DNA of 64,000 nucleotides from Hyphomicrobiales bacterium. GTDB taxonomy: Bacteria > Pseudomonadota > Alphaproteobacteria > Rhizobiales > JACESI01. Under the pieces are notes generated by a model. The model made no database searches. It saw only the letters and a program-made list of their open reading frames with translations, and was not told where the DNA came from. This document shows positions 1-64,000 of this stretch, piece after piece. Position numbers and translations under genes: made by a program. The stretch is taken from positions 1-64,000 of the forward strand of contig JBDWKL010000042.1 of the NCBI GenBank assembly GCA_039973685.1, read 5' to 3'. Within the stretch, counting starts at the first letter, position 1; the number at the start of each line of letters is the position of its first letter.

Positions 1-2099
1 CTGCGGTTCAGCAATCCGTTGAAGTAATCCGTCGCCGTATTGATGAGCTTGGTACAACAGAACCAACCATCCAGCGTCAAGGCACAGACCGTGTTCTAGT
101 TCAGGTGCCTGGATTTGGCGATTCAGAGCGTTTGAAAGCACTGTTGAGTGAAACAGCGAAGCTTTCTTTCCGTATGGTGGATCAATCTGTCACTGTTGCT
201 GAAGCAGAAGCGACACGCCCACCGTTAGGTTCCAGCATTCTAGAGGCGCACAGTGAAGAAGAGCGCGCTGCTGGCTTTAAATATCTCGTTGATGACCGTA
301 CTATTGTATCTGGTGATGATCTGGTTGATGCGCAGCCTGCCTTCACCCAACAAACCAACGAGTCTGTTGTTACATTCCGCTTCAACACAGCAGGTGCCAG
401 AAAATTTGGCCGTGCTACACAGGAAAATGTTGGCCGTCCATTCGCGGTTGTTCTGGATGACAAGGTTGTTTCAGCGCCGACTATTCAAGAACCGATTTTG
501 GGTGGTTCTGGTCAAATCTCAGGACAGTTTACTGTTGAATCCGCCAATCAGTTCGCGATCCTTCTGCGTGCTGGTGCTTTGCCTGCCGATCTTACTGTGA
601 TCGAAGAACGCACCGTTGGGCCGGGTCTTGGTCAAGATAATATTGATTCTGGTTTCATCGCGGCTGTTGTCGGCGCGATCGCGGTCATCGTCTTCATGGT
701 GCTGGTTTATGCAAAGTTTGGCGTCGTCGCGAATATCGCTCTCGCGGCCAATATCTCCCTGATTATCGCAGTCCTCTCATTCCTTGGCGCGACGCTTACC
801 CTTCCGGGTATTGCGGGTATCGTGTTGACCGTTGGTATGGCGGTGGATGCTAACGTTTTGATTTTTGAACGTATTCGCGAAGAAATTAGAGCTGGACGCA
901 AAACAGTGAATGCGGTGCAAGAAGGCTATTCAAAAGCTCTCGGCACAATTTTGGATGCGAACATTACAACGTTTATCGCGGCTGTTATCCTGTTCTTCTT
1001 AGGCTCAGGTCCGGTTAAAGGTTTCGCGGTCACGCTTGCTATTGGTATTATCACCACGGTCTTTTGTGCCTGCACTTTCTCACGCTTTATCGTTGCAAAA
1101 TGGATTTTGCGTTCACGTCCAAAAACGCTGTCATTGCGTTGGATTTTGAACCTCATTCCAGACAATACGACTTTTAAATTCATGAAAGACCGTAAGTTCA
1201 GTTTTCCAATCTCGATCATTGCGATTGTCTTGTCACTTGGTCTGTTCTTGGTGAATGGCCTCAACCTCGGTATCGACTTTAGAGGCGGTACTTTGGTGGA
1301 GATCGAAACCACTGACGGTCCTGCGGACATTGCCGAAATTAGATCGAACCTTGGTTCATTGGGTTTGGGTGATGTTGAGGTTCAAGAGTTTGGTGCGCCA
1401 AATGACATTTTGATCCGTATTCAGCAACAAGATGGCGGCGAGGCGGCCCAGCAAGAGGCTGTGAAGAAGGTTCGCGCTTCCTTGGGTGAAGACAACGTTG
1501 AATATCGCCGTGTCGAGGTGGTTGGACCACGTGTCTCTGAAGAGCTCACACAAGCAGGCTCTATTGCTGTTCTTGCAGCCTTGTTTGCGGTGTTGGTCTA
1601 TATCTGGTTCCGCTTCGAGTGGCACTTTGCTGTTGGCGCTGTGGTTGCAACCACACATGACGTGATCATCACCATTGGCTTGTTTGCGCTCTTACAGCTC
1701 GATTTCAACCTCTCAACCATTGCGGCGGTGCTGACAATCGTTGGTTACTCGCTCAATGATACGGTGGTTGTTTATGACCGTATTCGTGAGAATTTGCGCA
1801 AATTCAAAAAGCGGCCAGTGGCTGAGGTGCTCGACCTTGCGATCAATGAAACATTGTCACGGACAACTTTGACGTCTGTCACTACATTGCTTGCGCTTTT
1901 ATCGCTTTATTTCCTCGGCGGTGAGGTGATCCAATCCTTCACGTTCGCCATGATTTGGGGTGTGATCATTGGTACTTATTCTTCAATCTTTATCGCGGCG
2001 CCGTTCTTGATCTTGATGAACCTTCGTCCAGGTCAAATTGACCAGACGCGCGTTGAGAAAGAGGGTGAAGATAGTGCCGGACCAGCTGTTGAAGTATGA
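1..2099 (+). CDS. secDF: Fused protein translocase subunit SecDF (5' end missing)
   Basis: Inner-membrane subunit of the Sec translocon that uses the proton-motive force to help pull exported proteins across the membrane. The open frame runs in from the left edge (first full codon at base 3), so the N-terminus lies outside the window. The first half is SecD: periplasmic P1 region, then a membrane block containing GMAVDANVLIFERIREE. The second half is SecF: motif GIDFRGGTLVEIET, then a second membrane block with GYSLNDTVVVYDRIREN. SecD and SecF are one polypeptide here, as known in Rhizobiales and in Bacillus, whereas E. coli has two genes. The stop overlaps the next start (ATGA), which suggests translational coupling. 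Confidence 0.96.
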   Translation, partial: AVQQSVEVIRRRIDELGTTEPTIQRQGTDRVLVQVPGFGDSERLKALLSETAKLSFRMVDQSVTVAEAEATRPPLGSSILEAHSEEERAAGFKYLVDDRTIVSGDDLVDAQPAFTQQTNESVVTFRFNTAGARKFGRATQENVGRPFAVVLDDKVVSAPTIQEPILGGSGQISGQFTVESANQFAILLRAGALPADLTVIEERTVGPGLGQDNIDSGFIAAVVGAIAVIVFMVLVYAKFGVVANIALAANISLIIAVLSFLGATLTLPGIAGIVLTVGMAVDANVLIFERIREEIRAGRKTVNAVQEGYSKALGTILDANITTFIAAVILFFLGSGPVKGFAVTLAIGIITTVFCACTFSRFIVAKWILRSRPKTLSLRWILNLIPDNTTFKFMKDRKFSFPISIIAIVLSLGLFLVNGLNLGIDFRGGTLVEIETTDGPADIAEIRSNLGSLGLGDVEVQEFGAPNDILIRIQQQDGGEAAQQEAVKKVRASLGEDNVEYRRVEVVGPRVSEELTQAGSIAVLAALFAVLVYIWFRFEWHFAVGAVVATTHDVIITIGLFALLQLDFNLSTIAAVLTIVGYSLNDTVVVYDRIRENLRKFKKRPVAEVLDLAINETLSRTTLTSVTTLLALLSLYFLGGEVIQSFTFAMIWGVIIGTYSSIFIAAPFLILMNLRPGQIDQTRVEKEGEDSAGPAVEV

Positions 2100-2500
2100 T
2101 GGATGAACACCATGGCTCGCGCGGCATTGAAATGCACGAAGCGCATTTCCCAGGCCGCGCACCAGTAGAAGCCTATGGCAATGGCGGCTTTCGCTTTGCC
2201 GAGATGTCGCATCAAGGTTCTATCCTGTGTTTGCCTGAAGGCATTTTTGCTTGGCATATTGAAGATGCGAGCGAGCTAACACCTGAGCATTTTGAACGGG
2301 TGTTGGGTGATAGCGGCTTGGATGTTTTTCTGCTCGGCCTTGGTCCAGACTTTTTGCCAATGCCCAAAGAAATCCGCGCTCTTTTTCAAGGCAGCGGCAT
2401 AGTCGTTGATCCAATGAGCACAGGGGCGGCTATTCGAACTTACAATGTGCTTTTAGGCGAAAACCGCGCGGTCGGCTGCGGTTTAATCGCGGTTGATTGA
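2096..2500 (+). CDS. Mth938-like domain protein (DUF498, NDUFAF3 family)
   Basis: Small soluble protein of 134 residues, matching the Mth938/DUF498 fold. The region with LLGLGPDFLPMPKEIRALF followed by VDPMSTGAAIRTYNVLLGE is typical of this family. The eukaryotic relative NDUFAF3 helps assemble mitochondrial complex I; the bacterial role is not established. The start codon overlaps the secDF stop by four bases. A second ATG lies immediately after the first, so the exact start may be one codon later. The following gene is also related to a complex I assembly factor, which makes a shared membrane-protein assembly role plausible, though this is inference. Confidence 0.85.
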   Translation: MMDEHHGSRGIEMHEAHFPGRAPVEAYGNGGFRFAEMSHQGSILCLPEGIFAWHIEDASELTPEHFERVLGDSGLDVFLLGLGPDFLPMPKEIRALFQGSGIVVDPMSTGAAIRTYNVLLGENRAVGCGLIAVD

Positions 2501-2502
2501 TT

Positions 2503-3342
2503 ATGGCGCATGATCGTTCCAGCTTGACGGAGGCGACGGAGTTACTCCGCCAGCATGACCGCGACCGCTTTCTGGCAAGCTTGCTTTTTCCCGCAGATTA
2601 CCGCGAAGATGTAGCGATCCTCTATGCTTTTAACGCTGAAATTAGCCGCATCCGCGATGTGGTGAGTGAGCCGATACCTGGCGAAATTCGCCTGCAATGG
2701 TGGCGGGATGCGATTCAAGAAAAATCCGCCGATGCGCGGGCCAATCCCTTGGCTGCCTTGCTGCTTGATGTGATTGAAAAGCACGATTTATCCAGCGAAA
2801 CGTTCGACAAGATCCTGCTCGCTCGCGCTTTTGACCTTTATCACGATCTCATGCCGACAATGGCAGATTTTGAAGTCTATGCGGGTGAGACGACCTCGTT
2901 GCTGTTTCAACTTTCAGCACTGATTGCATCAAGTGATCAACAAAGCGCATTGGCTGATGCTGCTGGTCATGCGGGTGTTGCTTATTCGCTAATGGTGACA
3001 CTTCGAAACCTTGGCGCGGATGCAAGGCGAGGGCAGGTGTTCTTGCCAAGTGATCTATTAGCCTCCTTTGGCACCGCGCGTGACGATTTGACCGAAGGTA
3101 AAATGTCGCCCGCTTTACGTGAGGCAATCGTTCATTTCAGCAACCTTGCCCGCGAACACCGAGACAAAGCACTCAATGCGGCTCGTATGTTACCACGAGA
3201 TGTAAAGCCGGTGTTTCTTCCCGTTGTTATGATTGAGCCGTATCTCAAGTTAATTGAGAAAAATATCGATACACTCTTGGATCGCCCCGTGCAGCTTTCT
3301 CAGCTTAAAGCGCAATGGGCGCTATGGCGTGGCGGGATCTGA
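2503..3342 (+). CDS. Squalene/phytoene synthase family protein (NDUFAF6-like)
   Basis: Protein of about 280 residues with the all-helical squalene/phytoene synthase fold. Visible signatures are the N-terminal FPADYREDVAILYAFNAEI region and the IRLQWWRDAI segment. The aspartate-rich substrate motifs of true head-to-head prenyl synthases are weak: only isolated acidic residues such as IRDVVSE are seen, and there is no clear DxxxD pair. No other carotenoid or hopanoid gene lies nearby. It resembles NDUFAF6, a complex I assembly factor with this fold. I chose ATG 2503 rather than TTG 2497; neither has a strong ribosome binding site, consistent with coupling to the upstream gene, whose stop is at 2498-2500. 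Confidence 0.82.
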   Translation: MAHDRSSLTEATELLRQHDRDRFLASLLFPADYREDVAILYAFNAEISRIRDVVSEPIPGEIRLQWWRDAIQEKSADARANPLAALLLDVIEKHDLSSETFDKILLARAFDLYHDLMPTMADFEVYAGETTSLLFQLSALIASSDQQSALADAAGHAGVAYSLMVTLRNLGADARRGQVFLPSDLLASFGTARDDLTEGKMSPALREAIVHFSNLAREHRDKALNAARMLPRDVKPVFLPVVMIEPYLKLIEKNIDTLLDRPVQLSQLKAQWALWRGGI

Positions 3343-3543
3343 GTGTGGTCATATAGGTCACATGCTCTGCTGATTTAATTATGCTCCTTTGTTTTGTCTG
3401 AATTAAATTCCTAATGCTTGCAAATTTGCAGGCGGTTTGCTCTCATACCGTTGTGTTCGATACGAGCATGAAATGCTCGGTTTTTATTGCCGAGAGCCCC
3501 AGCGGCTGAAATTCATAATTTGGATAATGAAATTGAGGAACCA

Positions 3544-4383
3544 ATGCGATTTTCTGGAATATGTGCGTCACTTCTAACCCTTAGTGCCGTATGGACAGCA
3601 CCCGTTTATGCCCAAAGCTCACAAGGTAGTTTTTGCAGGCCTGTTGCGCAGTTTGAAAATGGGATTAAGCAGGCGTCCTTCAACGATGGCACTGTTTTGG
3701 CTCAATCCAAGCAAAACGTAACCATCACTTATTTGGCGCATTCGTCATTCAGAATTGAAACATCTGCTGGTTTGAATATTGCGACGGATTTCACGGGCTT
3801 TCTTGGTTCAAAACAGCTGCCAGATATTGCCACGATGAATACAGTTCACACCGGACATTTTACGTTTGAACCTGATGAGAACATCAAGCATGTGCTCCAA
3901 GGGTGGGCCAAGGATGGTGAGCCTTCCCGCCACTATGTGCGGATAAATGACACGATTGTTCGCAATGTCACAACTGATTTCACCTCTGAGGCAACAGGCT
4001 TTCGGCCTGATGAAAATTCGATTTTTGTGTATGAGACGGATGGGTTGTGCATCGGGCATTTAGGGCAATTGCATGAATACCCATCACAAGAGCAATTGGC
4101 AGAAATTGGTCGCCTTGATGTTTTGATGATGCCGATAAGCGGTATTCAAACTCTAAGCCATGACGATATTGACCGCCTGATTAAGCGCCTTGGGGTGCGG
4201 ATTATTCTGCCTATGCATTGGCATGATAAGCGCACCTTATTGTCCTATTTGGAAGAGATGCAAGGTCGGCACCTCATTGAAACTCGCAACGATAACGCGA
4301 TCAATGTTTCGATAAACACGTTGCCTGATGAGCCAAGAATGATCTTTCTAACGCCTGAAACGTCTTTCAATCTATTCCAGTAA
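3544..4383 (+). CDS. Exported metallo-beta-lactamase-fold protein
   Basis: Secreted or periplasmic protein of about 280 residues. The ATG at 3544 is preceded by GAGGA and opens a classical signal peptide ending near PVYAQ; an upstream TTG would bury it. The body resembles the UlaG-like metallo-beta-lactamase superfamily: ITYLAHSSFRIET near the start, GHLGQLHE in the middle, MPISG and ILPMHWHD later. The first metal motif, usually HxHxDH, reads VHTGHFTF here, so metal binding may be altered. Substrate unknown. It stands alone between the squalene synthase-like gene and the convergent trmFO. Confidence 0.75.
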   Translation: MRFSGICASLLTLSAVWTAPVYAQSSQGSFCRPVAQFENGIKQASFNDGTVLAQSKQNVTITYLAHSSFRIETSAGLNIATDFTGFLGSKQLPDIATMNTVHTGHFTFEPDENIKHVLQGWAKDGEPSRHYVRINDTIVRNVTTDFTSEATGFRPDENSIFVYETDGLCIGHLGQLHEYPSQEQLAEIGRLDVLMMPISGIQTLSHDDIDRLIKRLGVRIILPMHWHDKRTLLSYLEEMQGRHLIETRNDNAINVSINTLPDEPRMIFLTPETSFNLFQ

Positions 4384-4391
4384 AAGACGGT

Positions 4392-5807
4392 TTACTCGGC
4401 CGCTTCTGAAGCTTCCAAACCAAGCCATGCTCTTGTGTCGGCTAAAGCGCGGTTTGCCATGGCGAGCTTTTTAGCGCGGGCTTTTTCTTTGCCTCTGAAG
4501 CGTTTGCCGTCAACTGGCTTTTGCACTTCGATTGGCGGGAAGAGGCCAAAGTTGATGTTCATTGGTTGGAATGAGCGTTTTGAGCCTTTGCCTTCATCCG
4601 CGATATGACCGCCAGTGATATGCCCAAGCAGGGAGCCGAACGCCGATGTTTCTGGCGGTAAGCTTGGCGTTGTGCCTTGTGTTTCTTCGGCCATGAAACG
4701 GCCTGTTAGCATGCCGATTGCAGCCGATTCCAAATAGCCTTCGCAGCCCGTGATTTGGCCAGCAAAACGAATGCGCGGGTCACTTTTCAGGCGCAATGTC
4801 TCGTCGAGCAATTTCGGTGAATTCAAAAACGTGTTGCGGTGCAGGCCACCAAGGCGGGCAAATTCTGCGTTTTGTAGGCCTGGTATCATGCGGAAGATGT
4901 CAGCTTGCGCGCCGTATCTCAGCTTGGTTTGAAAACCAACGATATTATAAAGCGTGCCAAGCGCATTATCTTGGCGCAGTTGCACGACGGCATAGGGTTT
5001 AACCTCTGGATCATGTTTATTGGTGAGGCCCATCGGTTTCATCGGACCGTGGCGAAGAGTTTCGCGCCCACGCGATGCCATCACCTCAATCGGCAGGCAG
5101 CCATCAAAATAGGGCGTGTTTGCTTCCCACTCTTTAAAGTCGGTGGTGTCGCCTTCTGTCAGCGCATCCATGAAGGCGTTGTATAGCTCTTCGTCGAGTG
5201 GGCAGTTTATGTAATCAGCGCCCGTTCCGCCGGGGCCGACTTTGTCATAGCGTGATTGATACCACGCTTGATCCATGTCGATGCTTTCTTTGTGCACGAT
5301 GGGCGCGATTGCGTCGAAAAAGGCGAGTTCTTCTTCGCCCGTTTTTGCGCGGATTTGTTCAGCCAAAGCGTCAGAGGTGAGCGGACCAGTCGCGATTAGG
5401 ACTTGGCCCCAGTCATCCAGCGGTAGTTCGCCAATTTCTTCGCGCGAAATTGTCACATTTGGATGTTCTTCGAGCGCTTTTGTTACCGCGTCAGAAAAAC
5501 CAACCCGATCAACGGCCAAAGCACCACCTGCAGGCACTTGGTTTGCGTCTGCTGATTTCATGATCAGCGAACCAGCCAAGCGCATTTCAGCATGAAGTAC
5601 GCCGACAGCGTTTGAAGTTGCGTCATCTGAGCGAAAAGAGTTGGAGCAAACGAGTTCGGCTAAACCATCTGTGTGGTGCGCGTCGGTTTTGCGAACAGGG
5701 CGCATTTCATGGAGAATGACCTTTTGTCCGCGCTCAGCCAATTGCCAAGTTGCTTCGCTGCCTGCAAGCCCGCCGCCGATAATGTGAATAGGTGATTGTT
5801 CGGTCAT
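4392..5807 (-). CDS. trmFO: Methylenetetrahydrofolate--tRNA-(uracil-5-)-methyltransferase TrmFO
   Basis: FAD- and folate-dependent enzyme that makes 5-methyluridine at position 54 of tRNA, using methylene-THF instead of SAM. The N-terminus has the FAD-binding motif [11 protein letters not shown], followed by [12 protein letters not shown] with the conserved cysteine region and later [14 protein letters not shown] with the second conserved cysteine. The C-terminal half contains [19 protein letters not shown], typical of the family. Length of about 471 residues is normal. The frame is open further upstream to 5867, but [13 protein letters not shown] at 5807 matches the usual family start. The small RNA at 5949-6106 lies just upstream on the same strand. 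Confidence 0.95.
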
Positions 5808-5948
5808 GGTGATTATCGCGTCCGTTGATTTGGAGGGCTTGTCAAAGAGAGTGCAAATTATGCGCACTCGATGATGAACGCAACTGTTTATGCGATCTCA
5901 GCTTGCTGATGCTCAATGTTTTGATGTTTAGGAGAATTGGCTTTGGCC

Positions 5949-5988
5949 AAAAAAAATCGCCCGCTGCGGGAGGAGGATGCAGCGGGCG
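5949..5988 (-). terminator. Rho-independent terminator formed by the last small-RNA hairpin
   Basis: Perfect 10-bp GC-rich inverted repeat (5958-5967 with 5979-5988) around the 11-base anti-Shine-Dalgarno loop. On the minus strand it is followed by one A and then eight T (5956-5949). It probably ends the small RNA before trmFO. Confidence 0.85.
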
Positions 5989-6055
5989 TTTTACTTATAG
6001 ATGAACTGGGAGGAGGATAGTTCATCTAACAACGAAGGTCGACTGGGAGGAGGAT
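5968..6055. repeat. Three copies of GGGAGGAGGAT, each in a hairpin loop
   Basis: The 11-base word GGGAGGAGGAT occurs at 5968-5978, 6008-6018 and 6045-6055 on the plus strand. The flanking sequences differ but are each self-complementary, so the stems vary while the loop is kept identical. That pattern indicates selection on the loop in RNA, in the minus-strand sense. Confidence 0.95.
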
Positions 6056-6110
6056 TGTCTCGCTTCGTATCTCTTGGGTGGCGCAATTGGTTCGCGCCTT
6101 GTTGTTGAAC

Positions 6111-6145
6111 CTTATATAGGCAACTTCAGTTCTATTGTGCAGCGC
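6111..6145 (-). promoter_or_regulatory. Possible small-RNA promoter
   Basis: On the minus strand CCTATATAAG (6120-6111) lies a few bases before the first hairpin of the small RNA and could be a -10 element. It resembles the CYTAT-type -10 of alphaproteobacterial RpoH promoters. I do not see a convincing -35 box at the right distance, so this call is weak. Confidence 0.3.
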
Positions 6146-6233
6146 AAAAGAAGAATGTCAGCTATGCGCCAGAAGCATACCTCGCCATACGTTAGAATTA
6201 GATTAGCTAAACTTTGTTAATAAAGTCTAAAAA

Positions 6234-9182
6234 TCACTCTGCTGCTGTTGCGTTGTGAGACGCATGGGGTGTTCCCAAGCGTCTTTTCAAGACCTCGTTC
6301 AAAAATTGACCTGTATAAGAGCGCGGTTCATCGACGATTTTCTCAGGCGGGCCAATTGCAACTACTTCTCCGCCGCCGTCACCGCCTTCTGGGCCTAAAT
6401 CTATTACCCAATCGGCAGTTTTTATTACTTCAAGGTTGTGTTCAATGACGATGACGCTATTGCCCGTCTCTACCAATTCATGGAGAACTTCCAATAGCTT
6501 AGCGACATCATGAAAATGCAAACCAGTTGTTGGTTCATCCAAAAGATAGAGCGTGCGGCCAGTGGCGCGTTTTGAAAGCTCTTTTGCCAGTTTTACCCGC
6601 TGTGCCTCACCACCTGATAGCGTGGTTGCCTGCTGGCCCACCTTCACATAACCAAGGCCAACCCGTTGCAATGTCGTCAATTTGTCGCGCACGACAGGGA
6701 AGGCAGAGAAAAATTCGACAGCTTCATCAACCGTCATATCCAGCACTTCGGCAATGGATTTTCCTTTGAACTGCACTTCCAAAGTCTCGCGGTTATAGCG
6801 TTTTCCGTTGCATTCTTCGCACGTCACATAGACATCTGGCAAAAAATGCATCTCGATTTTGATGACGCCATCGCCCTGACAAGCCTCGCAACGGCCACCT
6901 TTTACGTTGAAAGAGAATCGCCCAGGCGCATATCCACGCACTTTTGCTTCCGGTAATCCGGCAAACCATTCTCGAATTGGCGTGAAAGCACCTGTATAAG
7001 TGGCGGGATTGGACCTTGGCGTTCTACCAATTGGCGATTGGTCGATGTCGATCACCTTATCAAGATGCTCCAAACCTTCAATTCGGTCATGTTCGGCTGG
7101 TGTGGCGCGAGCATTGTTGAGCTTGCGGGCAACGGCTTTATAGAGTGTGTCGAGCAGGAGGGTAGATTTTCCGCCGCCTGAAACACCCGTCACTGAGGTG
7201 AAAAGACCAAGCGGTATATCAACGCTTACATTTTTCAGATTGTTGCCACGCGCACCGACAACGCGAATTTGGCGCTTCTTGTCTGGTTTGCGACGTTTTT
7301 CCGGCATGGGAATCATTTTTGTGCCGGATAGATATTGGCCCGTCAGCGAATTCGGGTTCGCCATCACCTCTTGCGGTGTACCTTTAGCAACAATCTCCCC
7401 GCCATGAATGCCAGCCGCTGGGCCAACATCGACCACATAATCGGCAGTCAACACAGCGTCTTCGTCATGTTCAACAACAATCACCGTGTTTCCAAGATCA
7501 CGAAGGTGCTTGAGCGTAACAAGCAAGCGGGCATTATCACGTTGGTGTAGGCCGATGGATGGCTCGTCCAAAACATAAAGAACACCCGTGAGACCGGAGC
7601 CAATTTGAGAAGCCAAACGAATACGCTGGCTTTCACCACCTGAAAGTGTGCCGGAGTTGCGGGACAGGGTGAGATAATCAAGCCCTACATCATCCAAGAA
7701 CTTCAGTCGGTCCCTAATTTCTTTCAAAATCCGTGATGCGATTTCGTTTTGCTTGTCATTTAACTGATCGGGAAGGGCGTCAAACCACTCCTTCGCCTTG
7801 CGGATTGATAGTTGCGCTACTTGGCTGATGTGGAAATCTGCAAGTTTGACGCATAAAGCCTCGGGTTTTAGGCGATTGCCGTTACAGGCTTCGCATGGGG
7901 TGGCAGCCATGAATTTTTCAATTTCTTCACGCGACCAATTCGATTCCGTTTCGCGCCAGCGGCGTTCCAAATTATTGACGACGCCTTCGAATGGCTTTTT
8001 GGTCTTATAAGACCGCAACCCGTCATCGTAAGTGAAGGTGACGGTGTCTTTGGTGCCGAACAAAATTGCTTGCTTCAGTTCTTCCGGTTGCTTTTCCCAA
8101 GCCGTCGACATTTTCGCGCCCAAATGGCGGCAGACGGATTCCAGCGTTTGCATATAATAAGGCGAGGTCGACTTCGACCAAGGCGCAATCGCCCCCTTGG
8201 CCATGCTGACGCTTTCATCAGGCACTACCAATTGCCCATCCACGCGGCGTTCTGTGCCAAGGCCATCACAGCGCGGGCAGGCACCGAAGGGGTTGTTGAA
8301 CGAGAAAAGCCTTGGCTCGATTTCCGTAATCGTGAAGCCGGATACGGGGCAGGCGAATTTTTCTGAGAAAATCAGCCGCTCGTGGGTCTCATTCTTGGAT
8401 TTATTGACGCCCGCTGTCTCGTCTGCTGGCAAGGGCTTGTCGGCAAGTTCAGCAATGGCCAATCCGTCGGCGAGGCGAAGGGCGGTTTCTAGTGAATCTG
8501 CTAGTCTGGTGCCCAAATCATCGCGCACCACAACACGGTCTACCACCACGTCGATATCGTGCTTGAATTTCTTGTCTAAGTCAGGTGCATCAGCGATCTC
8601 ATAAAACTCGCCATCAATTTTGACACGCTGGAAACCCTTGCGCATCAATTCGGCCATTTCTTTCCGATATTCGCCTTTGCGGCCGCGCACGATGGGCGCG
8701 AGCAGATAAAGCCGTGAGCCTTCTTCCAGCGCCATAACGCGGTCCACCATTTGGCTGACGGTTTGGCTTTCAATCGGTAGGCCCGTTGCTGGCGAATAGG
8801 GAATGCCTGTGCGTGCATAAAGCAGGCGCATATAGTCATATATCTCGGTGACGGTTGCGACAGTCGATCGCGGGTTTTTGGACGTGGTTTTTTGCTCAAT
8901 GGAAATCGCGGGTGACAGGCCATCAATCTGGTCAACATCCGGCTTTTGCATCATTTCCAAAAACTGGCGTGCATAGGCCGATAAGCTCTCCACATAACGG
9001 CGCTGGCCTTCAGCATAGATGGTATCAAACGCGAGCGATGATTTGCCAGATCCAGACAGACCCGTCATCACCACCAGCCGATCGCGCGGAATTTCTAGGT
9101 CGACGTTTTTAAGATTATGCTCCCGTGCGCCTTTGACGGTGATCATTCTTGTCTGTTCGTTTGCAAAAGTTGCCACTGGCAC
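6234..9182 (-). CDS. uvrA: Excinuclease ABC subunit A
   Basis: Damage-sensing ATPase of nucleotide excision repair, which loads UvrB at DNA lesions. It has two ABC ATPase modules: the N-terminal Walker [10 protein letters not shown] and signature [12 protein letters not shown], and the C-terminal Walker [10 protein letters not shown] and [12 protein letters not shown]. Zinc-binding pairs are seen as CPRC, CEAC and CEEC. About 980 residues, close to the usual rhizobial length. The start taken is GTG 9182; ATG 9146 ([11 protein letters not shown]) is an alternative nearer the conserved region, and neither has an ideal ribosome binding site. It is divergent from ssb with an SOS box between them, so LexA control is expected. 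Confidence 0.96.
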
Positions 9183-9309
9183 AATCCTGAGAGTTTGTTC
9201 TTCTTAGATGTTTTAGGCCGCATGGCCACTTTGTCGAGGGCTTTGATGTTACTTTGTTGCGATTTTTCCACGCTGATTCACAGTGTTTTATCATCTTTTG
9301 CGGAGAAAG

Positions 9310-9324
9310 GAACAATAAGGGAAC
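9310..9324. promoter_or_regulatory. LexA (SOS) box between uvrA and ssb
   Basis: GAAC at 9310-9313, seven bases, then GAAC at 9321-9324. This is an exact match to the alphaproteobacterial LexA site GAAC-N7-GAAC (GTTC-N7-GTTC on the other strand). It sits in the divergent intergenic region of uvrA and ssb, both of which are SOS genes in this group. Confidence 0.85.
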
Positions 9325-9462
9325 AAAATGCTTGCAAAACGGACTGTGGAAAAGGATAATCTAGGGCGCGGGGAGGTGGCTGGCCTGTTATGGTCTGCGC
9401 CAAATGGAAGCTTTCTGCTTGGTCACATGATGACAGGGCTAAATGTATAAGTGAGGGTCGAT

Positions 9463-9987
9463 ATGGCTGGTAGTGTCAATAAAGTAATTCTGGTTGGTAA
9501 TCTGGGTGCGGACCCTGAAATTCGGCGTACACAAGATGGTCGCCCTATCGCTAATCTAAGCATTGCGACCAGTGAGAGCTGGCGTGATAAAAACACTGGT
9601 GAGCGTCGTGATAAAACCGAATGGCACCGTGTTGTGATTTTCTCAGAAGGTCTTTGTAAAGTGGCTGAAAACTACTTGCGCAAAGGCTCTAAAGTGTACC
9701 TTGAAGGTCAATTGCAAACGCGCAAATGGCAAGACCAGCAAGGCCAAGACCGCTATTCAACTGAGGTTGTTCTGCAAGGCTTTAGCTCAAACCTAACAAT
9801 GCTTGATGGTCGTAACGACAATCAAGGCGGCGGCGGCGGTGGTGGTGATTATGGCGGCGGCGGTCAAGTTGGCTATGGCGGCGGCGGTGGCCAAATGGGC
9901 GGCGCTGCAGCTGGTGGAGCCGCTATGGGTTCTCCTGCTCCAATGGGCGGTCCTGCTGATGATATGGATGATGAAATTCCATTTTAA
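9463..9987 (+). CDS. ssb: Single-stranded DNA-binding protein
   Basis: Coats single-stranded DNA during replication and repair. The N-terminal 110 residues form the OB-fold ([36 protein letters not shown]). A glycine-rich linker follows, and the C-terminus is the acidic tip DDMDDEIPF that recruits partner proteins. The ATG at 9463 is chosen because GAGG lies nine bases upstream and MAGSVNKV is the usual start; a GTG at 9451 is in frame. The long Gly run comes from low-complexity GGC repeats. Likely SOS-induced through the LexA box upstream. Confidence 0.96.
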
Positions 9988-10050
9988 GGCGACCTGCTTT
10001 TGAGTGAATTTTGGCCGCTCGTTGGCTGATTACAACAAGAGGGTTCGGTT

Positions 10051-10428
10051 ATGCGTTTAATGCAAATATTGATTGCATCTGTGATTGGTGTAACCGCCCC
10101 TTTATTCCCTGCGTCGGCTTATGCGGGACCAGCTGATGTGGTTGGCGTTAAAGTCAGCAAAACCGCAGCTAATACCTATCGCTTTGATGTAACCGTAAAA
10201 CATGGCGACGAAGGCTGGGACCATTACGCAGACCGCTGGGATGTGGTTTCGCCAGATGGCACAGTTCTCGGCACCCGCATCCTGCATCACCCCCATGTCG
10301 AAGAACAACCCTTCACCCGTTCAGATGTGATCAAGGTGCCTGTTGGCGTGAAGTCCGTCACCGTTCGTGCTGGTGATAAGGTGCACGGGCTGGGTGGCGA
10401 GGAAATGACGGTGGTGTTGCCTGAGTGA
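10051..10428 (+). CDS. Conserved exported protein of unknown function
   Basis: Protein of 125 residues with a clear signal peptide (hydrophobic stretch, cleavage near ASAYAG). The mature part of about 100 residues is predicted to be mostly beta: YRFDVTVKHGDEGWDHYADRW, ILHHPHVEEQPFTRS, a valine-rich strand and a final EEMTVVLPE. The several His and acidic residues could bind metal, but no known motif is present. It follows ssb by about 60 bases and could be co-transcribed with it. Confidence 0.65.
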   Translation: MRLMQILIASVIGVTAPLFPASAYAGPADVVGVKVSKTAANTYRFDVTVKHGDEGWDHYADRWDVVSPDGTVLGTRILHHPHVEEQPFTRSDVIKVPVGVKSVTVRAGDKVHGLGGEEMTVVLPE

Positions 10429-10609
10429 GGGTGGTGCTGTGTGGTTTGAATTTTTGTGATAAATTGGAAGTGTTTTTATTTAGAGCTTTGCCAAATTTAT
10501 TGATATGGGTTACCTTGAATTTGAATCATGTCAGTATAAATATGAAAAAATGCGCGATTTTTTGAAGATTATATAAATATTTATTTGAATGTAAATCGGA
10601 AGGTGTTTC

Positions 10610-11581
10610 ATGGAGTTTTTAAAGGAACACGATAGAGCGACACCTTACTTCAAGTTGTTTTTATCTTTTGGGCTGTCTCTTTTTTTTATACGCTTTTTAA
10701 TATGGACGGACACATTTCATAGCAGTTTGCTCTACATTGCATGGCCTTTTGGTCTGTCGATGATTCTGTACTATTTTACCCCTCAAACCGATGGTTCAAC
10801 TTGGCTAAGGCGCTTTTGGAATAACTTGCGGGTCGGGTTGATATTTCTGTTCGGTTCATCACTCGTTTTGATGGAAGGTTATGTGTGCGTGATTATGTTT
10901 ATGCCGATATTTTTCGTCGGTTTTTTGATTGCCTTTATCTCCGACTATTTCTTCTATCGTTACGGCAAAGGGTCCATGAATGCTCACGTGATTCCTTTTA
11001 TTGTTGCCCTTGTCTCCCTTGAAGGTGCGACAGATGTAACGACTTTTAATCGTTATAACGAAGTCACACACACGCAAATAATTGCGAGCAGCGTTGCGGA
11101 TATTAAACGACGGATCGAACGACCTGCAGAACCGAAAGCCAAACGGCATTGGATGCTATGGTTGTTCCCAATGCCTAAGAAAGTCGGCAGTGCTCGTTTA
11201 GACGAAGGGGAAACTCGTACTTATGAATTTGAATATCATCGGTGGTTTGCAACAAACACTCACAGGGGAAATATTGAGGTAACCTTTGCAAAGGTCGCAG
11301 ATAATCACTTCAAAACTACGATTAAAGATACCAGCTATATTGCTAGCTATATGAAGCTTCATGGCACTGAACTAACATTGGATCCCATCAGCGAAAATGA
11401 AACGCGGGTAACACTCAAAGTTGCGTTCGATCGTGCAATTGATCCAGTTTGGTATTTTGAGCCATTGCAAAGATTTGCCGTTAAAAAAGGGGCGGCGTAT
11501 TTTGTAAAAAACCTGCTGCACAAACCGCTTGAGCAAGAGGCTCGATCTTTAAGGAGTGATTTTGAACAACCACACGGCTGA
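10610..11581 (+). CDS. Membrane protein with a C-terminal SRPBCC-like domain
   Basis: Unrecognised protein of 323 residues. The first 150 residues hold about five hydrophobic segments, so this part sits in the inner membrane. After a basic linker (AEPKAKRHW) comes a soluble domain of about 130 residues with alternating strands (TRTYEFEYHRWFATNT, ITLTLDP-like strand, ETRVTLKVAFDR) and a closing amphipathic helix. That pattern is reminiscent of START/SRPBCC folds, but the assignment is tentative. GGAAGG lies upstream of the ATG. It overlaps the next gene by 20 bases, so the two are probably an operon. The 180 bases upstream are very AT-rich. Confidence 0.6.
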   Translation: MEFLKEHDRATPYFKLFLSFGLSLFFIRFLIWTDTFHSSLLYIAWPFGLSMILYYFTPQTDGSTWLRRFWNNLRVGLIFLFGSSLVLMEGYVCVIMFMPIFFVGFLIAFISDYFFYRYGKGSMNAHVIPFIVALVSLEGATDVTTFNRYNEVTHTQIIASSVADIKRRIERPAEPKAKRHWMLWLFPMPKKVGSARLDEGETRTYEFEYHRWFATNTHRGNIEVTFAKVADNHFKTTIKDTSYIASYMKLHGTELTLDPISENETRVTLKVAFDRAIDPVWYFEPLQRFAVKKGAAYFVKNLLHKPLEQEARSLRSDFEQPHG

Positions 11582-12236
11582 AGAAATAAAACAATTTAAT
11601 CAACCTGAAGACAGCGCCCTTCACAATGATTTCCGTTCCTTGGTGGAGGGAGGCTGGCAAAATGTGCACCCGACAGTTCGCGCACGAATGGATAGATTAC
11701 TGACGTCGCCATCAGCCACAGTGTTTAGAGGAACAGGCTGTGTAAGGCGCTCTCTGATTGGGGGCGTATTCGCACATTTAAGCCGATTGTTGGGAGCGCC
11801 TCTTGTCTGGAAACAAGGGGAGAATGTAACAACGACTGTGAGTGTGGAGCCAACAAGAAATGGCTTAAGGTGTTGGCATAGGCAGTTTACCTTTCCTGAT
11901 GGTAGTAACCAGCTTGTTCAGACGACAAAGGTGGTCACGAAGGACCAAGGGTTGATGGATGCTGTGGGTGCCCAAGGAGAGAAAATGCTGCATACAAAAA
12001 TGCGCATCTGGACCGAAGGTAAAAGCTTGTGTTTTGAAAGCACTGGATATTTTCTGCGTTTTCTAAGCTTTAATATGCCGGTGCCGTCAATTCTCACTCC
12101 AGGCAAGTTGTTCGCTGAGCACCGTGATGAGGGGGATGGAAAATTTCGTTATATAATGGCATTTAATCACCCCATTTGGGGCGAAACGTTTTATCAAGAC
12201 GGTATCTTCGAATTGATTGAGACGGCCCAAGCATAA
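11562..12236 (+). CDS. DUF4166-like protein
   Basis: Soluble protein of about 225 residues resembling the DUF4166 family: HPTVRARMDRLL near the N-terminus, then WHRQFTFPDG and FNHPIWGETFYQDGIFEL near the end. Function unknown; in other genomes the domain is found alone or fused to saccharopine dehydrogenase-like proteins. I place the start at TTG 11562 because AAGGAG lies at 11551-11556, five bases before it; a GTG at 11556 overlaps that ribosome binding site. It overlaps the end of the preceding membrane-protein gene and converges with the RCC1-like gene. Confidence 0.7.
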   Translation: MNNHTAEEIKQFNQPEDSALHNDFRSLVEGGWQNVHPTVRARMDRLLTSPSATVFRGTGCVRRSLIGGVFAHLSRLLGAPLVWKQGENVTTTVSVEPTRNGLRCWHRQFTFPDGSNQLVQTTKVVTKDQGLMDAVGAQGEKMLHTKMRIWTEGKSLCFESTGYFLRFLSFNMPVPSILTPGKLFAEHRDEGDGKFRYIMAFNHPIWGETFYQDGIFELIETAQA

Positions 12237-12245
12237 CCGTACCAC

Positions 12246-13178
12246 TCAATCCAACAAAACTATCTCCGCATCTTCCCCGCGCGCCCATTGCCAAAGCCTA
12301 CCATCCTGCGTCAGGGCAATGGTCGTCGATGAACCAGCCGCCACGGCCTGCACATCTTTCATAACCGCGACTGGTTCGACGCCATATTCGCTGCCCCAAG
12401 CAAACAGCGTGTTGTCTTGACTGATGGCCACCGAATGTGAGGAGCCTGTCGCGATACCTTTCGCGCCGCCCATTATCTTGCTCCACTTGATAGCCTTATC
12501 GCCTAAACCGTGTTTTCCAACGGGGCCAAAAATGTTGCCGCCGGTTCCTAAGACTTCGCCGTTATCATTGAGCAATATCGCGTGGCCTGTATGGGCTGTA
12601 ATTTGAGAGACTTGCGACGCGGTTTCAACGAATTCGTCGGTTGATTTAAGCCTGCCATCCCCATATTGGCCTCGGTGTGCTTTGCCTTTGACGAATAAGC
12701 CGCCACTCTTCGTGATGTAGTAATTTGCCCCATCGCCAACGGCTGCCGTGTCCACATTGTCGGCAATCTTTGTGCTTTTCGTGGAAGAAGAGGCGATCAG
12801 CCAGAGAGAGCCATCGGCCTTTGTTGCAAGCACGCCTGTGCGCCCCGCCGCAAATTTTACAACACTGCTCATCAAAAGTTCTGGCTGTTGAAAATCATCA
12901 TTATAGCGGTGCAGTTCATGTGAACGATTGAGCACATAGAAAGCCGAACGCCCGACACCAACTTGGATGGCTTCATCTGTTACACGCTTTGGCGTGTCGT
13001 TGCCTTGCCACGCATAAGCCACACCGTCGATGATTGCCATTTGTCGGTCATAAAAGGCGGCGAGGAGTGGGGAGGAGCTGTCGGCGGATGCAGGTTGGAG
13101 CGATATTAAAGTGAGAAGCAATCCGAACAAAAATGCACGGGGACGTGATGAGCCACAGGGACGAGTGAAACGGTTCAT
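12246..13178 (-). CDS. Exported RCC1-repeat (beta-propeller-like) protein
   Basis: About 310 residues with a signal peptide (RAFLFGLLLTLISLQPASA). The rest is a set of degenerate RCC1-type blades of about 50 residues with the recurring pattern G-x-x-H/T-x-x-x-L-x-x-DG-x-L-W-x-W: ADGSLWLIAS, AHTGHAILLNDNGEVLGTGG, ATGSSHSVAISQDNTLFAWG, AAGSSTTIALTQDGRLWQWA. Role unknown; such propellers usually bind proteins or ligands. The frame is open to 13313, but that would overlap marC. ATG 13178 has AAGGA upstream and begins the signal peptide. It lies 13 bases after marC, so the two probably form an operon. Confidence 0.78.
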   Translation of the reverse strand: MNRFTRPCGSSRPRAFLFGLLLTLISLQPASADSSSPLLAAFYDRQMAIIDGVAYAWQGNDTPKRVTDEAIQVGVGRSAFYVLNRSHELHRYNDDFQQPELLMSSVVKFAAGRTGVLATKADGSLWLIASSSTKSTKIADNVDTAAVGDGANYYITKSGGLFVKGKAHRGQYGDGRLKSTDEFVETASQVSQITAHTGHAILLNDNGEVLGTGGNIFGPVGKHGLGDKAIKWSKIMGGAKGIATGSSHSVAISQDNTLFAWGSEYGVEPVAVMKDVQAVAAGSSTTIALTQDGRLWQWARGEDAEIVLLD

Positions 13179-13191
13179 TCTGCCAATCCTT

Positions 13192-13821
13192 CTAAACAGC
13201 CCCAGCAATTGCAATAACGCCATCAGCGATGAACTGGATGGCGAGGGCGGACAATATAACGCCGAGCAGTCTGGAGAGCAGCGTGCGGCCCATGTCGCCG
13301 AGAAAGCGGTCAATTCCGGTCGATGCTAGAAAGACCACGTAACAAATCGCGACGATGACCAAAATCAAGCCGATCAAATAGCCAAGGCCGATCCATCCGC
13401 TTTGCCCTGATGCAATAAGCACAGTTGCTGAAATCGCGCCCGGTCCTGCCATGAGCGGGATGGCGAGCGGGAAGACCGCGAGGTTTTGAATGTCTGACTT
13501 GCTGACAGTGCGTTCAGCCGCATTGGTCTTGCGTTCCACCCGCTTTTCAAAAATCATCTCAAAGGCGGTCCAAAACAGCAGTAAACCACCTGCAATTCTA
13601 AATGCGGGTAGGGAAATGCCGAGTGTTTCAAGGAATGCGCCGCCTACCAGCGCAAACAAAATCAAAATTACGGCAGATACCAAAGACGCACGCCAAGCAA
13701 TTGCCCGTCGATCTGCATTGCTCATACCCATTGTCAGGGCTAAAAATATCGGCGCAAGGCCGATTGGGTCCATGATCACAAACAGTGTTGTAAAGGAATT
13801 TATGAGCCATTCGATTGGCAT
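13192..13821 (-). CDS. MarC family integral membrane protein
   Basis: Protein of 209 residues with six predicted membrane segments. MarC/UPF0056 signatures are seen: FVIMDPIGLAPIFLALT in helix one and PLAIPLMAGPGAISATVL in the middle. The family is sometimes annotated as a multiple-antibiotic-resistance or small neutral amino acid transporter, but its transport function is not settled. AGAGGT precedes the ATG. It is transcribed towards the RCC1-like gene. Confidence 0.9.
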   Translation of the reverse strand: MPIEWLINSFTTLFVIMDPIGLAPIFLALTMGMSNADRRAIAWRASLVSAVILILFALVGGAFLETLGISLPAFRIAGGLLLFWTAFEMIFEKRVERKTNAAERTVSKSDIQNLAVFPLAIPLMAGPGAISATVLIASGQSGWIGLGYLIGLILVIVAICYVVFLASTGIDRFLGDMGRTLLSRLLGVILSALAIQFIADGVIAIAGAV

Positions 13822-14069
13822 GGGGTACCTCTGATTCTAAGCGATTGCTAAGCAAAATAAGCAACATGCAATGCAGCTTATTTTTATTACCTCTGGATAT
13901 CTTCTAAATTATTGAAATATCGAGGTAAAATATAGGCTCTGATTGGTTGCAAAATTGGTGTTCAAGGGCAGGATAGCCTATAATTGATGGGAATCAACTC
14001 GTGTGTCGTGGATATGGCGCACATTTACAAAAATTTGCCATTAGGCAAACCCTATCGATAGGCAAACCA

Positions 14070-16856
14070 TTGTCAGACCAAGAAACTGAAAACCCTTCAG
14101 GCGATCTCCCAAGCGGTGTTGAAGGCATTTCCATTATTGATGAGATGAAGCGCTCTTATCTTGATTACGCCATGAGCGTGATCGTTAGTCGTGCTTTACC
14201 AGATGTGCGTGATGGCTTGAAGCCTGTTCACCGTCGTATTCTCTATTCTATGCACGAAAATGGCTATGACTGGAACAAGCCATATCGCAAGTCTGCGCGT
14301 GTTGTTGGTGATGTGATCGGTAAATATCACCCCCATGGTGATAGCGCGATTTATGACGCTTTGGTGCGCATGGCGCAGCATTTCTCGCTTCGTTTACCGT
14401 TGGCAGATGGTCAAGGTAACTTTGGCTCTGTGGATGGTGATCCACCAGCGGCGATGCGTTACACGGAAATTCGTCTTGAAAAGGTCGCTCATCAGCTTTT
14501 GGATGACATCGACAAAGACACAGTCAATTTCCAAGAAAACTACGACAACTCCGAAATGGAACCGACGGTTCTACCGGCAAAATTCCCGAACCTTTTGGTC
14601 AACGGGTCTGGCGGCATCGCGGTTGGTATGGCGACCAATATTCCGCCGCACAATCTGGGTGAAGTGATTTCGGCGTGTAAGGCTTATATTGAAGACCCTG
14701 CTATCGAGATTGAAGGCTTGATGGAATATGTGCCGGGTCCAGATTTCCCAACAGGTGGGCAAATTCTTGGCCGTTCTGGCATTCGCTCTGCTTATAATAC
14801 GGGCCGTGGTAGCGTTGTTATGCGTGGCCGTGTTGAAGTGGAAGAAATTCGCAAAGACCGCGATGCGCTGATTATTTCTGAAATTCCGTATCAGGTGAAC
14901 AAAGCCAGCATGATCGAGAAGATCGCTGAATTGGTGCGTGATAAGCGGGTTGAAGGCATTTCAGACATTCGCGACGAGAGTGACCGCTCTGGTATGCGTG
15001 TTGTTGTTGAGTTGAAGCGCGATGCGGTGCCTGATGTGGTGCTGAATCAGCTTTATCGCTTCTCGCCGCTGCAATCTTCATTCGGTTGTAACATTGTAGC
15101 CCTTAATGGCGGCAAGCCTGAGCAGATGAACCTGCTTGATTTGGTGCGCGCTTTTGTCAATTTCCGCGAGGAAGTGGTTACACGCCGTACAAAATTCCAG
15201 CTTAATAAAGCGCGCGAACGGGCGCATGTGTTGGTTGGTTTGGCGATTGCGGTTGCAAACATTGATGAAGTGATTGCGCTCATTCGTAATGCGCCTGATC
15301 CAGCAACGGCGCGTGCCGGATTGATGGAACGCCGTTGGCCTGCGAAAGACGTCGCGCCATTGGTTGAGCTTATCGACGATCCGCGCCACAGCTTGGAAAC
15401 AGATGGCACCTATATGCTGTCAGAAGAACAAGCCCGCGCGATCCTCGATCTACGCCTCCAACGCCTCACAGCGCTTGGTCGTGACGAGATTGATGAAGAG
15501 CTGAATAAGCTCGGTGCGATGATCCGTGATTTCCTTGAAATTCTCGGCTCTCGCGCACGTGTTATGGCGATCATCACGAACGAACTTACTGAAATTTCAG
15601 AAGAATTCGCAACGCCACGCCGTACTGAAATTCTCGAAGGTGGTGCAGATCTTGAAGATGAAGACCTGATCCAGCGCGAAGATATGGTGATCACTGTTAC
15701 CCACGGTGGTTACATTAAACGCGTGGCACTTGATACGTATCGTGCGCAGCGACGTGGCGGTAAGGGGCGTTCGGGTGCTTCGCTCAAAGACGAGGATTTT
15801 GTAACCCGTCTGTTTGTTGAAAATACCCACACACCAATCTTGTTCTTCACATCGCGCGGCATTGTTCACAAGATGAAAGTCTGGCGTTTGCCTCTCGCTG
15901 CTCCTAATGCGCGCGGTAAGGCACTGGTCAACTTGCTTCCTCTGCAACCAGATGAGCGGATCACCACGATCATGCCGCTGCCAGAAGATGAGGAAAGCTG
16001 GGATAGCCTCGGTGTTATGTTCGCGACAAATCGCGGTACTGTGCGCCGTAATAAAATGTCTGACTTCGTGTCGGTCAATCGCAACGGTAAAATTGCGATG
16101 AAACTTGACGAAGACATGGATATTTTGGGCGTAGAACCGTGCTCTGAAAATGATGATGTCTTGCTCACAACCGCTCGCGGTCAGTGTATTCGCTTCCAAG
16201 TAACCGATGTGCGGGTGTTCCAAAGCCGTGATTCAACGGGTGTTCGCGGTATCAATCTGGCTGATGGCGACGAAGTTATCTCTATGTCAGTGGTGCGCCA
16301 TGTGGATGCAACACCGGAAGAACGCACCTTGTACCTCAAGCAAAAACGCTTGATTGAAGGGGTCGCTGACGATGCGCCATCTGATGAGGATGAAGCAGCA
16401 GCATCTGGTCAACTAGATACAGAACGCTATGCAAACTTGAGTGCTGCTGAGGAGTATCTGCTGACACTTTCAGTCAACGGATATGGCAAACGAAGCTCAC
16501 TTTATGAGTATCGCGTCTCAGGCCGTGGCGGCAAAGGTATCGCTGCCATGACAGTTTCTGCACGCAACGGCGATGTGGTTGGTTCCTTCCCAGTTGAAGA
16601 GAGTGACCAAATTATGCTGGTAACTGATGCTGGTAAACTCATCCGCGTACCTGTTGACGGCATTCGCGTTGCGGGTCGATCAACACAAGGTGTCACGGTC
16701 TTCTCAACAGCAGATGACGAGCGCGTTGTCTCTGTAGAGCGGATTTCTGATGTTGGTGATGATGACGATGCAGAAGATGATGCTGAAGGCGGCGCACCAG
16801 AAGGTAGCCCAGATGGCAACCCAGAAGCTGGAAATGAAACCCCTGCTGCTGAGTAA
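14070..16856 (+). CDS. gyrA: DNA gyrase subunit A
   Basis: Breakage-reunion subunit of the type II topoisomerase that introduces negative supercoils. Visible parts are [26 protein letters not shown] at the N-terminus, the active-site tyrosine in [10 protein letters not shown] near residue 130, and the GyrA box QRRGGKG near residue 560 that marks true gyrase. The quinolone-resistance region reads [10 protein letters not shown] with the sensitive-type Ser and Asp. The C-terminal tail is strongly acidic ([13 protein letters not shown]). The frame is open from GTG 14001; I take TTG 14070 ([11 protein letters not shown]) because it matches the family start, but this is uncertain. A terminator follows. 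Confidence 0.96.
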
Positions 16857-16892
16857 CGCACCTCGAGGTGACGTTTAAAAATTAACAATAGC

Positions 16893-16925
16893 AAAGAGGG
16901 AAATGGCGAATTTCCCTCTTTTTCG
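16893..16925 (+). terminator. Rho-independent terminator after gyrA
   Basis: Perfect 12-bp inverted repeat (16893-16904 with 16910-16921), a five-base loop and a T run. It lies 37 bases after the gyrA stop and just before coaD. Confidence 0.9.
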
Positions 16926-16961
16926 TTGCAGAATGATTGGACAAAGGCTATCACCACGGCC

Positions 16962-17456
16962 ATGAAACGGATTGCATTTTATCCTGGGTCATTTGACCCT
17001 GTAACCAACGGCCATGTTGATGTGCTTGTGCAGAGCGTTGCGCTGGCTGATGAAGTGATTGTTGGCATTGGTGTGCATCCAGGTAAAAAACCTCTCTTCA
17101 GCTTTGATGAGCGCGTGCAAATGATTGCAGATGTGGTGGCTGAAACGCCAGCATTAGCAAAAGCCACGATCAACGTTGTTTCCTTTGATAATCTACTCGT
17201 CGATGCAGCTGCCTCACAGGGGGCTTCCATCGTTGTTCGCGGCCTGCGTGACGGCACCGATTTAGATTATGAAATGCAGATGGCGGGTATGAATGGCGCA
17301 ATGGCACCTGACATCACCACTGTTTTTGTGCCAGCAAGCCCTGAAGTTCGCCCCATTACTGCCACGCTTGTGCGTCAAATCGCAGGTATGGGTGGAGAAA
17401 TCTCGTCATTTGTGCCGGTATCGGTCAAAAAAGCCCTCCAACAAAAATTTGCCTGA
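16962..17456 (+). CDS. coaD: Pantetheine-phosphate adenylyltransferase
   Basis: Catalyses the fourth step of coenzyme A synthesis: 4'-phosphopantetheine plus ATP gives dephospho-CoA. The nucleotidyltransferase motif TNGH lies in [16 protein letters not shown] at the start; [21 protein letters not shown] and the [11 protein letters not shown] segment near the end are family signatures. 165 residues, the usual length. ATG 16962 gives the standard N-terminus [11 protein letters not shown]. It heads the coaD-ppi-ppi-queA-tgt group. Confidence 0.96.
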
Positions 17457-17498
17457 CTTGAAATAGGTCTGGTTACTTCTCGTTATAAAGGAAACTCA

Positions 17499-18047
17499 AT
17501 GCTAAAAATTTTGAAGACGGCCTCTGCCGCAGCCCTCTCATTGGCGTTTGTATCTGTAGCCCACGTGCAAGCATTTGCGAAAGATATTTGGGTATTGCAA
17601 ACAACCGAAGGTAAGGTTGAAATTGAACTTTTAGCTGATGTTGCGCCAAAGCATGTGCAACGCGTTAAAGAGCTGACTGCTGAAGGTTTTTATAACGGTA
17701 TTGTTTTTCACCGAGTATTAGAAGGTTTCATGGCGCAAGGTGGCGATCCAACTGGTACTGGCTCTGGTGGTTCTAATAAACCTGACCTTCCTGCCGAATT
17801 TAGCAATGTTCCGTTTGATCGCGGTATCGTTGGTGCGGCTAGAACGCAAAATCCAAACAGCGCGAACTCGCAGTTCTTCATTATGTTCAATGAAGGTCAT
17901 TTCTTGAACAACCAATACACAGTATTTGGGCGCGTTATCAGTGGCATGGATGCGGTTGACGCACTTGAACGCGGCCAAGGGCAGGGTGGCGTAGTGCCAG
18001 TAGCAACGCGCGACAAAATCACGAAGGCAACTATTGTCTCAAAATAA
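17499..18047 (+). CDS. Periplasmic cyclophilin-type peptidyl-prolyl isomerase
   Basis: Catalyses cis-trans isomerisation of proline peptide bonds in exported proteins. A signal peptide is visible (AAALSLAFVSVAHVQAFA), followed by the cyclophilin core: FYNGIVFHRVLEGFMAQGGD with the catalytic Arg, and NSANSQFFIMF. AAGGA lies upstream of the ATG. It is followed 55 bases later by a paralogue without a signal peptide, so this pair covers periplasm and cytoplasm. Confidence 0.93.
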   Translation: MLKILKTASAAALSLAFVSVAHVQAFAKDIWVLQTTEGKVEIELLADVAPKHVQRVKELTAEGFYNGIVFHRVLEGFMAQGGDPTGTGSGGSNKPDLPAEFSNVPFDRGIVGAARTQNPNSANSQFFIMFNEGHFLNNQYTVFGRVISGMDAVDALERGQGQGGVVPVATRDKITKATIVSK

Positions 18048-18102
18048 CCAGACCTATTTTCAAATAGGACGACAAATATCGACTAACTAAAAGGTGGTAA
18101 GA

Positions 18103-18567
18103 ATGGACGACTTGGAAAACACTTTGGTAATGGAAACAACGGCTGGCACAGTGAAAATTAAACTGCGCCCAGATTTGGCTCCAAACCACGTAAACCGGAT
18201 CAAAGAATTGTCCCGTGAAGGATTTTATGACGGCGTGGTTTTCCACCGTGTTATTGAAGGCTTTATGGCACAGGGCGGCGACCCAACAGGCACAGGTACT
18301 GGCGGTTCAGACAAACCTGATCTTGCAGCAGAATTTAACGATGGCCATCATGGCCGTGGTGCTTGTTCTATGGCACGCTCTCAGAGCCCGAACAGTGCGA
18401 ACTCACAGTTCTTCATCTGCTTTGGCGATGCGTCATTCCTCAACGGTCAGTACACCTATTGGGGTGAAGTGATTGAAGGCATGGAAAATGTCGACAACAT
18501 CAAACGCGGTGAACCTGTATCTGACCCTGATAAAATTATCACATCACGGGTTGCAGCCGACCTCTAG
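18103..18567 (+). CDS. Cytoplasmic cyclophilin-type peptidyl-prolyl isomerase
   Basis: Second cyclophilin, 154 residues, without a signal peptide. The core motifs match the preceding gene closely (FYDGVVFHRVIEGFMAQGGD, NSANSQFFICF), so the two probably arose by duplication. ATG 18103 is preferred because AAGGTGG lies six bases upstream; the in-frame GTG at 18094 is inside that site. A terminator follows. Confidence 0.93.
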   Translation: MDDLENTLVMETTAGTVKIKLRPDLAPNHVNRIKELSREGFYDGVVFHRVIEGFMAQGGDPTGTGTGGSDKPDLAAEFNDGHHGRGACSMARSQSPNSANSQFFICFGDASFLNGQYTYWGEVIEGMENVDNIKRGEPVSDPDKIITSRVAADL

Positions 18568-18590
18568 TTTGGTTGATAAGACGATTAAGG

Positions 18591-18623
18591 ATGGCTTTCA
18601 GCGTGCTGGGAGCCATTTTTTTT
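18591..18623 (+). terminator. Rho-independent terminator between ppi and queA
   Basis: ATGGCT (18591-18596) pairs with AGCCAT (18611-18616), and the inner bases extend the stem with two G-U pairs to a four-base loop. A run of eight T follows (18616-18623). It ends the cyclophilin transcript 25 bases before queA starts. Confidence 0.75.
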
Positions 18624-18647
18624 GGACAATTGTGAAGGTTTTCGACA

Positions 18648-19730
18648 ATGCGTGTCGATTTATTTGATTTCGATCTACCGGAAGAGGCCATTGCGCTGCG
18701 CCCTGCGCGGCCGCGCGATGAGGCGAAGCTTTTGGTGGTCAATCCTCATAAAGAAGATGCCTTGAGTGATCATAGTGTTTTGGATTTGGTTGGCTTTTTG
18801 CGTGAGGGTGATGCGCTTGTGTTCAACGACACGAAAGTCATTCCAGCACAGCTCGAAGGTAAGCGCGTTCGCTCTGGTCCCAAAGGGCCGATTGAAGCGA
18901 AGATTGCCTTGACCCTTCACATGCGAACAGGCGCTAACGAATGGAAAGCCTTCGCGCGACCTGCCAAGAAATTAGAAATTGGTGATCGTCTGGTTTTTGC
19001 CGATTTGGAAGCAACTGTGAGCGAGAAGGTAGACGGCGGCGAGGTGACGCTGAGCTTTTCGAAAGCCAGCGCGGAGCTTGATGCAGCCATTGCGAGCGTC
19101 GGACATATGCCATTGCCGCCTTATATCGCGTTAAAACGCGGTGAAGATGAGCAGGACGCAGCAGATTATCAAACGATCTATGCCAATAAGGCGGGCGCGG
19201 TTGCAGCGCCGACGGCGGGGCTTCATACAACCGAGCGCTTGCTTGAGAAGGTGAAAGCCAAAGGCGTATCTTGCCATTTTCTCACCCTTCATGTGGGTGC
19301 GGGTACGTTTTTGCCAGTGAAGGTTGATGATACCGAAACTCATAAAATGCATGCGGAGATCGGCGAAATTTCACCTGAAGTCGCGGCGTCTCTTAATACG
19401 GTGCGAGCTAATGGTGGGCGGATTATTGCGGTTGGTACCACAAGCTTACGTTTGCTTGAGAGTGCGAGCGATGAAACCGGCACCATCCAGCCTTATCATG
19501 ATGCGACAGATATTTTCATTACACCTGGATATCAATTTCGCGCGGTGGATATGTTGATGACCAATTTTCATCTCCCGCGATCAACTCTCTTTATGTTGGT
19601 ATCTGCCTTTTGCGGGCTTGAGACCATGCAAACAGCTTACAGCCATGCGATCAGCAGCGGCTACCGTTTTTACTCTTACGGCGACGCATCGCTTTTATGG
19701 CGTGCAGATTTGCCGGATAATTTGCGATAG
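18648..19730 (+). CDS. queA: S-adenosylmethionine:tRNA ribosyltransferase-isomerase
   Basis: Transfers and isomerises the ribosyl group of SAM onto preQ1 in tRNA to form epoxyqueuosine. Family signatures are [57 protein letters not shown] and the C-terminal [19 protein letters not shown]. 360 residues, normal length. GAAGG lies upstream of the ATG. It is followed eight bases later by tgt, the preceding step of the same tRNA modification pathway. Confidence 0.96.
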
Positions 19731-19738
19731 GTTTATCC

Positions 19739-20869
19739 ATGAGTGTTCCTTTTTCATTCAATCTCAAAGCAACAGATGGCAATGCACGTCGCGGTGAGGT
19801 AGTCACCCATCGCGGAAACATTAGAACGCCCGCGTTCATGCCCGTTGGTACAGTTGCGACCGTCAAGGCGATGTATCCAAATCAAGTGCGTGATCTTGGT
19901 GCCGATGTGGTGCTGGGTAATACCTATCACTTGATGCTTCGCCCTGGTGCTGAGCGGATGGCGCGGCTTGGCGGGCTTCATAAGTTTATGAATTGGCCGC
20001 ATCCTATTTTGACGGATTCAGGCGGTTTTCAGGTGATGTCCCTTGCCACCTTGCGTAAGCTCACGGAACAAGGTGTTACCTTTAAATCTCATATTGACGG
20101 TTCCAAGCACGAGATGACGCCAGAACGGTCTATCGAAATTCAATGTCTGCTTGGGTCAGATATTCAAATGCAGTTGGACGAATGTGTCGGACTTCCAAGT
20201 GAGTTTGATGACATTGAACGCGCTATGGAACTCTCCCTTCGTTGGGCGGAGCGTTGTAAAGTTGCTTTTGGTGATCGCCCGCAACAAGCGATGTTCGGCA
20301 TCGTCCAAGGCGGTGACAACGAGAAGCTGCGCGAACGCTCGGCACTCGCATTAAAGGGGCTGGACCTTAAAGGCTATTCCATCGGCGGGCTTGCGGTTGG
20401 TGAACCGCAAGAGGTGATGATGTCTATGCTTGATGTCACATGCCCGCTGCTACCAACAGATAAACCCCGTTATCTCATGGGTGTTGGAACGCCGGATGAT
20501 TTGATGAAAGCGGTCGCGCGCGGCGTGGATATGTTTGACTGCGTTATGCCAACACGGGCAGGGCGCCACGGACAAGCCTTTACACGCTTTGGCAAGGTGA
20601 ACCTTAAAAACGCCCGCCACGCAGAAGATCACCGCCCACTGGATGATCAAGCCGACTGTGAAGCATCAAGCGGTTATAGTCGTGCTTACTTGCATCATTT
20701 GGTTCGTGCCAATGAGGCGCTGGGCGGAATGCTTTTGACGTGGAATAATTTGGCTTACTACCAAACCCTGATGCAAGGCGCGCGTGATGCTATCGAGCAG
20801 GGCCGTTTTGCTGATTATTATAATGAGTGTCGCGAAGGCTGGGAACGCGGTGATATTGACCCGCTTTAG
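19739..20869 (+). CDS. tgt: Queuine/preQ1 tRNA-guanine transglycosylase
   Basis: Exchanges guanine 34 of GUN-anticodon tRNAs for preQ1. Seen are the substrate-binding [10 protein letters not shown], the nucleophile region [17 protein letters not shown] and [13 protein letters not shown]. The C-terminal zinc site is unusual: the family motif CxCxxC...H is reduced to [15 protein letters not shown], with one Cys and the His retained. 376 residues, normal length. It pairs with queA upstream in a conserved alphaproteobacterial order. Confidence 0.95.
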
Positions 20870-21062
20870 ATTTTTGGCCCTAGGGCGTTAAGCGTCTGCT
20901 TGGGTGGATTTTGGAAATAGGCGTTGCAATAGGCTGTTCACGAACGCGTTACTTTTGGTCGTGATAATCTTGGTTTTGTTTGAATTGTAAGTGATCGCTC
21001 CTGTTCCCAAATTAATATTGTCGGGAAGACAAAAACAGAAATTAAGCTCAGGAGACAACATT

Positions 21063-21239
21063 ATGAAAACTCTTATCGCAACATTGATCGTATCTTCATT
21101 CGCTCTTACAGGCGGTGCATTTGCTGAAAAACAAAATACAAATACAGCAAACGTTGAAGCCTCTTCAACAAATGGCACATTTTCAGGCTTGAACAACGAT
21201 GACATTGATGCATTGTTTTACGAACCTGTTGAGCAATAA
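21063..21239 (+). CDS. Small exported protein of unknown function (58 residues)
   Basis: Short gene with a strong ribosome binding site (AGGAG, nine bases before the ATG) and a clear signal peptide (LIATLIVSSFALTGGAFA). The mature peptide is about 37 residues, rich in Asn, Thr and Ser, and ends in an acidic stretch (NNDDIDALFYEPVEQ). A hairpin terminator follows directly. The layout of ribosome binding site, signal peptide and terminator makes this a credible real gene. No family recognised. Confidence 0.6.
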   Translation: MKTLIATLIVSSFALTGGAFAEKQNTNTANVEASSTNGTFSGLNNDDIDALFYEPVEQ

Positions 21240-21270
21240 GCGCCACACGAACTAAACTTCTAATTAAAAA

Positions 21271-21299
21271 GAGCGGCCTGCTTTAAGGCCGCTTTTTTA
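21271..21299. terminator. Bidirectional terminator between the small exported gene and nadE
   Basis: AGCGGCCT (21272-21279) pairs with AGGCCGCT (21286-21293) around a six-base loop, with A residues before and T residues after. It can end transcripts on both strands and lies between two convergent genes. Confidence 0.85.
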
Positions 21300-23360
21300 T
21301 TTGTCTGGAACGTTATCTTCCAACTGCTTAATCCAAACAGCCGAAGAACTATCTGAGGGTGCACGCCAATCGCCGCGCGGTGACAGTGAGCCGCCAGAGG
21401 CTACTTTCGGCCCGTTAGGCACAGCAGAGCGCTTGAACTGGCTGGTTTGGAAGAAGCGCCACAAGAACACACGCAGCCATTTTCGGATGATTTTGAGCGA
21501 ATACTCATTCTTTGCATCATCTTCCATGTGCGGCGGCCAATGGCCTTGCTTCTTATCTCCCCACGCATGCATCGCCAAAAACGCGACCTTTGACGGTTTC
21601 AGCGAAAAGCGGGAGATGTAATAAAGATTGAAATCTTGCAACTCATAAGGGCCGATATAATCTTCGGTGCGTTGCGCTGGTTTGTCGTTGTTATCATCAC
21701 TTGCGGGCACGAGTTCAGGCGAAATTTCCGTATCTAAAATACGTTCAAGCACGCTTGATGCATCCTTGCCAAATCGCTCAGACACTGAGACCCAGCGGAT
21801 GAGGTGCTGGATAAGCGTTTTAGAGACTGAACCATTGACGTTATAGTGGCTCATATGGTCGCCCACACCGTAAGTGCACCAACCAAGGGCGAGTTCTGAT
21901 AGATCACCCGTACCAAGAACCAAAGCATTGTGATGGTTTGCCAAGCGGAACAATGTTGCCGTTCTGGCACCTGCTTGCACGTTTTCAAAGGTCACGTCAT
22001 AGAGTTTTTCACCCTCAGCATAAGGGTGGCCAATATCTGAAAGCGTTTGTTTGGAAACTGGCTCCATATCAATTTCTGACGCTGTAACCCCCAGCGCCGT
22101 CATCAAATCCCATGCTGATGATTTCGTCTTAGTGGATGTTGCAAAAGCGGGCAGGGTATAGGCGAGGATGTTCTTGCGGCTGATGCTCAATTCATCAAAG
22201 GCTTGAACTGCAACCAATAGCGCTTGTGTTGAATCAAGTCCGCCAGAAATGCCGACAACGATTTTGTCGATCGAGGCCGACTTTAGCCGTTTTGCAAGAC
22301 CTGCCACTTGAATGTTGTAGGCTTCAAAACACAGTTCATCCAGTTTCGCATCCTCATTTGGCACATAAGGAAAACGGTCCAGAGGACGACGAAGGCCCAA
22401 ATCTTCTTGACGGTTGGGCTTCAAAGCAAAGGAAATGCGACGAACCGCCTTGTACCCTTCATGGCCTGCACAATCAGCAAAGGTTGTGTGGCGCATACGT
22501 TCTTGGCGTAGCCGCTCAAGGTCAATATCCGCACTTACCAATTGTGGTTCAAGGGAGAAGCGTTCTGATTCACCCATCAAAGCGCCATTTTCATAAATCA
22601 TGGCGTGACCATCCCAAGCAAGGTCGGTGGTGGATTCACCTCGGCCTGCTGCGGAATAGAGATAAGCACAGTAATTGCGGGCAGAGTGCACGCGGCATAA
22701 GGCATGGCGGTAGTCGGATTTTCCAACTGTCACATTGCTTGCGGATAGGTTGGCAATGATATGCGCGCCTGCCATTGCTGTATAAGACGACGGCGGCACA
22801 GGCACCCAAACATCTTCACAAACCTCAACACCAAAGGTGAAGTCTGCGATATCGCTTGCTTGGAAGATGAGATCATCGCCGAACGGCGCTTCTTGTCCCG
22901 CGAGCAAGACTGTATTTGCGTTGATGTTTGTGCCTGCTGTGAATTGGCGATGCTCATAAAACTCGCGGTAATTCGGCAGATACATTTTAGGTGTGACGCC
23001 TAAGACAACGCCGCGGTGGACTGTTACGGCGACATTATAAAGCAGCGAATGAACGCGCAGCGGCATGCCGACAACGAAGACGGGGGCAAGCTTTAAGCTC
23101 GCTTCGACAAGCTCTCCGAGCGCTGCCTCACACGCATCCAGCACGGCATCTTGGAAGAAGAGATCATCGAGCGTATAGCCGCTAATGCCAAGCTCTGGAA
23201 AAATCACGAGACTTACATTGTCATCATGTGCCTTTTCCAAAAGCTCGAGCGTTGCCGCGCCATTAGAAACAGGATCAGCCACCACAACATTGGGCGTTGC
23301 CGTTGCCACACGTAAAAAGCCATGTTCGTGTAAGTTATAGAAGTTGCGGCTTTTTGACAT
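21297..23360 (-). CDS. nadE: Glutamine-dependent NAD+ synthetase
   Basis: Amidates nicotinic acid adenine dinucleotide to NAD+, with ammonia channelled from glutamine. The N-terminal nitrilase-type glutaminase has the Glu-Lys-Cys triad in FPELGISGYTLDDL, TPKMYLPNYREFYE and GVEVCEDVWVP. The C-terminal synthetase has the ATP loop GISGGLDST and GTGDLSELALGWCTYG. 687 residues matches the long two-domain, octamer-type enzymes such as that of Mycobacterium. AGGA lies upstream of the ATG. Confidence 0.95.
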   Translation of the reverse strand: MSKSRNFYNLHEHGFLRVATATPNVVVADPVSNGAATLELLEKAHDDNVSLVIFPELGISGYTLDDLFFQDAVLDACEAALGELVEASLKLAPVFVVGMPLRVHSLLYNVAVTVHRGVVLGVTPKMYLPNYREFYEHRQFTAGTNINANTVLLAGQEAPFGDDLIFQASDIADFTFGVEVCEDVWVPVPPSSYTAMAGAHIIANLSASNVTVGKSDYRHALCRVHSARNYCAYLYSAAGRGESTTDLAWDGHAMIYENGALMGESERFSLEPQLVSADIDLERLRQERMRHTTFADCAGHEGYKAVRRISFALKPNRQEDLGLRRPLDRFPYVPNEDAKLDELCFEAYNIQVAGLAKRLKSASIDKIVVGISGGLDSTQALLVAVQAFDELSISRKNILAYTLPAFATSTKTKSSAWDLMTALGVTASEIDMEPVSKQTLSDIGHPYAEGEKLYDVTFENVQAGARTATLFRLANHHNALVLGTGDLSELALGWCTYGVGDHMSHYNVNGSVSKTLIQHLIRWVSVSERFGKDASSVLERILDTEISPELVPASDDNNDKPAQRTEDYIGPYELQDFNLYYISRFSLKPSKVAFLAMHAWGDKKQGHWPPHMEDDAKNEYSLKIIRKWLRVFLWRFFQTSQFKRSAVPNGPKVASGGSLSPRGDWRAPSDSSSAVWIKQLEDNVPDK

Positions 23361-23500
23361 TTTAAGTCCTTCAAGAAACTATCGTTTCTGCTTGTGCCAA
23401 CTTGTGGTCTCTAGGTCAAATGTAGTGGCATTTTGATCTCAATTAAAGTTCTCGTTTGTTCGAATGCAGAAAATTTAATGCGAAAATCAGCGATCAGATG

Positions 23501-23536
23501 TTGACATCTAGTCGCTGTGTATGTGGTATACCACAT
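23501..23536 (+). promoter_or_regulatory. Promoter with overlapping palindromic operator of the GntR regulator
   Basis: TTGACA at 23501-23506 is a perfect -35 box. The -10 position, 17 bases on, falls inside the perfect 16-bp palindrome ATGTGGTATACCACAT (23521-23536). Its core TGGTATACCA fits the TGGT-n-ACCA sites bound by FadR/FCD-type GntR regulators. Because it covers the -10 region of the regulator gene that follows, autorepression is likely; this is inference from position. Confidence 0.72.
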
Positions 23537-23554
23537 TAACTATTATTAATATCT

Positions 23555-24286
23555 GTGGTGCGTTTCGCGTTGTCTATTAGTGAAAAACTCAAACCAATAC
23601 CGTCAACTTTCACGCTGAAGGATCACATCCATCAGGTGTTGAGAGAAGCGATTATGGATATGAATATCTATGATGATGCGACCGACTTGCGGCTTGATGA
23701 GCGTAAACTTGCTGAGCAACTCGGTATTTCTAGAACGCCAGTGCGTGAGGCGTTGACCCGTTTGGAAATGGACGGATTTGTTGAGATACAGCCACGTAAA
23801 GGTGTCTTCGTTCGGCGTAAATCAATGACCGAAATACTTGAAATGATTGTGCTATGGGCAGCTTTAGAAAGCATGGCGATCCGGCTTGCAAGCGACGTTG
23901 CAAGCGACGAAGATATCGCCAGCTTGCGAGAGCTAGCAGCCCATTATTCGGTCAGCGCAGCCAATGCGCACATCGAAGAATATTCAGAAGCAAACATCAA
24001 ATTTCACCAACGGATTTTGGAAATCTCACAGTGTGCTCTTTTGAAAGAGACGGCTGATGGGATGTTCCTGCACATGCATGCGGTGAGGCGGCGGGCTATG
24101 GGCGAAAATGATCGGGCAGAACGTTCTGTTGCCGATCATATGCACATTATTGAAGCGTTGGAAGCACGAGATGGCGATCTTGCGAGCCGTTTGGTGCGCG
24201 AGCACACAATGCGATTGCACCAGCACATTAGGCGCACGTGGATTACTTTAGAACGAATGAACGAGCGAACAAAAGCAGCCAGTTAG
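23555..24286 (+). CDS. GntR family regulator, FadR/FCD subfamily
   Basis: DNA-binding regulator of about 240 residues. The winged helix-turn-helix is at residues 20-90 (RKLAEQLGISRTPVREALTRLEMDGFVEI), followed by an all-helical FCD effector domain with its metal-site His residues (FHQRILEIS, DHMHIIEAL, REHTMRLHQH). The start GTG 23555 has no ribosome binding site and lies close to the promoter, so the message may be nearly leaderless; TTG 23570 is an alternative. It is the first gene of the oxalate cluster and probably controls it in response to oxalate, an acyl-CoA or a related acid. Confidence 0.9.
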   Translation: MVRFALSISEKLKPIPSTFTLKDHIHQVLREAIMDMNIYDDATDLRLDERKLAEQLGISRTPVREALTRLEMDGFVEIQPRKGVFVRRKSMTEILEMIVLWAALESMAIRLASDVASDEDIASLRELAAHYSVSAANAHIEEYSEANIKFHQRILEISQCALLKETADGMFLHMHAVRRRAMGENDRAERSVADHMHIIEALEARDGDLASRLVREHTMRLHQHIRRTWITLERMNERTKAAS

Positions 24287-24319
24287 TTCTGGTGCTAAGG
24301 CAACTATAAGGACGGCGAA

Positions 24320-26047
24320 ATGTCGAATACTGAAAATTCTGAAGCAACCAATGAACAAGCGTTGACCGATGGCTTCCATCTCGTCATCGATGCTTTAAAA
24401 CTCAATGATATCGACACAATTTACAATGTTCCCGGTATTCCAATCACCGACCTTGGCCGTATGGCGCAAGCGGAAGGAATGCGGGTTGTTTCCTTCAGAC
24501 ATGAGCAGCACGCTGGTAATGCGGCGGCAATTGCTGGTTATCTCACTCAAAAGCCAGGGATTTGCCTAACAGTTTCCGCCCCTGGATTTTTGAATGGTCT
24601 GACATCACTTGCTAACGCCACAACCAACTGTTTTCCGATGATCCTCATTTCAGGTTCTTCAGAGCGTGAAATTGTTGACCTGCAACAAGGTGACTATGAG
24701 GAAATGGACCAATTGGCGATTGCCAAGCCGCTTTGTAAGGCTGCCTTCCGTATTCTACACGCTGAGGACATTGGTATCGGCATTGCTCGGGCAATTCGCG
24801 CCGCATGTTCGGGGCGTCCGGGCGGGGTATATCTTGATCTACCTGCAAAACTGTTCTCCCAAACAATGGATCTTGATGCAGGGCAAAATTCACTTGTGAA
24901 AGTGATTGACCCAGCCCCCGCCCAACTTCCAGCTCCGAGTGCGATTACCCGCGCGCTTGATGTGCTGAAAGGCGCTGAACGCCCGCTGATCATTTTGGGT
25001 AAGGGTGCTGCTTACGCGCAGGTTGATGAGCAAATTCGCGAATTCATTGAAATGACGGGTATTCCGTATTTGCCGATGAGCATGGCGAAAGGTTTATTGC
25101 CAGATTCTCACCCACAATCAGCCGGTGCTGCGCGGTCTTTGGCGCTTAAAGAATCTGATGTTGTGATGCTTGTTGGCGCGCGCCTCAACTGGCTCTTGTC
25201 GCATGGTAAGGGCAAACAGTGGGGCACTTCGCCTAAGAAATTTATTCAGTTGGATATTGAGCCGACCGAGATGGATAGCAACATCGAAATTGCAGCCCCT
25301 GTGGTGGGTGATATTGGATCTTGTCTTTCAGCCTTTAAAGATCAAATGGGCAGTGACTGGAAACAGCCGCCAGAGCAATGGACCAATGCCATCCGCGAAA
25401 AGGTGACGACTAATATTGCTCGTATGGAGCCTAAATTGATGAACAACAATGTGCCAATGGATTTCCATGGTGCGCTTGGTCGTTTGGGTAAAATTATGGA
25501 AGAGCGGCCAGATACTATCCTTGTGAATGAGGGTGCTAATACGCTCGATTTCGCCCGTTCTATCATCAATATCTACAAACCACGTAAGCGCCTTGATGTG
25601 GGCACGTGGGGCGTGATGGGGATTGGCATGGGCTTTGCCGTTGCGGCTGCCATGGAAACCGGACATCCAGTCCTAGCCGTTGAAGGTGATAGCGCCTTTG
25701 GTTTCTCCGGCATGGAGATTGAAACCATCTGCCGTTATAATTTGCCTGTTTGCATCGTGGTGTTCAACAATAACGGCATTTATCGCGGGACGGACCAAGA
25801 CCCAACAGGGCGCGATCCAGGAACAACGGTGTTTGTTAAAGATGCCCGTTATGACCAGATGATGGAAGCGTTTGGCGGTGTTGGTATCTATGCAACATCA
25901 CCTGATGAACTCGCTAAAGCCGTCAATGATGCGCTTGATAGTGGCAAGCCAACGCTCGTCAATGCAGTGATTGATGAGAACGCTGGCACTGAAAGTGGCC
26001 GCATCGGTAATCTCAACCCGCAAAGCGTGGTTGGTAAAAAGAAATAA
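24320..26047 (+). CDS. oxc: Oxalyl-CoA decarboxylase
   Basis: Thiamine diphosphate enzyme that converts oxalyl-CoA to formyl-CoA and CO2. The N-terminal half has the cofactor Glu region [13 protein letters not shown] and the oxalate-specific [20 protein letters not shown], containing the Tyr-Glu pair of the family. The C-terminal half has the ThDP motif [11 protein letters not shown]...NNNGIYRG and ends with [18 protein letters not shown], the segment that closes over the active site. 575 residues, as in Oxalobacter. GGACGG-type ribosome binding site. Followed by frc, its metabolic partner. Confidence 0.95.
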
Positions 26048-26075
26048 CGAAACAAAACAATAGGTTTATAAGCTA

Positions 26076-27335
26076 ATGAAAGCTCTAGACGGTATCAAGG
26101 TTCTCGATTTTACACACGTTCAATCAGGCCCCACATGCACCCAACTCCTCGCTTGGTTTGGCGCGGATGTTTTGAAAGTAGAACGTCCCGGTGTCGGTGA
26201 TGCGACCCGTAAGCAGCTTGTCGATGTGCCGGGTGCTGACAGTCTCTATTTCACCATGTTGAACCACAACAAGCGGTCGATTGAACTGAACTCTAAGAAC
26301 GAAACTGGCAAAAAAGTGCTGACCCGCTTGATCGAAGAATGCGATGTGCTGGTTGAAAACTTTGCACCAGGTGCATTGGACCGGATGGGTTTTTCTTGGG
26401 AGCGTATTCAAGAGATCAACCCGAAGATTATTCTAGCCTCCATCAAGGGTTTTGGTCCGGGTAAATATGAGGACTGCAAAGTCTATGAGAATGTTGCACA
26501 GTGCGCGGGTGGCTCAGCTTCAACAACGGGTTTCCTCGATGGACCGCCGTTGGTAACGGGTGCACAGATCGGCGACAGTGGTACTGGTTTGCATTTGGCG
26601 ATGGGTATCGTTACGGCTCTTTTCCAGCGTGAAAAATCTGGTAAAGGTCAAAAAGTTACGACAGCCATGCAGGACAGTGTTTTGAACTTGGCGCGGGTGA
26701 AATTGCGTGACCAACAACGCCTTGCTTCCGGTCCGTTGAATGAATATTCGCAGTTTGGCGAAGGCATCCCGTTTGGTGATGCGACGCCGCGTGCGGGTAA
26801 CGATTCAGGTGGTGGCCAACCGGGCCGAATTTTGAAGTGTAAGGGCTGGGAGACAGACCCGAACGCTTATACATATTTCATCATCCAAGCAGCGGTTTGG
26901 GAAAAGGTTTGTGACGTTATCGGCAAGCCAGAATGGAAAGCCGACGAAGGTTTCGCCAAACCGCCAGCACGTCTTGATAAGCTGAACTTGATCTTTGAAA
27001 CAATCGAAGAATGGACCATGACCAAGACGAAGTTCGAGGTGATGGAGATGTGTAACCCGCTTGATATTCCAGTCGGCCCAATTCTATCCATGAAGGAAAT
27101 TTCGGAAGATGAAGGCCTTTATGAAACGGGAACAATGGTGAGAGTGCCGCACCCTGAGCGTGGTGAGTATCTTTCTGTTGGTTGCCCAATCAAACTGTCT
27201 GACAGCGATGTGGAAGTTGAACGCTCTCCATTATTGGGCGAGCATACCAAAGAAATTCTGCAAGATGTACTCGGCTTTGAAGGCGACGCTCTGGAAGAGA
27301 TTATTGCTTCTGGTGCCGTGGGCGAGGTGAAGTAG
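26076..27335 (+). CDS. frc: Formyl-CoA:oxalate CoA-transferase
   Basis: Class III CoA-transferase that moves CoA from formyl-CoA to oxalate, giving formate and oxalyl-CoA. Seen are [47 protein letters not shown] and GDSGTGLH with catalytic Asp167 (equivalent to Asp169 of the Oxalobacter enzyme). The flexible glycine loop is present as DSGGGQPGR. 419 residues against 428 in Oxalobacter. Together with the upstream decarboxylase it forms the oxalate cycle. Confidence 0.94.
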
Positions 27336-27369
27336 CGTTGTTTTATCAAGATAAAGAAGAGGTTCTGCA

Positions 27370-28287
27370 ATGCGTGTAATCGTGATGGGACAACAGGCTT
27401 TTGGCAAAGATGCATTGGCCAAAATACTTGATGCAGGAACGGACGAAGTGGTGGCGGTTTATTGCGAACCAGACCGCGAGGGAAAACCTGTAGACCCGAT
27501 AAAAGAATTTGCAGCGGAAAAGGGTTTACCCGTATTCCAGCCCGCAAATTTCGATGATGCGGAAGCCCTAGCTACGCTTGCGTCACATGAGGCTGATCTC
27601 ATGGTAATGGCGTTTGTGAATGTTTTTGTGCCAGAAGCAGCACGCGATACGCCGAAGCTTGGTTCTATCTGTTTCCACCCATCGCTCTTGCCGCTTTATC
27701 GCGGACCATCCGCTGTTAATTGGCCGATTATTATGGGTGAAACGAAATCTGGATTTTCGTGGTTTTATCCTTCTGATGGGCTTGATGAAGGCGATAGTCT
27801 TCTTCAGTGGGAATGCGAGATTGGACCTGATGACACGGTGATCGATCTTTATTTTAAGAAGATTTATCCAGTAGCAGTCGATTCCGTTCTCGAAGTCTGC
27901 GACCTGTTCCGCGCTGGCAATCCGCCGCGCATTGTTCCTGATGAGAGCAAGGCGAGCTATGAGCGCCGTTGTGTTAAAAAACATGCACGTGTTGATTTCA
28001 ATAAGCCCGTAAAACACGTCTATGATTTGATCCGAGGAACGAACCCAGCACCAGGTGCATGGACAACGCTCAACGGTGATGAGGTCGGTATTTATGACTG
28101 CGAACGTGTTGCTGGTGACGGTATCTCCAGCAAGGTGATCAGTGTCTCTGACAACGGCGTTGAAGTGCAAGCCATTGGCGGGCGGGTTTTGATTAAGCGC
28201 GTTAAACCAGTAGGCAGCGGCAAAATTCCTGCGGCTGAATGGGCTGCTAGCGTAAATTTGTCCAAAGGTGATCTTTTGGGAAGTTAA
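27370..28287 (+). CDS. Formyltransferase family protein, 10-formyl-THF hydrolase-like
   Basis: Protein of 305 residues with the formyl-transferase fold and C-terminal OB-like subdomain. It resembles the N-terminal hydrolase domain of 10-formyltetrahydrofolate dehydrogenase (ALDH1L1) more than methionyl-tRNA formyltransferase: CFHPSLLPLYRGPSAVNWP, SGFSWFYPSDGLDEGD and QWECEIGPDDTVIDLYF. Catalytic His103 and Asp139 correspond to His106 and Asp142 of that enzyme. Its place directly after frc suggests it handles the formyl unit derived from oxalate, for example by releasing THF and formate from 10-formyl-THF. The exact acceptor or donor is inferred. Confidence 0.78.
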   Translation: MRVIVMGQQAFGKDALAKILDAGTDEVVAVYCEPDREGKPVDPIKEFAAEKGLPVFQPANFDDAEALATLASHEADLMVMAFVNVFVPEAARDTPKLGSICFHPSLLPLYRGPSAVNWPIIMGETKSGFSWFYPSDGLDEGDSLLQWECEIGPDDTVIDLYFKKIYPVAVDSVLEVCDLFRAGNPPRIVPDESKASYERRCVKKHARVDFNKPVKHVYDLIRGTNPAPGAWTTLNGDEVGIYDCERVAGDGISSKVISVSDNGVEVQAIGGRVLIKRVKPVGSGKIPAAEWAASVNLSKGDLLGS

Positions 28288-28488
28288 ATTCGATCAGTTA
28301 TCTGATTGAGTAGAGATCTGCTTGATTTAGCAGGTAATTCAAGAAGCAAATGTGGCCGTTGGGAGGCGGCAACAGGAGCATAAGACGAAGGGAATACTAA
28401 AACTAGAAAAAGGCTGAACACATAACCCCAAAGTGGATTTTTAGATCCAAGGGTTGCCGTGTTTTGCCAATAAGCCACGGAGGATATT

Positions 28489-29466
28489 ATGGCTAAAACG
28501 AAGAGACTATTGGGAGGAATTGTTGGTGCAATTGCAGCAACAGCGACACTATTCATAGGGGCTGCAAGCGCCTTTGAACCGAATAAGCCTATCGATTTTG
28601 TTATTATGGCCGGTAAAGGCGGCGGGGCTGACAAGATGGCTCGATTGATGCAAGCCATTGTCGAAAAAGAAAACCTTGCAAATCGGCCACTCGTGCCAAC
28701 CAATAAATCTGGCGGTTCTGGTGCTGAAGCACTGGTGCATATGAAAAACGCGGGTGATCCTGACCACACAATTATGGTGACGTTGAACTCGTTCTTCACA
28801 ACCCCGCTTCGCCAGCCTGGTCTTGGTGTTGATGTGAAGAAGTTCGCACCTGTTGGCCGCATGGCAGAAGATACTTTCTTGCTTTGGGTCCACAAAGATG
28901 AAGGCATCACAACCTTCGAACAGTTCCTTGTAGAAGCGGAAAAACGCGGTTCTGACTGGGTTATGGGCGGAACTGGCAAGAATTCAGAAGACAACATCAT
29001 TACAGACTTCCTGAACGATAATTTCGGGCTATCTATCAAGTACATCCCATACAAGGGTGGTGGTGCTGTTGCGAAAGATTTGGCGGGTCGTCAAATTACC
29101 TCATCAGTGAACAATCCATCTGAAGCATTGGGCTTTTATGAGTCTGGTGATGTGATCCCATTGGTCGCGTTTACAAATGAGCGCCTGCCACTGTTCAAAG
29201 ATGTTCCAACCGCCAAAGAAAAAGGCGCGGACTTCTCATACTTCATGCAGCGCGCTGTTGTTGGTGCACCAGGCATGTCCGCTGAAGCAACTGCTTATTA
29301 CAGCGACTTGTTCACCAAAGTGTTCAACTCAGCTGATTGGCAGAAATATAAGAGCGACAAGTCGCTTCAAGGTGATTTCCTCGCAGGTGATGGTCTGGTT
29401 TCTTATTGGGATACTCAGGTAACGCGCCACAAGAAAATACTAAAAGCATCTGGCGCGATTAAATAA
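28489..29466 (+). CDS. Tripartite tricarboxylate transporter substrate-binding protein (TctC)
   Basis: Periplasmic solute receptor of the TTT family, 325 residues. A signal peptide is visible (GAIAATATLFIGAASAF), followed by the Bug-type fold: NKPIDFVIMAGKGGGADKMAR, VPTNKSGGSGAEALVHM, GTGKNSEDNIITDF and YIPYKGGGAVAKDLAGR. GGAGGATATT precedes the ATG. It begins the tctC-B-A transporter set, about 200 bases after the formyltransferase gene, and may have its own promoter there. Confidence 0.92.
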   Translation: MAKTKRLLGGIVGAIAATATLFIGAASAFEPNKPIDFVIMAGKGGGADKMARLMQAIVEKENLANRPLVPTNKSGGSGAEALVHMKNAGDPDHTIMVTLNSFFTTPLRQPGLGVDVKKFAPVGRMAEDTFLLWVHKDEGITTFEQFLVEAEKRGSDWVMGGTGKNSEDNIITDFLNDNFGLSIKYIPYKGGGAVAKDLAGRQITSSVNNPSEALGFYESGDVIPLVAFTNERLPLFKDVPTAKEKGADFSYFMQRAVVGAPGMSAEATAYYSDLFTKVFNSADWQKYKSDKSLQGDFLAGDGLVSYWDTQVTRHKKILKASGAIK

Positions 29467-29500
29467 GCGCTCGATTATTCGATTACTGGGAGGATATTTG

Positions 29501-30031
29501 ATGAGACGAGCTGAGATCGTTACCGCTGTTTTGTTGGGTATCCTCTCCATCTATTTAATGTGGAAGAGTGGGGAACCACCATCGTGGAACCCTGATGTGA
29601 AACGCTTTGCCAATGTTGGCTTCATCGAAGGTGAGGGGCCTGGCAGCGGATTTTGGCCGTTTTGGCTCTCCTTCGTCATGCTGATTTGTTCAGGATGGGT
29701 TGGCTATAATTGGTACAAGAAAACCTCACCGCCTTCACAATCTGAAGAGCCGTTTTTAGATAACTACGGCAAGAAAATGGTGATCATGGTTGGCGGCGGC
29801 CTGCTGGGTTTTATGGCGCTGATCCATGTGCTCGGCTTCTACGGCGCGATACCGGTTTTCATGATGTATTACATGATCGTGCTCGGTCGGCATACTTGGC
29901 TTAAGTGCCTAATCATCTCTGTTTCAGTGCCTGTTGTGAGCTTCTTCTTTTTCGATGTTGCTATGCGGATCGTGCTGCCCAAGGGGTATCTCGAACCGCT
30001 TTTCATCCCTCTTTATGATATTTTTCTCTAG
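29501..30031 (+). CDS. Tripartite tricarboxylate transporter small membrane subunit (TctB)
   Basis: Integral membrane protein of 176 residues with four predicted membrane segments. Typical features are the N-terminal helix AVLLGILSIYLMW, the motif GPGSGFWPFWLSFVMLI, and two C-terminal helices. GGGAGGAT lies just before ATG 29501. It is the small subunit between TctC and TctA. Confidence 0.88.
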   Translation: MRRAEIVTAVLLGILSIYLMWKSGEPPSWNPDVKRFANVGFIEGEGPGSGFWPFWLSFVMLICSGWVGYNWYKKTSPPSQSEEPFLDNYGKKMVIMVGGGLLGFMALIHVLGFYGAIPVFMMYYMIVLGRHTWLKCLIISVSVPVVSFFFFDVAMRIVLPKGYLEPLFIPLYDIFL

Positions 30032-30045
30032 TCGCGAGCCCACCC

Positions 30046-31581
30046 ATGGAAGTTATTGGATCCCTCATAGATGGAATTTTGATCGCACTTGAGCCTGTTA
30101 ATCTCGGCTTGGCCATTATCGGTGTGATTGTTGGATTGTTTGTTGGTGCTATGCCGGGCCTTGGCTCTGTAAATGGTGTCGCGATTTTATTGCCATTCAC
30201 CTTTGTTATTCAAAGCTGGACGGGAACGGCGACATCGCCGATGATTTTTCTTGCTGCCATCTATTATGGCGCCATGTATGGGGGGGCGATTTCCTCGATA
30301 ACGCTTGGCATTCCGGGCGCGTCAACAGCGGTTGCAACCACCTTTGATGGGCGACCAATGGCACTTAAAGGGCAGGCGGATAAAGCGCTGGTGACGGCGG
30401 CGATCGCCTCCTTTGTTGGCGGCACGGTTTCAAACGTTCTCTTCACCGCCTTCGCCCCGCCGCTTGCAGCTGTCGCGCTGAAATTCGGTAATCCTGAAAT
30501 TTTCGCACTTATGCTTTTGGCGTTCGCAACATTTGTTGGGCTTGGTGGTGATGATATTCCAAAGACCATCATCTCAATCTGTTTTGGTCTGGTGATGGCA
30601 ACCGTCGGCTTTGATATTATCTCAGGCGAACCGCGCTTGATCTTCTTTGACATCACTGGCTTCACCCACGGCATTCGCTTCCTTGTTCTTGCCATCGGCG
30701 TTTACGGGATTGGTGAAATGATATGGACGATCAACTCGTCTCGAGACAAGAATACCATGTCTGAGGTGACGATCAATTTTGACCGTATCATTACGGCGAT
30801 CAAAGAATTCCGTTATGCGTGGCGTGGGACAGCTATTGGCTCTGCGCTCGGATTTTTCGTTGGTATTCTGCCAGCAGCTGGCGCAACACCGGGGGCCTTG
30901 ATGTCTTACGGCGTTGCCAAGATGACATCGTCAAAGCCTGAGGAATACGGCAAAGGTTCGATTGATGGTGTGGCCGCACCAGAATCGGCGAATAATTCCG
31001 CTTCAACGGGTGCTATGTTGCCGATGATGACACTCGGCATTCCAGGTTCTCCAACCACGGCTGTGTTGTTGGCGGGTATGGTGATCTGGGGGTTGCAACC
31101 CGGCCCATTGTTGTTCCGTGATCAACCAGAGTTCGTCTGGCCGTTGATTGGTTCGTTTTATATTTCTAACTTCGTGGCTGTGATCATCAATCTGGCGTTC
31201 ATCCCGATATTCCTCTGGATGTTGCGGATGCCGTTTACAATCTTAGCGCCGCTCATTTTCGTTTTGTCATTGGTCGGTACCTATGCGGCTTATCAAAACC
31301 TGTTTGATGTGTGGCTGATGTTGATATTTGGCCTTGGTGCATTCTTCCTGCGATTGTTGGATTACCCACTTGCACCAGCCGTTTTGGCGATTGTGCTTGG
31401 GCCAATTGCGGAGCCGACCTTGCGGCAATCTTTGTTGCTATCAGATGGCGAGTTTTCAATCTTCTTCACCCGTCCAATTGCGGGGCCGATTACAGTGATT
31501 GCGATCATTCTGATCTTCTTGCCGCTTATCAAAAAAATCAGAGATGGTTTTCGCAAGAAGCCACCGCAGGCAACGAGTTAA
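30046..31581 (+). CDS. Tripartite tricarboxylate transporter large membrane subunit (TctA)
   Basis: Permease of 511 residues with about 11-12 membrane segments. TctA signatures are VGAMPGLGSVNGVAILLPFT, YYGAMYGGAISSITLGIPG, and the matching second-half motif VGILPAAGATPGALMSYG and APESANNSASTGAMLPMMTLGIPG. The ATG is 15 bases after the tctB stop. Substrate is not shown by sequence; the linked oxalate genes suggest oxalate or another small dicarboxylate. Confidence 0.93.
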   Translation: MEVIGSLIDGILIALEPVNLGLAIIGVIVGLFVGAMPGLGSVNGVAILLPFTFVIQSWTGTATSPMIFLAAIYYGAMYGGAISSITLGIPGASTAVATTFDGRPMALKGQADKALVTAAIASFVGGTVSNVLFTAFAPPLAAVALKFGNPEIFALMLLAFATFVGLGGDDIPKTIISICFGLVMATVGFDIISGEPRLIFFDITGFTHGIRFLVLAIGVYGIGEMIWTINSSRDKNTMSEVTINFDRIITAIKEFRYAWRGTAIGSALGFFVGILPAAGATPGALMSYGVAKMTSSKPEEYGKGSIDGVAAPESANNSASTGAMLPMMTLGIPGSPTTAVLLAGMVIWGLQPGPLLFRDQPEFVWPLIGSFYISNFVAVIINLAFIPIFLWMLRMPFTILAPLIFVLSLVGTYAAYQNLFDVWLMLIFGLGAFFLRLLDYPLAPAVLAIVLGPIAEPTLRQSLLLSDGEFSIFFTRPIAGPITVIAIILIFLPLIKKIRDGFRKKPPQATS

Positions 31582-31597
31582 GAAATAGGGGGGTGCT

Positions 31598-33343
31598 GTG
31601 GATAATGATGCCCCCTTTGGTCCGTGGAACCCTGGGCTTCAGTCTGAAATACCAACCAGACTAATGCCGCTGGTGACATTGTATCGGCCTGAAAATGGCG
31701 AGGTCTCCTATGAGCAAGCTGTTGAGCTGCGTGACACCTTCGGCTTGCCCTTAGAGCTGCTTGCGACTTTTACGCCAGAACGGCTGATTATTCATCGGCT
31801 GCTGGTTCGCATAACGGCGGATTTCACACTTAAAGATGGGCCAGCTTACGAAGACCTCGGCATTAGCTTGCGTGGCATGGTGGAGCGATTATTTGCAGAG
31901 CATGTAAAACCGAAGCTTGGCGATTTTACGGCCCAATATAAGCAAGTCAGAAGCGATGCTGCTCGAATTATCGACGTCGAATTAGCTGGGAAATTTGGTC
32001 ATCCAGCACCTAGTGAAGTTGAAAAGAAGCCCCGTGGGCTTTTCAAATTCTTCGCCCCAAAAGACAAACAACCGCCGCGTGTGAGCGAAGAAGAGCGCCA
32101 ACTTAATGCATTGAATGATTGGCAAAACATACAGACGACCGAAGCCGATGCGCTGAAAAAGGCGTGTCTTGCAGCGCTGCATCGTGTTGTCGGTTCCCAT
32201 ATCGGTCAACGTGGTCGCATCGTTGCGGAACATGATTTGATCCGCGATGTCTGCGTTCGTTTGGTGCTCAATCAATACGGCGCGAACGAGATCAATCACA
32301 CGCTCGACCCGTTGATTGATGAGGCAGCAAGGCGCGAACAATATCGTGTGTTGCCGAACCAGAAAGAGCCAGTGATATTCAACGTTAAAGGCGCGTCCGC
32401 TTCTGGCAAAAGCACGATACGCGGAGAACAACGGCGCATGGCGGAGCGGCTTGGTGTGCCGTGGGAGGACTTCGCGCTCATCAGCCCCGATTATTGGCGC
32501 AAGTATCTGCTGGAGTATGAGAGCCTTGGTGATGATTATAAATATGGCGCGATGCTAACAGGCCGCGAATTGGAAATCATCGACCGCAAGCTTGATCACT
32601 ATATGAGCGAAAAAGCGAGCAAGCGCGGCATCTCCCATTTGCTGATTGATCGGTTCCGCTTTGATAGTTTTTCAACCAACCCCGTTGATGAAGCAAGCAG
32701 TCGATTACTCACGAGGTTTGGTCATACGATCTACCTGTTCTTCATGGTGACACCGCCAGATGCTCTTGTGGAACGCGCATGGGGACGGGGGCTTACAACA
32801 GGGCGTTATAAGGCGGTTGATGATCTGCTCTATCACAATATCGAGGCCTATACGGGCATGCCGAACCTGTTCTTTTCTTGGGTCCAATCAAAAGCAAAAG
32901 CGGTGCATTTTGAGTTCTTGGATAACTCGGTCAAGAAAGGAACGAAGCCAAAAACCGTGGCGCTTGGCTGGAATGATGAGATGATTGTCTATGACATTGA
33001 GGCCTTGCTGCAAATTGCTCGGTTTCAAGACATCAACATTGAAGCTGGTTCGCCAGATGAGATATTTGAAGACCAAAAGAGCGCCAATGATGCTGCCTTT
33101 TTGGAAAGCTGTGTCGAGCGATTATCGAAGGTGCGCTTTATCGAGCCGAAATCTGGTGAGTGCTATGCCTACACCCATGAGGGCGCGATTTGTCTTGCGA
33201 AGGGTGACAAGCATGCAAAGCAGAAACAAGCCATCAAAACGGCGCTCAAGGAGAGTGCGCTTAAGGTGATGGACGGTGAGGGCGACGCTCAAACCTTTGA
33301 CCCAGACAAAGAACGCTTGTGCTCTGTTGGGGCATGGGGCTAG
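31598..33343 (+). CDS. P-loop ATPase/kinase-like protein of unknown function
   Basis: Protein of 581 residues that I do not recognise. The N-terminal 240 residues are helical and charged without known motifs. A Walker A motif GASASGKST lies near residue 268, followed by an SPDYWRKYLLEYESLG segment and a region with LLIDRFRFDSF that resembles the Walker B and substrate loops of zeta-toxin or other small kinases. The C-terminus is Lys-rich. The GTG start has an AGGGGGG ribosome binding site and is 17 bases after tctA, so it is likely co-transcribed. A role in phosphorylating a small molecule or sugar is possible but unsupported. Confidence 0.6.
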   Translation: MDNDAPFGPWNPGLQSEIPTRLMPLVTLYRPENGEVSYEQAVELRDTFGLPLELLATFTPERLIIHRLLVRITADFTLKDGPAYEDLGISLRGMVERLFAEHVKPKLGDFTAQYKQVRSDAARIIDVELAGKFGHPAPSEVEKKPRGLFKFFAPKDKQPPRVSEEERQLNALNDWQNIQTTEADALKKACLAALHRVVGSHIGQRGRIVAEHDLIRDVCVRLVLNQYGANEINHTLDPLIDEAARREQYRVLPNQKEPVIFNVKGASASGKSTIRGEQRRMAERLGVPWEDFALISPDYWRKYLLEYESLGDDYKYGAMLTGRELEIIDRKLDHYMSEKASKRGISHLLIDRFRFDSFSTNPVDEASSRLLTRFGHTIYLFFMVTPPDALVERAWGRGLTTGRYKAVDDLLYHNIEAYTGMPNLFFSWVQSKAKAVHFEFLDNSVKKGTKPKTVALGWNDEMIVYDIEALLQIARFQDINIEAGSPDEIFEDQKSANDAAFLESCVERLSKVRFIEPKSGECYAYTHEGAICLAKGDKHAKQKQAIKTALKESALKVMDGEGDAQTFDPDKERLCSVGAWG

Positions 33344-33374
33344 TAGGTGTTGAATGGTTTGCGAAGGGTAAGAA

Positions 33375-34019
33375 ATGAAGCTGCAGGTTTTGATAACGGG
33401 GTTCTCGAAATTTCCTGGTGCGCCAGTAAACCCGACCGAGAGCTTGATTGAATGGCTTAAGGCGCAAGACCTATCGCGGTTTAACGCGGACTTTCATTTT
33501 CACCTGTTTAAGACGAGCTATGCCCAAGTGGATCGTGACTTGGCGGAGCTTTCAAAACAACTCAATCCAGACGTGGTGCTGCACTTCGGGCTAGACCAAA
33601 ACGCCACGGGTTTTAAGCTGGAGGCCACGGGCAAAAACGCGCTGCATACGGATAAGCCAGATGTGGATGGCCATTGTCCAGCGGCGTGTATTTCTGCAGA
33701 TGGGGCGAGCGAAATTCCGTCGACGTTTCCCACTCGATTGATTGGCGAGACGCTAAAGACCAAAGGCCTCAACGCACAACACTCCCATGATGCGGGCGGG
33801 TATTTGTGCAACTACCTGCTTTACCAAACGCTCAGCACCGACCACTGGCAAACCCCGCCGCGCTTTGCTGGCTTCATCCACGTACCGCACCTTGAGGATG
33901 ACCGCGCCGTGGTTGAGGGCGTGAAGGGGGCAGAGAGCTTGTGCTTTATGGAGCGGGAGAGCTTGCGGGATGGGTGCTTGGTGATTGTTGATGTGTGTTT
34001 GGAAGGGCTGGCGCGCTGA
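33375..34019 (+). CDS. Pyroglutamyl-peptidase I family (C15) protein
   Basis: Cysteine peptidase-fold protein of 214 residues. The C15 motifs are recognisable but divergent: GFSKFPGAPVNPTES (family GF-x-PFG...NPS), FKLEATGKNALHTD around the catalytic Glu, DAGGYLCNYLLYQTL with the catalytic Cys, and GFIHVPHL with the catalytic His. All three catalytic residues are present. The family removes N-terminal pyroglutamate from peptides; the divergence leaves the substrate open. GAAGGG lies upstream of the ATG. Confidence 0.82.
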   Translation: MKLQVLITGFSKFPGAPVNPTESLIEWLKAQDLSRFNADFHFHLFKTSYAQVDRDLAELSKQLNPDVVLHFGLDQNATGFKLEATGKNALHTDKPDVDGHCPAACISADGASEIPSTFPTRLIGETLKTKGLNAQHSHDAGGYLCNYLLYQTLSTDHWQTPPRFAGFIHVPHLEDDRAVVEGVKGAESLCFMERESLRDGCLVIVDVCLEGLAR

Positions 34020-34089
34020 ATATCTTATTGTTTGTACCGCCCAAACGCACATCAGCGTAGCTGCGAGGTTTATCGTTCAATGCTATTTG

Positions 34090-34776
34090 TTATCCACATT
34101 GATCTAGCTGATCTTCTTTGAGCATATCGAGCAACACTTTTTTACGGTGAATAACGGGAAGGTAGCCTCGATTTTTATAGTACCACCATATCTCAAGCCG
34201 ATCCGACCAACTCTGTTCGCCATGTAAATCTTCATAGAGTGAATCGGGACCATAAACGCCTTCAATGTCACCATGGTCGAGCGCGACCTTCTCCAAAATA
34301 TCGAAGATTTTTAAGCAATTCTCTGCATCATATCCAGCTTGAATACAAAGACGTAGCGCATAAAGGTCAGCTTCGGCTTCATCATCACATCCGTTCACTA
34401 AACGATTGAGGTTGATTTTTAACATTCCAACAAGCGAGTCAATAAACTCAGGAGCCTGTTCTGAAATCCACCCGTTATCGTAATCAAGGTGGCCAAGTTT
34501 TAGATGAGCAAATTCATGACTGATTATGAAAGCTAATACTGCATCATCGGCACAGAGTTCTAATAATCTATGCGAAACGTAAATTTGCTGTTCAATTGTC
34601 ACGAAAGCGGTGTGGATCGGCGCTCTAAGAATATGTACTGGAGTGTCTGACAGCTCGGGTTTGATCTTCGTGAGGGTTTTCACCACGCGATCTACGTTTT
34701 CCTTCGCCCAAGTGTCATGAATTACTTCAAATGATCCGGTAATAGTATTGTGTATTTCTTCATTGTTATTTTCCAT
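34090..34776 (-). CDS. M48-like zinc metallopeptidase, cytoplasmic
   Basis: Protein of 228 residues with an M48-type zinc site: HEFAH at residues 87-91 and the downstream ligand motif DDEAEADLYA (E133-x-x-A-D). There is no signal peptide or membrane helix, so it is a minimal soluble M48 domain. AGGAG precedes the ATG. It is a single gene on the minus strand next to an AT-rich spacer (34777-34969) and its codon use looks more AT-rich than its neighbours, so it may have been acquired. Substrate unknown. Confidence 0.75.
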   Translation of the reverse strand: MENNNEEIHNTITGSFEVIHDTWAKENVDRVVKTLTKIKPELSDTPVHILRAPIHTAFVTIEQQIYVSHRLLELCADDAVLAFIISHEFAHLKLGHLDYDNGWISEQAPEFIDSLVGMLKINLNRLVNGCDDEAEADLYALRLCIQAGYDAENCLKIFDILEKVALDHGDIEGVYGPDSLYEDLHGEQSWSDRLEIWWYYKNRGYLPVIHRKKVLLDMLKEDQLDQCG

Positions 34777-34969
34777 AATATCTCCTAATTATTACGTGGT
34801 TATTTTTCTTTGTGGTTTCAAATGTATTGTAATGCATTTGATTTTTATTATTAATTTATTCTGTTTGTATTTTTAATTCGTAAATTTAGAAGATTCGTAG
34901 CTTCAATGCTCGCAGGCCATTTGATTGTGCTCCTTTTCTGTGTGCTTATGCCATCATTAAAAATGGGAA

Positions 34970-35431
34970 ATGAGAAAACACATCATGGCACCTAAAAATC
35001 TATCGGCGGCGTTGTTGGTTCTCCGGCTCGGTGGGGCGTTTTTTTTGTTTGCTTGGGCGAGTTTAAAGTTCATTCGGCCTGAGTGGATGGTGAGTGTTTA
35101 TAACAAGACTTACGGCTGGGAATTTGTCACCAATGAGTTTGCTTATGGTGTGGGTGTGGTGCAGTTGATTGTCGCCGTGTGTTTTATCATCGGGTATCAG
35201 CGCACCGCGATTTATGGCTTCGTGGTGGTGATCCATTCAACAGGCGTTGCAGCCGCCATTCCGCGCATGATGAATTATTCGACCTTTCCCCATAACCGCT
35301 ATCTCACCACGGTGACAGCGCTTGCCGCCTTCGTCGCGCTGTTTATGATGCGGGAGAGTGATAAGTACACCGTTGATCATATCCGCAATAAACGCAGTGA
35401 AGTGGCGGGTGGCGGCGATTTTAGCGGCTAA
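34970..35431 (+). CDS. DoxX-like inner membrane protein
   Basis: Protein of 153 residues with four predicted membrane segments and a DoxX-like pattern: LVLRLGGAFFLFAWASLKFI in the first helix, then VVQLIVAVCFIIG. The C-terminus is hydrophilic. Function of such proteins is poorly known (membrane redox stress is suggested for some). The start could be ATG 34970 or ATG 34985 (MAPKNLS); neither has a strong ribosome binding site. Confidence 0.65.
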   Translation: MRKHIMAPKNLSAALLVLRLGGAFFLFAWASLKFIRPEWMVSVYNKTYGWEFVTNEFAYGVGVVQLIVAVCFIIGYQRTAIYGFVVVIHSTGVAAAIPRMMNYSTFPHNRYLTTVTALAAFVALFMMRESDKYTVDHIRNKRSEVAGGGDFSG

Positions 35432-35614
35432 AAGTGGTTACATAACCGTTTGTGGGGACCCAACGTTAAGCAAACAAGCCGACAAATGGTACAAACTGCC
35501 CATTTGCCCTATACATTGGCTGCAATTCACTCTACTAGAGCCTCACAAGATCAAAAAGCGATCGCTTTTAGACCGAAATGGCTGCTGAGCAGCCCATAAA
35601 AGAAAAGAATTCCT

Positions 35615-37627
35615 TTGAAAAAAGTATTGCAAGAAGCACTCGATAACCGCGGGTATGCGGAACTTACACCTGTTCAAAATGCCGTTTTAGACCCAGAATT
35701 AGAAGGCCGCGATATGTTGGTCTCAGCCCAAACGGGTTCGGGTAAAACGGTGGGTTTTGGTTTGGCCATTGCCCCGACCATTCTGGGCGATGACGAAAAA
35801 TTCGGTAAAGCAGGGGCGCCGCTCGCTCTTGTTATTGCCCCAACCCGCGAACTTGCGCTGCAAGTGAAACGCGAATTGGCGTGGCTTTATGAAAAAGCAG
35901 GCGTCGAGATTGCATCATGTGTTGGTGGTATGGATGTGCGCGAAGAACGCCGCACGCTGGGCCGTGGTGCTCACATTGTTGCTGCAACGCCGGGTCGTTT
36001 GCGTGACCATATTCAGCGCAAGGGTATCGACCTTAGCCAGCTACAAGCCGTTGTCCTTGATGAGGCCGACGAGATGCTTGATCTTGGTTTTCGCGAAGAC
36101 TTGGAGTTCATTCTCGGTGAAGCGCCTGAAGAACGCCAAACATTGTTGTTTTCTGCGACTGTTCCAAAATCCATCATTCGTCTGGCGCAAAATTATCAAA
36201 ACCGTGCTGAGCGTGTTGTTGTGCAGTCTAAATCAGACCAGCACGCGGATATTCGCTATGACGTGATGAACACATCGCCGCACGATACAGAAAAAGCCGT
36301 GATCAACACGTTGCTCTATCATGATGCGCCAAACGCAATCGTCTTTGCCAACACACGCGCAATGGTGAACCGTCTTTCCGCCCGCCTTTCTAATCGCGGT
36401 CTAAAGGTTGTGTCATTATCGGGTGAATTGTCACAAGCAGAACGCACCCACGCGCTTCAAGCTATGCGTGATGGTCGCGCTAGAATTTGTGTGGCGACTG
36501 ATGTGGCCGCGCGCGGTATTGATTTGCCGAACCTTGATTTGGTGGTTCACGCTGAGTTGCCAAACAACCACGAAACTTTGTTGCACCGCTCAGGCCGTAC
36601 GGGTCGGGCAGGGCGCAAGGGTGTTAGTGCGCTCATCGTGACGAAGAAGACCTTCAAAAAAGCACAACGCATGCTGCATATGGCGAAACTCCAAGCTGAT
36701 TGGATCCAGCCACCTTCTGCTGATGCGGTGAAGGAAAGAGAATCTGAGCGCCTGTTCAATGATGATACGTGGCAGACGCCTGCCTCTGAATCAGAGCAAG
36801 AGGTTATTAGCAAGTTAGAGACAACCTTCACACCGGCTCAATTGGCGACGGCTTATCTAAGGCTTTATCGGGCGCAACGCTCATCGCCTGAAGAATTATC
36901 AAGCAACAACCCGACACTCGACTTTACACCAGAACCGCGCCAAGAGTTTGGACCAAGTATTTGGTTCTCCATTACAGGTGGCCGCAATAAAGGCGCAGAA
37001 CCACGCCAGATTTTGCCAATGGTTTGTAAATTTGGTGGTCTGAACAGACGCGACATTGGTGCAATCAAACTTGACAATGATTGTTCTTATGTCGAAATCG
37101 CTGAAGCCAAAGTAGAGGCGTTTCTTTCTGATTTAGGTGATAGAATGGAGCTTGAAAAAGGCGCCGCTATCACACAGCTTGCTGGTGCGCCGAGTGTCAG
37201 TGAAAGACCATCAAGACATTCTAAGAAGGATGGCAAGTTCGGTAAGCCAAGACATTCCAAGTCGTCTAAGCCATTCGGTAAAGGTGGCAAAGGTGGCGGG
37301 CGTGGTGATCGCCCAGAGCGTGGTGAGCGCGGTGATCGTCCAGAGCGTGGAGAACGAGGCGATCGGCCATTCCGTGGTGATAAGCCAGCGTCTAAAAGAA
37401 GCAAAGGCAAGCAAGGGCCGAGCGATTTTTCAAATGACAGCGGTAATGCACCTAAACCTCGCGGCGAAGCGCCAAGAGGTCGTGGAGATGGGGGTGGCGG
37501 TGAACATACACTAAGCCGCAAGCCAAAAGGCGCGAAGCCACCTATAGGTAAGAAATCAAGCAAGAAAAATCGCGCTCGCAGCGAAGGCGGCGGCAAGCCG
37601 TTTAAAGCTGGTAAGCCTAGAGATTAA
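35615..37627 (+). CDS. DEAD-box ATP-dependent RNA helicase
   Basis: RNA helicase of about 670 residues. Motifs in order: Q-motif GYAELTPVQ, Walker A AQTGSGKT, PTRELA, TPGR, DEAD, SAT, VATDVAARGIDLP and HRSGRTGRAGR. After residue 430 comes a DbpA-type RNA-binding domain (ILPMVCKFGGLNRRDIG), then a basic Arg/Gly/Lys-rich tail with near-perfect repeats of GDRPERGER. The TTG start lacks a good ribosome binding site. An ATG at 35578 in another frame would give a better N-terminus if one base of the A6 run at 35618-35623 were absent, so the start region is uncertain. Confidence 0.92.
   Translation: MKKVLQEALDNRGYAELTPVQNAVLDPELEGRDMLVSAQTGSGKTVGFGLAIAPTILGDDEKFGKAGAPLALVIAPTRELALQVKRELAWLYEKAGVEIASCVGGMDVREERRTLGRGAHIVAATPGRLRDHIQRKGIDLSQLQAVVLDEADEMLDLGFREDLEFILGEAPEERQTLLFSATVPKSIIRLAQNYQNRAERVVVQSKSDQHADIRYDVMNTSPHDTEKAVINTLLYHDAPNAIVFANTRAMVNRLSARLSNRGLKVVSLSGELSQAERTHALQAMRDGRARICVATDVAARGIDLPNLDLVVHAELPNNHETLLHRSGRTGRAGRKGVSALIVTKKTFKKAQRMLHMAKLQADWIQPPSADAVKERESERLFNDDTWQTPASESEQEVISKLETTFTPAQLATAYLRLYRAQRSSPEELSSNNPTLDFTPEPRQEFGPSIWFSITGGRNKGAEPRQILPMVCKFGGLNRRDIGAIKLDNDCSYVEIAEAKVEAFLSDLGDRMELEKGAAITQLAGAPSVSERPSRHSKKDGKFGKPRHSKSSKPFGKGGKGGGRGDRPERGERGDRPERGERGDRPFRGDKPASKRSKGKQGPSDFSNDSGNAPKPRGEAPRGRGDGGGGEHTLSRKPKGAKPPIGKKSSKKNRARSEGGGKPFKAGKPRD
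37304..37381 (+). repeat. 27-bp tandem repeat in the helicase tail
   Basis: Two near-identical 27-base units (37304-37330 and 37331-37357) and a diverged partial third encode GDRPERGER-type arginine/glycine repeats. They fall in the unstructured C-terminal tail of the helicase. Such repeats can expand or shrink by slippage. Confidence 0.85.
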
Positions 37628-37657
37628 ACGGTACTTTTTTCCGCTTATACAATTACG

Positions 37658-37692
37658 CATTAGCCGATCCTTGGGGTCGGCTAATGTTCTTT
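37658..37692 (+). terminator. Hairpin terminator after the DEAD-box gene
   Basis: CATTAGCCGA (37658-37667) pairs perfectly with TCGGCTAATG (37677-37686), and the stem can extend inwards to a three-base loop. A short T-rich stretch follows. It separates the helicase from the Rieske cluster. Confidence 0.65.
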
Positions 37693-37749
37693 ACATTCAA
37701 ATTTTGATCGTTAGTCTACAAACTGCTTTATACGGTTTGAGATTACGCC

Positions 37750-38184
37750 ATGCCTCCGCATCATTCCATTATTGATGGAACATCTGACCGCCAAGACGGC
37801 TGGGTCTTTATTGCGCATCGTCGCGACCTTGATCGTCCGCGTCCGCTTCTTCCAATTTTAATCGATGAAAAGCCGCTTTTGCTCTTTCGTGATGACGAAG
37901 GTGAGTTGGGCTTAATTGGGCGCAATTGCCCGCATCGCGGTGCTGATCTTTGTTATGGGCGCTTAGAAGATAACGGCATTCGTTGCCCGTTCCACGGCTG
38001 GCATTTTGACCGCACAGGCCAATGTGTCGAACAACCTGCAGAGCCTGAGGGGTCGCACATGTATAAGGCGATTAAAGTGCCGATGTTGCCTTTGTACGAG
38101 GTTGATGGTCAAATCTATGCCTACACGGCAGAAGGTGAACCTTCGGGTCTTCCAAAAATACAATCAGTCGAAGGTGCATCATGA
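37750..38184 (+). CDS. Stand-alone Rieske [2Fe-2S] protein, partner of the next gene
   Basis: Soluble protein of 144 residues made of one Rieske domain. Cluster ligands are Cys60, His62, Cys79 and His82 (CPHRGADL and CPFHGWHFD). It looks like the N-terminal Rieske part of a PobA-type aromatic-ring oxygenase alpha subunit (GWVFIAHRRDL before, VPMLPLYEVDGQIYAY after), cut off before the catalytic domain. Its stop overlaps the start of the next gene (ATGA), whose product has a catalytic domain but no cluster ligands. The two therefore probably form one enzyme with the electron-transfer domain in trans. Confidence 0.85.
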   Translation: MPPHHSIIDGTSDRQDGWVFIAHRRDLDRPRPLLPILIDEKPLLLFRDDEGELGLIGRNCPHRGADLCYGRLEDNGIRCPFHGWHFDRTGQCVEQPAEPEGSHMYKAIKVPMLPLYEVDGQIYAYTAEGEPSGLPKIQSVEGAS

Positions 38185-39401
38185 TACCGCAAAGCTTGAA
38201 TGATCAGTTGACGCGCATTGGCCCGCAAACATCTGCTGGCAAGGTGCTTCGGCAATATTGGCAGCCTGCAGCCTTGGTTGATGAGCTTGATGGCGATAAG
38301 CTGTTGCCTGTCAATTTGATGGGCGAACGATTGGCGTTATGTCGCGGCTCCAATGGTGAGCTACACTTAGTCACACGCCAGTCCAACCCTGATGAGCGTC
38401 CAACCTTTCACCCTGAACAGGTGATTGTTGATGAGAGCGGCCCGACTTATCCGATTGTCGAAAAGCGCGGCATCTTCTTTGCGTTTATGGGTGAGGGCGC
38501 GCCGCCCGCGTTTCCGAATTTTGATTGCTTTAGAGCGCCTGATACGCATGTATTTGCATTCAAAGGCTTGTGGGAATGCAATTGGATGCAAGCGCTAGAG
38601 ATTGGTATTGATCCGGCCCACGCAAGCTTTTTGCATCGTTTCTTAGAAGATGAAGACCCAGACGATAGCTACGGCAAACAGTTCCGCGATAAGGCGGCAC
38701 ACACCAATATGCCGATGACGCAGATATTGCGTGAGTATCCACGCCCAGAATTGAAAGTGGATGAAACCGACTATGGGCTGAAGATTACCGCCCTTCGCCA
38801 TATGGAAAACGAACTGACCCATGTGCGGGTGACTAACGCGATTTTCCCCGAAGCGATTTGCATTCCGATGTCGCGTGAGATGACCATCACACAGTGGCAT
38901 GTGCCTGTGGATGATGAGAATTGCTATTGGTATACGATGTTCACAAGCTTCGACACGCCGGTGAATAAAGAGCTGATGCGTGAACAGCGCTTGGCGGAAC
39001 ACACTTTGCCAGAATATGCGCCGATCAAGAACAAGTCGAACGATTATCACTATGACCCTGACGAACAGCGCAATGTCACCTATACGGGCATGGGGCTAGA
39101 TATCAACGTGCACGATCAGTGGGCGGTTGAAATGATGGGTTCTATTCAAGACCGTACGCGTGAGCATTTGGGGCGTTCGGATGTGGCGATTATTCGTCAT
39201 CGCCGTATGTTGAGACAAGCAATAGCAGCCGTGGAAGCTGGCGAATTAGATGCATTGCCGATGCAACAAGTAGACGCCTCAATGGTGGTCGGACCACTTT
39301 CCAATGATGCGGTTGCGTCCACAGACAATTGGCAAAATGCCAGTTGGGAACAAGATATGGAACGACGTGCTGCTTGTTCGTGGGATGCGTCGGTCAGTTA
39401 A
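38181..39401 (+). CDS. Rieske-type oxygenase catalytic subunit lacking its own Rieske cluster
   Basis: 406 residues, related to PobA/phenoxybenzoate dioxygenase-type alpha subunits: NDQLTRIGPQTSAGKVLRQYW at the start and ECNWMQALEIGIDPAHASFLH in the centre. The non-haem iron ligands His147 and His152 and the bridging Asp144 are kept. Where other members have CPHR...CxxHGWKFD, this protein has GELHLVTRQSNPDERPTFHP, with no cluster Cys-His pairs. The missing cluster is supplied by the overlapping upstream gene (inference). Substrate unknown; the linked ligase gene suggests an amine or acid. Confidence 0.85.
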   Translation: MIPQSLNDQLTRIGPQTSAGKVLRQYWQPAALVDELDGDKLLPVNLMGERLALCRGSNGELHLVTRQSNPDERPTFHPEQVIVDESGPTYPIVEKRGIFFAFMGEGAPPAFPNFDCFRAPDTHVFAFKGLWECNWMQALEIGIDPAHASFLHRFLEDEDPDDSYGKQFRDKAAHTNMPMTQILREYPRPELKVDETDYGLKITALRHMENELTHVRVTNAIFPEAICIPMSREMTITQWHVPVDDENCYWYTMFTSFDTPVNKELMREQRLAEHTLPEYAPIKNKSNDYHYDPDEQRNVTYTGMGLDINVHDQWAVEMMGSIQDRTREHLGRSDVAIIRHRRMLRQAIAAVEAGELDALPMQQVDASMVVGPLSNDAVASTDNWQNASWEQDMERRAACSWDASVS

Positions 39402-39402
39402 A

Positions 39403-40866
39403 ATGAGCCAAGACCTAATTGCTAAAATCAAAGCAGGGTTGCTTGCTAAGAAATCAGTTTTGACTGAGAGCGATATTGAAAGCGCGGCTGCCTGTATCTC
39501 GCAAGTAGAAGCTGACAAGGTTGAAACGGTGCGCTTGGTCTTTCCAGATCAGCACGGCATTTTGCGCGGTAAGAACATTGTAGCAAGTGCGCTTGCTTCT
39601 GCCTTTGCTTCTGGCGTTGGTATGCCGTCTACCTTGTTGCTTAAAGATACATCGCAAAAGACCGTATTTCCCGTATGGGATGATGATGTTTCCATCGGCA
39701 GCCTTGCGCTTAATGGGGCGAGCGATGTGTTGATGGTGCCGCGTGCTGAGACAATGGTGACATTGCCGTGGTCGCCGCATTCTCGTTTGATCATGTGTGA
39801 TCTGGTTGACCGCGAAGGCCAGCCGATCAGTGTTTCATCCCGCCAAGTGCTGTCGAACGCCGTCACAAAGCTCAGTGATGCTGGTTATAGCGCTCTGATG
39901 GGCCTAGAGGTGGAATTCCAGCTCTATGAGCGTGTTGATGACGGCATGGATCACTCTGATGCCACAATGCCGCCTAAAGCCGTTAAAACGCGCAACTTGA
40001 CCCAAGGCGGTCAGTTTCTGGCCGAACATCGCTACCGCGAAGTAGAAGCGATCCTTGATGAGCTTCGTCGTGCTGGTGAGCAGATGGGGCTTGCGGTTCG
40101 TACGATGGAAATTGAAATGGGGGCGAGCCAGTTTGAATTTACCTTCGAACCATCCGACCCAATGACGCAGGCAGATCGGTTTGTATCATTCCGCACCATG
40201 GTGAAAGAGATCAGTAGCCAGAAGGGGCTACATGCTAGTTTCATGGCAAAGCCAAAATTGCCAAATGCGGCGGCAAACGGTTGGCACATGCATCAATCAC
40301 TCTCTTCAATTGAGACAGGTGAGAATTGCTTTACACCGAGCAAAGGGAACGAGCTGACGAAAGAGGCGTCGGGATGGATTGCGGGTTTGCTGGAACATGC
40401 AATGGCATCTTGTCTTTTAACAACACCGACGGTGAACGGATATAAACGGTTCGCGCCGTTCCAACTTGCTCCAAACCGTATTCAGTGGGGCTATGATAAT
40501 CGTGGGGCTATGGTTCGTGCGCTGCTTTTTGAAGGTGATGGCGCAAGCCGAATAGAAAACCGCGTGGCAGATTCTACTGCGAACCCTTACTTTGCTTTTG
40601 CTGGTCAAATATTATCGGGTTTGGATGGAATTGAGCGCGGTGCGACACCACCAGAAGCCACCAACTCGCCTTATGATAGTGACGCGCAATTGTTGCCTGA
40701 AACCTTGGCTGAAGCGATTGAGGCGTTTGAGGGCAGCGCTCTCTATCGTGCATCGCTTGGTGATGCCTTTGTCGATTATCTAAGCCATATCAAACGGGCT
40801 GAATGGAAGCGCTATTTGATGACTGTTTCTGAGTGGGAACAGGATGAGTATTTCAATCTATATTAG
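39403..40866 (+). CDS. Glutamine synthetase-like ligase (GlnA-type III/gamma-glutamyl ligase family)
   Basis: ATP-dependent amide ligase fold, 487 residues. Visible motifs include GLEVEFQLYE (metal-binding Glu), MEIEMGASQFEFTFEP, ANGWHMHQSL (Asn-Gly-x-x-x-His loop), FAPFQLAPNRIQWGYDNR and RIENRVADSTANPYFAFA. It belongs to the GS-like group used in catabolism, for example gamma-glutamylation of amines such as aniline or polyamines, rather than nitrogen assimilation: no adenylylation-site Tyr motif is seen. ATG 39403 follows the oxygenase stop directly, indicating coupling. The product of ligation may be the substrate of the split oxygenase (inference). Confidence 0.87.
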   Translation: MSQDLIAKIKAGLLAKKSVLTESDIESAAACISQVEADKVETVRLVFPDQHGILRGKNIVASALASAFASGVGMPSTLLLKDTSQKTVFPVWDDDVSIGSLALNGASDVLMVPRAETMVTLPWSPHSRLIMCDLVDREGQPISVSSRQVLSNAVTKLSDAGYSALMGLEVEFQLYERVDDGMDHSDATMPPKAVKTRNLTQGGQFLAEHRYREVEAILDELRRAGEQMGLAVRTMEIEMGASQFEFTFEPSDPMTQADRFVSFRTMVKEISSQKGLHASFMAKPKLPNAAANGWHMHQSLSSIETGENCFTPSKGNELTKEASGWIAGLLEHAMASCLLTTPTVNGYKRFAPFQLAPNRIQWGYDNRGAMVRALLFEGDGASRIENRVADSTANPYFAFAGQILSGLDGIERGATPPEATNSPYDSDAQLLPETLAEAIEAFEGSALYRASLGDAFVDYLSHIKRAEWKRYLMTVSEWEQDEYFNLY

Positions 40867-40868
40867 GT

Positions 40869-41588
40869 ATGAAAACCAAACCCACCATCATCCCGCTCGC
40901 AGGCCATGTCTTTGAAGACACGATAGACGGGTATTTCCCGCTTCAAGAATCCTTAAAACAAATGATGAAGCGGCAAGGGTTTAGCGCGGCGGTTGTTTCT
41001 TTGAATTTTGCCCCTGCAATGGATATTCCAAATCTTGCGCATGAAGACCCCGTTCCGCTCTACGTGACAGACGGTTTCGGTTGCATGATCAACCATATGA
41101 CCCTTGTTGTGCGCCATATCGGTGACAAGGTGGAGGTTGAAGGGCTGGGTGATTGGAAATGGTTTGACGGCCCCTTGATTGATACACCTCATTTTTCTCC
41201 GCTGCATCGGTTAGCGGAGCCTGCCTTCATCAAAGGTGTTGGGTTTAGGCGAGGAGAGGTGGACACCAAGCTTTTAGGGCACGTTGAAGAAGGAAGTCAT
41301 TCACCCCAATTTGCACTTTTGGGGTTTAACAAGAATGATAACATTACATGTGATGAGGTTTTAAAGCCGCTTGGGTGGTCTACGGCGAGGATAATGCTTA
41401 AGAGCTCTGACGGTAAAACGATTGATCGCGATGAGACGCTGGTTGAAGCTTCAATGTTACAGCGGATAGACGGGGCGTTTACCTGTATAGACCCGTCTAG
41501 CGATTTCATCATTTGTCGTGATGACAAGGGACTTGATAGAGGCTCTTCGTTTTTAATCGAAAAACATTGGCGCCTCTTCGCCCCCTGA
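40869..41588 (+). CDS. Unrecognised protein in the split-Rieske operon
   Basis: Protein of 239 residues, starting two bases after the ligase stop, so clearly co-transcribed. No signal peptide, membrane helix or known motif is seen. Features are an N-terminal GHVFEDTIDGYFPLQESL, VPLYVTDGFGCMINHMTLVV, and a C-terminal FTCIDPSSDFIICRDD. Given its place, it may be a subunit or an enzyme acting on the product of the split oxygenase, but this is guesswork. Confidence 0.6.
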   Translation: MKTKPTIIPLAGHVFEDTIDGYFPLQESLKQMMKRQGFSAAVVSLNFAPAMDIPNLAHEDPVPLYVTDGFGCMINHMTLVVRHIGDKVEVEGLGDWKWFDGPLIDTPHFSPLHRLAEPAFIKGVGFRRGEVDTKLLGHVEEGSHSPQFALLGFNKNDNITCDEVLKPLGWSTARIMLKSSDGKTIDRDETLVEASMLQRIDGAFTCIDPSSDFIICRDDKGLDRGSSFLIEKHWRLFAP

Positions 41589-41595
41589 TACCAAA

Positions 41596-43974
41596 TTAAG
41601 CAAGCATTTTGCTTTCATCGTCGGTTTGGGTGTCTACATCATTTGTGCAATTATGTTCTTGCATCAAAAATGCAGGCATATCCTCAATAGTGAGAGGGCG
41701 ACCAAACAAGAAGCCTTGGAATTGTGTGCAATCATACGATTCCAGCACTTTCACTTGTTCTTTTGTTTCAACGCCTTCAGCCGTAATCTTGAGTTCTAAA
41801 ATGTTGCCCAATTTAGCAATGGCTGCGAACACGTTTTTCGCCATTTCGTCTGTCTCAATCGCCATAAGGAAGCTGCGATCAATTTTGAGCTTATCGAAAG
41901 GAAACTTGAGCAAATATGACAGGCTAGAATATCCAGTGCCGAAATCATCCAAGGCTATTGAAACGCCGATTTCCTTCAGTTCTTTTAGTACGTTTGTGAC
42001 ATTCTCAGTGTTTTCAATGAGTAGCCCCTCGGTCACCTCAAGTTCCAAACGATGTGCTTCTAGTCCCGTTGTCGTCAGCGCTTCGGTTACGCATTTTACA
42101 ATGCGGCTATTGATGAATTGTTGCGGTGATAGATTGACTGAAACAAATAGATGAGCTGGCCAACTAGCCGCGTGATAGCAAGCCTCACAAAGGACCTTGT
42201 GGCCAATTTCGGTGATCAGACCCATACGTTCTGCAATTGGGATGAATTCAGTTGGAGAGATTATACCGCGTTCTGGGTGGTTCCAACGAACAAGGGCTTC
42301 GAAGCCTTCAGTCTTTTTGGTCTCAGCTGATACCAACGGTTGGAATGAGACTGACAACTGATCTTTTGAAAGAGCTTCGCGAAGATCTTGTTCTAAAAGT
42401 CGTCTTTCTCGTTCAAGTTGATCCATTTCTAAATCAAAGAACCGGTGAGTGGCTTTTCCTTCATGCTTAGCTCGGTATAGCGCAAGGTCAGCGTTGTGGA
42501 GGAGGCTTTCTTCTGAAGCCGCGCCGTGATCTCCCAATGCAATGCCGATCGATGTGCTTATACCTGAAACACTGTGATCCGAAACCAATTGGTAGGGTTG
42601 CTTAATTGCATTGATTAGTTTTTCGGCAAAAGTTGTTAAAGCCTGAATGCTGTTAGCGCTTCGGCACAAAATAGCGAATTCATCACCACCTAGTCGGGCG
42701 ACCACGTCGTTGTCTGTGCACAGTGATTTTATGCGCTTAGCGACAATTTCCAATAGTTGATCACCTGCAGCATGGCCCTTGCTGTCGTTGACCAATTTAA
42801 AGCCATCAAGATCCAAGAACATCACTGCCCAAAGGCCTTTTTCATCTTTGCTATTGATGTGTTCTGTTATTGAGCGCGAAAAATGAGTTCGATTTACCAG
42901 GCCGGTAAGGGCATCATTATGTGCCAGATAGGCAATGCGCTCTTCCGCTTCTTTCTTGTCGGTAATATCTGATGCCACACCGCGAAAGCCGATGAAGTTA
43001 TCTTTCACATCATATAGTGGCTTGCCAGCGATGCTGATCCAACGGACCTTGCCATCGACGAAGGCGTTGACTTGCACATCCATGAATGCCTCGCGGTTCG
43101 ACCAATATTTTTTAATCATATTGGCGCCCTTGATCTTAACAAAGTCGGCCGTTTCTTTTTTGCCTGTTACACAGAAACATTGCGGTATTGTGCCAAGATA
43201 CGTCTCAAAACCTTCTTGACCATGTATGAGTGTTCCATACTCATCCGATTGCCATAACCAATCACTCGTGTTTTCAGAGAAATCTTTCAAAAGGACGCTA
43301 ATGGTGTCGTTCTTTTCTTCCAAACTGAAGGCACTAATCAAATTGTTGAGGTAGTTCAGAGCAAGCGATCGGCCTGAATGCAACAACATTATGATGAAGC
43401 AAACTAGGAGAGCGAGTAAACCGTAGTCTGATGGTTTTCCCGCGATAGCAAGCCCAATAGCGCAGCCAGCTCCCATTGATAAAAGCCAAATTAGCATGGC
43501 TTTTGGGATGGAGCATAGCGACATGGCGCCGCCGCCCATCATACCGCCAGCTATCGCGATGACGAGTACTTGTGTACCCGGTCCCGAATGAGGATAGTAA
43601 ACCATCGGAATAAAGGCCCATATCAAGCCAAATAATGCCGCACTTTGCAGGAATTTCTTTTGCGCGCGCATTGACGCCGAATAGCTTTTACGGTCCCGAA
43701 CTTTCTGCCATTTATAAATACCAAGGGCAGAGAAGAAACAAAGGGCTATGCCCCAGATAGGTAGGTATTCCGCATAAGGATCATTTTGAATGAAGAGCAA
43801 AACGACCCCAGCATTTACGATGTTAGCAAGCATCATCAATGGGGTAACGTTTGTCAGCGCAGCAATTTGGCTTGCTCGTATCCTGCCAGCGGTCTCACTG
43901 TTTTTTGTAATACCGGCGGAACTTGGCAAGTTGCCCGTAAAAAATGTCATTAATTCGATTAAATAACTTCTCAT
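41596..43974 (-). CDS. Membrane-bound GGDEF-EAL c-di-GMP protein with PAS domain
   Basis: 792 residues. The first 230 form an inner-membrane sensor with about six hydrophobic segments. A PAS/PAC domain follows (residues about 240-350; GFRGVASDITDKKEAEERI). The GGDEF domain has an intact GGDEF near residue 430, and the EAL domain has EALVRW near 557 and DDFGTGYSSL with the metal-binding Asp pair. Both catalytic motifs look intact, so it may both make and break c-di-GMP, with one side regulatory. It is transcribed alone and converges with the split-Rieske operon. Confidence 0.93.
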   Translation of the reverse strand: MRSYLIELMTFFTGNLPSSAGITKNSETAGRIRASQIAALTNVTPLMMLANIVNAGVVLLFIQNDPYAEYLPIWGIALCFFSALGIYKWQKVRDRKSYSASMRAQKKFLQSAALFGLIWAFIPMVYYPHSGPGTQVLVIAIAGGMMGGGAMSLCSIPKAMLIWLLSMGAGCAIGLAIAGKPSDYGLLALLVCFIIMLLHSGRSLALNYLNNLISAFSLEEKNDTISVLLKDFSENTSDWLWQSDEYGTLIHGQEGFETYLGTIPQCFCVTGKKETADFVKIKGANMIKKYWSNREAFMDVQVNAFVDGKVRWISIAGKPLYDVKDNFIGFRGVASDITDKKEAEERIAYLAHNDALTGLVNRTHFSRSITEHINSKDEKGLWAVMFLDLDGFKLVNDSKGHAAGDQLLEIVAKRIKSLCTDNDVVARLGGDEFAILCRSANSIQALTTFAEKLINAIKQPYQLVSDHSVSGISTSIGIALGDHGAASEESLLHNADLALYRAKHEGKATHRFFDLEMDQLERERRLLEQDLREALSKDQLSVSFQPLVSAETKKTEGFEALVRWNHPERGIISPTEFIPIAERMGLITEIGHKVLCEACYHAASWPAHLFVSVNLSPQQFINSRIVKCVTEALTTTGLEAHRLELEVTEGLLIENTENVTNVLKELKEIGVSIALDDFGTGYSSLSYLLKFPFDKLKIDRSFLMAIETDEMAKNVFAAIAKLGNILELKITAEGVETKEQVKVLESYDCTQFQGFLFGRPLTIEDMPAFLMQEHNCTNDVDTQTDDESKMLA

Positions 43975-44175
43975 CAGCCGCGCTCAAATTAGTATGAATA
44001 TGAGTGTTGTCATAATACATAAGTGTTTATTTTGAGTAACCGACGGTTGTATTTGTATCGATGGAATATGATCCTAATCGTTAGATTTTTTGATGAACTA
44101 AATGTTAATGAGATTTAGTTGCTGAATGACGTTGAATTATGCGAATGTTGATTCACACAATATCCCGCATCTATT

Positions 44176-45372
44176 TTGGCACTGAGTGATCTAGAATTGT
44201 TAAATATCCCAACCAATAAATTTGCGTCGATTGTTGTCGTTTTATTGATGGCTGTGCTTTTGGGTGCCTGTGCGGGTATTCCTCGTGATGTGGTTGGCTT
44301 GGGTGCTGAGCATATTACGGCAGCCCAACAAAATGGCGCGACAGTTCGAAAAATTTACATCGCCACAACGCGGAAAAAATCCAGCAATAAGCTCGAATAC
44401 TTCAGTGGCGAACGCTCGCCGACCATGCAGCTTGGTTCTATCGATGTTTCGATCCCTGCAGGACATAAAGAAGGTGCGATTGAGCGGCTCAATGGTAAAA
44501 TCATTGACCCCACTAAAAGCTTTATTTTGTCAGAACCTAATTTGATTGAAAGTCCTGTAGCTTTTCAAGCGAACTTGAATAATCAATTAGCGTCACGATT
44601 TGGACAGCAAAAGGATATTCTCGTTTTCGTCCATGGATATAACACGAATTTCAGCGCTGCTGTTCTGCGCGTTGCTCAATTCGTTCATGATACGAAGTAT
44701 GAAGGTATTCCGGTGTTGTTTTCTTGGGCATCAAGGGGCAGCACGTTTGATTATCTTTATGATATCAATAGTGCCCTTCAAGCGCGTGAACAGCTGAGCC
44801 GTCTCGGCGTTATTTTGGGTGATGTGAATGCTACGCATTTTGATGTTGTCGCGCATTCCATGGGTAATTTAGTTACATTGGAAGCCATGCGTACCTTGGA
44901 ATTGAGACAAAGAGGCTCCACTGGAGGGCGGCTTCGTCATGTTGTGCTGGCATCACCTGATATTGATATTGATTTCTTCAAGACGCAATTAAAGAGCGTT
45001 AGAAGCCTGCAAGATCGGTTCACGGTTCTTGTATCCAATGATGATCGTGCGCTTAACCTTTCCCAACGGCTGGCTGGTGGCGTTAATCGTGTCGGAGCAA
45101 CGGATCCAGTTGAACTTGCAAAGCTCGGTTTGAAAGTAATCGATTTGACTGAGATTGAAGGCGCTTCAAGCACGAACCATACAAAATTTGCATCATCACC
45201 CGACATTGTGGGCTTGATTGGTCGAGGGTTGAAGGACGGCAATACTTTGTCTGCGCAATCATCTCCATCGGCTATTAAGACCGTCGTTGGCGGGATTGTG
45301 AAAGGCGTGACTATCATTCCAGCCTCGATCGTAGATGGGGCGCAAGCAGCTGTTATTTCTGTCGGAAACTAG
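44176..45372 (+). CDS. Alpha/beta hydrolase lipoprotein (DUF900 family)
   Basis: About 398 residues. A lipobox LLGACAG lies after a hydrophobic N-terminal helix, so it is probably a lipoprotein. The hydrolase core has LVFVHGYNTNFSAAV and the nucleophile elbow DVVAHSMGN (Ser), with the catalytic Asp probably at VLASPDIDID. This is the DUF900 group of esterase-like proteins. The TTG start has no visible ribosome binding site and the N-terminus may be shorter. Upstream, 43975-44175 is an AT-rich spacer that carries its promoter. Confidence 0.8.
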   Translation: MALSDLELLNIPTNKFASIVVVLLMAVLLGACAGIPRDVVGLGAEHITAAQQNGATVRKIYIATTRKKSSNKLEYFSGERSPTMQLGSIDVSIPAGHKEGAIERLNGKIIDPTKSFILSEPNLIESPVAFQANLNNQLASRFGQQKDILVFVHGYNTNFSAAVLRVAQFVHDTKYEGIPVLFSWASRGSTFDYLYDINSALQAREQLSRLGVILGDVNATHFDVVAHSMGNLVTLEAMRTLELRQRGSTGGRLRHVVLASPDIDIDFFKTQLKSVRSLQDRFTVLVSNDDRALNLSQRLAGGVNRVGATDPVELAKLGLKVIDLTEIEGASSTNHTKFASSPDIVGLIGRGLKDGNTLSAQSSPSAIKTVVGGIVKGVTIIPASIVDGAQAAVISVGN

Positions 45373-45514
45373 ACATCCTATTTTTGTTTGTTTGGCTAAA
45401 ATAGGGGATAAAGCCAACAAACGAAAATCTGCTTGATCGCTGTTGAAAATATGGCAATGTATCCCGTGGATTTCTACCTTTACCCGTGTTGGTGAATTGT
45501 TCCGGGAGCTTTTG

Positions 45515-46639
45515 ATGACAGACGCCGTTTTAGAACTTGCAGACAATGTGTCTGTTCCTTTTGAAGAAGCGCATGCAATGCCAACATCTGTCTATACGTC
45601 GGATGAATTTTTGCAGCGTGAGCTTTCTGACGTGTTTTCAAAGGATTGGTTCTGTGTCGGTCGCGCTTCTTCTTTAGAAAACGCAGGCGACTACTTGACG
45701 CTTGAGCTCGCTAATCAACCGATTATTGTTTTGAGAGATAAAGACGGCACGTTGAAGGCGATGTCGAATGTTTGCTTGCATCGTATGTCCACCTTGCTTG
45801 AAGGGCAGGGCAATGCCCGCGCTATTGTGTGCCCTTACCATGCTTGGACCTATAACCTTGATGGCACATTGCGCGGCGCACCAGCGATGACGCAGAACAA
45901 CGGTTTTTGCAAAGATCACTATAAGTTACCGCAAGTTCGCTGTGAGGAATGGCTCGGCTGGGCATTTGTCACGTTGAACCCAGACGCGAAACCAGTCGCT
46001 GACGAGCTTGTGAAGGTCGAGGAACTGGTTGGCGACTATGACATGACGAACTATCGCCAGACCTTTTTTGAAACCCATGTTTGGGACACAAACTGGAAGG
46101 TGCTCGCTGAGAATTTCATGGAGAGCTACCATTTGCCCGTTTGTCATTCGGGTACCATTGGTGGGCTTTCTAAGCTGGAAGAAATGATTTGTCCGGCAGG
46201 TGAAAAGGCGTTCAACTATCACACAATTCTCAAAGACGATTCACTAAAGATCGCAATGGCGCACCCAAATAATACGCGCTTGAGCGGGGATCGCCGTCGC
46301 ATGACATACCTGTTGGCGATTTACCCAAGCTTGTTGATTACCCTGACGCCGGGATATTTTTGGTACTTAACTTTGCAGCCAGAAGGTGTGGGGCAGGTTA
46401 AGATCGGTTTTGGTGGCGGCATGTCGGAGGACTACGCCAACGATCCATCCGCACGGGAAAACTTCAAGCAGTTGAAAACGCTGCTTGATGAGGTGAATGT
46501 AGAAGATAAGGGTTGTACTGAGAAGGTCTATAAAGGACTTAGTTCAAGGGCTGCAAAACCTGGTCATCTGTCTCACCTTGAGCGGCCAAATTATGATTTT
46601 GCCCATTATCTCAATTCAAGAATGCAACAAGCTGGCTAA
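45515..46639 (+). CDS. Rieske non-haem iron oxygenase alpha subunit
   Basis: 374 residues with a complete Rieske-type oxygenase layout. The cluster ligands are in CLHRMSTLLEG (about residue 87) and CPYHAWTYNLDG (about 105). The iron-site motif is NFMESYHLPVCH (about 200-210). It resembles the family of glycine betaine, stachydrine or carnitine monooxygenase and other quaternary amine or aromatic oxygenases. ATG 45515 has GGGAG six bases upstream and is preferred over an upstream in-frame start. First gene of a four-gene plus-strand cluster; no reductase gene lies nearby. Confidence 0.9.
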   Translation: MTDAVLELADNVSVPFEEAHAMPTSVYTSDEFLQRELSDVFSKDWFCVGRASSLENAGDYLTLELANQPIIVLRDKDGTLKAMSNVCLHRMSTLLEGQGNARAIVCPYHAWTYNLDGTLRGAPAMTQNNGFCKDHYKLPQVRCEEWLGWAFVTLNPDAKPVADELVKVEELVGDYDMTNYRQTFFETHVWDTNWKVLAENFMESYHLPVCHSGTIGGLSKLEEMICPAGEKAFNYHTILKDDSLKIAMAHPNNTRLSGDRRRMTYLLAIYPSLLITLTPGYFWYLTLQPEGVGQVKIGFGGGMSEDYANDPSARENFKQLKTLLDEVNVEDKGCTEKVYKGLSSRAAKPGHLSHLERPNYDFAHYLNSRMQQAG

Positions 46640-46698
46640 TTACCTCTATAGGCATTCTTCTAAGCTGCTTGTCAGCCTCCATTAAAAACGAGACAATT

Positions 46699-47115
46699 AT
46701 GGCGCATACCCGAATTCGAAAATTCAACACCAAGGAAACCTATCCAGAGCAAGATTTGGATAATGACCTTTGTCAGGCTGTCGTGACCCAAGGCGGCAAG
46801 ACCGTATGGCTGCGAGGCCAATGCCCGCAAAATTTGGATGATGCTAAGAACATTGAGAGCCATGACCCTGTGGAGCAGACCCACAAAGTCATGCAGAACA
46901 TCAAGCAGCTTATTGAAGAAGCGGGCGGTGAGATGGAGCATTTGGTCAAAGTGGTGGTCTACATCACCGATGTTCGCCATCGCGAAGCTGTTTACCGCAC
47001 CATGGGTGAATATATCAAAGGCGTGCATCCCGTATCCACTGGCCTTGTGGTGCAAGCTTTAGCGCGGCCTGAGTGGTTGGTTGAAATTGATGGCACGGCG
47101 GTGATCCCAGAATGA
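46699..47115 (+). CDS. Rid (YjgF/YER057c/UK114) family protein without catalytic Arg
   Basis: 138 residues, single Rid fold: YITDVRHREAVYRTMGEYIKG and WLVEIDGTAVI. In true RidA imine deaminases an Arg stands in PARSxV; here the segment reads HPVSTGLVVQALARPEW, so that Arg is absent. The protein is therefore probably of another Rid subgroup with a different activity, perhaps hydrolysis or tautomerisation of a pathway intermediate. ATG 46699 is chosen over an upstream start for its position after GAGA. Its stop overlaps the next start (ATGA). Confidence 0.85.
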   Translation: MAHTRIRKFNTKETYPEQDLDNDLCQAVVTQGGKTVWLRGQCPQNLDDAKNIESHDPVEQTHKVMQNIKQLIEEAGGEMEHLVKVVVYITDVRHREAVYRTMGEYIKGVHPVSTGLVVQALARPEWLVEIDGTAVIPE

Positions 47116-47786
47116 CGTTTTCTCTTGTCGCTCGCTGTGCTGAAACTGGCATGTTTGGCGTTGCTGTTGCCTCATCCTCTCCGGCAGTTGCAGCGCGCTG
47201 TTCTTATACCCGCGCAGGCGTTGGTGCTGTTGCTAGCCAAAATGTCACGGACCCGTCGCTTGGGCCTTTGACGCTTGATTTAATGGCGAAGGGCATGTCA
47301 TCGAGCGAGGCGATTGCAGAGATCAAAGCCACCCAAAAGCACCTTGAGTTTCGGCAGGTTCTGGCCATTGATGTTGAGGGCAATACAGCGATCCATTCCG
47401 GCAGTAATTCGCTCGGTATTTGGACGCAGGCAGAGGGCAGGGATGTTGTGGCTGCTGGCAACCTATTAGCCAACGCCGAAGTGCCTGCTGCAATCGTTTC
47501 AGGCTTTGAAAATGCAACGGGTCATATAGGTGATCGGCTCCTTGCTGCCATGCAAGCCGGACTAGATGCTGGTGGTGAAGCAGGGCCTATTCACTCAGCA
47601 GGAATGCAGATTTGCGACAAAGTTTCTTGGCCTGTGTCGGATTTAAGATGTGATTGGACGCAAGATTGTCCGATAGTCTCAATTAGAAATGCTTGGGACG
47701 TATATAAGCCTCAGCTAGAAGCCTATGTTCAACGTGCGCTTAACCCACAAGGAGCGCCATCATATGGGGTTCCGGGAGATGAGTGA
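47112..47786 (+). CDS. DUF1028 family protein (Ntn-hydrolase-like)
   Basis: 224 residues matching DUF1028: TFSLVARCAETGMFGVAVASSSPAVAARC at the N-terminus, then GAVASQNVTDPSLGP, and DLRCDWTQDCPI near the end. The family is predicted to have an Ntn-hydrolase fold. It often occurs next to Rid proteins and M20 peptidases in catabolic clusters, as it does here, but its reaction is not known. Starts within the Rid stop (ATGA overlap) and overlaps the next Rieske gene. Confidence 0.85.
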   Translation: MTFSLVARCAETGMFGVAVASSSPAVAARCSYTRAGVGAVASQNVTDPSLGPLTLDLMAKGMSSSEAIAEIKATQKHLEFRQVLAIDVEGNTAIHSGSNSLGIWTQAEGRDVVAAGNLLANAEVPAAIVSGFENATGHIGDRLLAAMQAGLDAGGEAGPIHSAGMQICDKVSWPVSDLRCDWTQDCPIVSIRNAWDVYKPQLEAYVQRALNPQGAPSYGVPGDE

Positions 47787-48927
47787 GCAATTAACTGCTT
47801 TCAGCGCCTTGACCGCATCTGTTTCGTCCATGCGACAGGAACTAGATGGAATAGCAAAATCAGCCGAGAATAGCCCTTGGGGGCTACCGGGTAAGTTTTA
47901 TGTAAGCCCGCATTTTTTCGACTACGAACGTGCCACACTTTTACGCCGTGGGTGGCATTGTATCGGGCGGGCTGATGAGATCCCTAATCAAGGGGATTAT
48001 CTGACACTGCAACTGCTCGATGAACCTTTGATCGTTGTGCGTGATAAGACTAATATCAAAGCGCTTTCAAATGTGTGTCGCCATCGCGGAATGCCGCTTG
48101 CAACGGGCAACGGTAACACCAAGCGGTTTGTGTGTTCTTATCATGCGTGGATGTATGGCACCGATGGTGGGCTTGTACGCGCGGGGCGCATGAAGAACGC
48201 GGCGTTTGATCCCAAGACATGCAAGCTTGGTACGTTTCATTGTGTTGAGCGGTTTGGGTTTATCTATGTGTCGCTCGACGACCATCCGGCCGATATTGAT
48301 GCGGAACTCACGGGCCTAGATGAGTTGATCGGCGCCTATGACCCGACAAATTTCCATGTGGTGCATTCTGCCACAGAGGTTTGGAATGCGAATTGGAAAT
48401 GCTTGATTGAGAACTTCATGGAGGGATATCATCTCTCCGTTGTTCACCCACAAACACTGCATGGCTACACGCCGACAGGACTGTGCGAGAAAGCGGCCTC
48501 TGGTAACGGCTTTACCAGTTATTTCGCGCGCTATCCCAATGAAATCCCACCTCGTGGGCATGGGGCTGTTGGGCTGAATGAGGAAGCGCGGCATCGATCA
48601 ACGCTTTATTCTGTTTTCCCGTGCCAAGTCGTAAGCATTGCGGCATCACTGCTTGTCTCTTTGTCCATTCGCCCTCTTTCTGCTGATTCCATCGAAGTGA
48701 AATGGACGATGTCAGCTTATGGCGATGATTTGGATGAAGAAACGATCAAGCAGCGCATTGATTTGTGGGAAGAGGTGAACCGCGAAGACCGCGAGAAACT
48801 CGAAGCAATGCAACGCTCGCTGCGCTCTGTTCATGCCGTTGGTGGGCCATTGGCCGAGGAAAACTATGAGGGCACAATCCACGATTTCGTCGTGTGGTTG
48901 GCGCGCCAAGATAAGTTGACGCAGTAG
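47764..48927 (+). CDS. Second Rieske non-haem iron oxygenase alpha subunit
   Basis: About 387 residues with complete motifs: the Rieske ligands in CRHRGMPLATG (about residue 104) and CSYHAWMYGTDGG (about 123), and the iron site in NFMEGYHLSVVHP (about 219-228). It is of the same family as the oxygenase at 45515 but only moderately similar, so the two probably act on different intermediates. ATG 47764 is supported by AAGGAG at 47749-47754. It overlaps the DUF1028 gene by 23 bases. Converges with the M20 gene. Confidence 0.9.
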   Translation: MGFREMSEQLTAFSALTASVSSMRQELDGIAKSAENSPWGLPGKFYVSPHFFDYERATLLRRGWHCIGRADEIPNQGDYLTLQLLDEPLIVVRDKTNIKALSNVCRHRGMPLATGNGNTKRFVCSYHAWMYGTDGGLVRAGRMKNAAFDPKTCKLGTFHCVERFGFIYVSLDDHPADIDAELTGLDELIGAYDPTNFHVVHSATEVWNANWKCLIENFMEGYHLSVVHPQTLHGYTPTGLCEKAASGNGFTSYFARYPNEIPPRGHGAVGLNEEARHRSTLYSVFPCQVVSIAASLLVSLSIRPLSADSIEVKWTMSAYGDDLDEETIKQRIDLWEEVNREDREKLEAMQRSLRSVHAVGGPLAEENYEGTIHDFVVWLARQDKLTQ

Positions 48928-48932
48928 GTGAG

Positions 48933-50087
48933 TTAAATTCCTGCTTCAAGTCGATTAATGAGAGTATCCATCATCGCATCGCATTGTGTGAGTTGATCTA
49001 GCTCAATGTACTCGTCTGGCTTATGGCCTTGATCCATAGAACCTGGCCCGCAAACAACAGTTGGAATGCGAAGCTCTGTCGAGAACAATCCACCTTCCGT
49101 ACCAAAGGCTACTTTTATGGTGGCGTTTTTGCCGGTGAGCGAGGTTACGAAGTCCACGACATCCGCGTCTTTTGCCGTGCCTAAAGGCGGGTAAGTGTTG
49201 GTGATCTCAATATCGACGGATGCTTGCGGGAATTCTGCTTTCAAAGGCTGAATAAGCTTATCAGCATGTGCCGTGATTTTCTCCATCAAGATCGCTGGAT
49301 CATCTTCCGGCAGGTTTCTGATTTCAAAAAAGAAGTCCGTATTATTCGGTACGATGTTAAGCGCGACACCACCATTGATTTTGCCAACATGTAGGGTGGT
49401 GTAGGGGATGTCGTAGTCATCATCGTGGAGATTGTTTGCCGCCACATCTTCCTGCAATGATCTAATAAAGGCGATCATGTCACACGCTAGATGGATTGCA
49501 TTGAGCGCGGTTGGCGCAAGGGCGGAATGCGCCTCTTGCCCCGTGCATTGAACGCGGGCAGCTGTTTTGCCTTTATGGCCTGTTGCTACCGCCATAAGGG
49601 TTGGCTCACCAACGATGCAAAACACTGGCTTGAATGGTGCTTCTTTTAACATGTCGATCATAGACCGAACGCCAATGCAGCCGATTTCTTCGTCATAGGA
49701 AAGTGCCAGATGCAGCGGCGTTTTGAGACTTCGCTTTGATGCTTTTATTGCCGCACTTAAAGCGCTCGCAACGAAGCCCTTCATATCCGTGGTGCCGCGC
49801 CCAAAGAGTTTGTCACCTTCTTGGGTGAGGGTGAACGGTTCCTTCGTCCAATTTTGACCCGCAATTGGGACAACATCGGTGTGTCCTGATAATAAAACAC
49901 CGGGTCTATCCGTTGCGCCAATGGTCGCGAAAAGGTTGGCCTTTGTACCAGTTTCATCTTCGATGATCACTGTCTTCGCGCCGATACCTCGGAGGATTTG
50001 ATCACAATAGTCGATCAGCGCGCGATTGGGATCAATGCTAACTGTTGGGAACGCAATGAGCTGCCTTAGTATCTCAAGGGTGTTCAT
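48933..50087 (-). CDS. M20 family metallo-deacylase (acetylornithine deacetylase-like)
   Basis: 384 residues with the two-metal M20 site: LSGHTDVVP, FGRGTTDMKG, SYDEEIGC with the catalytic Glu, GEPT, and the C-terminal GPGSMDQGHKPDEYI with the last His. It resembles ArgE, which removes the acetyl group of N-acetylornithine. Its position at the end of a Rieske/Rid/DUF1028 region rather than in an arginine operon suggests another N-acyl substrate. ATG 50087 gives the usual MNTLEILRQLIAFPT start. It lies five bases after the stop of the flavoprotein gene, so they are one operon. Confidence 0.88.
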   Translation of the reverse strand: MNTLEILRQLIAFPTVSIDPNRALIDYCDQILRGIGAKTVIIEDETGTKANLFATIGATDRPGVLLSGHTDVVPIAGQNWTKEPFTLTQEGDKLFGRGTTDMKGFVASALSAAIKASKRSLKTPLHLALSYDEEIGCIGVRSMIDMLKEAPFKPVFCIVGEPTLMAVATGHKGKTAARVQCTGQEAHSALAPTALNAIHLACDMIAFIRSLQEDVAANNLHDDDYDIPYTTLHVGKINGGVALNIVPNNTDFFFEIRNLPEDDPAILMEKITAHADKLIQPLKAEFPQASVDIEITNTYPPLGTAKDADVVDFVTSLTGKNATIKVAFGTEGGLFSTELRIPTVVCGPGSMDQGHKPDEYIELDQLTQCDAMMDTLINRLEAGI

Positions 50088-50092
50088 ACTAC

Positions 50093-51349
50093 TTACAGGC
50101 CCAATGTCTGGTTGCGGTTGGCAATATGGCTGCCGAGGTTTTTGGCATCTACCCAAACGCCCCAAATGAAGGACGACCCGCGCATTGAGAGCCAAGGAAG
50201 GCCTAGGAAATAGATGCCGCCATGCTTGGATACGCCGTCAGCGTGGTGAGGCTTGCCATCCTCATGGAACGCGTCAACTTTTAGCCAGTCAAAATCTTGC
50301 TTAAAACCTGTTGCCCAAATGATGGTAGTAATGCCTTCTTCGCTCAAATCAATCGACAATGTTGGGTTCGCCAAACATTCAGGTTCTGGTCGGATTATCT
50401 TAGCGGCTTCTTCCAAGGGTAAATCGAGACCTTGTGCGGTTACATACTCATCTGCCTCAGCAAGCAGAGAGAGAAGATTGTCATCACCCTCTTTGATGTT
50501 TGTTGCAAGATCGCTTGCGAAAGTGAGCGTGCCATCATTGTAAGCCTGCGTCATGCCACAAAGGTTCATGCCACGTTCTGCAAGCTCTCGAAAATCAACC
50601 GTGTGTCCGCCATGAGCGCCGCTGACAGCAATGGTTACGTGCTCGCGGCCTGCAGGTGGTGTTTTCATTTCCCATTTGCCCAAGACGCCCAACCACCAGC
50701 AAAAATCTTTGCCACGATAGCTTCGCGGGGGGCGGTCGTGTGGACCAACGGAAAGATAGACTTTACGGCCTGAGCGTAACAGTTCATCGGCAATTTGTGA
50801 GCCAGACGATCCTGCGCCAACAACCATAACCGCGCCTTCGGGCAGCTGGTCAGGGTTGCGATAGGCGGTTGAATGCATTTGTAAAACATCAACATCATTA
50901 GGAACAACTGGCGGGATAACAGGGTGTTGGAAGGGGCCAGTGGCAGCAACGATGTTTGTTGCTTGGATGGTTCCTTGCGTGGTCTCAACGATGAAGCCTG
51001 TGTCAGCCTGATCTTTCTCAGCCGACAAAACCTCAACACCGCACCGAATGGGTGCCTCGATCTGTTTGGCAAATTCTTCAAAATAAGCGGTGACACTATG
51101 CTTCGTGGGAAAGCCATCGCCATCTATGTCATCAAACTCTTTTGTCGGAAAACGATCGTGCCACGCAGGGCCATTGGCAACCAGACTATCCCAGCGGTTG
51201 GTGCGCCAGCGTTCGGCTATTCTATCGCGCTCCAAAACAAGGTGCTCAACCCCATTGTCACGAAGATGCTCGCTCATGGCTAAGCCTGCTTGACCACCTC
51301 CAACAACCAAAGTGTTGACTGTTTCTGTACCCATTTGCCCAAAGTCCAT
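50093..51349 (-). CDS. FAD-dependent flavoprotein monooxygenase
   Basis: 418 residues. Rossmann motifs are VVGGGQAGLAMSEHL for FAD (N-terminus) and VVGAGSSGSQIADELL for NADPH. Between them is QMHSTAYRNPDQLP, which resembles the FxGxxxHxxxY signature of class B flavoprotein monooxygenases. TIIWATGFKQDFDWL is typical of this family near the C-terminus. Such enzymes oxygenate amines, sulfides or ketones; the substrate here is unknown. ATG 51349 is taken; ATG 51334 is an alternative. Runs in one direction with the M20 gene and after the AraC regulator. Confidence 0.88.
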   Translation of the reverse strand: MDFGQMGTETVNTLVVGGGQAGLAMSEHLRDNGVEHLVLERDRIAERWRTNRWDSLVANGPAWHDRFPTKEFDDIDGDGFPTKHSVTAYFEEFAKQIEAPIRCGVEVLSAEKDQADTGFIVETTQGTIQATNIVAATGPFQHPVIPPVVPNDVDVLQMHSTAYRNPDQLPEGAVMVVGAGSSGSQIADELLRSGRKVYLSVGPHDRPPRSYRGKDFCWWLGVLGKWEMKTPPAGREHVTIAVSGAHGGHTVDFRELAERGMNLCGMTQAYNDGTLTFASDLATNIKEGDDNLLSLLAEADEYVTAQGLDLPLEEAAKIIRPEPECLANPTLSIDLSEEGITTIIWATGFKQDFDWLKVDAFHEDGKPHHADGVSKHGGIYFLGLPWLSMRGSSFIWGVWVDAKNLGSHIANRNQTLGL

Positions 51350-51418
51350 AAGTTGTTCTGGCGACTGAATTTAGTGAACCTTATCTCAACCCTTGAGAGG
51401 CGGATAGAGGTTTTTTGT

Positions 51419-52180
51419 CTACTGCCATTTAAGACGATATTTGCCTGGAGTTTCTCCGAAAAAACGACCGAATTGACGAATAAAATAACTCTGATCGCCA
51501 AAGCCGCAGGCAACTGCAATTTGTGCGATTGAAAGGTCTGTTGTGGTCAAACGCTCTGCTGCATGATGCAGTTTTTGTTGCATAATGAAATCTTGCGGTG
51601 CAATGCCGAAACATTGTTTGAAACTACGTCGAAAATGGCTTTCTGACATGTCGGCCAAAGCAGCAAGTTCTGGGACCGTCGGCATTTTTTCGACGGATTC
51701 GTCGATTTTCTTAATGGCAACTTTGAGTTTTTCAAAACCAGCAGGAAGTTGGGCATTCACATCGAGTATTTGAGTGAGACCCATAATGCCCAGCACGATG
51801 CCCTCTGCATTTACAATTGGTATCTTACTCGTCATTGCCCAAACCAGCTTGCCTTGCTCATTTGTGATAACTTCAACACGGTCGACAATGCATTCGCCAT
51901 TTTCGATAATTTGCAAGTCGTCTTCTTTGATGGCTGTAGCGACCGCAGGTGGGAAAAAATCTTCTTCCCCCGTCCCAATCACATCAGATAGCTCGGACAT
52001 CCGCAAAAGGCTCAAAGCTGCCTTGTTGCATGTTACCCACAGGCGATTATGGTCTTTTACATAGAAGATCACCTTCGGGAGCAGGTCGAACGCGGTTTGC
52101 AGGTGAGTAAAGTCTTCTGGTCGCAGGTCGCCAACGTGCGCTTGATCCATTACCAAGGAGTTTCCTAGGATTTTATTCAC
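51419..52180 (-). CDS. AraC family regulator with N-terminal PAS domain
   Basis: 253 residues. The first 130 form a PAS domain (FDLLPKVIFYVKDHNRLW ... VIGTGEEDFFP ... GIVLGIMGLTQIL). The C-terminal 100 hold the two AraC-type helix-turn-helices (PELAALADMSESHFRRSFK and SIAQIAVACGFGDQSYFIR), ending in TPGKYRLKW. The GTG start has AAGGG about seven bases upstream; ATG 52150 is in frame too. It is read in the same direction as the flavoprotein and M20 genes and is the best candidate regulator of the second Rieske cluster. Confidence 0.92.
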   Translation of the reverse strand: MNKILGNSLVMDQAHVGDLRPEDFTHLQTAFDLLPKVIFYVKDHNRLWVTCNKAALSLLRMSELSDVIGTGEEDFFPPAVATAIKEDDLQIIENGECIVDRVEVITNEQGKLVWAMTSKIPIVNAEGIVLGIMGLTQILDVNAQLPAGFEKLKVAIKKIDESVEKMPTVPELAALADMSESHFRRSFKQCFGIAPQDFIMQQKLHHAAERLTTTDLSIAQIAVACGFGDQSYFIRQFGRFFGETPGKYRLKWQ

Positions 52181-52480
52181 TTTTCACCCTTCCAAAAGTT
52201 TGTATTTCATTTACCACGAGGGGAGTTGAACGCTGAAATGAGCGAATAGTTATATTTGAACGCCATATAATTCTATACTAAATCGACAATTTTGTAATAC
52301 CTTTATGTCGCGCTGTCGGATTTGTTTCTCGCTTTCAGCGGCGAGGAATTGAATTGAATTATAACAGCAAAGCACTTTGAGGAATGATCACGGATTAAAT
52401 CGAGAATATTGTAAATGAGGAGCAGAAGTTGGAATTGATCGCACAATGATGCGGGCTAACCCTGCTTTTTTTGGAGAGGA
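52181..52480. other. Intergenic region upstream of the AraC regulator
   Basis: AT-rich spacer that must hold the AraC promoter. Near its right end a weak 5-bp hairpin with one G-T pair (52451-52455 with 61-65 of the same hundred) is followed by seven T, just before the ribosome binding site of the next small gene. It could be a terminator or attenuator, but it is marginal. I see nothing else. Confidence 0.4.
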
Positions 52481-52708
52481 ATGCTTAAAATGGATCAAGA
52501 TAAAGCTCCAGCAATCAGGTTCTTTCTGAGCGCGAGTGTTTTGATGGCGCTCAGTACATTTCTTTGGTTTGGCTTGTGTTATTTTGTCGATGAAAAACAA
52601 CACCCATCATTGTTTGAGATGGAAAGCGGCGTCTACATTATTTCTATAATTACAGGTTTGCTCGCTTTATTCAGTGTCATCAAAGGCATTCAGCAACAAA
52701 AAAAATAG
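52481..52708 (+). CDS. Small membrane protein of unknown function
   Basis: 75 residues with two predicted membrane segments (FFLSASVLMALSTFLWFGLC and SGVYIISIITGLLALFSVI) joined by a short acidic loop and ending in a Lys/Gln tail. GGAGAGGA precedes ATG 52481 closely; ATG 52490 (MDQDKAP) is also possible. No family recognised. Confidence 0.55.
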   Translation: MLKMDQDKAPAIRFFLSASVLMALSTFLWFGLCYFVDEKQHPSLFEMESGVYIISIITGLLALFSVIKGIQQQKK

Positions 52709-52809
52709 TTCGTCATTGGTTCTTCGTGACGCCTTTGCGTTGACTTGACGGATCTCGTTGAGCGTTTGATGATTGCAGGTAACAATCTTATTCGCCATTT
52801 CAAGGGCGA

Positions 52810-54141
52810 TTGATCAGGTGCCTCAGTTTGTCGTTTATTTTAGCATTGTATTGGAAACGATCGGTTTTCGCTTTTGCGATTGCTTTTTATATGATGTTGA
52901 CCGCCCTCGATGTCTTGGCTCAAGAGCGAGTTGATGAGCCGAGCGAATGGTTACAGCAAGCTGTTAAAAATGCCTGTACCGCCAATCTAATCGATGGCCC
53001 ATCCTTACAAGCTGAATTAATCGGTGCGTGGTATTTGCGGGAAGAGAAGTCGCCGGAAAACGCTCGTTTCAAACGCCATGAAATTGCCTTTGCGTTGCCA
53101 GATAATCGTGAATTGCGGTTGACCTATATTCACGCAAACGAGCAACTTCGCCGGTTCACTGCTGATGTTTTTGAAGACGCAAAAGAAGGGCGCGCGCCAC
53201 GCCCCCTTATGCAAGCGCAAACCGACGGCAATTGCATGGTGCGCTCGGCGCGACGTATCATTTATGAAGACGGCGAAAACATCCTGCTCGAACAGCTTGA
53301 TCAAGACTTGAAAACCACGCTTTGGCGCGAGACATTGCAAGCCTCTTGGCCTGCGGGCAGGGATGCGGGTGGGGTGCGGATTGCTCTCATTGATAGTGGT
53401 CTTGCTTATGATTTGCCGCTGTTTCGAAACCGCTTGGCACGCGATGAAACGTCTATTCCAATTGGTTATGATTTTTGGGACCTTGATCAACTTCCCTATG
53501 ATGGCGATACCGCGCGAAACGTTTTTCAACCCGTTCGCCATGGTACGCCAGTGGCTTCCATTATTGCGCGTGAAGCACCCGATGCAGCGCTCATTCCTTA
53601 TCGTTATCCTCGTCCTAATATGAGCCGTATGGGCAAAATTGTTGAACAGGCAGCAAAGGCAGGCGCGCGTATTATTTCAATGCCGCTTGGTAGTCGCAAG
53701 CAATCAGATTGGGTGACCTTTAGAGCAGCAATGGAGGCTAACCCTAATATGCTTGCCATCGTATCGGCGGGGAATAATGGCGAGGACATTGACGCGAACC
53801 CACTTTGGCCGAGTGCATTGAAGCTCGACAATATCATCGTAGTGACATCGTCAGATGCGTTTGGACATTTGGCTGAAGGGTCGAATTGGGGAGAGACCAG
53901 TGTGGATTTAATGGTGCCCGCTGAAAACCAGCCCGTTGTTGATTTTAGAGGGGCAAAGGGTAGGGCATCTGGCACCAGTTATGCCGTGCCGCGCGTTGCA
54001 GCTCTTGCAGCCCGCATGCTCTCTAAATCGCCCGCGCTTTCAGCCGCCGATTTGAAAGCCAAAATCTTTGCCCGTGCTACAAAACCACGCAAGGACGGTT
54101 TGGTCGCGGTTGGTTGGATTATCGATCCGAGCCAAGACTAG
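52810..54141 (+). CDS. Subtilisin-like S8 serine protease, exported
   Basis: 443 residues. A hydrophobic N-terminal segment ending near LDVLAQ is a signal peptide. A domain of about 140 residues without known motif precedes the S8 fold. The catalytic triad is visible: Asp in IALIDSGLAYDL, His in RHGTPVASII, Ser in ASGTSYAVPRVAAL. AGAGLE-like Asn region SAGNNGEDID is the oxyanion part. The TTG start is backed by AAGGGCGA a few bases upstream. It converges with a second, trypsin-like protease gene 16 bases away. Confidence 0.85.
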   Translation: MIRCLSLSFILALYWKRSVFAFAIAFYMMLTALDVLAQERVDEPSEWLQQAVKNACTANLIDGPSLQAELIGAWYLREEKSPENARFKRHEIAFALPDNRELRLTYIHANEQLRRFTADVFEDAKEGRAPRPLMQAQTDGNCMVRSARRIIYEDGENILLEQLDQDLKTTLWRETLQASWPAGRDAGGVRIALIDSGLAYDLPLFRNRLARDETSIPIGYDFWDLDQLPYDGDTARNVFQPVRHGTPVASIIAREAPDAALIPYRYPRPNMSRMGKIVEQAAKAGARIISMPLGSRKQSDWVTFRAAMEANPNMLAIVSAGNNGEDIDANPLWPSALKLDNIIVVTSSDAFGHLAEGSNWGETSVDLMVPAENQPVVDFRGAKGRASGTSYAVPRVAALAARMLSKSPALSAADLKAKIFARATKPRKDGLVAVGWIIDPSQD

Positions 54142-54157
54142 TGGTGTTCTGCGATAT

Positions 54158-56263
54158 TTAACGGCGCGGTGGCGCTGGCGGGGCATTGTCAATGAAACGC
54201 CGTGCCGCTTGAGCTTGGCGTGGATCAGCTTTCAGCAATTTTGCATAGGCTCTTTCAGCCAGTGCTTTATCATCACCCCATACGCCAGATTGAATAGCAA
54301 AGCGTAGAGCTTGTGGGTCATCGGCGATAACATCCATCAGCCATCGTGCATGGGGAAGCATCTCCATGAAACGGCCGCCTAGCTGTAGGGAGACAAGAAG
54401 AGATAGGCGCGCATTGATTGAGTTTGGTACACGCGTAACAACGGCTTCATGCAGGTTAATGGCTTCATTTGTCGCTCGCCCAATACCAAGTAATCGTCCT
54501 GCATTCACCATTTCACCGGGGTTTTCGCTTGTCAGGCAATAGTCTGTGAGTGCCTCAACGAGTGATGCGTCATGGGCTTGGCCTCTTGGTGTGTCCCGCG
54601 CAGCATCGACAGCTGCGACACAGCGGACAAAAGCTTTGCCTAATGTTTGCTGAGTGGTTGGAGCATCATCAGCATCAACGCCTGCCAATAATTTGTTGAC
54701 TTGGGGCAGGGGCAGGGCTTCGTATCGGCCCTCACCACCACCAACAGCAATACCAGCAAGTTGACCTTGGGCGTTGATCAACGCGCCACCGCTGACTCCA
54801 GGTTGCATGCGTGACGTCACGTGGTGTCTGCCAAAGGGAGCGCCATTTGCTGGCGGCAATATCGTTTGTCCCGCGTCGAACACACGCACTTGCTGACGGG
54901 CCGCATCAGCGCCAACGGCGAAATAAGTGCCTTTGTCATAATGATCGGTTTGGCCATCTGCGGGCTTCAAAATCAAACCATCTGCAGGCAAGCCAGAAAC
55001 ACGCAACACGGCAAGATCACCTCGATAAGAAGAAGCGATGACATCGCCTTTAACGGGACCTGTTGGCGTCAGGATGTTGGCGGTTTTTCGGTCGCCAATC
55101 ACATGGCGGTTTGTGACAACAAGGTCAGGCCCGATACGCACAGCACTCGCAATTGGATCAAAGCTCTCAATGGGGAAGACAGCCTGACGAGTAAGGCACA
55201 CGGCGGCTGGATGCGGGCAATCTGGGTCGGTCGACCGTGCGATTGGAACTTGCTCCGTGCTCTCAGTGGGAGCGTTGTTCGGTTCCTCTTGTTCGAAACT
55301 CAGCGACGCGTTGATTTGACGGCCTTGGCGGATGATTTGCACCTTCGCTTCTGTGCCGTTTTGCACAAGTGCCATCTCAGAGCGCACATCTTGTGGGCGG
55401 CGGATCAGGCGGCCATTGATGCGCGTGATAATGTCACCAGCCAGAAGCCCGCTGGTTTCAGCGACGCCATCGCGCGTAACATTGCGGATAAGAGCACCAG
55501 AGAACTCAGCTGCCTGTACAGGACGCAGCCGCGTCACTTGCCAACCTGCTTGCACGTATTCCACCGCACCATCTTGTTGTAAGGCCGTTACAACGCGATC
55601 TAACAATCTTGCAGAAACAGCAAAATTAACACCCACATTGGTATCAGCTTGTGAGGCGAAAATTGCTGATAGCATGCCGACAAGTTCACCTGCTTCGTTC
55701 ACCAGTGCGCCGCCAGAACTGCCCGGATTGCTCGCCGCATCATTTTGGATGAAATCTTCGACGGTATTAAAACCCGCATGACCTACACGAACCGCTGATA
55801 CAACGCCGCAAGTGACTGAAAGATCGAGCCCATAGGCATTGCCGATAGCACAGACGGAGGATGAGATTGCTGGTTCATCTGCGAGTTTGAATGGGACGAG
55901 TGCCGCTTCTGTTTTCAAAAGCGCGATATCGCTTGCTTCATCTTTGCCAACCAATTCAGCAGGCACTATGCGGCCATCATGCAGGCGCACATCAATACGC
56001 CGTGCGGGCGCGATGACATGCCATGCCGTTGCGATCAGCCCCTCTTTGGTGATCACAACGCCGCTACCCTCAGGCGCAGTACCAGCCCGTGCACCCGTGC
56101 CGCCTTGTGGTTGGTTGGGCCAAACGGGTAACACCGAGACCACAGACTTAAGTGTTTCTGTTGGGATAGTCTGCGCTAAAGCTGGTTTAAAACCTGCAAA
56201 AACCACAATGATCATCAGAACAAATTTGAGAGTTCGCATCGTTTCATCAAACCTTTTTGTCAT
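54158..56263 (-). CDS. Exported protein with two trypsin-like protease domains and a PDZ domain
   Basis: 701 residues. Signal peptide ends near KPALAQ. Protease domain one (residues about 40-240) has His in ATAWHVI, Asp in SDIALLK and Ser in NPGSSGGAL. A PDZ domain follows (about 240-330; LLAGDIITRINGRLI). Protease domain two (about 350-550) has TNRHVIGD, GDLAVLRV and QPGVSGGAL. Both triads look intact. The remaining 150 residues are helical with TPR-like spacing. DegP/HtrA proteins have one protease domain, so this is an unusual tandem form. ATG 56239 is an alternative start. Confidence 0.82.
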   Translation of the reverse strand: MTKRFDETMRTLKFVLMIIVVFAGFKPALAQTIPTETLKSVVSVLPVWPNQPQGGTGARAGTAPEGSGVVITKEGLIATAWHVIAPARRIDVRLHDGRIVPAELVGKDEASDIALLKTEAALVPFKLADEPAISSSVCAIGNAYGLDLSVTCGVVSAVRVGHAGFNTVEDFIQNDAASNPGSSGGALVNEAGELVGMLSAIFASQADTNVGVNFAVSARLLDRVVTALQQDGAVEYVQAGWQVTRLRPVQAAEFSGALIRNVTRDGVAETSGLLAGDIITRINGRLIRRPQDVRSEMALVQNGTEAKVQIIRQGRQINASLSFEQEEPNNAPTESTEQVPIARSTDPDCPHPAAVCLTRQAVFPIESFDPIASAVRIGPDLVVTNRHVIGDRKTANILTPTGPVKGDVIASSYRGDLAVLRVSGLPADGLILKPADGQTDHYDKGTYFAVGADAARQQVRVFDAGQTILPPANGAPFGRHHVTSRMQPGVSGGALINAQGQLAGIAVGGGEGRYEALPLPQVNKLLAGVDADDAPTTQQTLGKAFVRCVAAVDAARDTPRGQAHDASLVEALTDYCLTSENPGEMVNAGRLLGIGRATNEAINLHEAVVTRVPNSINARLSLLVSLQLGGRFMEMLPHARWLMDVIADDPQALRFAIQSGVWGDDKALAERAYAKLLKADPRQAQAARRFIDNAPPAPPRR

Positions 56264-56427
56264 GTCGGTTTCTAACTAGGCCATGTCTGTATCGCCGCAG
56301 ATAGCCTGCCACGCACTCAATAAACAGGCAACACTCCTTCGGTTATTGATCATTGATTGAATTGTTTTTCTTTTTCTGTGTCGGCGTGTAAGCTTTGCCA
56401 ACGGACTAAAACGACAATGAGGACGCC

Positions 56428-57231
56428 ATGGGTAGCTATATCACTGAGGATGCAAAACGGGAGTTCCGCGATAACGGTGTGACCGTTTTGCGTGGGGTGT
56501 TTTCTGATTGGATCAAAACCCTCCAAGATGGCGTTGCAGCCAACATGAAAGACCACGATCAAGGAGCTCGAATTTACAAGGGCGAAAACGGAGGTGGGCG
56601 CTTCTTTGTCGATTATTGCAACTGGGACCGGATTCCTGAGTATAAGGATTTCATCTTCAATTCTACCGCTGCTGAAATTGGAGCGGAACTGATGGAAAGC
56701 CAGAAGGTTCAGCTGTTTCATGAACATGTTCTGGTTAAAGAGGCTGAAACTGGTGTGCCGACACCATGGCATCACGATGCGCCTTATTATTGTGTGTCTG
56801 GACCTAAGACGCTCAGCCTATGGATTCCGCTTGATGTGGTGCCTCGAGAAACCACACTGGAGTTTGTTCCCGGGTCGCATAAGTGGGACACGTTATATCG
56901 CCCGCAGCGCTTTGATGGTTCCGCGTTGAACGAAGATGACGGGTTGGAGAACATTCCTGATATCAATGGCAACAGAGACGCTTACGATATCGTCGGCTGG
57001 GCGGTGGAGCCTGGTGATGCGGTGGCCTTTGATTATAAAACCATCCATGGCGCACCAGCCAACACCAGTGCTACCAGCGAACGACGAGCCTTCTCGTTGC
57101 GGTTGGTGGGTGATGGGGTAAGCTTTGTGCGCAGGGAAGGGATCGTAACATCACCACCATTCCCGCAGGTCACATTGCAAAACAATGAGCCGTTGGTTGC
57201 GGATGAGTTTCCAGTTCTATTTGGCGGATGA
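56428..57231 (+). CDS. Phytanoyl-CoA dioxygenase-family iron/2-oxoglutarate oxygenase
   Basis: 267 residues with the PhyH jelly-roll fold. Iron ligands are His115 and Asp117 in TPWHHDAPYY and a distal His near residue 208 in YKTIHGAPAN. The 2-oxoglutarate Arg is in ERRAFSLRLVG. SLWIPLDVVPRETTLEFVPGSHKW is characteristic. Family members hydroxylate acyl-CoAs, amino acids or secondary metabolites; the substrate here is not known. Transcribed alone, just after the divergent double-protease gene. Confidence 0.86.
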   Translation: MGSYITEDAKREFRDNGVTVLRGVFSDWIKTLQDGVAANMKDHDQGARIYKGENGGGRFFVDYCNWDRIPEYKDFIFNSTAAEIGAELMESQKVQLFHEHVLVKEAETGVPTPWHHDAPYYCVSGPKTLSLWIPLDVVPRETTLEFVPGSHKWDTLYRPQRFDGSALNEDDGLENIPDINGNRDAYDIVGWAVEPGDAVAFDYKTIHGAPANTSATSERRAFSLRLVGDGVSFVRREGIVTSPPFPQVTLQNNEPLVADEFPVLFGG

Positions 57232-57402
57232 TAGCGCTTAGCGTCGGTTGGCTATGTCAGATAATCTAAGATGTCGTGACGTGCGCAAGAAGCTTGCAAT
57301 GCTGCTTAGCCACCCTATTATGCAGGCAACGAAGGTGAATGAAATCTGTCATATTGCCAGATCTGATCTGCGATAATTTATAGGACAGAGGGTGATTGTT
57401 AA

Positions 57403-58047
57403 ATGCGGTTTATTACGAGTTCAAATAGATACCCTCTATCTTTAGGTCTCACGTGCATTTTGGTTCTAATTACCGTTATATTTTTCACGGCGCTCAATCT
57501 GGATGTTTTCCCTCAGCAGGCGCTTAACAGTGCCTTTGCTGAAAATGGTTTGGCTGAAATAATCCAAAACATCGCCTTGCTCATTAGCGCGGTGTGTTTT
57601 TTCGTTTTCTCGAAAAAAGTAGATCAAACACATAAGCCAGTGTTTTATTTTTTGAGCGCACTCAGTGTTTTATTGTTCTCCCGCGAGTTTGCTCTGGAGC
57701 TACCAACTGCGCTGGAAGACAAAGCAGACATTTTGGACACCTTAAAGTCAGTATTTAGAGTTGTCGTTGTCATGGCAGCGCTCGCGTGTCTTTTTAAGAT
57801 CCTTAAATCGTGGGATGTTTTTAAAGGCTCACTTAAGCTGTACCTAATCTCAGCGTCAGCACTTGCTGCCTATAGCGCACTCGCGTTTATTCTATCGGCT
57901 TGGCCTTTTGATAGAATCAAGGATCTGGTGGACAATCCCACATATTTTGAAGAGTTTTTGGAAGTGAATGGCTACCTAATGTGGTGCCTATGTTCTTGTA
58001 TTTTGCATCTGGATATTCAAAACATCAAGTCACGCGTAAATTCTTAA
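57403..58047 (+). CDS. Integral membrane protein of unknown function
   Basis: 214 residues with about six hydrophobic helices (LGLTCILVLITVIFF, EIIQNIALLISAVCFFVF, FYFLSALSVLLFSREF, VFRVVVVMAALACLF, LKLYLISASALAAYSALAF and a C-terminal one). No signature recognised. The gene is flanked by a 171-bp spacer upstream and converges with the DUF2336 gene. Confidence 0.6.
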   Translation: MRFITSSNRYPLSLGLTCILVLITVIFFTALNLDVFPQQALNSAFAENGLAEIIQNIALLISAVCFFVFSKKVDQTHKPVFYFLSALSVLLFSREFALELPTALEDKADILDTLKSVFRVVVVMAALACLFKILKSWDVFKGSLKLYLISASALAAYSALAFILSAWPFDRIKDLVDNPTYFEEFLEVNGYLMWCLCSCILHLDIQNIKSRVNS

Positions 58048-58060
58048 GCAACCTAACGCG

Positions 58061-59119
58061 TTATTTCTTCAAAAGCTCGCATGCAATGTTCTGCTTGAGG
58101 TTTTTATAAGTCCGCACGGCATCTGAAACCTTCTCACGAGAAGGCGTAGCTCGCCATACGTCTGAATTCAAAATTTCTTCGAGCGTTTTCTGTTTTAACC
58201 CTTTTGCTTTTGATGCAATCGCGAACTTTCGTGCGTCAGCATTAGAAATACACTCGAGCATGTCCTCTAAACCCAAGCCGGTTAAGGTTGAAAAGAAACA
58301 AATTACAATATCACTTGTACCGGAATTAATGGCATCTATGAGTGCTTTTTCGGTAATTTTAGTTTCCAAATATTGTTTTTGTATCTGATTTAAATTCTGC
58401 AATTCAGCATTGGTTTCATCGTTTAATTTGTAGCTAAAATTGTCATTGGTGTTTAATTTATCAATTTTGATTTCTAGGTGTATTTTTAATGGCCCATCAG
58501 CTTTTTCATTTATTTCATTCAGTTCGGCCAAATTGAATTTCTCAAGGAGATATTCCGTCGACTTAATAGTAATGTCGTTTCGGTTTAGAACGAGAAATTT
58601 GAGATTTTCATTGTTTGACGATTTATCTCCGATTATTCGAAATGTTTTTTGAGAAATCAAAGCGTTTAAATTTTCTGTCAAAATCCGCATGACTTCCTCA
58701 TCGCCTTTTTCGACAAGCTTTGAAGAGATTGCAAAAGTCACATCAGCTCGAGCGGCAATGACAGCGCGATGCTGATCTCCTCGCACGCTTGTAACCACCA
58801 ATAGATCGCGCTCACTTAAGATTTTGGAATGCGTAAGGATCGGCTTAGCAATATCAATTGGTTTTAACGCGAGGTATCTAACGATTTTTAAGGGGAGGTA
58901 GTCATGATTACAAATTTCGATAGAAATTTTAACATTGAATTGGGCTGGTGCCGCATCAAGGAGTTTCAATAAAAACTTTTCAATTTCATTTTTCTTATTT
59001 TTGTTCAATTTAGAGAGGTTATTCTTATAAAAATCCAAGCCATCAACAAATATTTTATAGGGATTTGATGTGGATTTAATACTTGATGGGTTTTCAATTT
59101 CAAATATATTATCGTCCAT
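58061..59119 (-). CDS. DUF2336 family protein
   Basis: 352 residues resembling the alphaproteobacterial DUF2336 family of helical-repeat proteins: LKIVRYLALKPIDIAKPILTHS and SERDLLVVTSVRGDQHRAVIAARADVTFAISSKL are the most conserved parts. In Caulobacter and rhizobia some members carry phosphotransferase or signalling roles, but the family is poorly studied. Codon use is clearly more AT-rich and Asn/Lys-rich than in neighbours, which hints at recent acquisition or relaxed selection. Stands alone beside an AT-rich spacer. Confidence 0.75.
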   Translation of the reverse strand: MDDNIFEIENPSSIKSTSNPYKIFVDGLDFYKNNLSKLNKNKKNEIEKFLLKLLDAAPAQFNVKISIEICNHDYLPLKIVRYLALKPIDIAKPILTHSKILSERDLLVVTSVRGDQHRAVIAARADVTFAISSKLVEKGDEEVMRILTENLNALISQKTFRIIGDKSSNNENLKFLVLNRNDITIKSTEYLLEKFNLAELNEINEKADGPLKIHLEIKIDKLNTNDNFSYKLNDETNAELQNLNQIQKQYLETKITEKALIDAINSGTSDIVICFFSTLTGLGLEDMLECISNADARKFAIASKAKGLKQKTLEEILNSDVWRATPSREKVSDAVRTYKNLKQNIACELLKK

Positions 59120-59737
59120 AACAAGTATCTCTATCTATATAATTATTAATATCTCATATTCCACATTCCAAATTTCAATTTATAGTATTTATATTTTCTG
59201 TATTTTTTTATTCTGCTTATAATGTGTATTAAATTAATTTAATTTTCAAATGATTATTGCCATCCTAACTATTTGTCCTCGAAATTAATTTGTTGTTTAT
59301 ATTTTTTTAGGGCTCAACCAGATGTCAGGGAAAGGTGCGAAATTCAGACGGTTTTGTCGAAAGTTTGCCGCTTTCAAGCGAACTGGAAATAGCTTCTTGG
59401 GGGCTACAGCACGACCAGAGCAATGATGAAGCAAAGCGAGAAGTGGCAAAGAAACTCCGCACCTCGGCAACGCCCCCTTTACCCTCTGCCTACCTAAAAA
59501 CAAACGCGATCTAAGCTTCGTTGCACTTTGATGGGTTCATAGAAAAGGCCTTTTCCCGATAACGGGATCATAATGGGAAAGTTGTAGGACTAAATGGCCC
59601 GATTTTGGGGGAGCAAGTTGGCTCCAGTGTTTCCGTATAACTTAGCCAAAAAAAATAATAGTCGCGCGTAATCGGTGGGGTGAAGCCCAGTCGATTTCAT
59701 TTATCTGATTGAAAAACATATGGATATAGATGTGATA
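59120..59737. other. Intergenic region with a GC-richer segment of about 200 bp
   Basis: The first 180 bases are very AT-rich and contain the DUF2336 promoter. From about 59305 to 59515 base composition switches to GC-richer with no ribosome binding site. The minus strand stays open for 68 codons (59297-59503), but no start signal or family was seen. The rest (59516-59737) shows short inverted words but no gene. The segment may be a decayed gene or a repeated intergenic element; its left and right edges are not marked by clear repeats. Confidence 0.4.
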
Positions 59738-59825
59738 TGGCGGAGAGGGAGGGATTCGAACCCCCGGAGGCGTTAACCTCAACGGTTTTCAAGACCGCCG
59801 CATTCGACCACTCTGCCACCTCTCC
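59738..59825 (-). tRNA. tRNA-Ser (anticodon UGA)
   Basis: On the minus strand the sequence starts GGAGAGGTGGCAGAGTGG, contains the anticodon loop CTTGAAAA with anticodon TGA, a long variable arm typical of class II tRNAs, the T arm GGGTTCGAATCCC, and ends with the matching acceptor strand and an encoded CCA (59740-59738). This fits tRNA-Ser(UGA). Confidence 0.95.
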
Positions 59826-60564
59826 GAGACCGCCTTATTGCTAGAATGTTGTTCAAAATACAAGAGCAAAAAACGCATTTTTTTGCCAAAACACAAAAAA
59901 ACAATGGAATTGTGAAAAATCTCTTGGTTGAAGAGGCTCCGTAAGGCTGTGAAGGTTGGTGTTGTTAAGGGAGGCTTAACGATGAAAATGGGTTTTCCCA
60001 AAATTTTACAGGCGAATCGTGAACGCGATAGCGGTTGCTTTTTTTGTTACCCGCCTTGGCTTGCCTGTTAGCGCTCCAATCTTGATTGAAACGGTAGTTT
60101 GTCAGTTGAAAATCTGATGTGCTGTTATATGAATTTTGAAAATAAAGAAAATATATTGAATAGATACAATGACTTACGTTTTTTTGTGGCGGTGAATTCG
60201 GCGTATGCTGTATTGCGTCTGAGGATCTATACAGGCTGCGAAAATGTCCTTTAGAGATCAACGGCGCTGGCAAAAATAGGGAAGAGGCGGCAGGTGCAGA
60301 ACCATTTCCTTCGCCATAAGGGGTGAAAGTTGTGAGAATTTGGGGCTGAAACTACTTTTTTGATGGCAGGGACGAGGGGTCCGAGGCGTTGTCCTTAATG
60401 CCATGTTTAGAATTTTAGCTAATTTTATCTTATGTGATCGAAGTGTTTGATCATTGGGTTGAGTGCGCGCGTTTCTCACACGTTTGTGTTGGTGTTGCGG
60501 ATAAGACTCGTGGTATACCAATGTATCCACAGACTGTCGGGATTTTACGGGGAATGTGCGCACC
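59826..60564. other. Long intergenic region upstream of rlpA
   Basis: About 740 bases between the tRNA (read leftwards) and rlpA. It is AT-rich to about 60200 and then mixed. Minus-strand frames in this stretch are short and lack start signals. It must hold the tRNA promoter on one side and the rlpA promoter on the other. I see no convincing gene or RNA. Confidence 0.4.
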
Positions 60565-61917
60565 ATGCCGGTGAGAGCTAAAAAAACGTATTTGCATACT
60601 GCAATGCTTGCAGGTGTTGCTGTTGCATTGTCTGCCTGTTCGGGTGAATTTTCGAAGACACCGTCTGCAGGTATTCCAGGTCTTAAGAGCGCGAATAAAA
60701 CGGCCAAAAGTGCGGTTGTTAAGCCGCCCGTGTCTGGAGAAATCCGCACCAAAGCAAAGTTTAAAGCTGGCCGCAGTTATGGCGCCGCTAGTGAGCGCAT
60801 TGTAAAATCAGCATTTGCACCCGTTCCACGTGGTGGCGGACGTGCTGTTGTTGGCAAGCCTTACAAAATTAATGGGCGCTGGTATAAACCGCGCCACCAG
60901 CCAAATTATAATAAGACCGGCATAGCCTCTTGGTATGGTCCTAATTTCCATGGTCGCAAAACGGCGAACGGTGAAGTTTACGATCAAACCGCCTTGTCGG
61001 CAGCGCATCCAACGTTGCCGCTTCCAAGTTATGTGCGCGTTGAGAATGTACGAAATGGTCGCTCTGTTATTGTTCGTGTGAATGATCGCGGGCCTTTCCA
61101 CAAGACACGCATTATCGATTTATCCTATCGCACCGCTGAGCTTTTGGGCACGCGGGCAGGGGGTATTGCTAAAGTTAAGGTGAAATATATCGGTCGTGCG
61201 CCAGTTGATGGTAGTGATGAGAAATATCTTCTATCCTCCTACAAGGGGCCGGGTTCAGTTGAACCAAGCAAAGTCGCGGCTCGAAAAAAGCTGCTTCAAT
61301 ATGCAGGCTTATCGCCGGAAGAAGTGAATGCGGCGCTTAATGGGGAAATTGGTGGTGAAACGCAGATTGCTGCAGCACCAACGCGGGTTATTCAGCCTGC
61401 CGTCCCGAAGAACCCAGCTCCAACCCCAGCGCCGATCTTAGTATCCAATACACCAACAGCACCTGCGGCATCGATAAAGCCAGCAGCTCTTGTTGGCTCG
61501 GGTGACGCCGGTCCTTTGGTGTTGCGCCCTCGTTTGTTGTGGCAAGAAGGCGGATCAAGCACTGTAACGCCTAATCATGGCCAACCAGCACAAGTGATTA
61601 AAGCAAGACCAAATGGGCAGAATGCTTATTTGCCGACGGTCAATGTTCGTAATGTGTTTGATGGTTTGCTGAAACCATCAAAAGTTCAACCGTTAGCGTT
61701 TCAAATCCGCCAAACGATACTGATCGGCAAAAATGTCGCGCATGATGATGCGTTTAAGTTTGTTGAGCAATTTAGCCGTTATGGTTCAGTCTCGCTTTCA
61801 AGTGAGTTAAACAAGAAAAACAGCTACGCTTCAGTAACACTTGAGACTAATTTACCTTTTGCTCTAAAGATAATTCGCAAAACGGCTCCAAATGCTATAG
61901 TTATTTCTCAAAATTGA
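60565..61917 (+). CDS. rlpA: Septal ring lytic transglycosylase RlpA family lipoprotein
   Basis: 450 residues. The N-terminus ends in a lipobox (VALSACSG). The double-psi beta-barrel of RlpA is at residues about 110-220: GIASWYGPNFHGRKTANGE with the catalytic Asp/His region, YVRVENVRNGRSVIVRVNDRGPF and RIIDLSYRTAELLG. A long Pro/Ala-rich linker follows, and the last 70 residues may be a SPOR-like domain but do not match it strongly. RlpA cuts naked glycan strands at the septum. ATG 60565 is ten bases after GGGGAA; GTG 60556 is too close to it. Confidence 0.87.
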   Translation: MPVRAKKTYLHTAMLAGVAVALSACSGEFSKTPSAGIPGLKSANKTAKSAVVKPPVSGEIRTKAKFKAGRSYGAASERIVKSAFAPVPRGGGRAVVGKPYKINGRWYKPRHQPNYNKTGIASWYGPNFHGRKTANGEVYDQTALSAAHPTLPLPSYVRVENVRNGRSVIVRVNDRGPFHKTRIIDLSYRTAELLGTRAGGIAKVKVKYIGRAPVDGSDEKYLLSSYKGPGSVEPSKVAARKKLLQYAGLSPEEVNAALNGEIGGETQIAAAPTRVIQPAVPKNPAPTPAPILVSNTPTAPAASIKPAALVGSGDAGPLVLRPRLLWQEGGSSTVTPNHGQPAQVIKARPNGQNAYLPTVNVRNVFDGLLKPSKVQPLAFQIRQTILIGKNVAHDDAFKFVEQFSRYGSVSLSSELNKKNSYASVTLETNLPFALKIIRKTAPNAIVISQN

Positions 61918-61966
61918 GTTTACTACTCGCGTTTTGTTGGGGGACAAGATTTCTCGTTTGGATAAG

Positions 61967-63127
61967 ATGATGGCACATCGCACTGTTTTCTATTTATTTT
62001 CTGCATTCTTTCTATTCATCGCAAGCTCAACGGTCTCGGCTCAGGTTTATTCAACTGAAGCAAAACATGCCATTTTGATAGATGTCGCCTCCGGTGCCAC
62101 CTTGTATGAGCATGATGCTGAAACGAGAATGCCGCCTGCTAGTATGGCGAAGATCATGACGCTTGCTGTGGTGTTTGATGCGTTGAAGCGGGGCGAGCTT
62201 TCGCTAAAAGATGGGCTGCCGATGTCCATTAATGCCTGGAAAAAAGGTGGCGGTAGTTCGGGCGGGTCGACAATGTTTATCGACCCCAAAACGGAAACTG
62301 TTTCGGTTGAAAACCTTATCCGTGGCGTTGCCATACAATCAGGCAATGACGCTTCAATTGTGATTGCGGAGGGTATGTCGGGAAATGAAACCTCTTTTGC
62401 GACCCGTATGAATAACTTCGCCAAAAGCGTTGGTATGACCGACAGTAATTTTACCAATGCAACCGGATTACCAGACCCTGATCAATATACGACTGCGCGT
62501 GACCTTTCGATCTTAGGGCGCCATGTGGTTCATGAATATCCTGACCTTTATAAGATTTTCTCTGAACCTGAGTTTACGTGGAACAAAATTCGCCAGTTCA
62601 ATCGCAATCCGTTGCTGAAATCCAAAATTGGTGGTGACGGTATTAAAACTGGTTTTACCAAAGAATCTGGATACGGGATCGTTGGATCCGCTGTTCAAGA
62701 TGATCGTCGTCTCTTGCTCGTTATCAATGGTTTGGAAACGCGCAAAGCGCGGTCAGAAGAAGCACGCCGCATGTTGAGTTGGGGTTTCCGCTCGTTTGAA
62801 TCAAGACCGATCTTTGCAAAAGGTGAAGTTATTGGCGGTGCGAAAGTATTTGGTGGAACACAAAGTCGCGTCGATGTGGTTGCTAAGCAACCTGTCGCTA
62901 TTCTCTTGCCAAAAGGGGTCAGTGGACGCCTAACGGCGAAGGTCCATTATAAAGGCCCTCTGGTTGCTCCTGTTGAAGCGGGGCAGCCTGCTGGTAAGCT
63001 CATTGTTAAATTGGATGGCAAGGTGGTGAGTACCACTGAGGTGTTCACAAATGACGATGTTGAAAAGGGGGAGTTGCATCAACGCGCGTTGGATGCAATT
63101 TTCGAGCTAATGATCGGCTGGATATAA
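61967..63127 (+). CDS. D-alanyl-D-alanine carboxypeptidase (PBP5/6, DacF type)
   Basis: Penicillin-binding protein that trims the terminal D-Ala of peptidoglycan side chains. Signal peptide (SAFFLFIASSTVSAQ). Catalytic motifs: SMAK near residue 59 (SxxK), SGN near 125, and KTG near 227. The C-terminal domain of about 90 residues is of the PBP5 type, with a closing amphipathic helix that probably anchors it to the membrane (QRALDAIFELMIGW). ATG 61967 or 61970 follows GGATAAG. It lies next to rlpA and tmk, a usual order in Rhizobiales. Confidence 0.93.
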   Translation: MMAHRTVFYLFSAFFLFIASSTVSAQVYSTEAKHAILIDVASGATLYEHDAETRMPPASMAKIMTLAVVFDALKRGELSLKDGLPMSINAWKKGGGSSGGSTMFIDPKTETVSVENLIRGVAIQSGNDASIVIAEGMSGNETSFATRMNNFAKSVGMTDSNFTNATGLPDPDQYTTARDLSILGRHVVHEYPDLYKIFSEPEFTWNKIRQFNRNPLLKSKIGGDGIKTGFTKESGYGIVGSAVQDDRRLLLVINGLETRKARSEEARRMLSWGFRSFESRPIFAKGEVIGGAKVFGGTQSRVDVVAKQPVAILLPKGVSGRLTAKVHYKGPLVAPVEAGQPAGKLIVKLDGKVVSTTEVFTNDDVEKGELHQRALDAIFELMIGWI

Positions 63128-63181
63128 CCGACGCTATTTAGCGCGTCTTGCTGAATTTGATGCGGCTAATGGGGGCGAAAA

Positions 63182-63868
63182 GTGTCTGGGGTCTTTGTGA
63201 CATTTGAGGGCGGCGAAGGGGCTGGTAAATCCACCCAAATAAAACGTCTTGCAGATTACTTAAAGAAAAATGGCTATAATGTTGTTTTAACTCGAGAACC
63301 TGGTGGTTCAACGGGTGCCGAAGCTGTTCGACAAGTGCTCTTGAGCGGTGCGGCTCAGCCATTTGGTGCAGAGACCGAAGTTTTGCTGTTTGCCGCAGCT
63401 AGACTTGATCATATGCGTGAAACCATCCTGCCTGCATTGGCGAACAATAAAATCGTTTTGTGCGACCGCTTTTATGATTCCACCCGCGCTTACCAAGGCG
63501 GTGGGGATGGTGTTTCCGCTGACTATTTAAAGCAAATGGAAGAGATTGCCGTTGGTGACAAGCATCCAGATCTCACCATCATCATGGATATTGCGCCAGA
63601 AATTGGTTTGGAGCGTGTGACGAAACGGCTTGTTGCAGGACAAGACGGTGCGAAAAACATCATCGATCATATCGACCGCTTTGAGAAAGACGACATCGCC
63701 ATTCATGTGAAGCGCCGTGAAGCTTTTTTGAAAATTGCAGCTGATGAACCAAAACGCTGTATTGTTGTGGATGCGAGCCAAGATCCTGAGAATGTTGCGG
63801 GAGTTATCAGCGCTTGTATTCAGCCCTTCTTGAAACCGCTCTCAACACCAAAACCTAAGAACAAATAA
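63182..63868 (+). CDS. tmk: Thymidylate kinase
   Basis: Phosphorylates dTMP to dTDP. P-loop EGGEGAGKST at the start, REPGG motif (LTREPGGSTGAE), DRFYDSTRAYQGGG (DRY-like motif) in the middle. 228 residues, a little longer than the usual 210. The GTG start has GGGGCGA upstream. It is followed ten bases later by holB, the standard order. Confidence 0.96.
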   Translation: MSGVFVTFEGGEGAGKSTQIKRLADYLKKNGYNVVLTREPGGSTGAEAVRQVLLSGAAQPFGAETEVLLFAAARLDHMRETILPALANNKIVLCDRFYDSTRAYQGGGDGVSADYLKQMEEIAVGDKHPDLTIIMDIAPEIGLERVTKRLVAGQDGAKNIIDHIDRFEKDDIAIHVKRREAFLKIAADEPKRCIVVDASQDPENVAGVISACIQPFLKPLSTPKPKNK

Positions 63869-63877
63869 GGGCTACCA

Positions 63878-64000
63878 ATGCAGTCTGTTGATTATGACAT
63901 ACCGATTGCCGATAGGATTGAGGGGCTGCTTCAACCTTATGAAAACGGATGTTTTGTTGGTCAAGAGGCTGCGGCTGAGCGTTTTCTGGCAGGTGCCAAG
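63878..64000 (+). CDS. holB: DNA polymerase III delta' subunit (3' end missing)
   Basis: The first 41 codons of a gene that runs off the right edge. The segment NGCFVGQEAAAERFLAGAK matches the start of HolB, the clamp-loader subunit, before its Walker A motif. The ATG lies nine bases after the tmk stop, with AAGGG upstream. The tmk-holB order supports the call. Confidence 0.85.
   Translation, partial: MQSVDYDIPIADRIEGLLQPYENGCFVGQEAAAERFLAGAK

Follow-up and report, generated by a model that had tools for sequence, protein, structure and literature searches.

A Rieske oxygenase divided between a stand-alone cluster protein and a cluster-less catalytic subunit, with a linked accessory family, in mostly marine alphaproteobacteria

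The stretch of DNA analysed here (the window, 64,000 nucleotides from a Hyphomicrobiales bacterium) carries two overlapping genes that encode a 144-residue Rieske protein and a 406-residue oxygenase subunit, as read by the first-pass annotation. The stop codon of the first gene and the start codon of the second overlap as ATGA, and the two genes are probably co-transcribed and translationally coupled. They are followed by genes for a glutamine-synthetase (GS)-like enzyme and for a 239-residue protein. The features are as follows.

37750..38184, + strand: stand-alone Rieske [2Fe-2S] protein, 144 aa (PF00355, E 1.4e-20)
37927..37935, + strand: first cluster-ligand pair, C60-x-H62 (sequence; alignment of small Rieske proteins)
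37984..37995, + strand: second cluster-ligand pair, C79-xx-H82 (sequence; alignment of small Rieske proteins)
38181..39401, + strand: catalytic oxygenase subunit without cluster ligands, 406 aa (PF19301 LigXa_C, E 2e-29)
38379..38447, + strand: replacement loop, residues 67-89, in place of the 54 residues that hold both Cys-His pairs in fused relatives
38610..38636, + strand: D144 (bridging Asp) and H147 + H152 (iron ligands), invariant in 36 split and fused sequences
39150..39152, + strand: D324, third iron ligand, conserved in 35 of 36 sequences
39403..40866, + strand: glutamine-synthetase-like enzyme, 487 aa (PF00120)
40869..41588, + strand: 239-aa accessory protein with a PPC/DUF296-like predicted fold (no Pfam match; AF2 model; distribution)

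A few kb downstream of the split pair, the window also carries two ordinary fused Rieske oxygenases (PF00355 + PF00848), which flank a DUF1028 gene (45443-46639, 47112-47786 and 47725-48927). On another contig of the same genome (G000 contig C19, 19846-24209), three clustered Rieske-domain matches fall within open frames whose lengths are 550, 360 and 667 aa; the long frames may be fusions.

The 406-aa protein belongs to the phthalate dioxygenase/LigXa branch of Rieske non-haem iron oxygenases. Its PF19301 score (103 bits) is far above the cut-off of 27, and its predicted structure superposes on phthalate dioxygenase 7v25 with a Z of 32.4 (351 aligned residues, rmsd 4.0). The label PobA-like should thus be replaced by phthalate/isophthalate dioxygenase-like (VIA-align Z 30-32). 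The 2-His-1-carboxylate site and the bridging Asp (H147, H152, D324 and D144) are kept in both split and fused forms. H147 and H152 had been correctly named as iron ligands, but Asp144, proposed as the third, is the bridging Asp, as assigned from the established D-x2-H-x4-H motif. The third ligand is instead D324 of the motif S-I-Q-D-R, which aligns with the Asp of 7fhr, 7fjl and 9ina; the only exception among the 36 sequences (L024) has undetermined residues. The iron-site loops of the model are of low confidence. In Rieske oxygenases, the bridging Asp takes part in electron transfer and links the iron site with the Rieske His of the neighbouring subunit (PMC12445004).

The loss of the Cys-His cluster pairs from this subunit, also noticed at first reading, is borne out by the alignment. 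Indeed, the segment at the cluster site is 54 aa long in all fused rows versus 23-25 aa in all split rows, a 23-residue loop replacing the 54 residues in the window protein. This loop is conserved among split forms as D71-E72-x-P74...P78. The possibility that the ligands sit at another place of the catalytic chain was also considered and rejected: a scan of the whole 406-aa chain found no CxH...CxxH, and the split lineages are unanimous in this. The model nevertheless retains the N-terminal base of the Rieske domain, with strands at residues 27-66 and 89-102 and a pLDDT of about 90 or more. The catalytic subunit is therefore predicted to be missing the cluster-binding part alone. As this base is retained, a complete second Rieske domain cannot just be fitted in where the original one was.

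The small protein, in turn, holds PF00355 as its sole Pfam domain, and its C60/H62 and C79/H82 are invariant in the alignment. Its nearest solved sequences are the Rieske domains of the phthalate-type oxygenases 7fhr, 7fjl and 9ina. It also gives weak NCBIfam matches to Rieske ferredoxins.

A single scan of 84,980 genomes recovered 80 loci of the catalytic subunit family. Seventeen of them, and the window as an eighteenth, show the split form, in which a small Rieske gene lies directly upstream of a motif-less subunit, while 62 show the fused form with CxH...CxxH in cis; the remaining locus (L073) is cut by a contig end. The motif is found in 62/62 full-length fused sequences vs 0/18 split ones. 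Two further split cases are plasmid-borne, one in Palleronia sp. LCG004 and one in Pseudooceanicola algae, so that the search for other split pairs suggested by the first-pass annotation yielded 17 other loci and two plasmids. In every one of these cases (18 loci and 2 plasmids), the pair is adjacent and in the same order, often overlapping, and a Rieske protein with intact ligands adjoins the catalytic gene at every split locus. Such a repetition of pair and order is far beyond chance. The bearers are mostly marine alphaproteobacteria, and the split form is a minority there: it was found in 2 of 35 enzyme-bearing genomes sampled from the window's order and in 1 of 31 sampled across the class. 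In Palleronia sp. LCG004, the ORF of the small Rieske protein is intact (146 aa, L152 8545-8985 on NZ_CP136760.1), yet the plasmid record does not list it among its genes.

The same data bear on whether the separation is real. A sequencing error, a frameshift or a pseudogene could in principle remove ligands, but the 18 genomes and 2 plasmids share an equal loop of 23-25 residues. The dN/dS ratios are well below 1 (catalytic subunit 0.09-0.18, Rieske protein 0.12-0.23, 239-aa family 0.24-0.32), all three genes being under purifying selection. The chance of such an artefact is negligible, and no sequence correction is expected to restore the cluster ligands. The idea that a second, fused copy does the work in these organisms can also be discarded, as the split copy is the only copy of the catalytic subunit in 9/9 split genomes searched; this also holds for the window genome.

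The loss of the cluster ligands could alternatively mean that the catalytic subunit is no longer a Rieske oxygenase and uses its iron without any Rieske partner, the small Rieske protein serving another reaction. This is very improbable: all 18 split sequences keep Asp144, a residue known to function in electron transfer from a Rieske centre, and the adjacency to a Rieske gene is never broken. It is even harder to believe that the subunit borrows its cluster from another Rieske protein of the cell. Although the window genome contains 12 Rieske-domain matches that could offer one, the adjacent small Rieske protein is conserved and 67% identical to the lost domain, which gives the pair the look of subfunctionalised duplicates.

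The phylogeny points to the same origin. When the cluster columns are excluded, the tree of the catalytic subunits places all 18 split subunits in one clade (SH-aLRT 98) nested among fused enzymes, with L025, L027, L029, L032, L034 and L041 as sister rows. When the Rieske core is analysed with 7fhr, 7fjl and a paralogue as root, the small proteins, again 18, likewise form one clade (98) nested among the cis-Rieske domains of the fused enzymes. The two trees come from quick searches with no bootstrap values, and few columns are available in the Rieske core; in an unrooted Rieske tree with long flanks, the small and fused forms fall on either side of one branch. The small Rieske proteins are 67% identical to the cis-Rieske domains of the fused family vs 46% to outgroups. 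As both clades are nested among fused relatives, the two genes go back to a single fused gene, and the split clade counts as one evolutionary event. A fused phthalate-dioxygenase-like alpha subunit would have been partly duplicated; one copy would then have been reduced to its Rieske domain alone, while the other would have lost the cluster-binding part and kept the base of this domain and the whole catalytic domain.

The split form is also marked by a third gene. The family of the 239-aa protein adjoins 18/18 split pairs vs 0/62 fused loci, and the Rieske, catalytic and 239-family genes stay close together across the split loci. At the scale of whole genomes, the family was found in 6/6 split vs 0/25 fused genomes, in 2/2 vs 0/33 in the sample of the window's order, and in 1/1 vs 0/30 in the class-wide sample; about 80 fused genomes were searched whole, one being common to the order and class-wide samples. 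Since the split forms are one clade, this link counts as one persisting association and not as many gains. No family of the Pfam library, GST families included, matched any of 17 members. The AF2 model (pLDDT 76) retrieves the PPC/DUF296 protein 2dt4 with Foldseek (E 7.5e-4, probability 0.99), and the predicted fold of residues about 10-137 resembles those of 2dt4, 3hwu, 2h6l and 3htn. The likeness is limited to VIA Z values of 6.5-8.2 (8.2 to 3hwu) over 91-110 residues; the 239-aa protein differs from this family by its low identity (7-11%) and the absence of a Pfam sequence match. The prokaryotic PPC/DUF296 proteins form trimers (PMC4209074), a symmetry that is also that of the oxygenase trimer. 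By analogy, the 239-aa protein may act as a clamp, itself trimeric, by which the free Rieske protein is held in place on the oxygenase trimer.

The electron donors encoded nearby also differ between the two forms. An FAD reductase and a flavodoxin are both adjacent at seven split loci (L012, L013, L016, L017, L019, L152 and L153), and a flavodoxin at an eighth (L020), where no FAD reductase was counted. Six fused loci (L032, L038, L061, L072, L154 and L155) have instead an adjacent Fer2-type ferredoxin and/or BphA4-type reductase. The two donor types never cross between split and fused loci, a correlation that concerns these loci with adjacent donors (seven split with both parts, plus L020, and six fused). 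The benzoyl-CoA (box) operon of the window genome has a flavodoxin homologue between its boxB and a boxR-like gene, and this flavodoxin may serve BoxB; for the FAD reductase of the split loci, the search in this genome gave no close homologue. An equivalent arrangement (boxB, flavodoxin, boxR-like) lies directly upstream of the split oxygenase at L020. In these box operons, found in the window genome (L151, G000 contig C18, 10-2889) and in a SAR116 genome (L020, 3468-6413), the flavodoxin may replace the usual BoxA donor. In the parts of the literature that our searches covered, no case of a flavodoxin as natural donor to a Rieske oxygenase was found described.

Combining these data, we propose that electrons would pass from NAD(P)H through the FAD reductase, the flavodoxin and the small Rieske protein to D144 and the mononuclear iron. 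The small Rieske protein would dock on the catalytic trimer in such a way as to bring its His ligand to the bridging Asp144; electrons would then pass singly to the iron held by H147, H152 and D324, O2 being activated as in the fused relatives. The small protein could instead be a diffusible shuttle comparable to Rieske ferredoxins, which it resembles by its size, its independence and its weak NCBIfam matches, the 239-aa protein then having its role elsewhere, for example in substrate handling. The retained domain base, which leaves no full-size empty pocket in the catalytic subunit, would also fit a shuttle. Against this, the small Rieske protein descends from the built-in domain of the oxygenase and not from Rieske ferredoxins, the overlap of the genes at many loci suggests a coupled production, and the role of a shuttle is already filled by flavodoxin in 8 split loci. 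A shuttle is therefore an unlikely explanation, though the most credible of the alternatives, and docking is preferred.

The GS-like enzyme would act in the same pathway as the split oxygenase. It reaches none of the NCBIfam cut-offs that define true GS or gamma-glutamylputrescine synthetase and probably catalyses a substrate glutamylation or an amide step. Its gene is found near most split and fused copies, although its position varies (same-strand, divergent, convergent, or absent within 7 kb). Glutamylation of amines is reportedly known from the breakdown of aniline and 1-naphthylamine, and the GS-like neighbours suggest a similar step here. Box genes, a CHMI-like gene and a 3-carboxymuconate cycloisomerase gene, also found near these oxygenase loci, suggest an aromatic compound. 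As a lead only, the substrate could thus be an aromatic compound and/or an amine to be glutamylated. The breakdown of homarine, considered as the pathway, was dropped, as no supporting paper was found; neither did the literature searched provide a link between Rieske proteins, GS and benzoyl-CoA. Genes of the glycine cleavage system (GcvP and GcvH, identified by eye) adjoin some fused copies (L028, 11933-14779; L031, 9829-10254), which hints at a one-carbon or methylated-amine link in that fused branch.

The closest relatives of the split enzyme are fused phthalate-type oxygenases with an adjacent GS-like gene (L027, L029, L032, L034 and others), whose catalytic subunit is 52-69% identical and has the same iron site. 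They differ by a Rieske domain in cis, by the lack of a 239-family gene and, at loci with adjacent donors, by a Fer2 ferredoxin and/or BphA4-type reductase. The phthalate dioxygenase (7v25/7fjl) and isophthalate dioxygenase (9ina/9ioy) of Comamonas testosteroni KF1 share the fold (Z 30-32) and the iron ligands, but carry both centres in one chain and belong to another substrate context. Phthalate dioxygenase is an alpha3alpha3 assembly (PMC12445004).

This architecture had been thought undescribed, which holds for this group as far as the literature found goes, but not for the principle. Indeed, in NdmC/NdmD/NdmE, the 7-methylxanthine N7-demethylase of caffeine degradation in Pseudomonas putida CBB5, NdmC is devoid of a Rieske cluster and depends on an additional Rieske domain carried by NdmD, NdmE being postulated to align this cluster with NdmC in an NdmCDE complex (PMC4408171). 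Both systems associate a cluster-free catalytic subunit with a cluster from another polypeptide, and the helper NdmE, which NdmCDE requires, has a putative counterpart in the linked 239-aa protein. However, the Rieske domain of NdmD is fused to an FMN/2Fe-2S reductase, whereas that of the split system stands alone and is likely fed by a flavodoxin and a separate FAD reductase. In addition, NdmE is GST-like, while the 239-aa protein has no GST match and a PPC-like predicted fold. Judged through NdmA/NdmB (Z 18-19 and 14-16% identity to the catalytic model, vs Z 30-32 and 25-28% for phthalate-type enzymes) and through its nesting among fused phthalate-type relatives, the split oxygenase apparently belongs to another branch than NdmCDE. 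NdmCDE is the one known case of trans Rieske supply in the literature found, and the split system is apparently independent of it.

The trans supply of the cluster proposed by the first-pass annotation is thus strengthened by 19 further instances and by the phylogeny, although the linked third gene and the change of donor had been missed. Taken as a whole, the scheme (an origin by duplication, a Rieske protein docked in trans, a flavodoxin donor, a 239-aa helper that would hold or align the small Rieske protein on the catalytic trimer, as postulated for NdmE, and a GS-like partner) has a probability of roughly 0.7. A more precise version is tentative and rather doubtful in all its details: a five-part oxygenase whose relay domain was split off by duplication, with flavodoxin in place of ferredoxin and a PPC-fold clamp of trimeric form, as an independent second instance of trans supply.

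The transfer from the Rieske centre to the iron of the neighbouring subunit is the central step of these enzymes, and the presence of the two centres in one chain makes it difficult to study. With a natural two-piece enzyme and its close one-piece relatives, the relay can be titrated, altered by mutation and measured separately from the catalytic site. The split system also shows how such a separation can arise and persist, predicts a job for an unannotated 239-aa family, and its loci suggest flavodoxin as a donor to a Rieske oxygenase.
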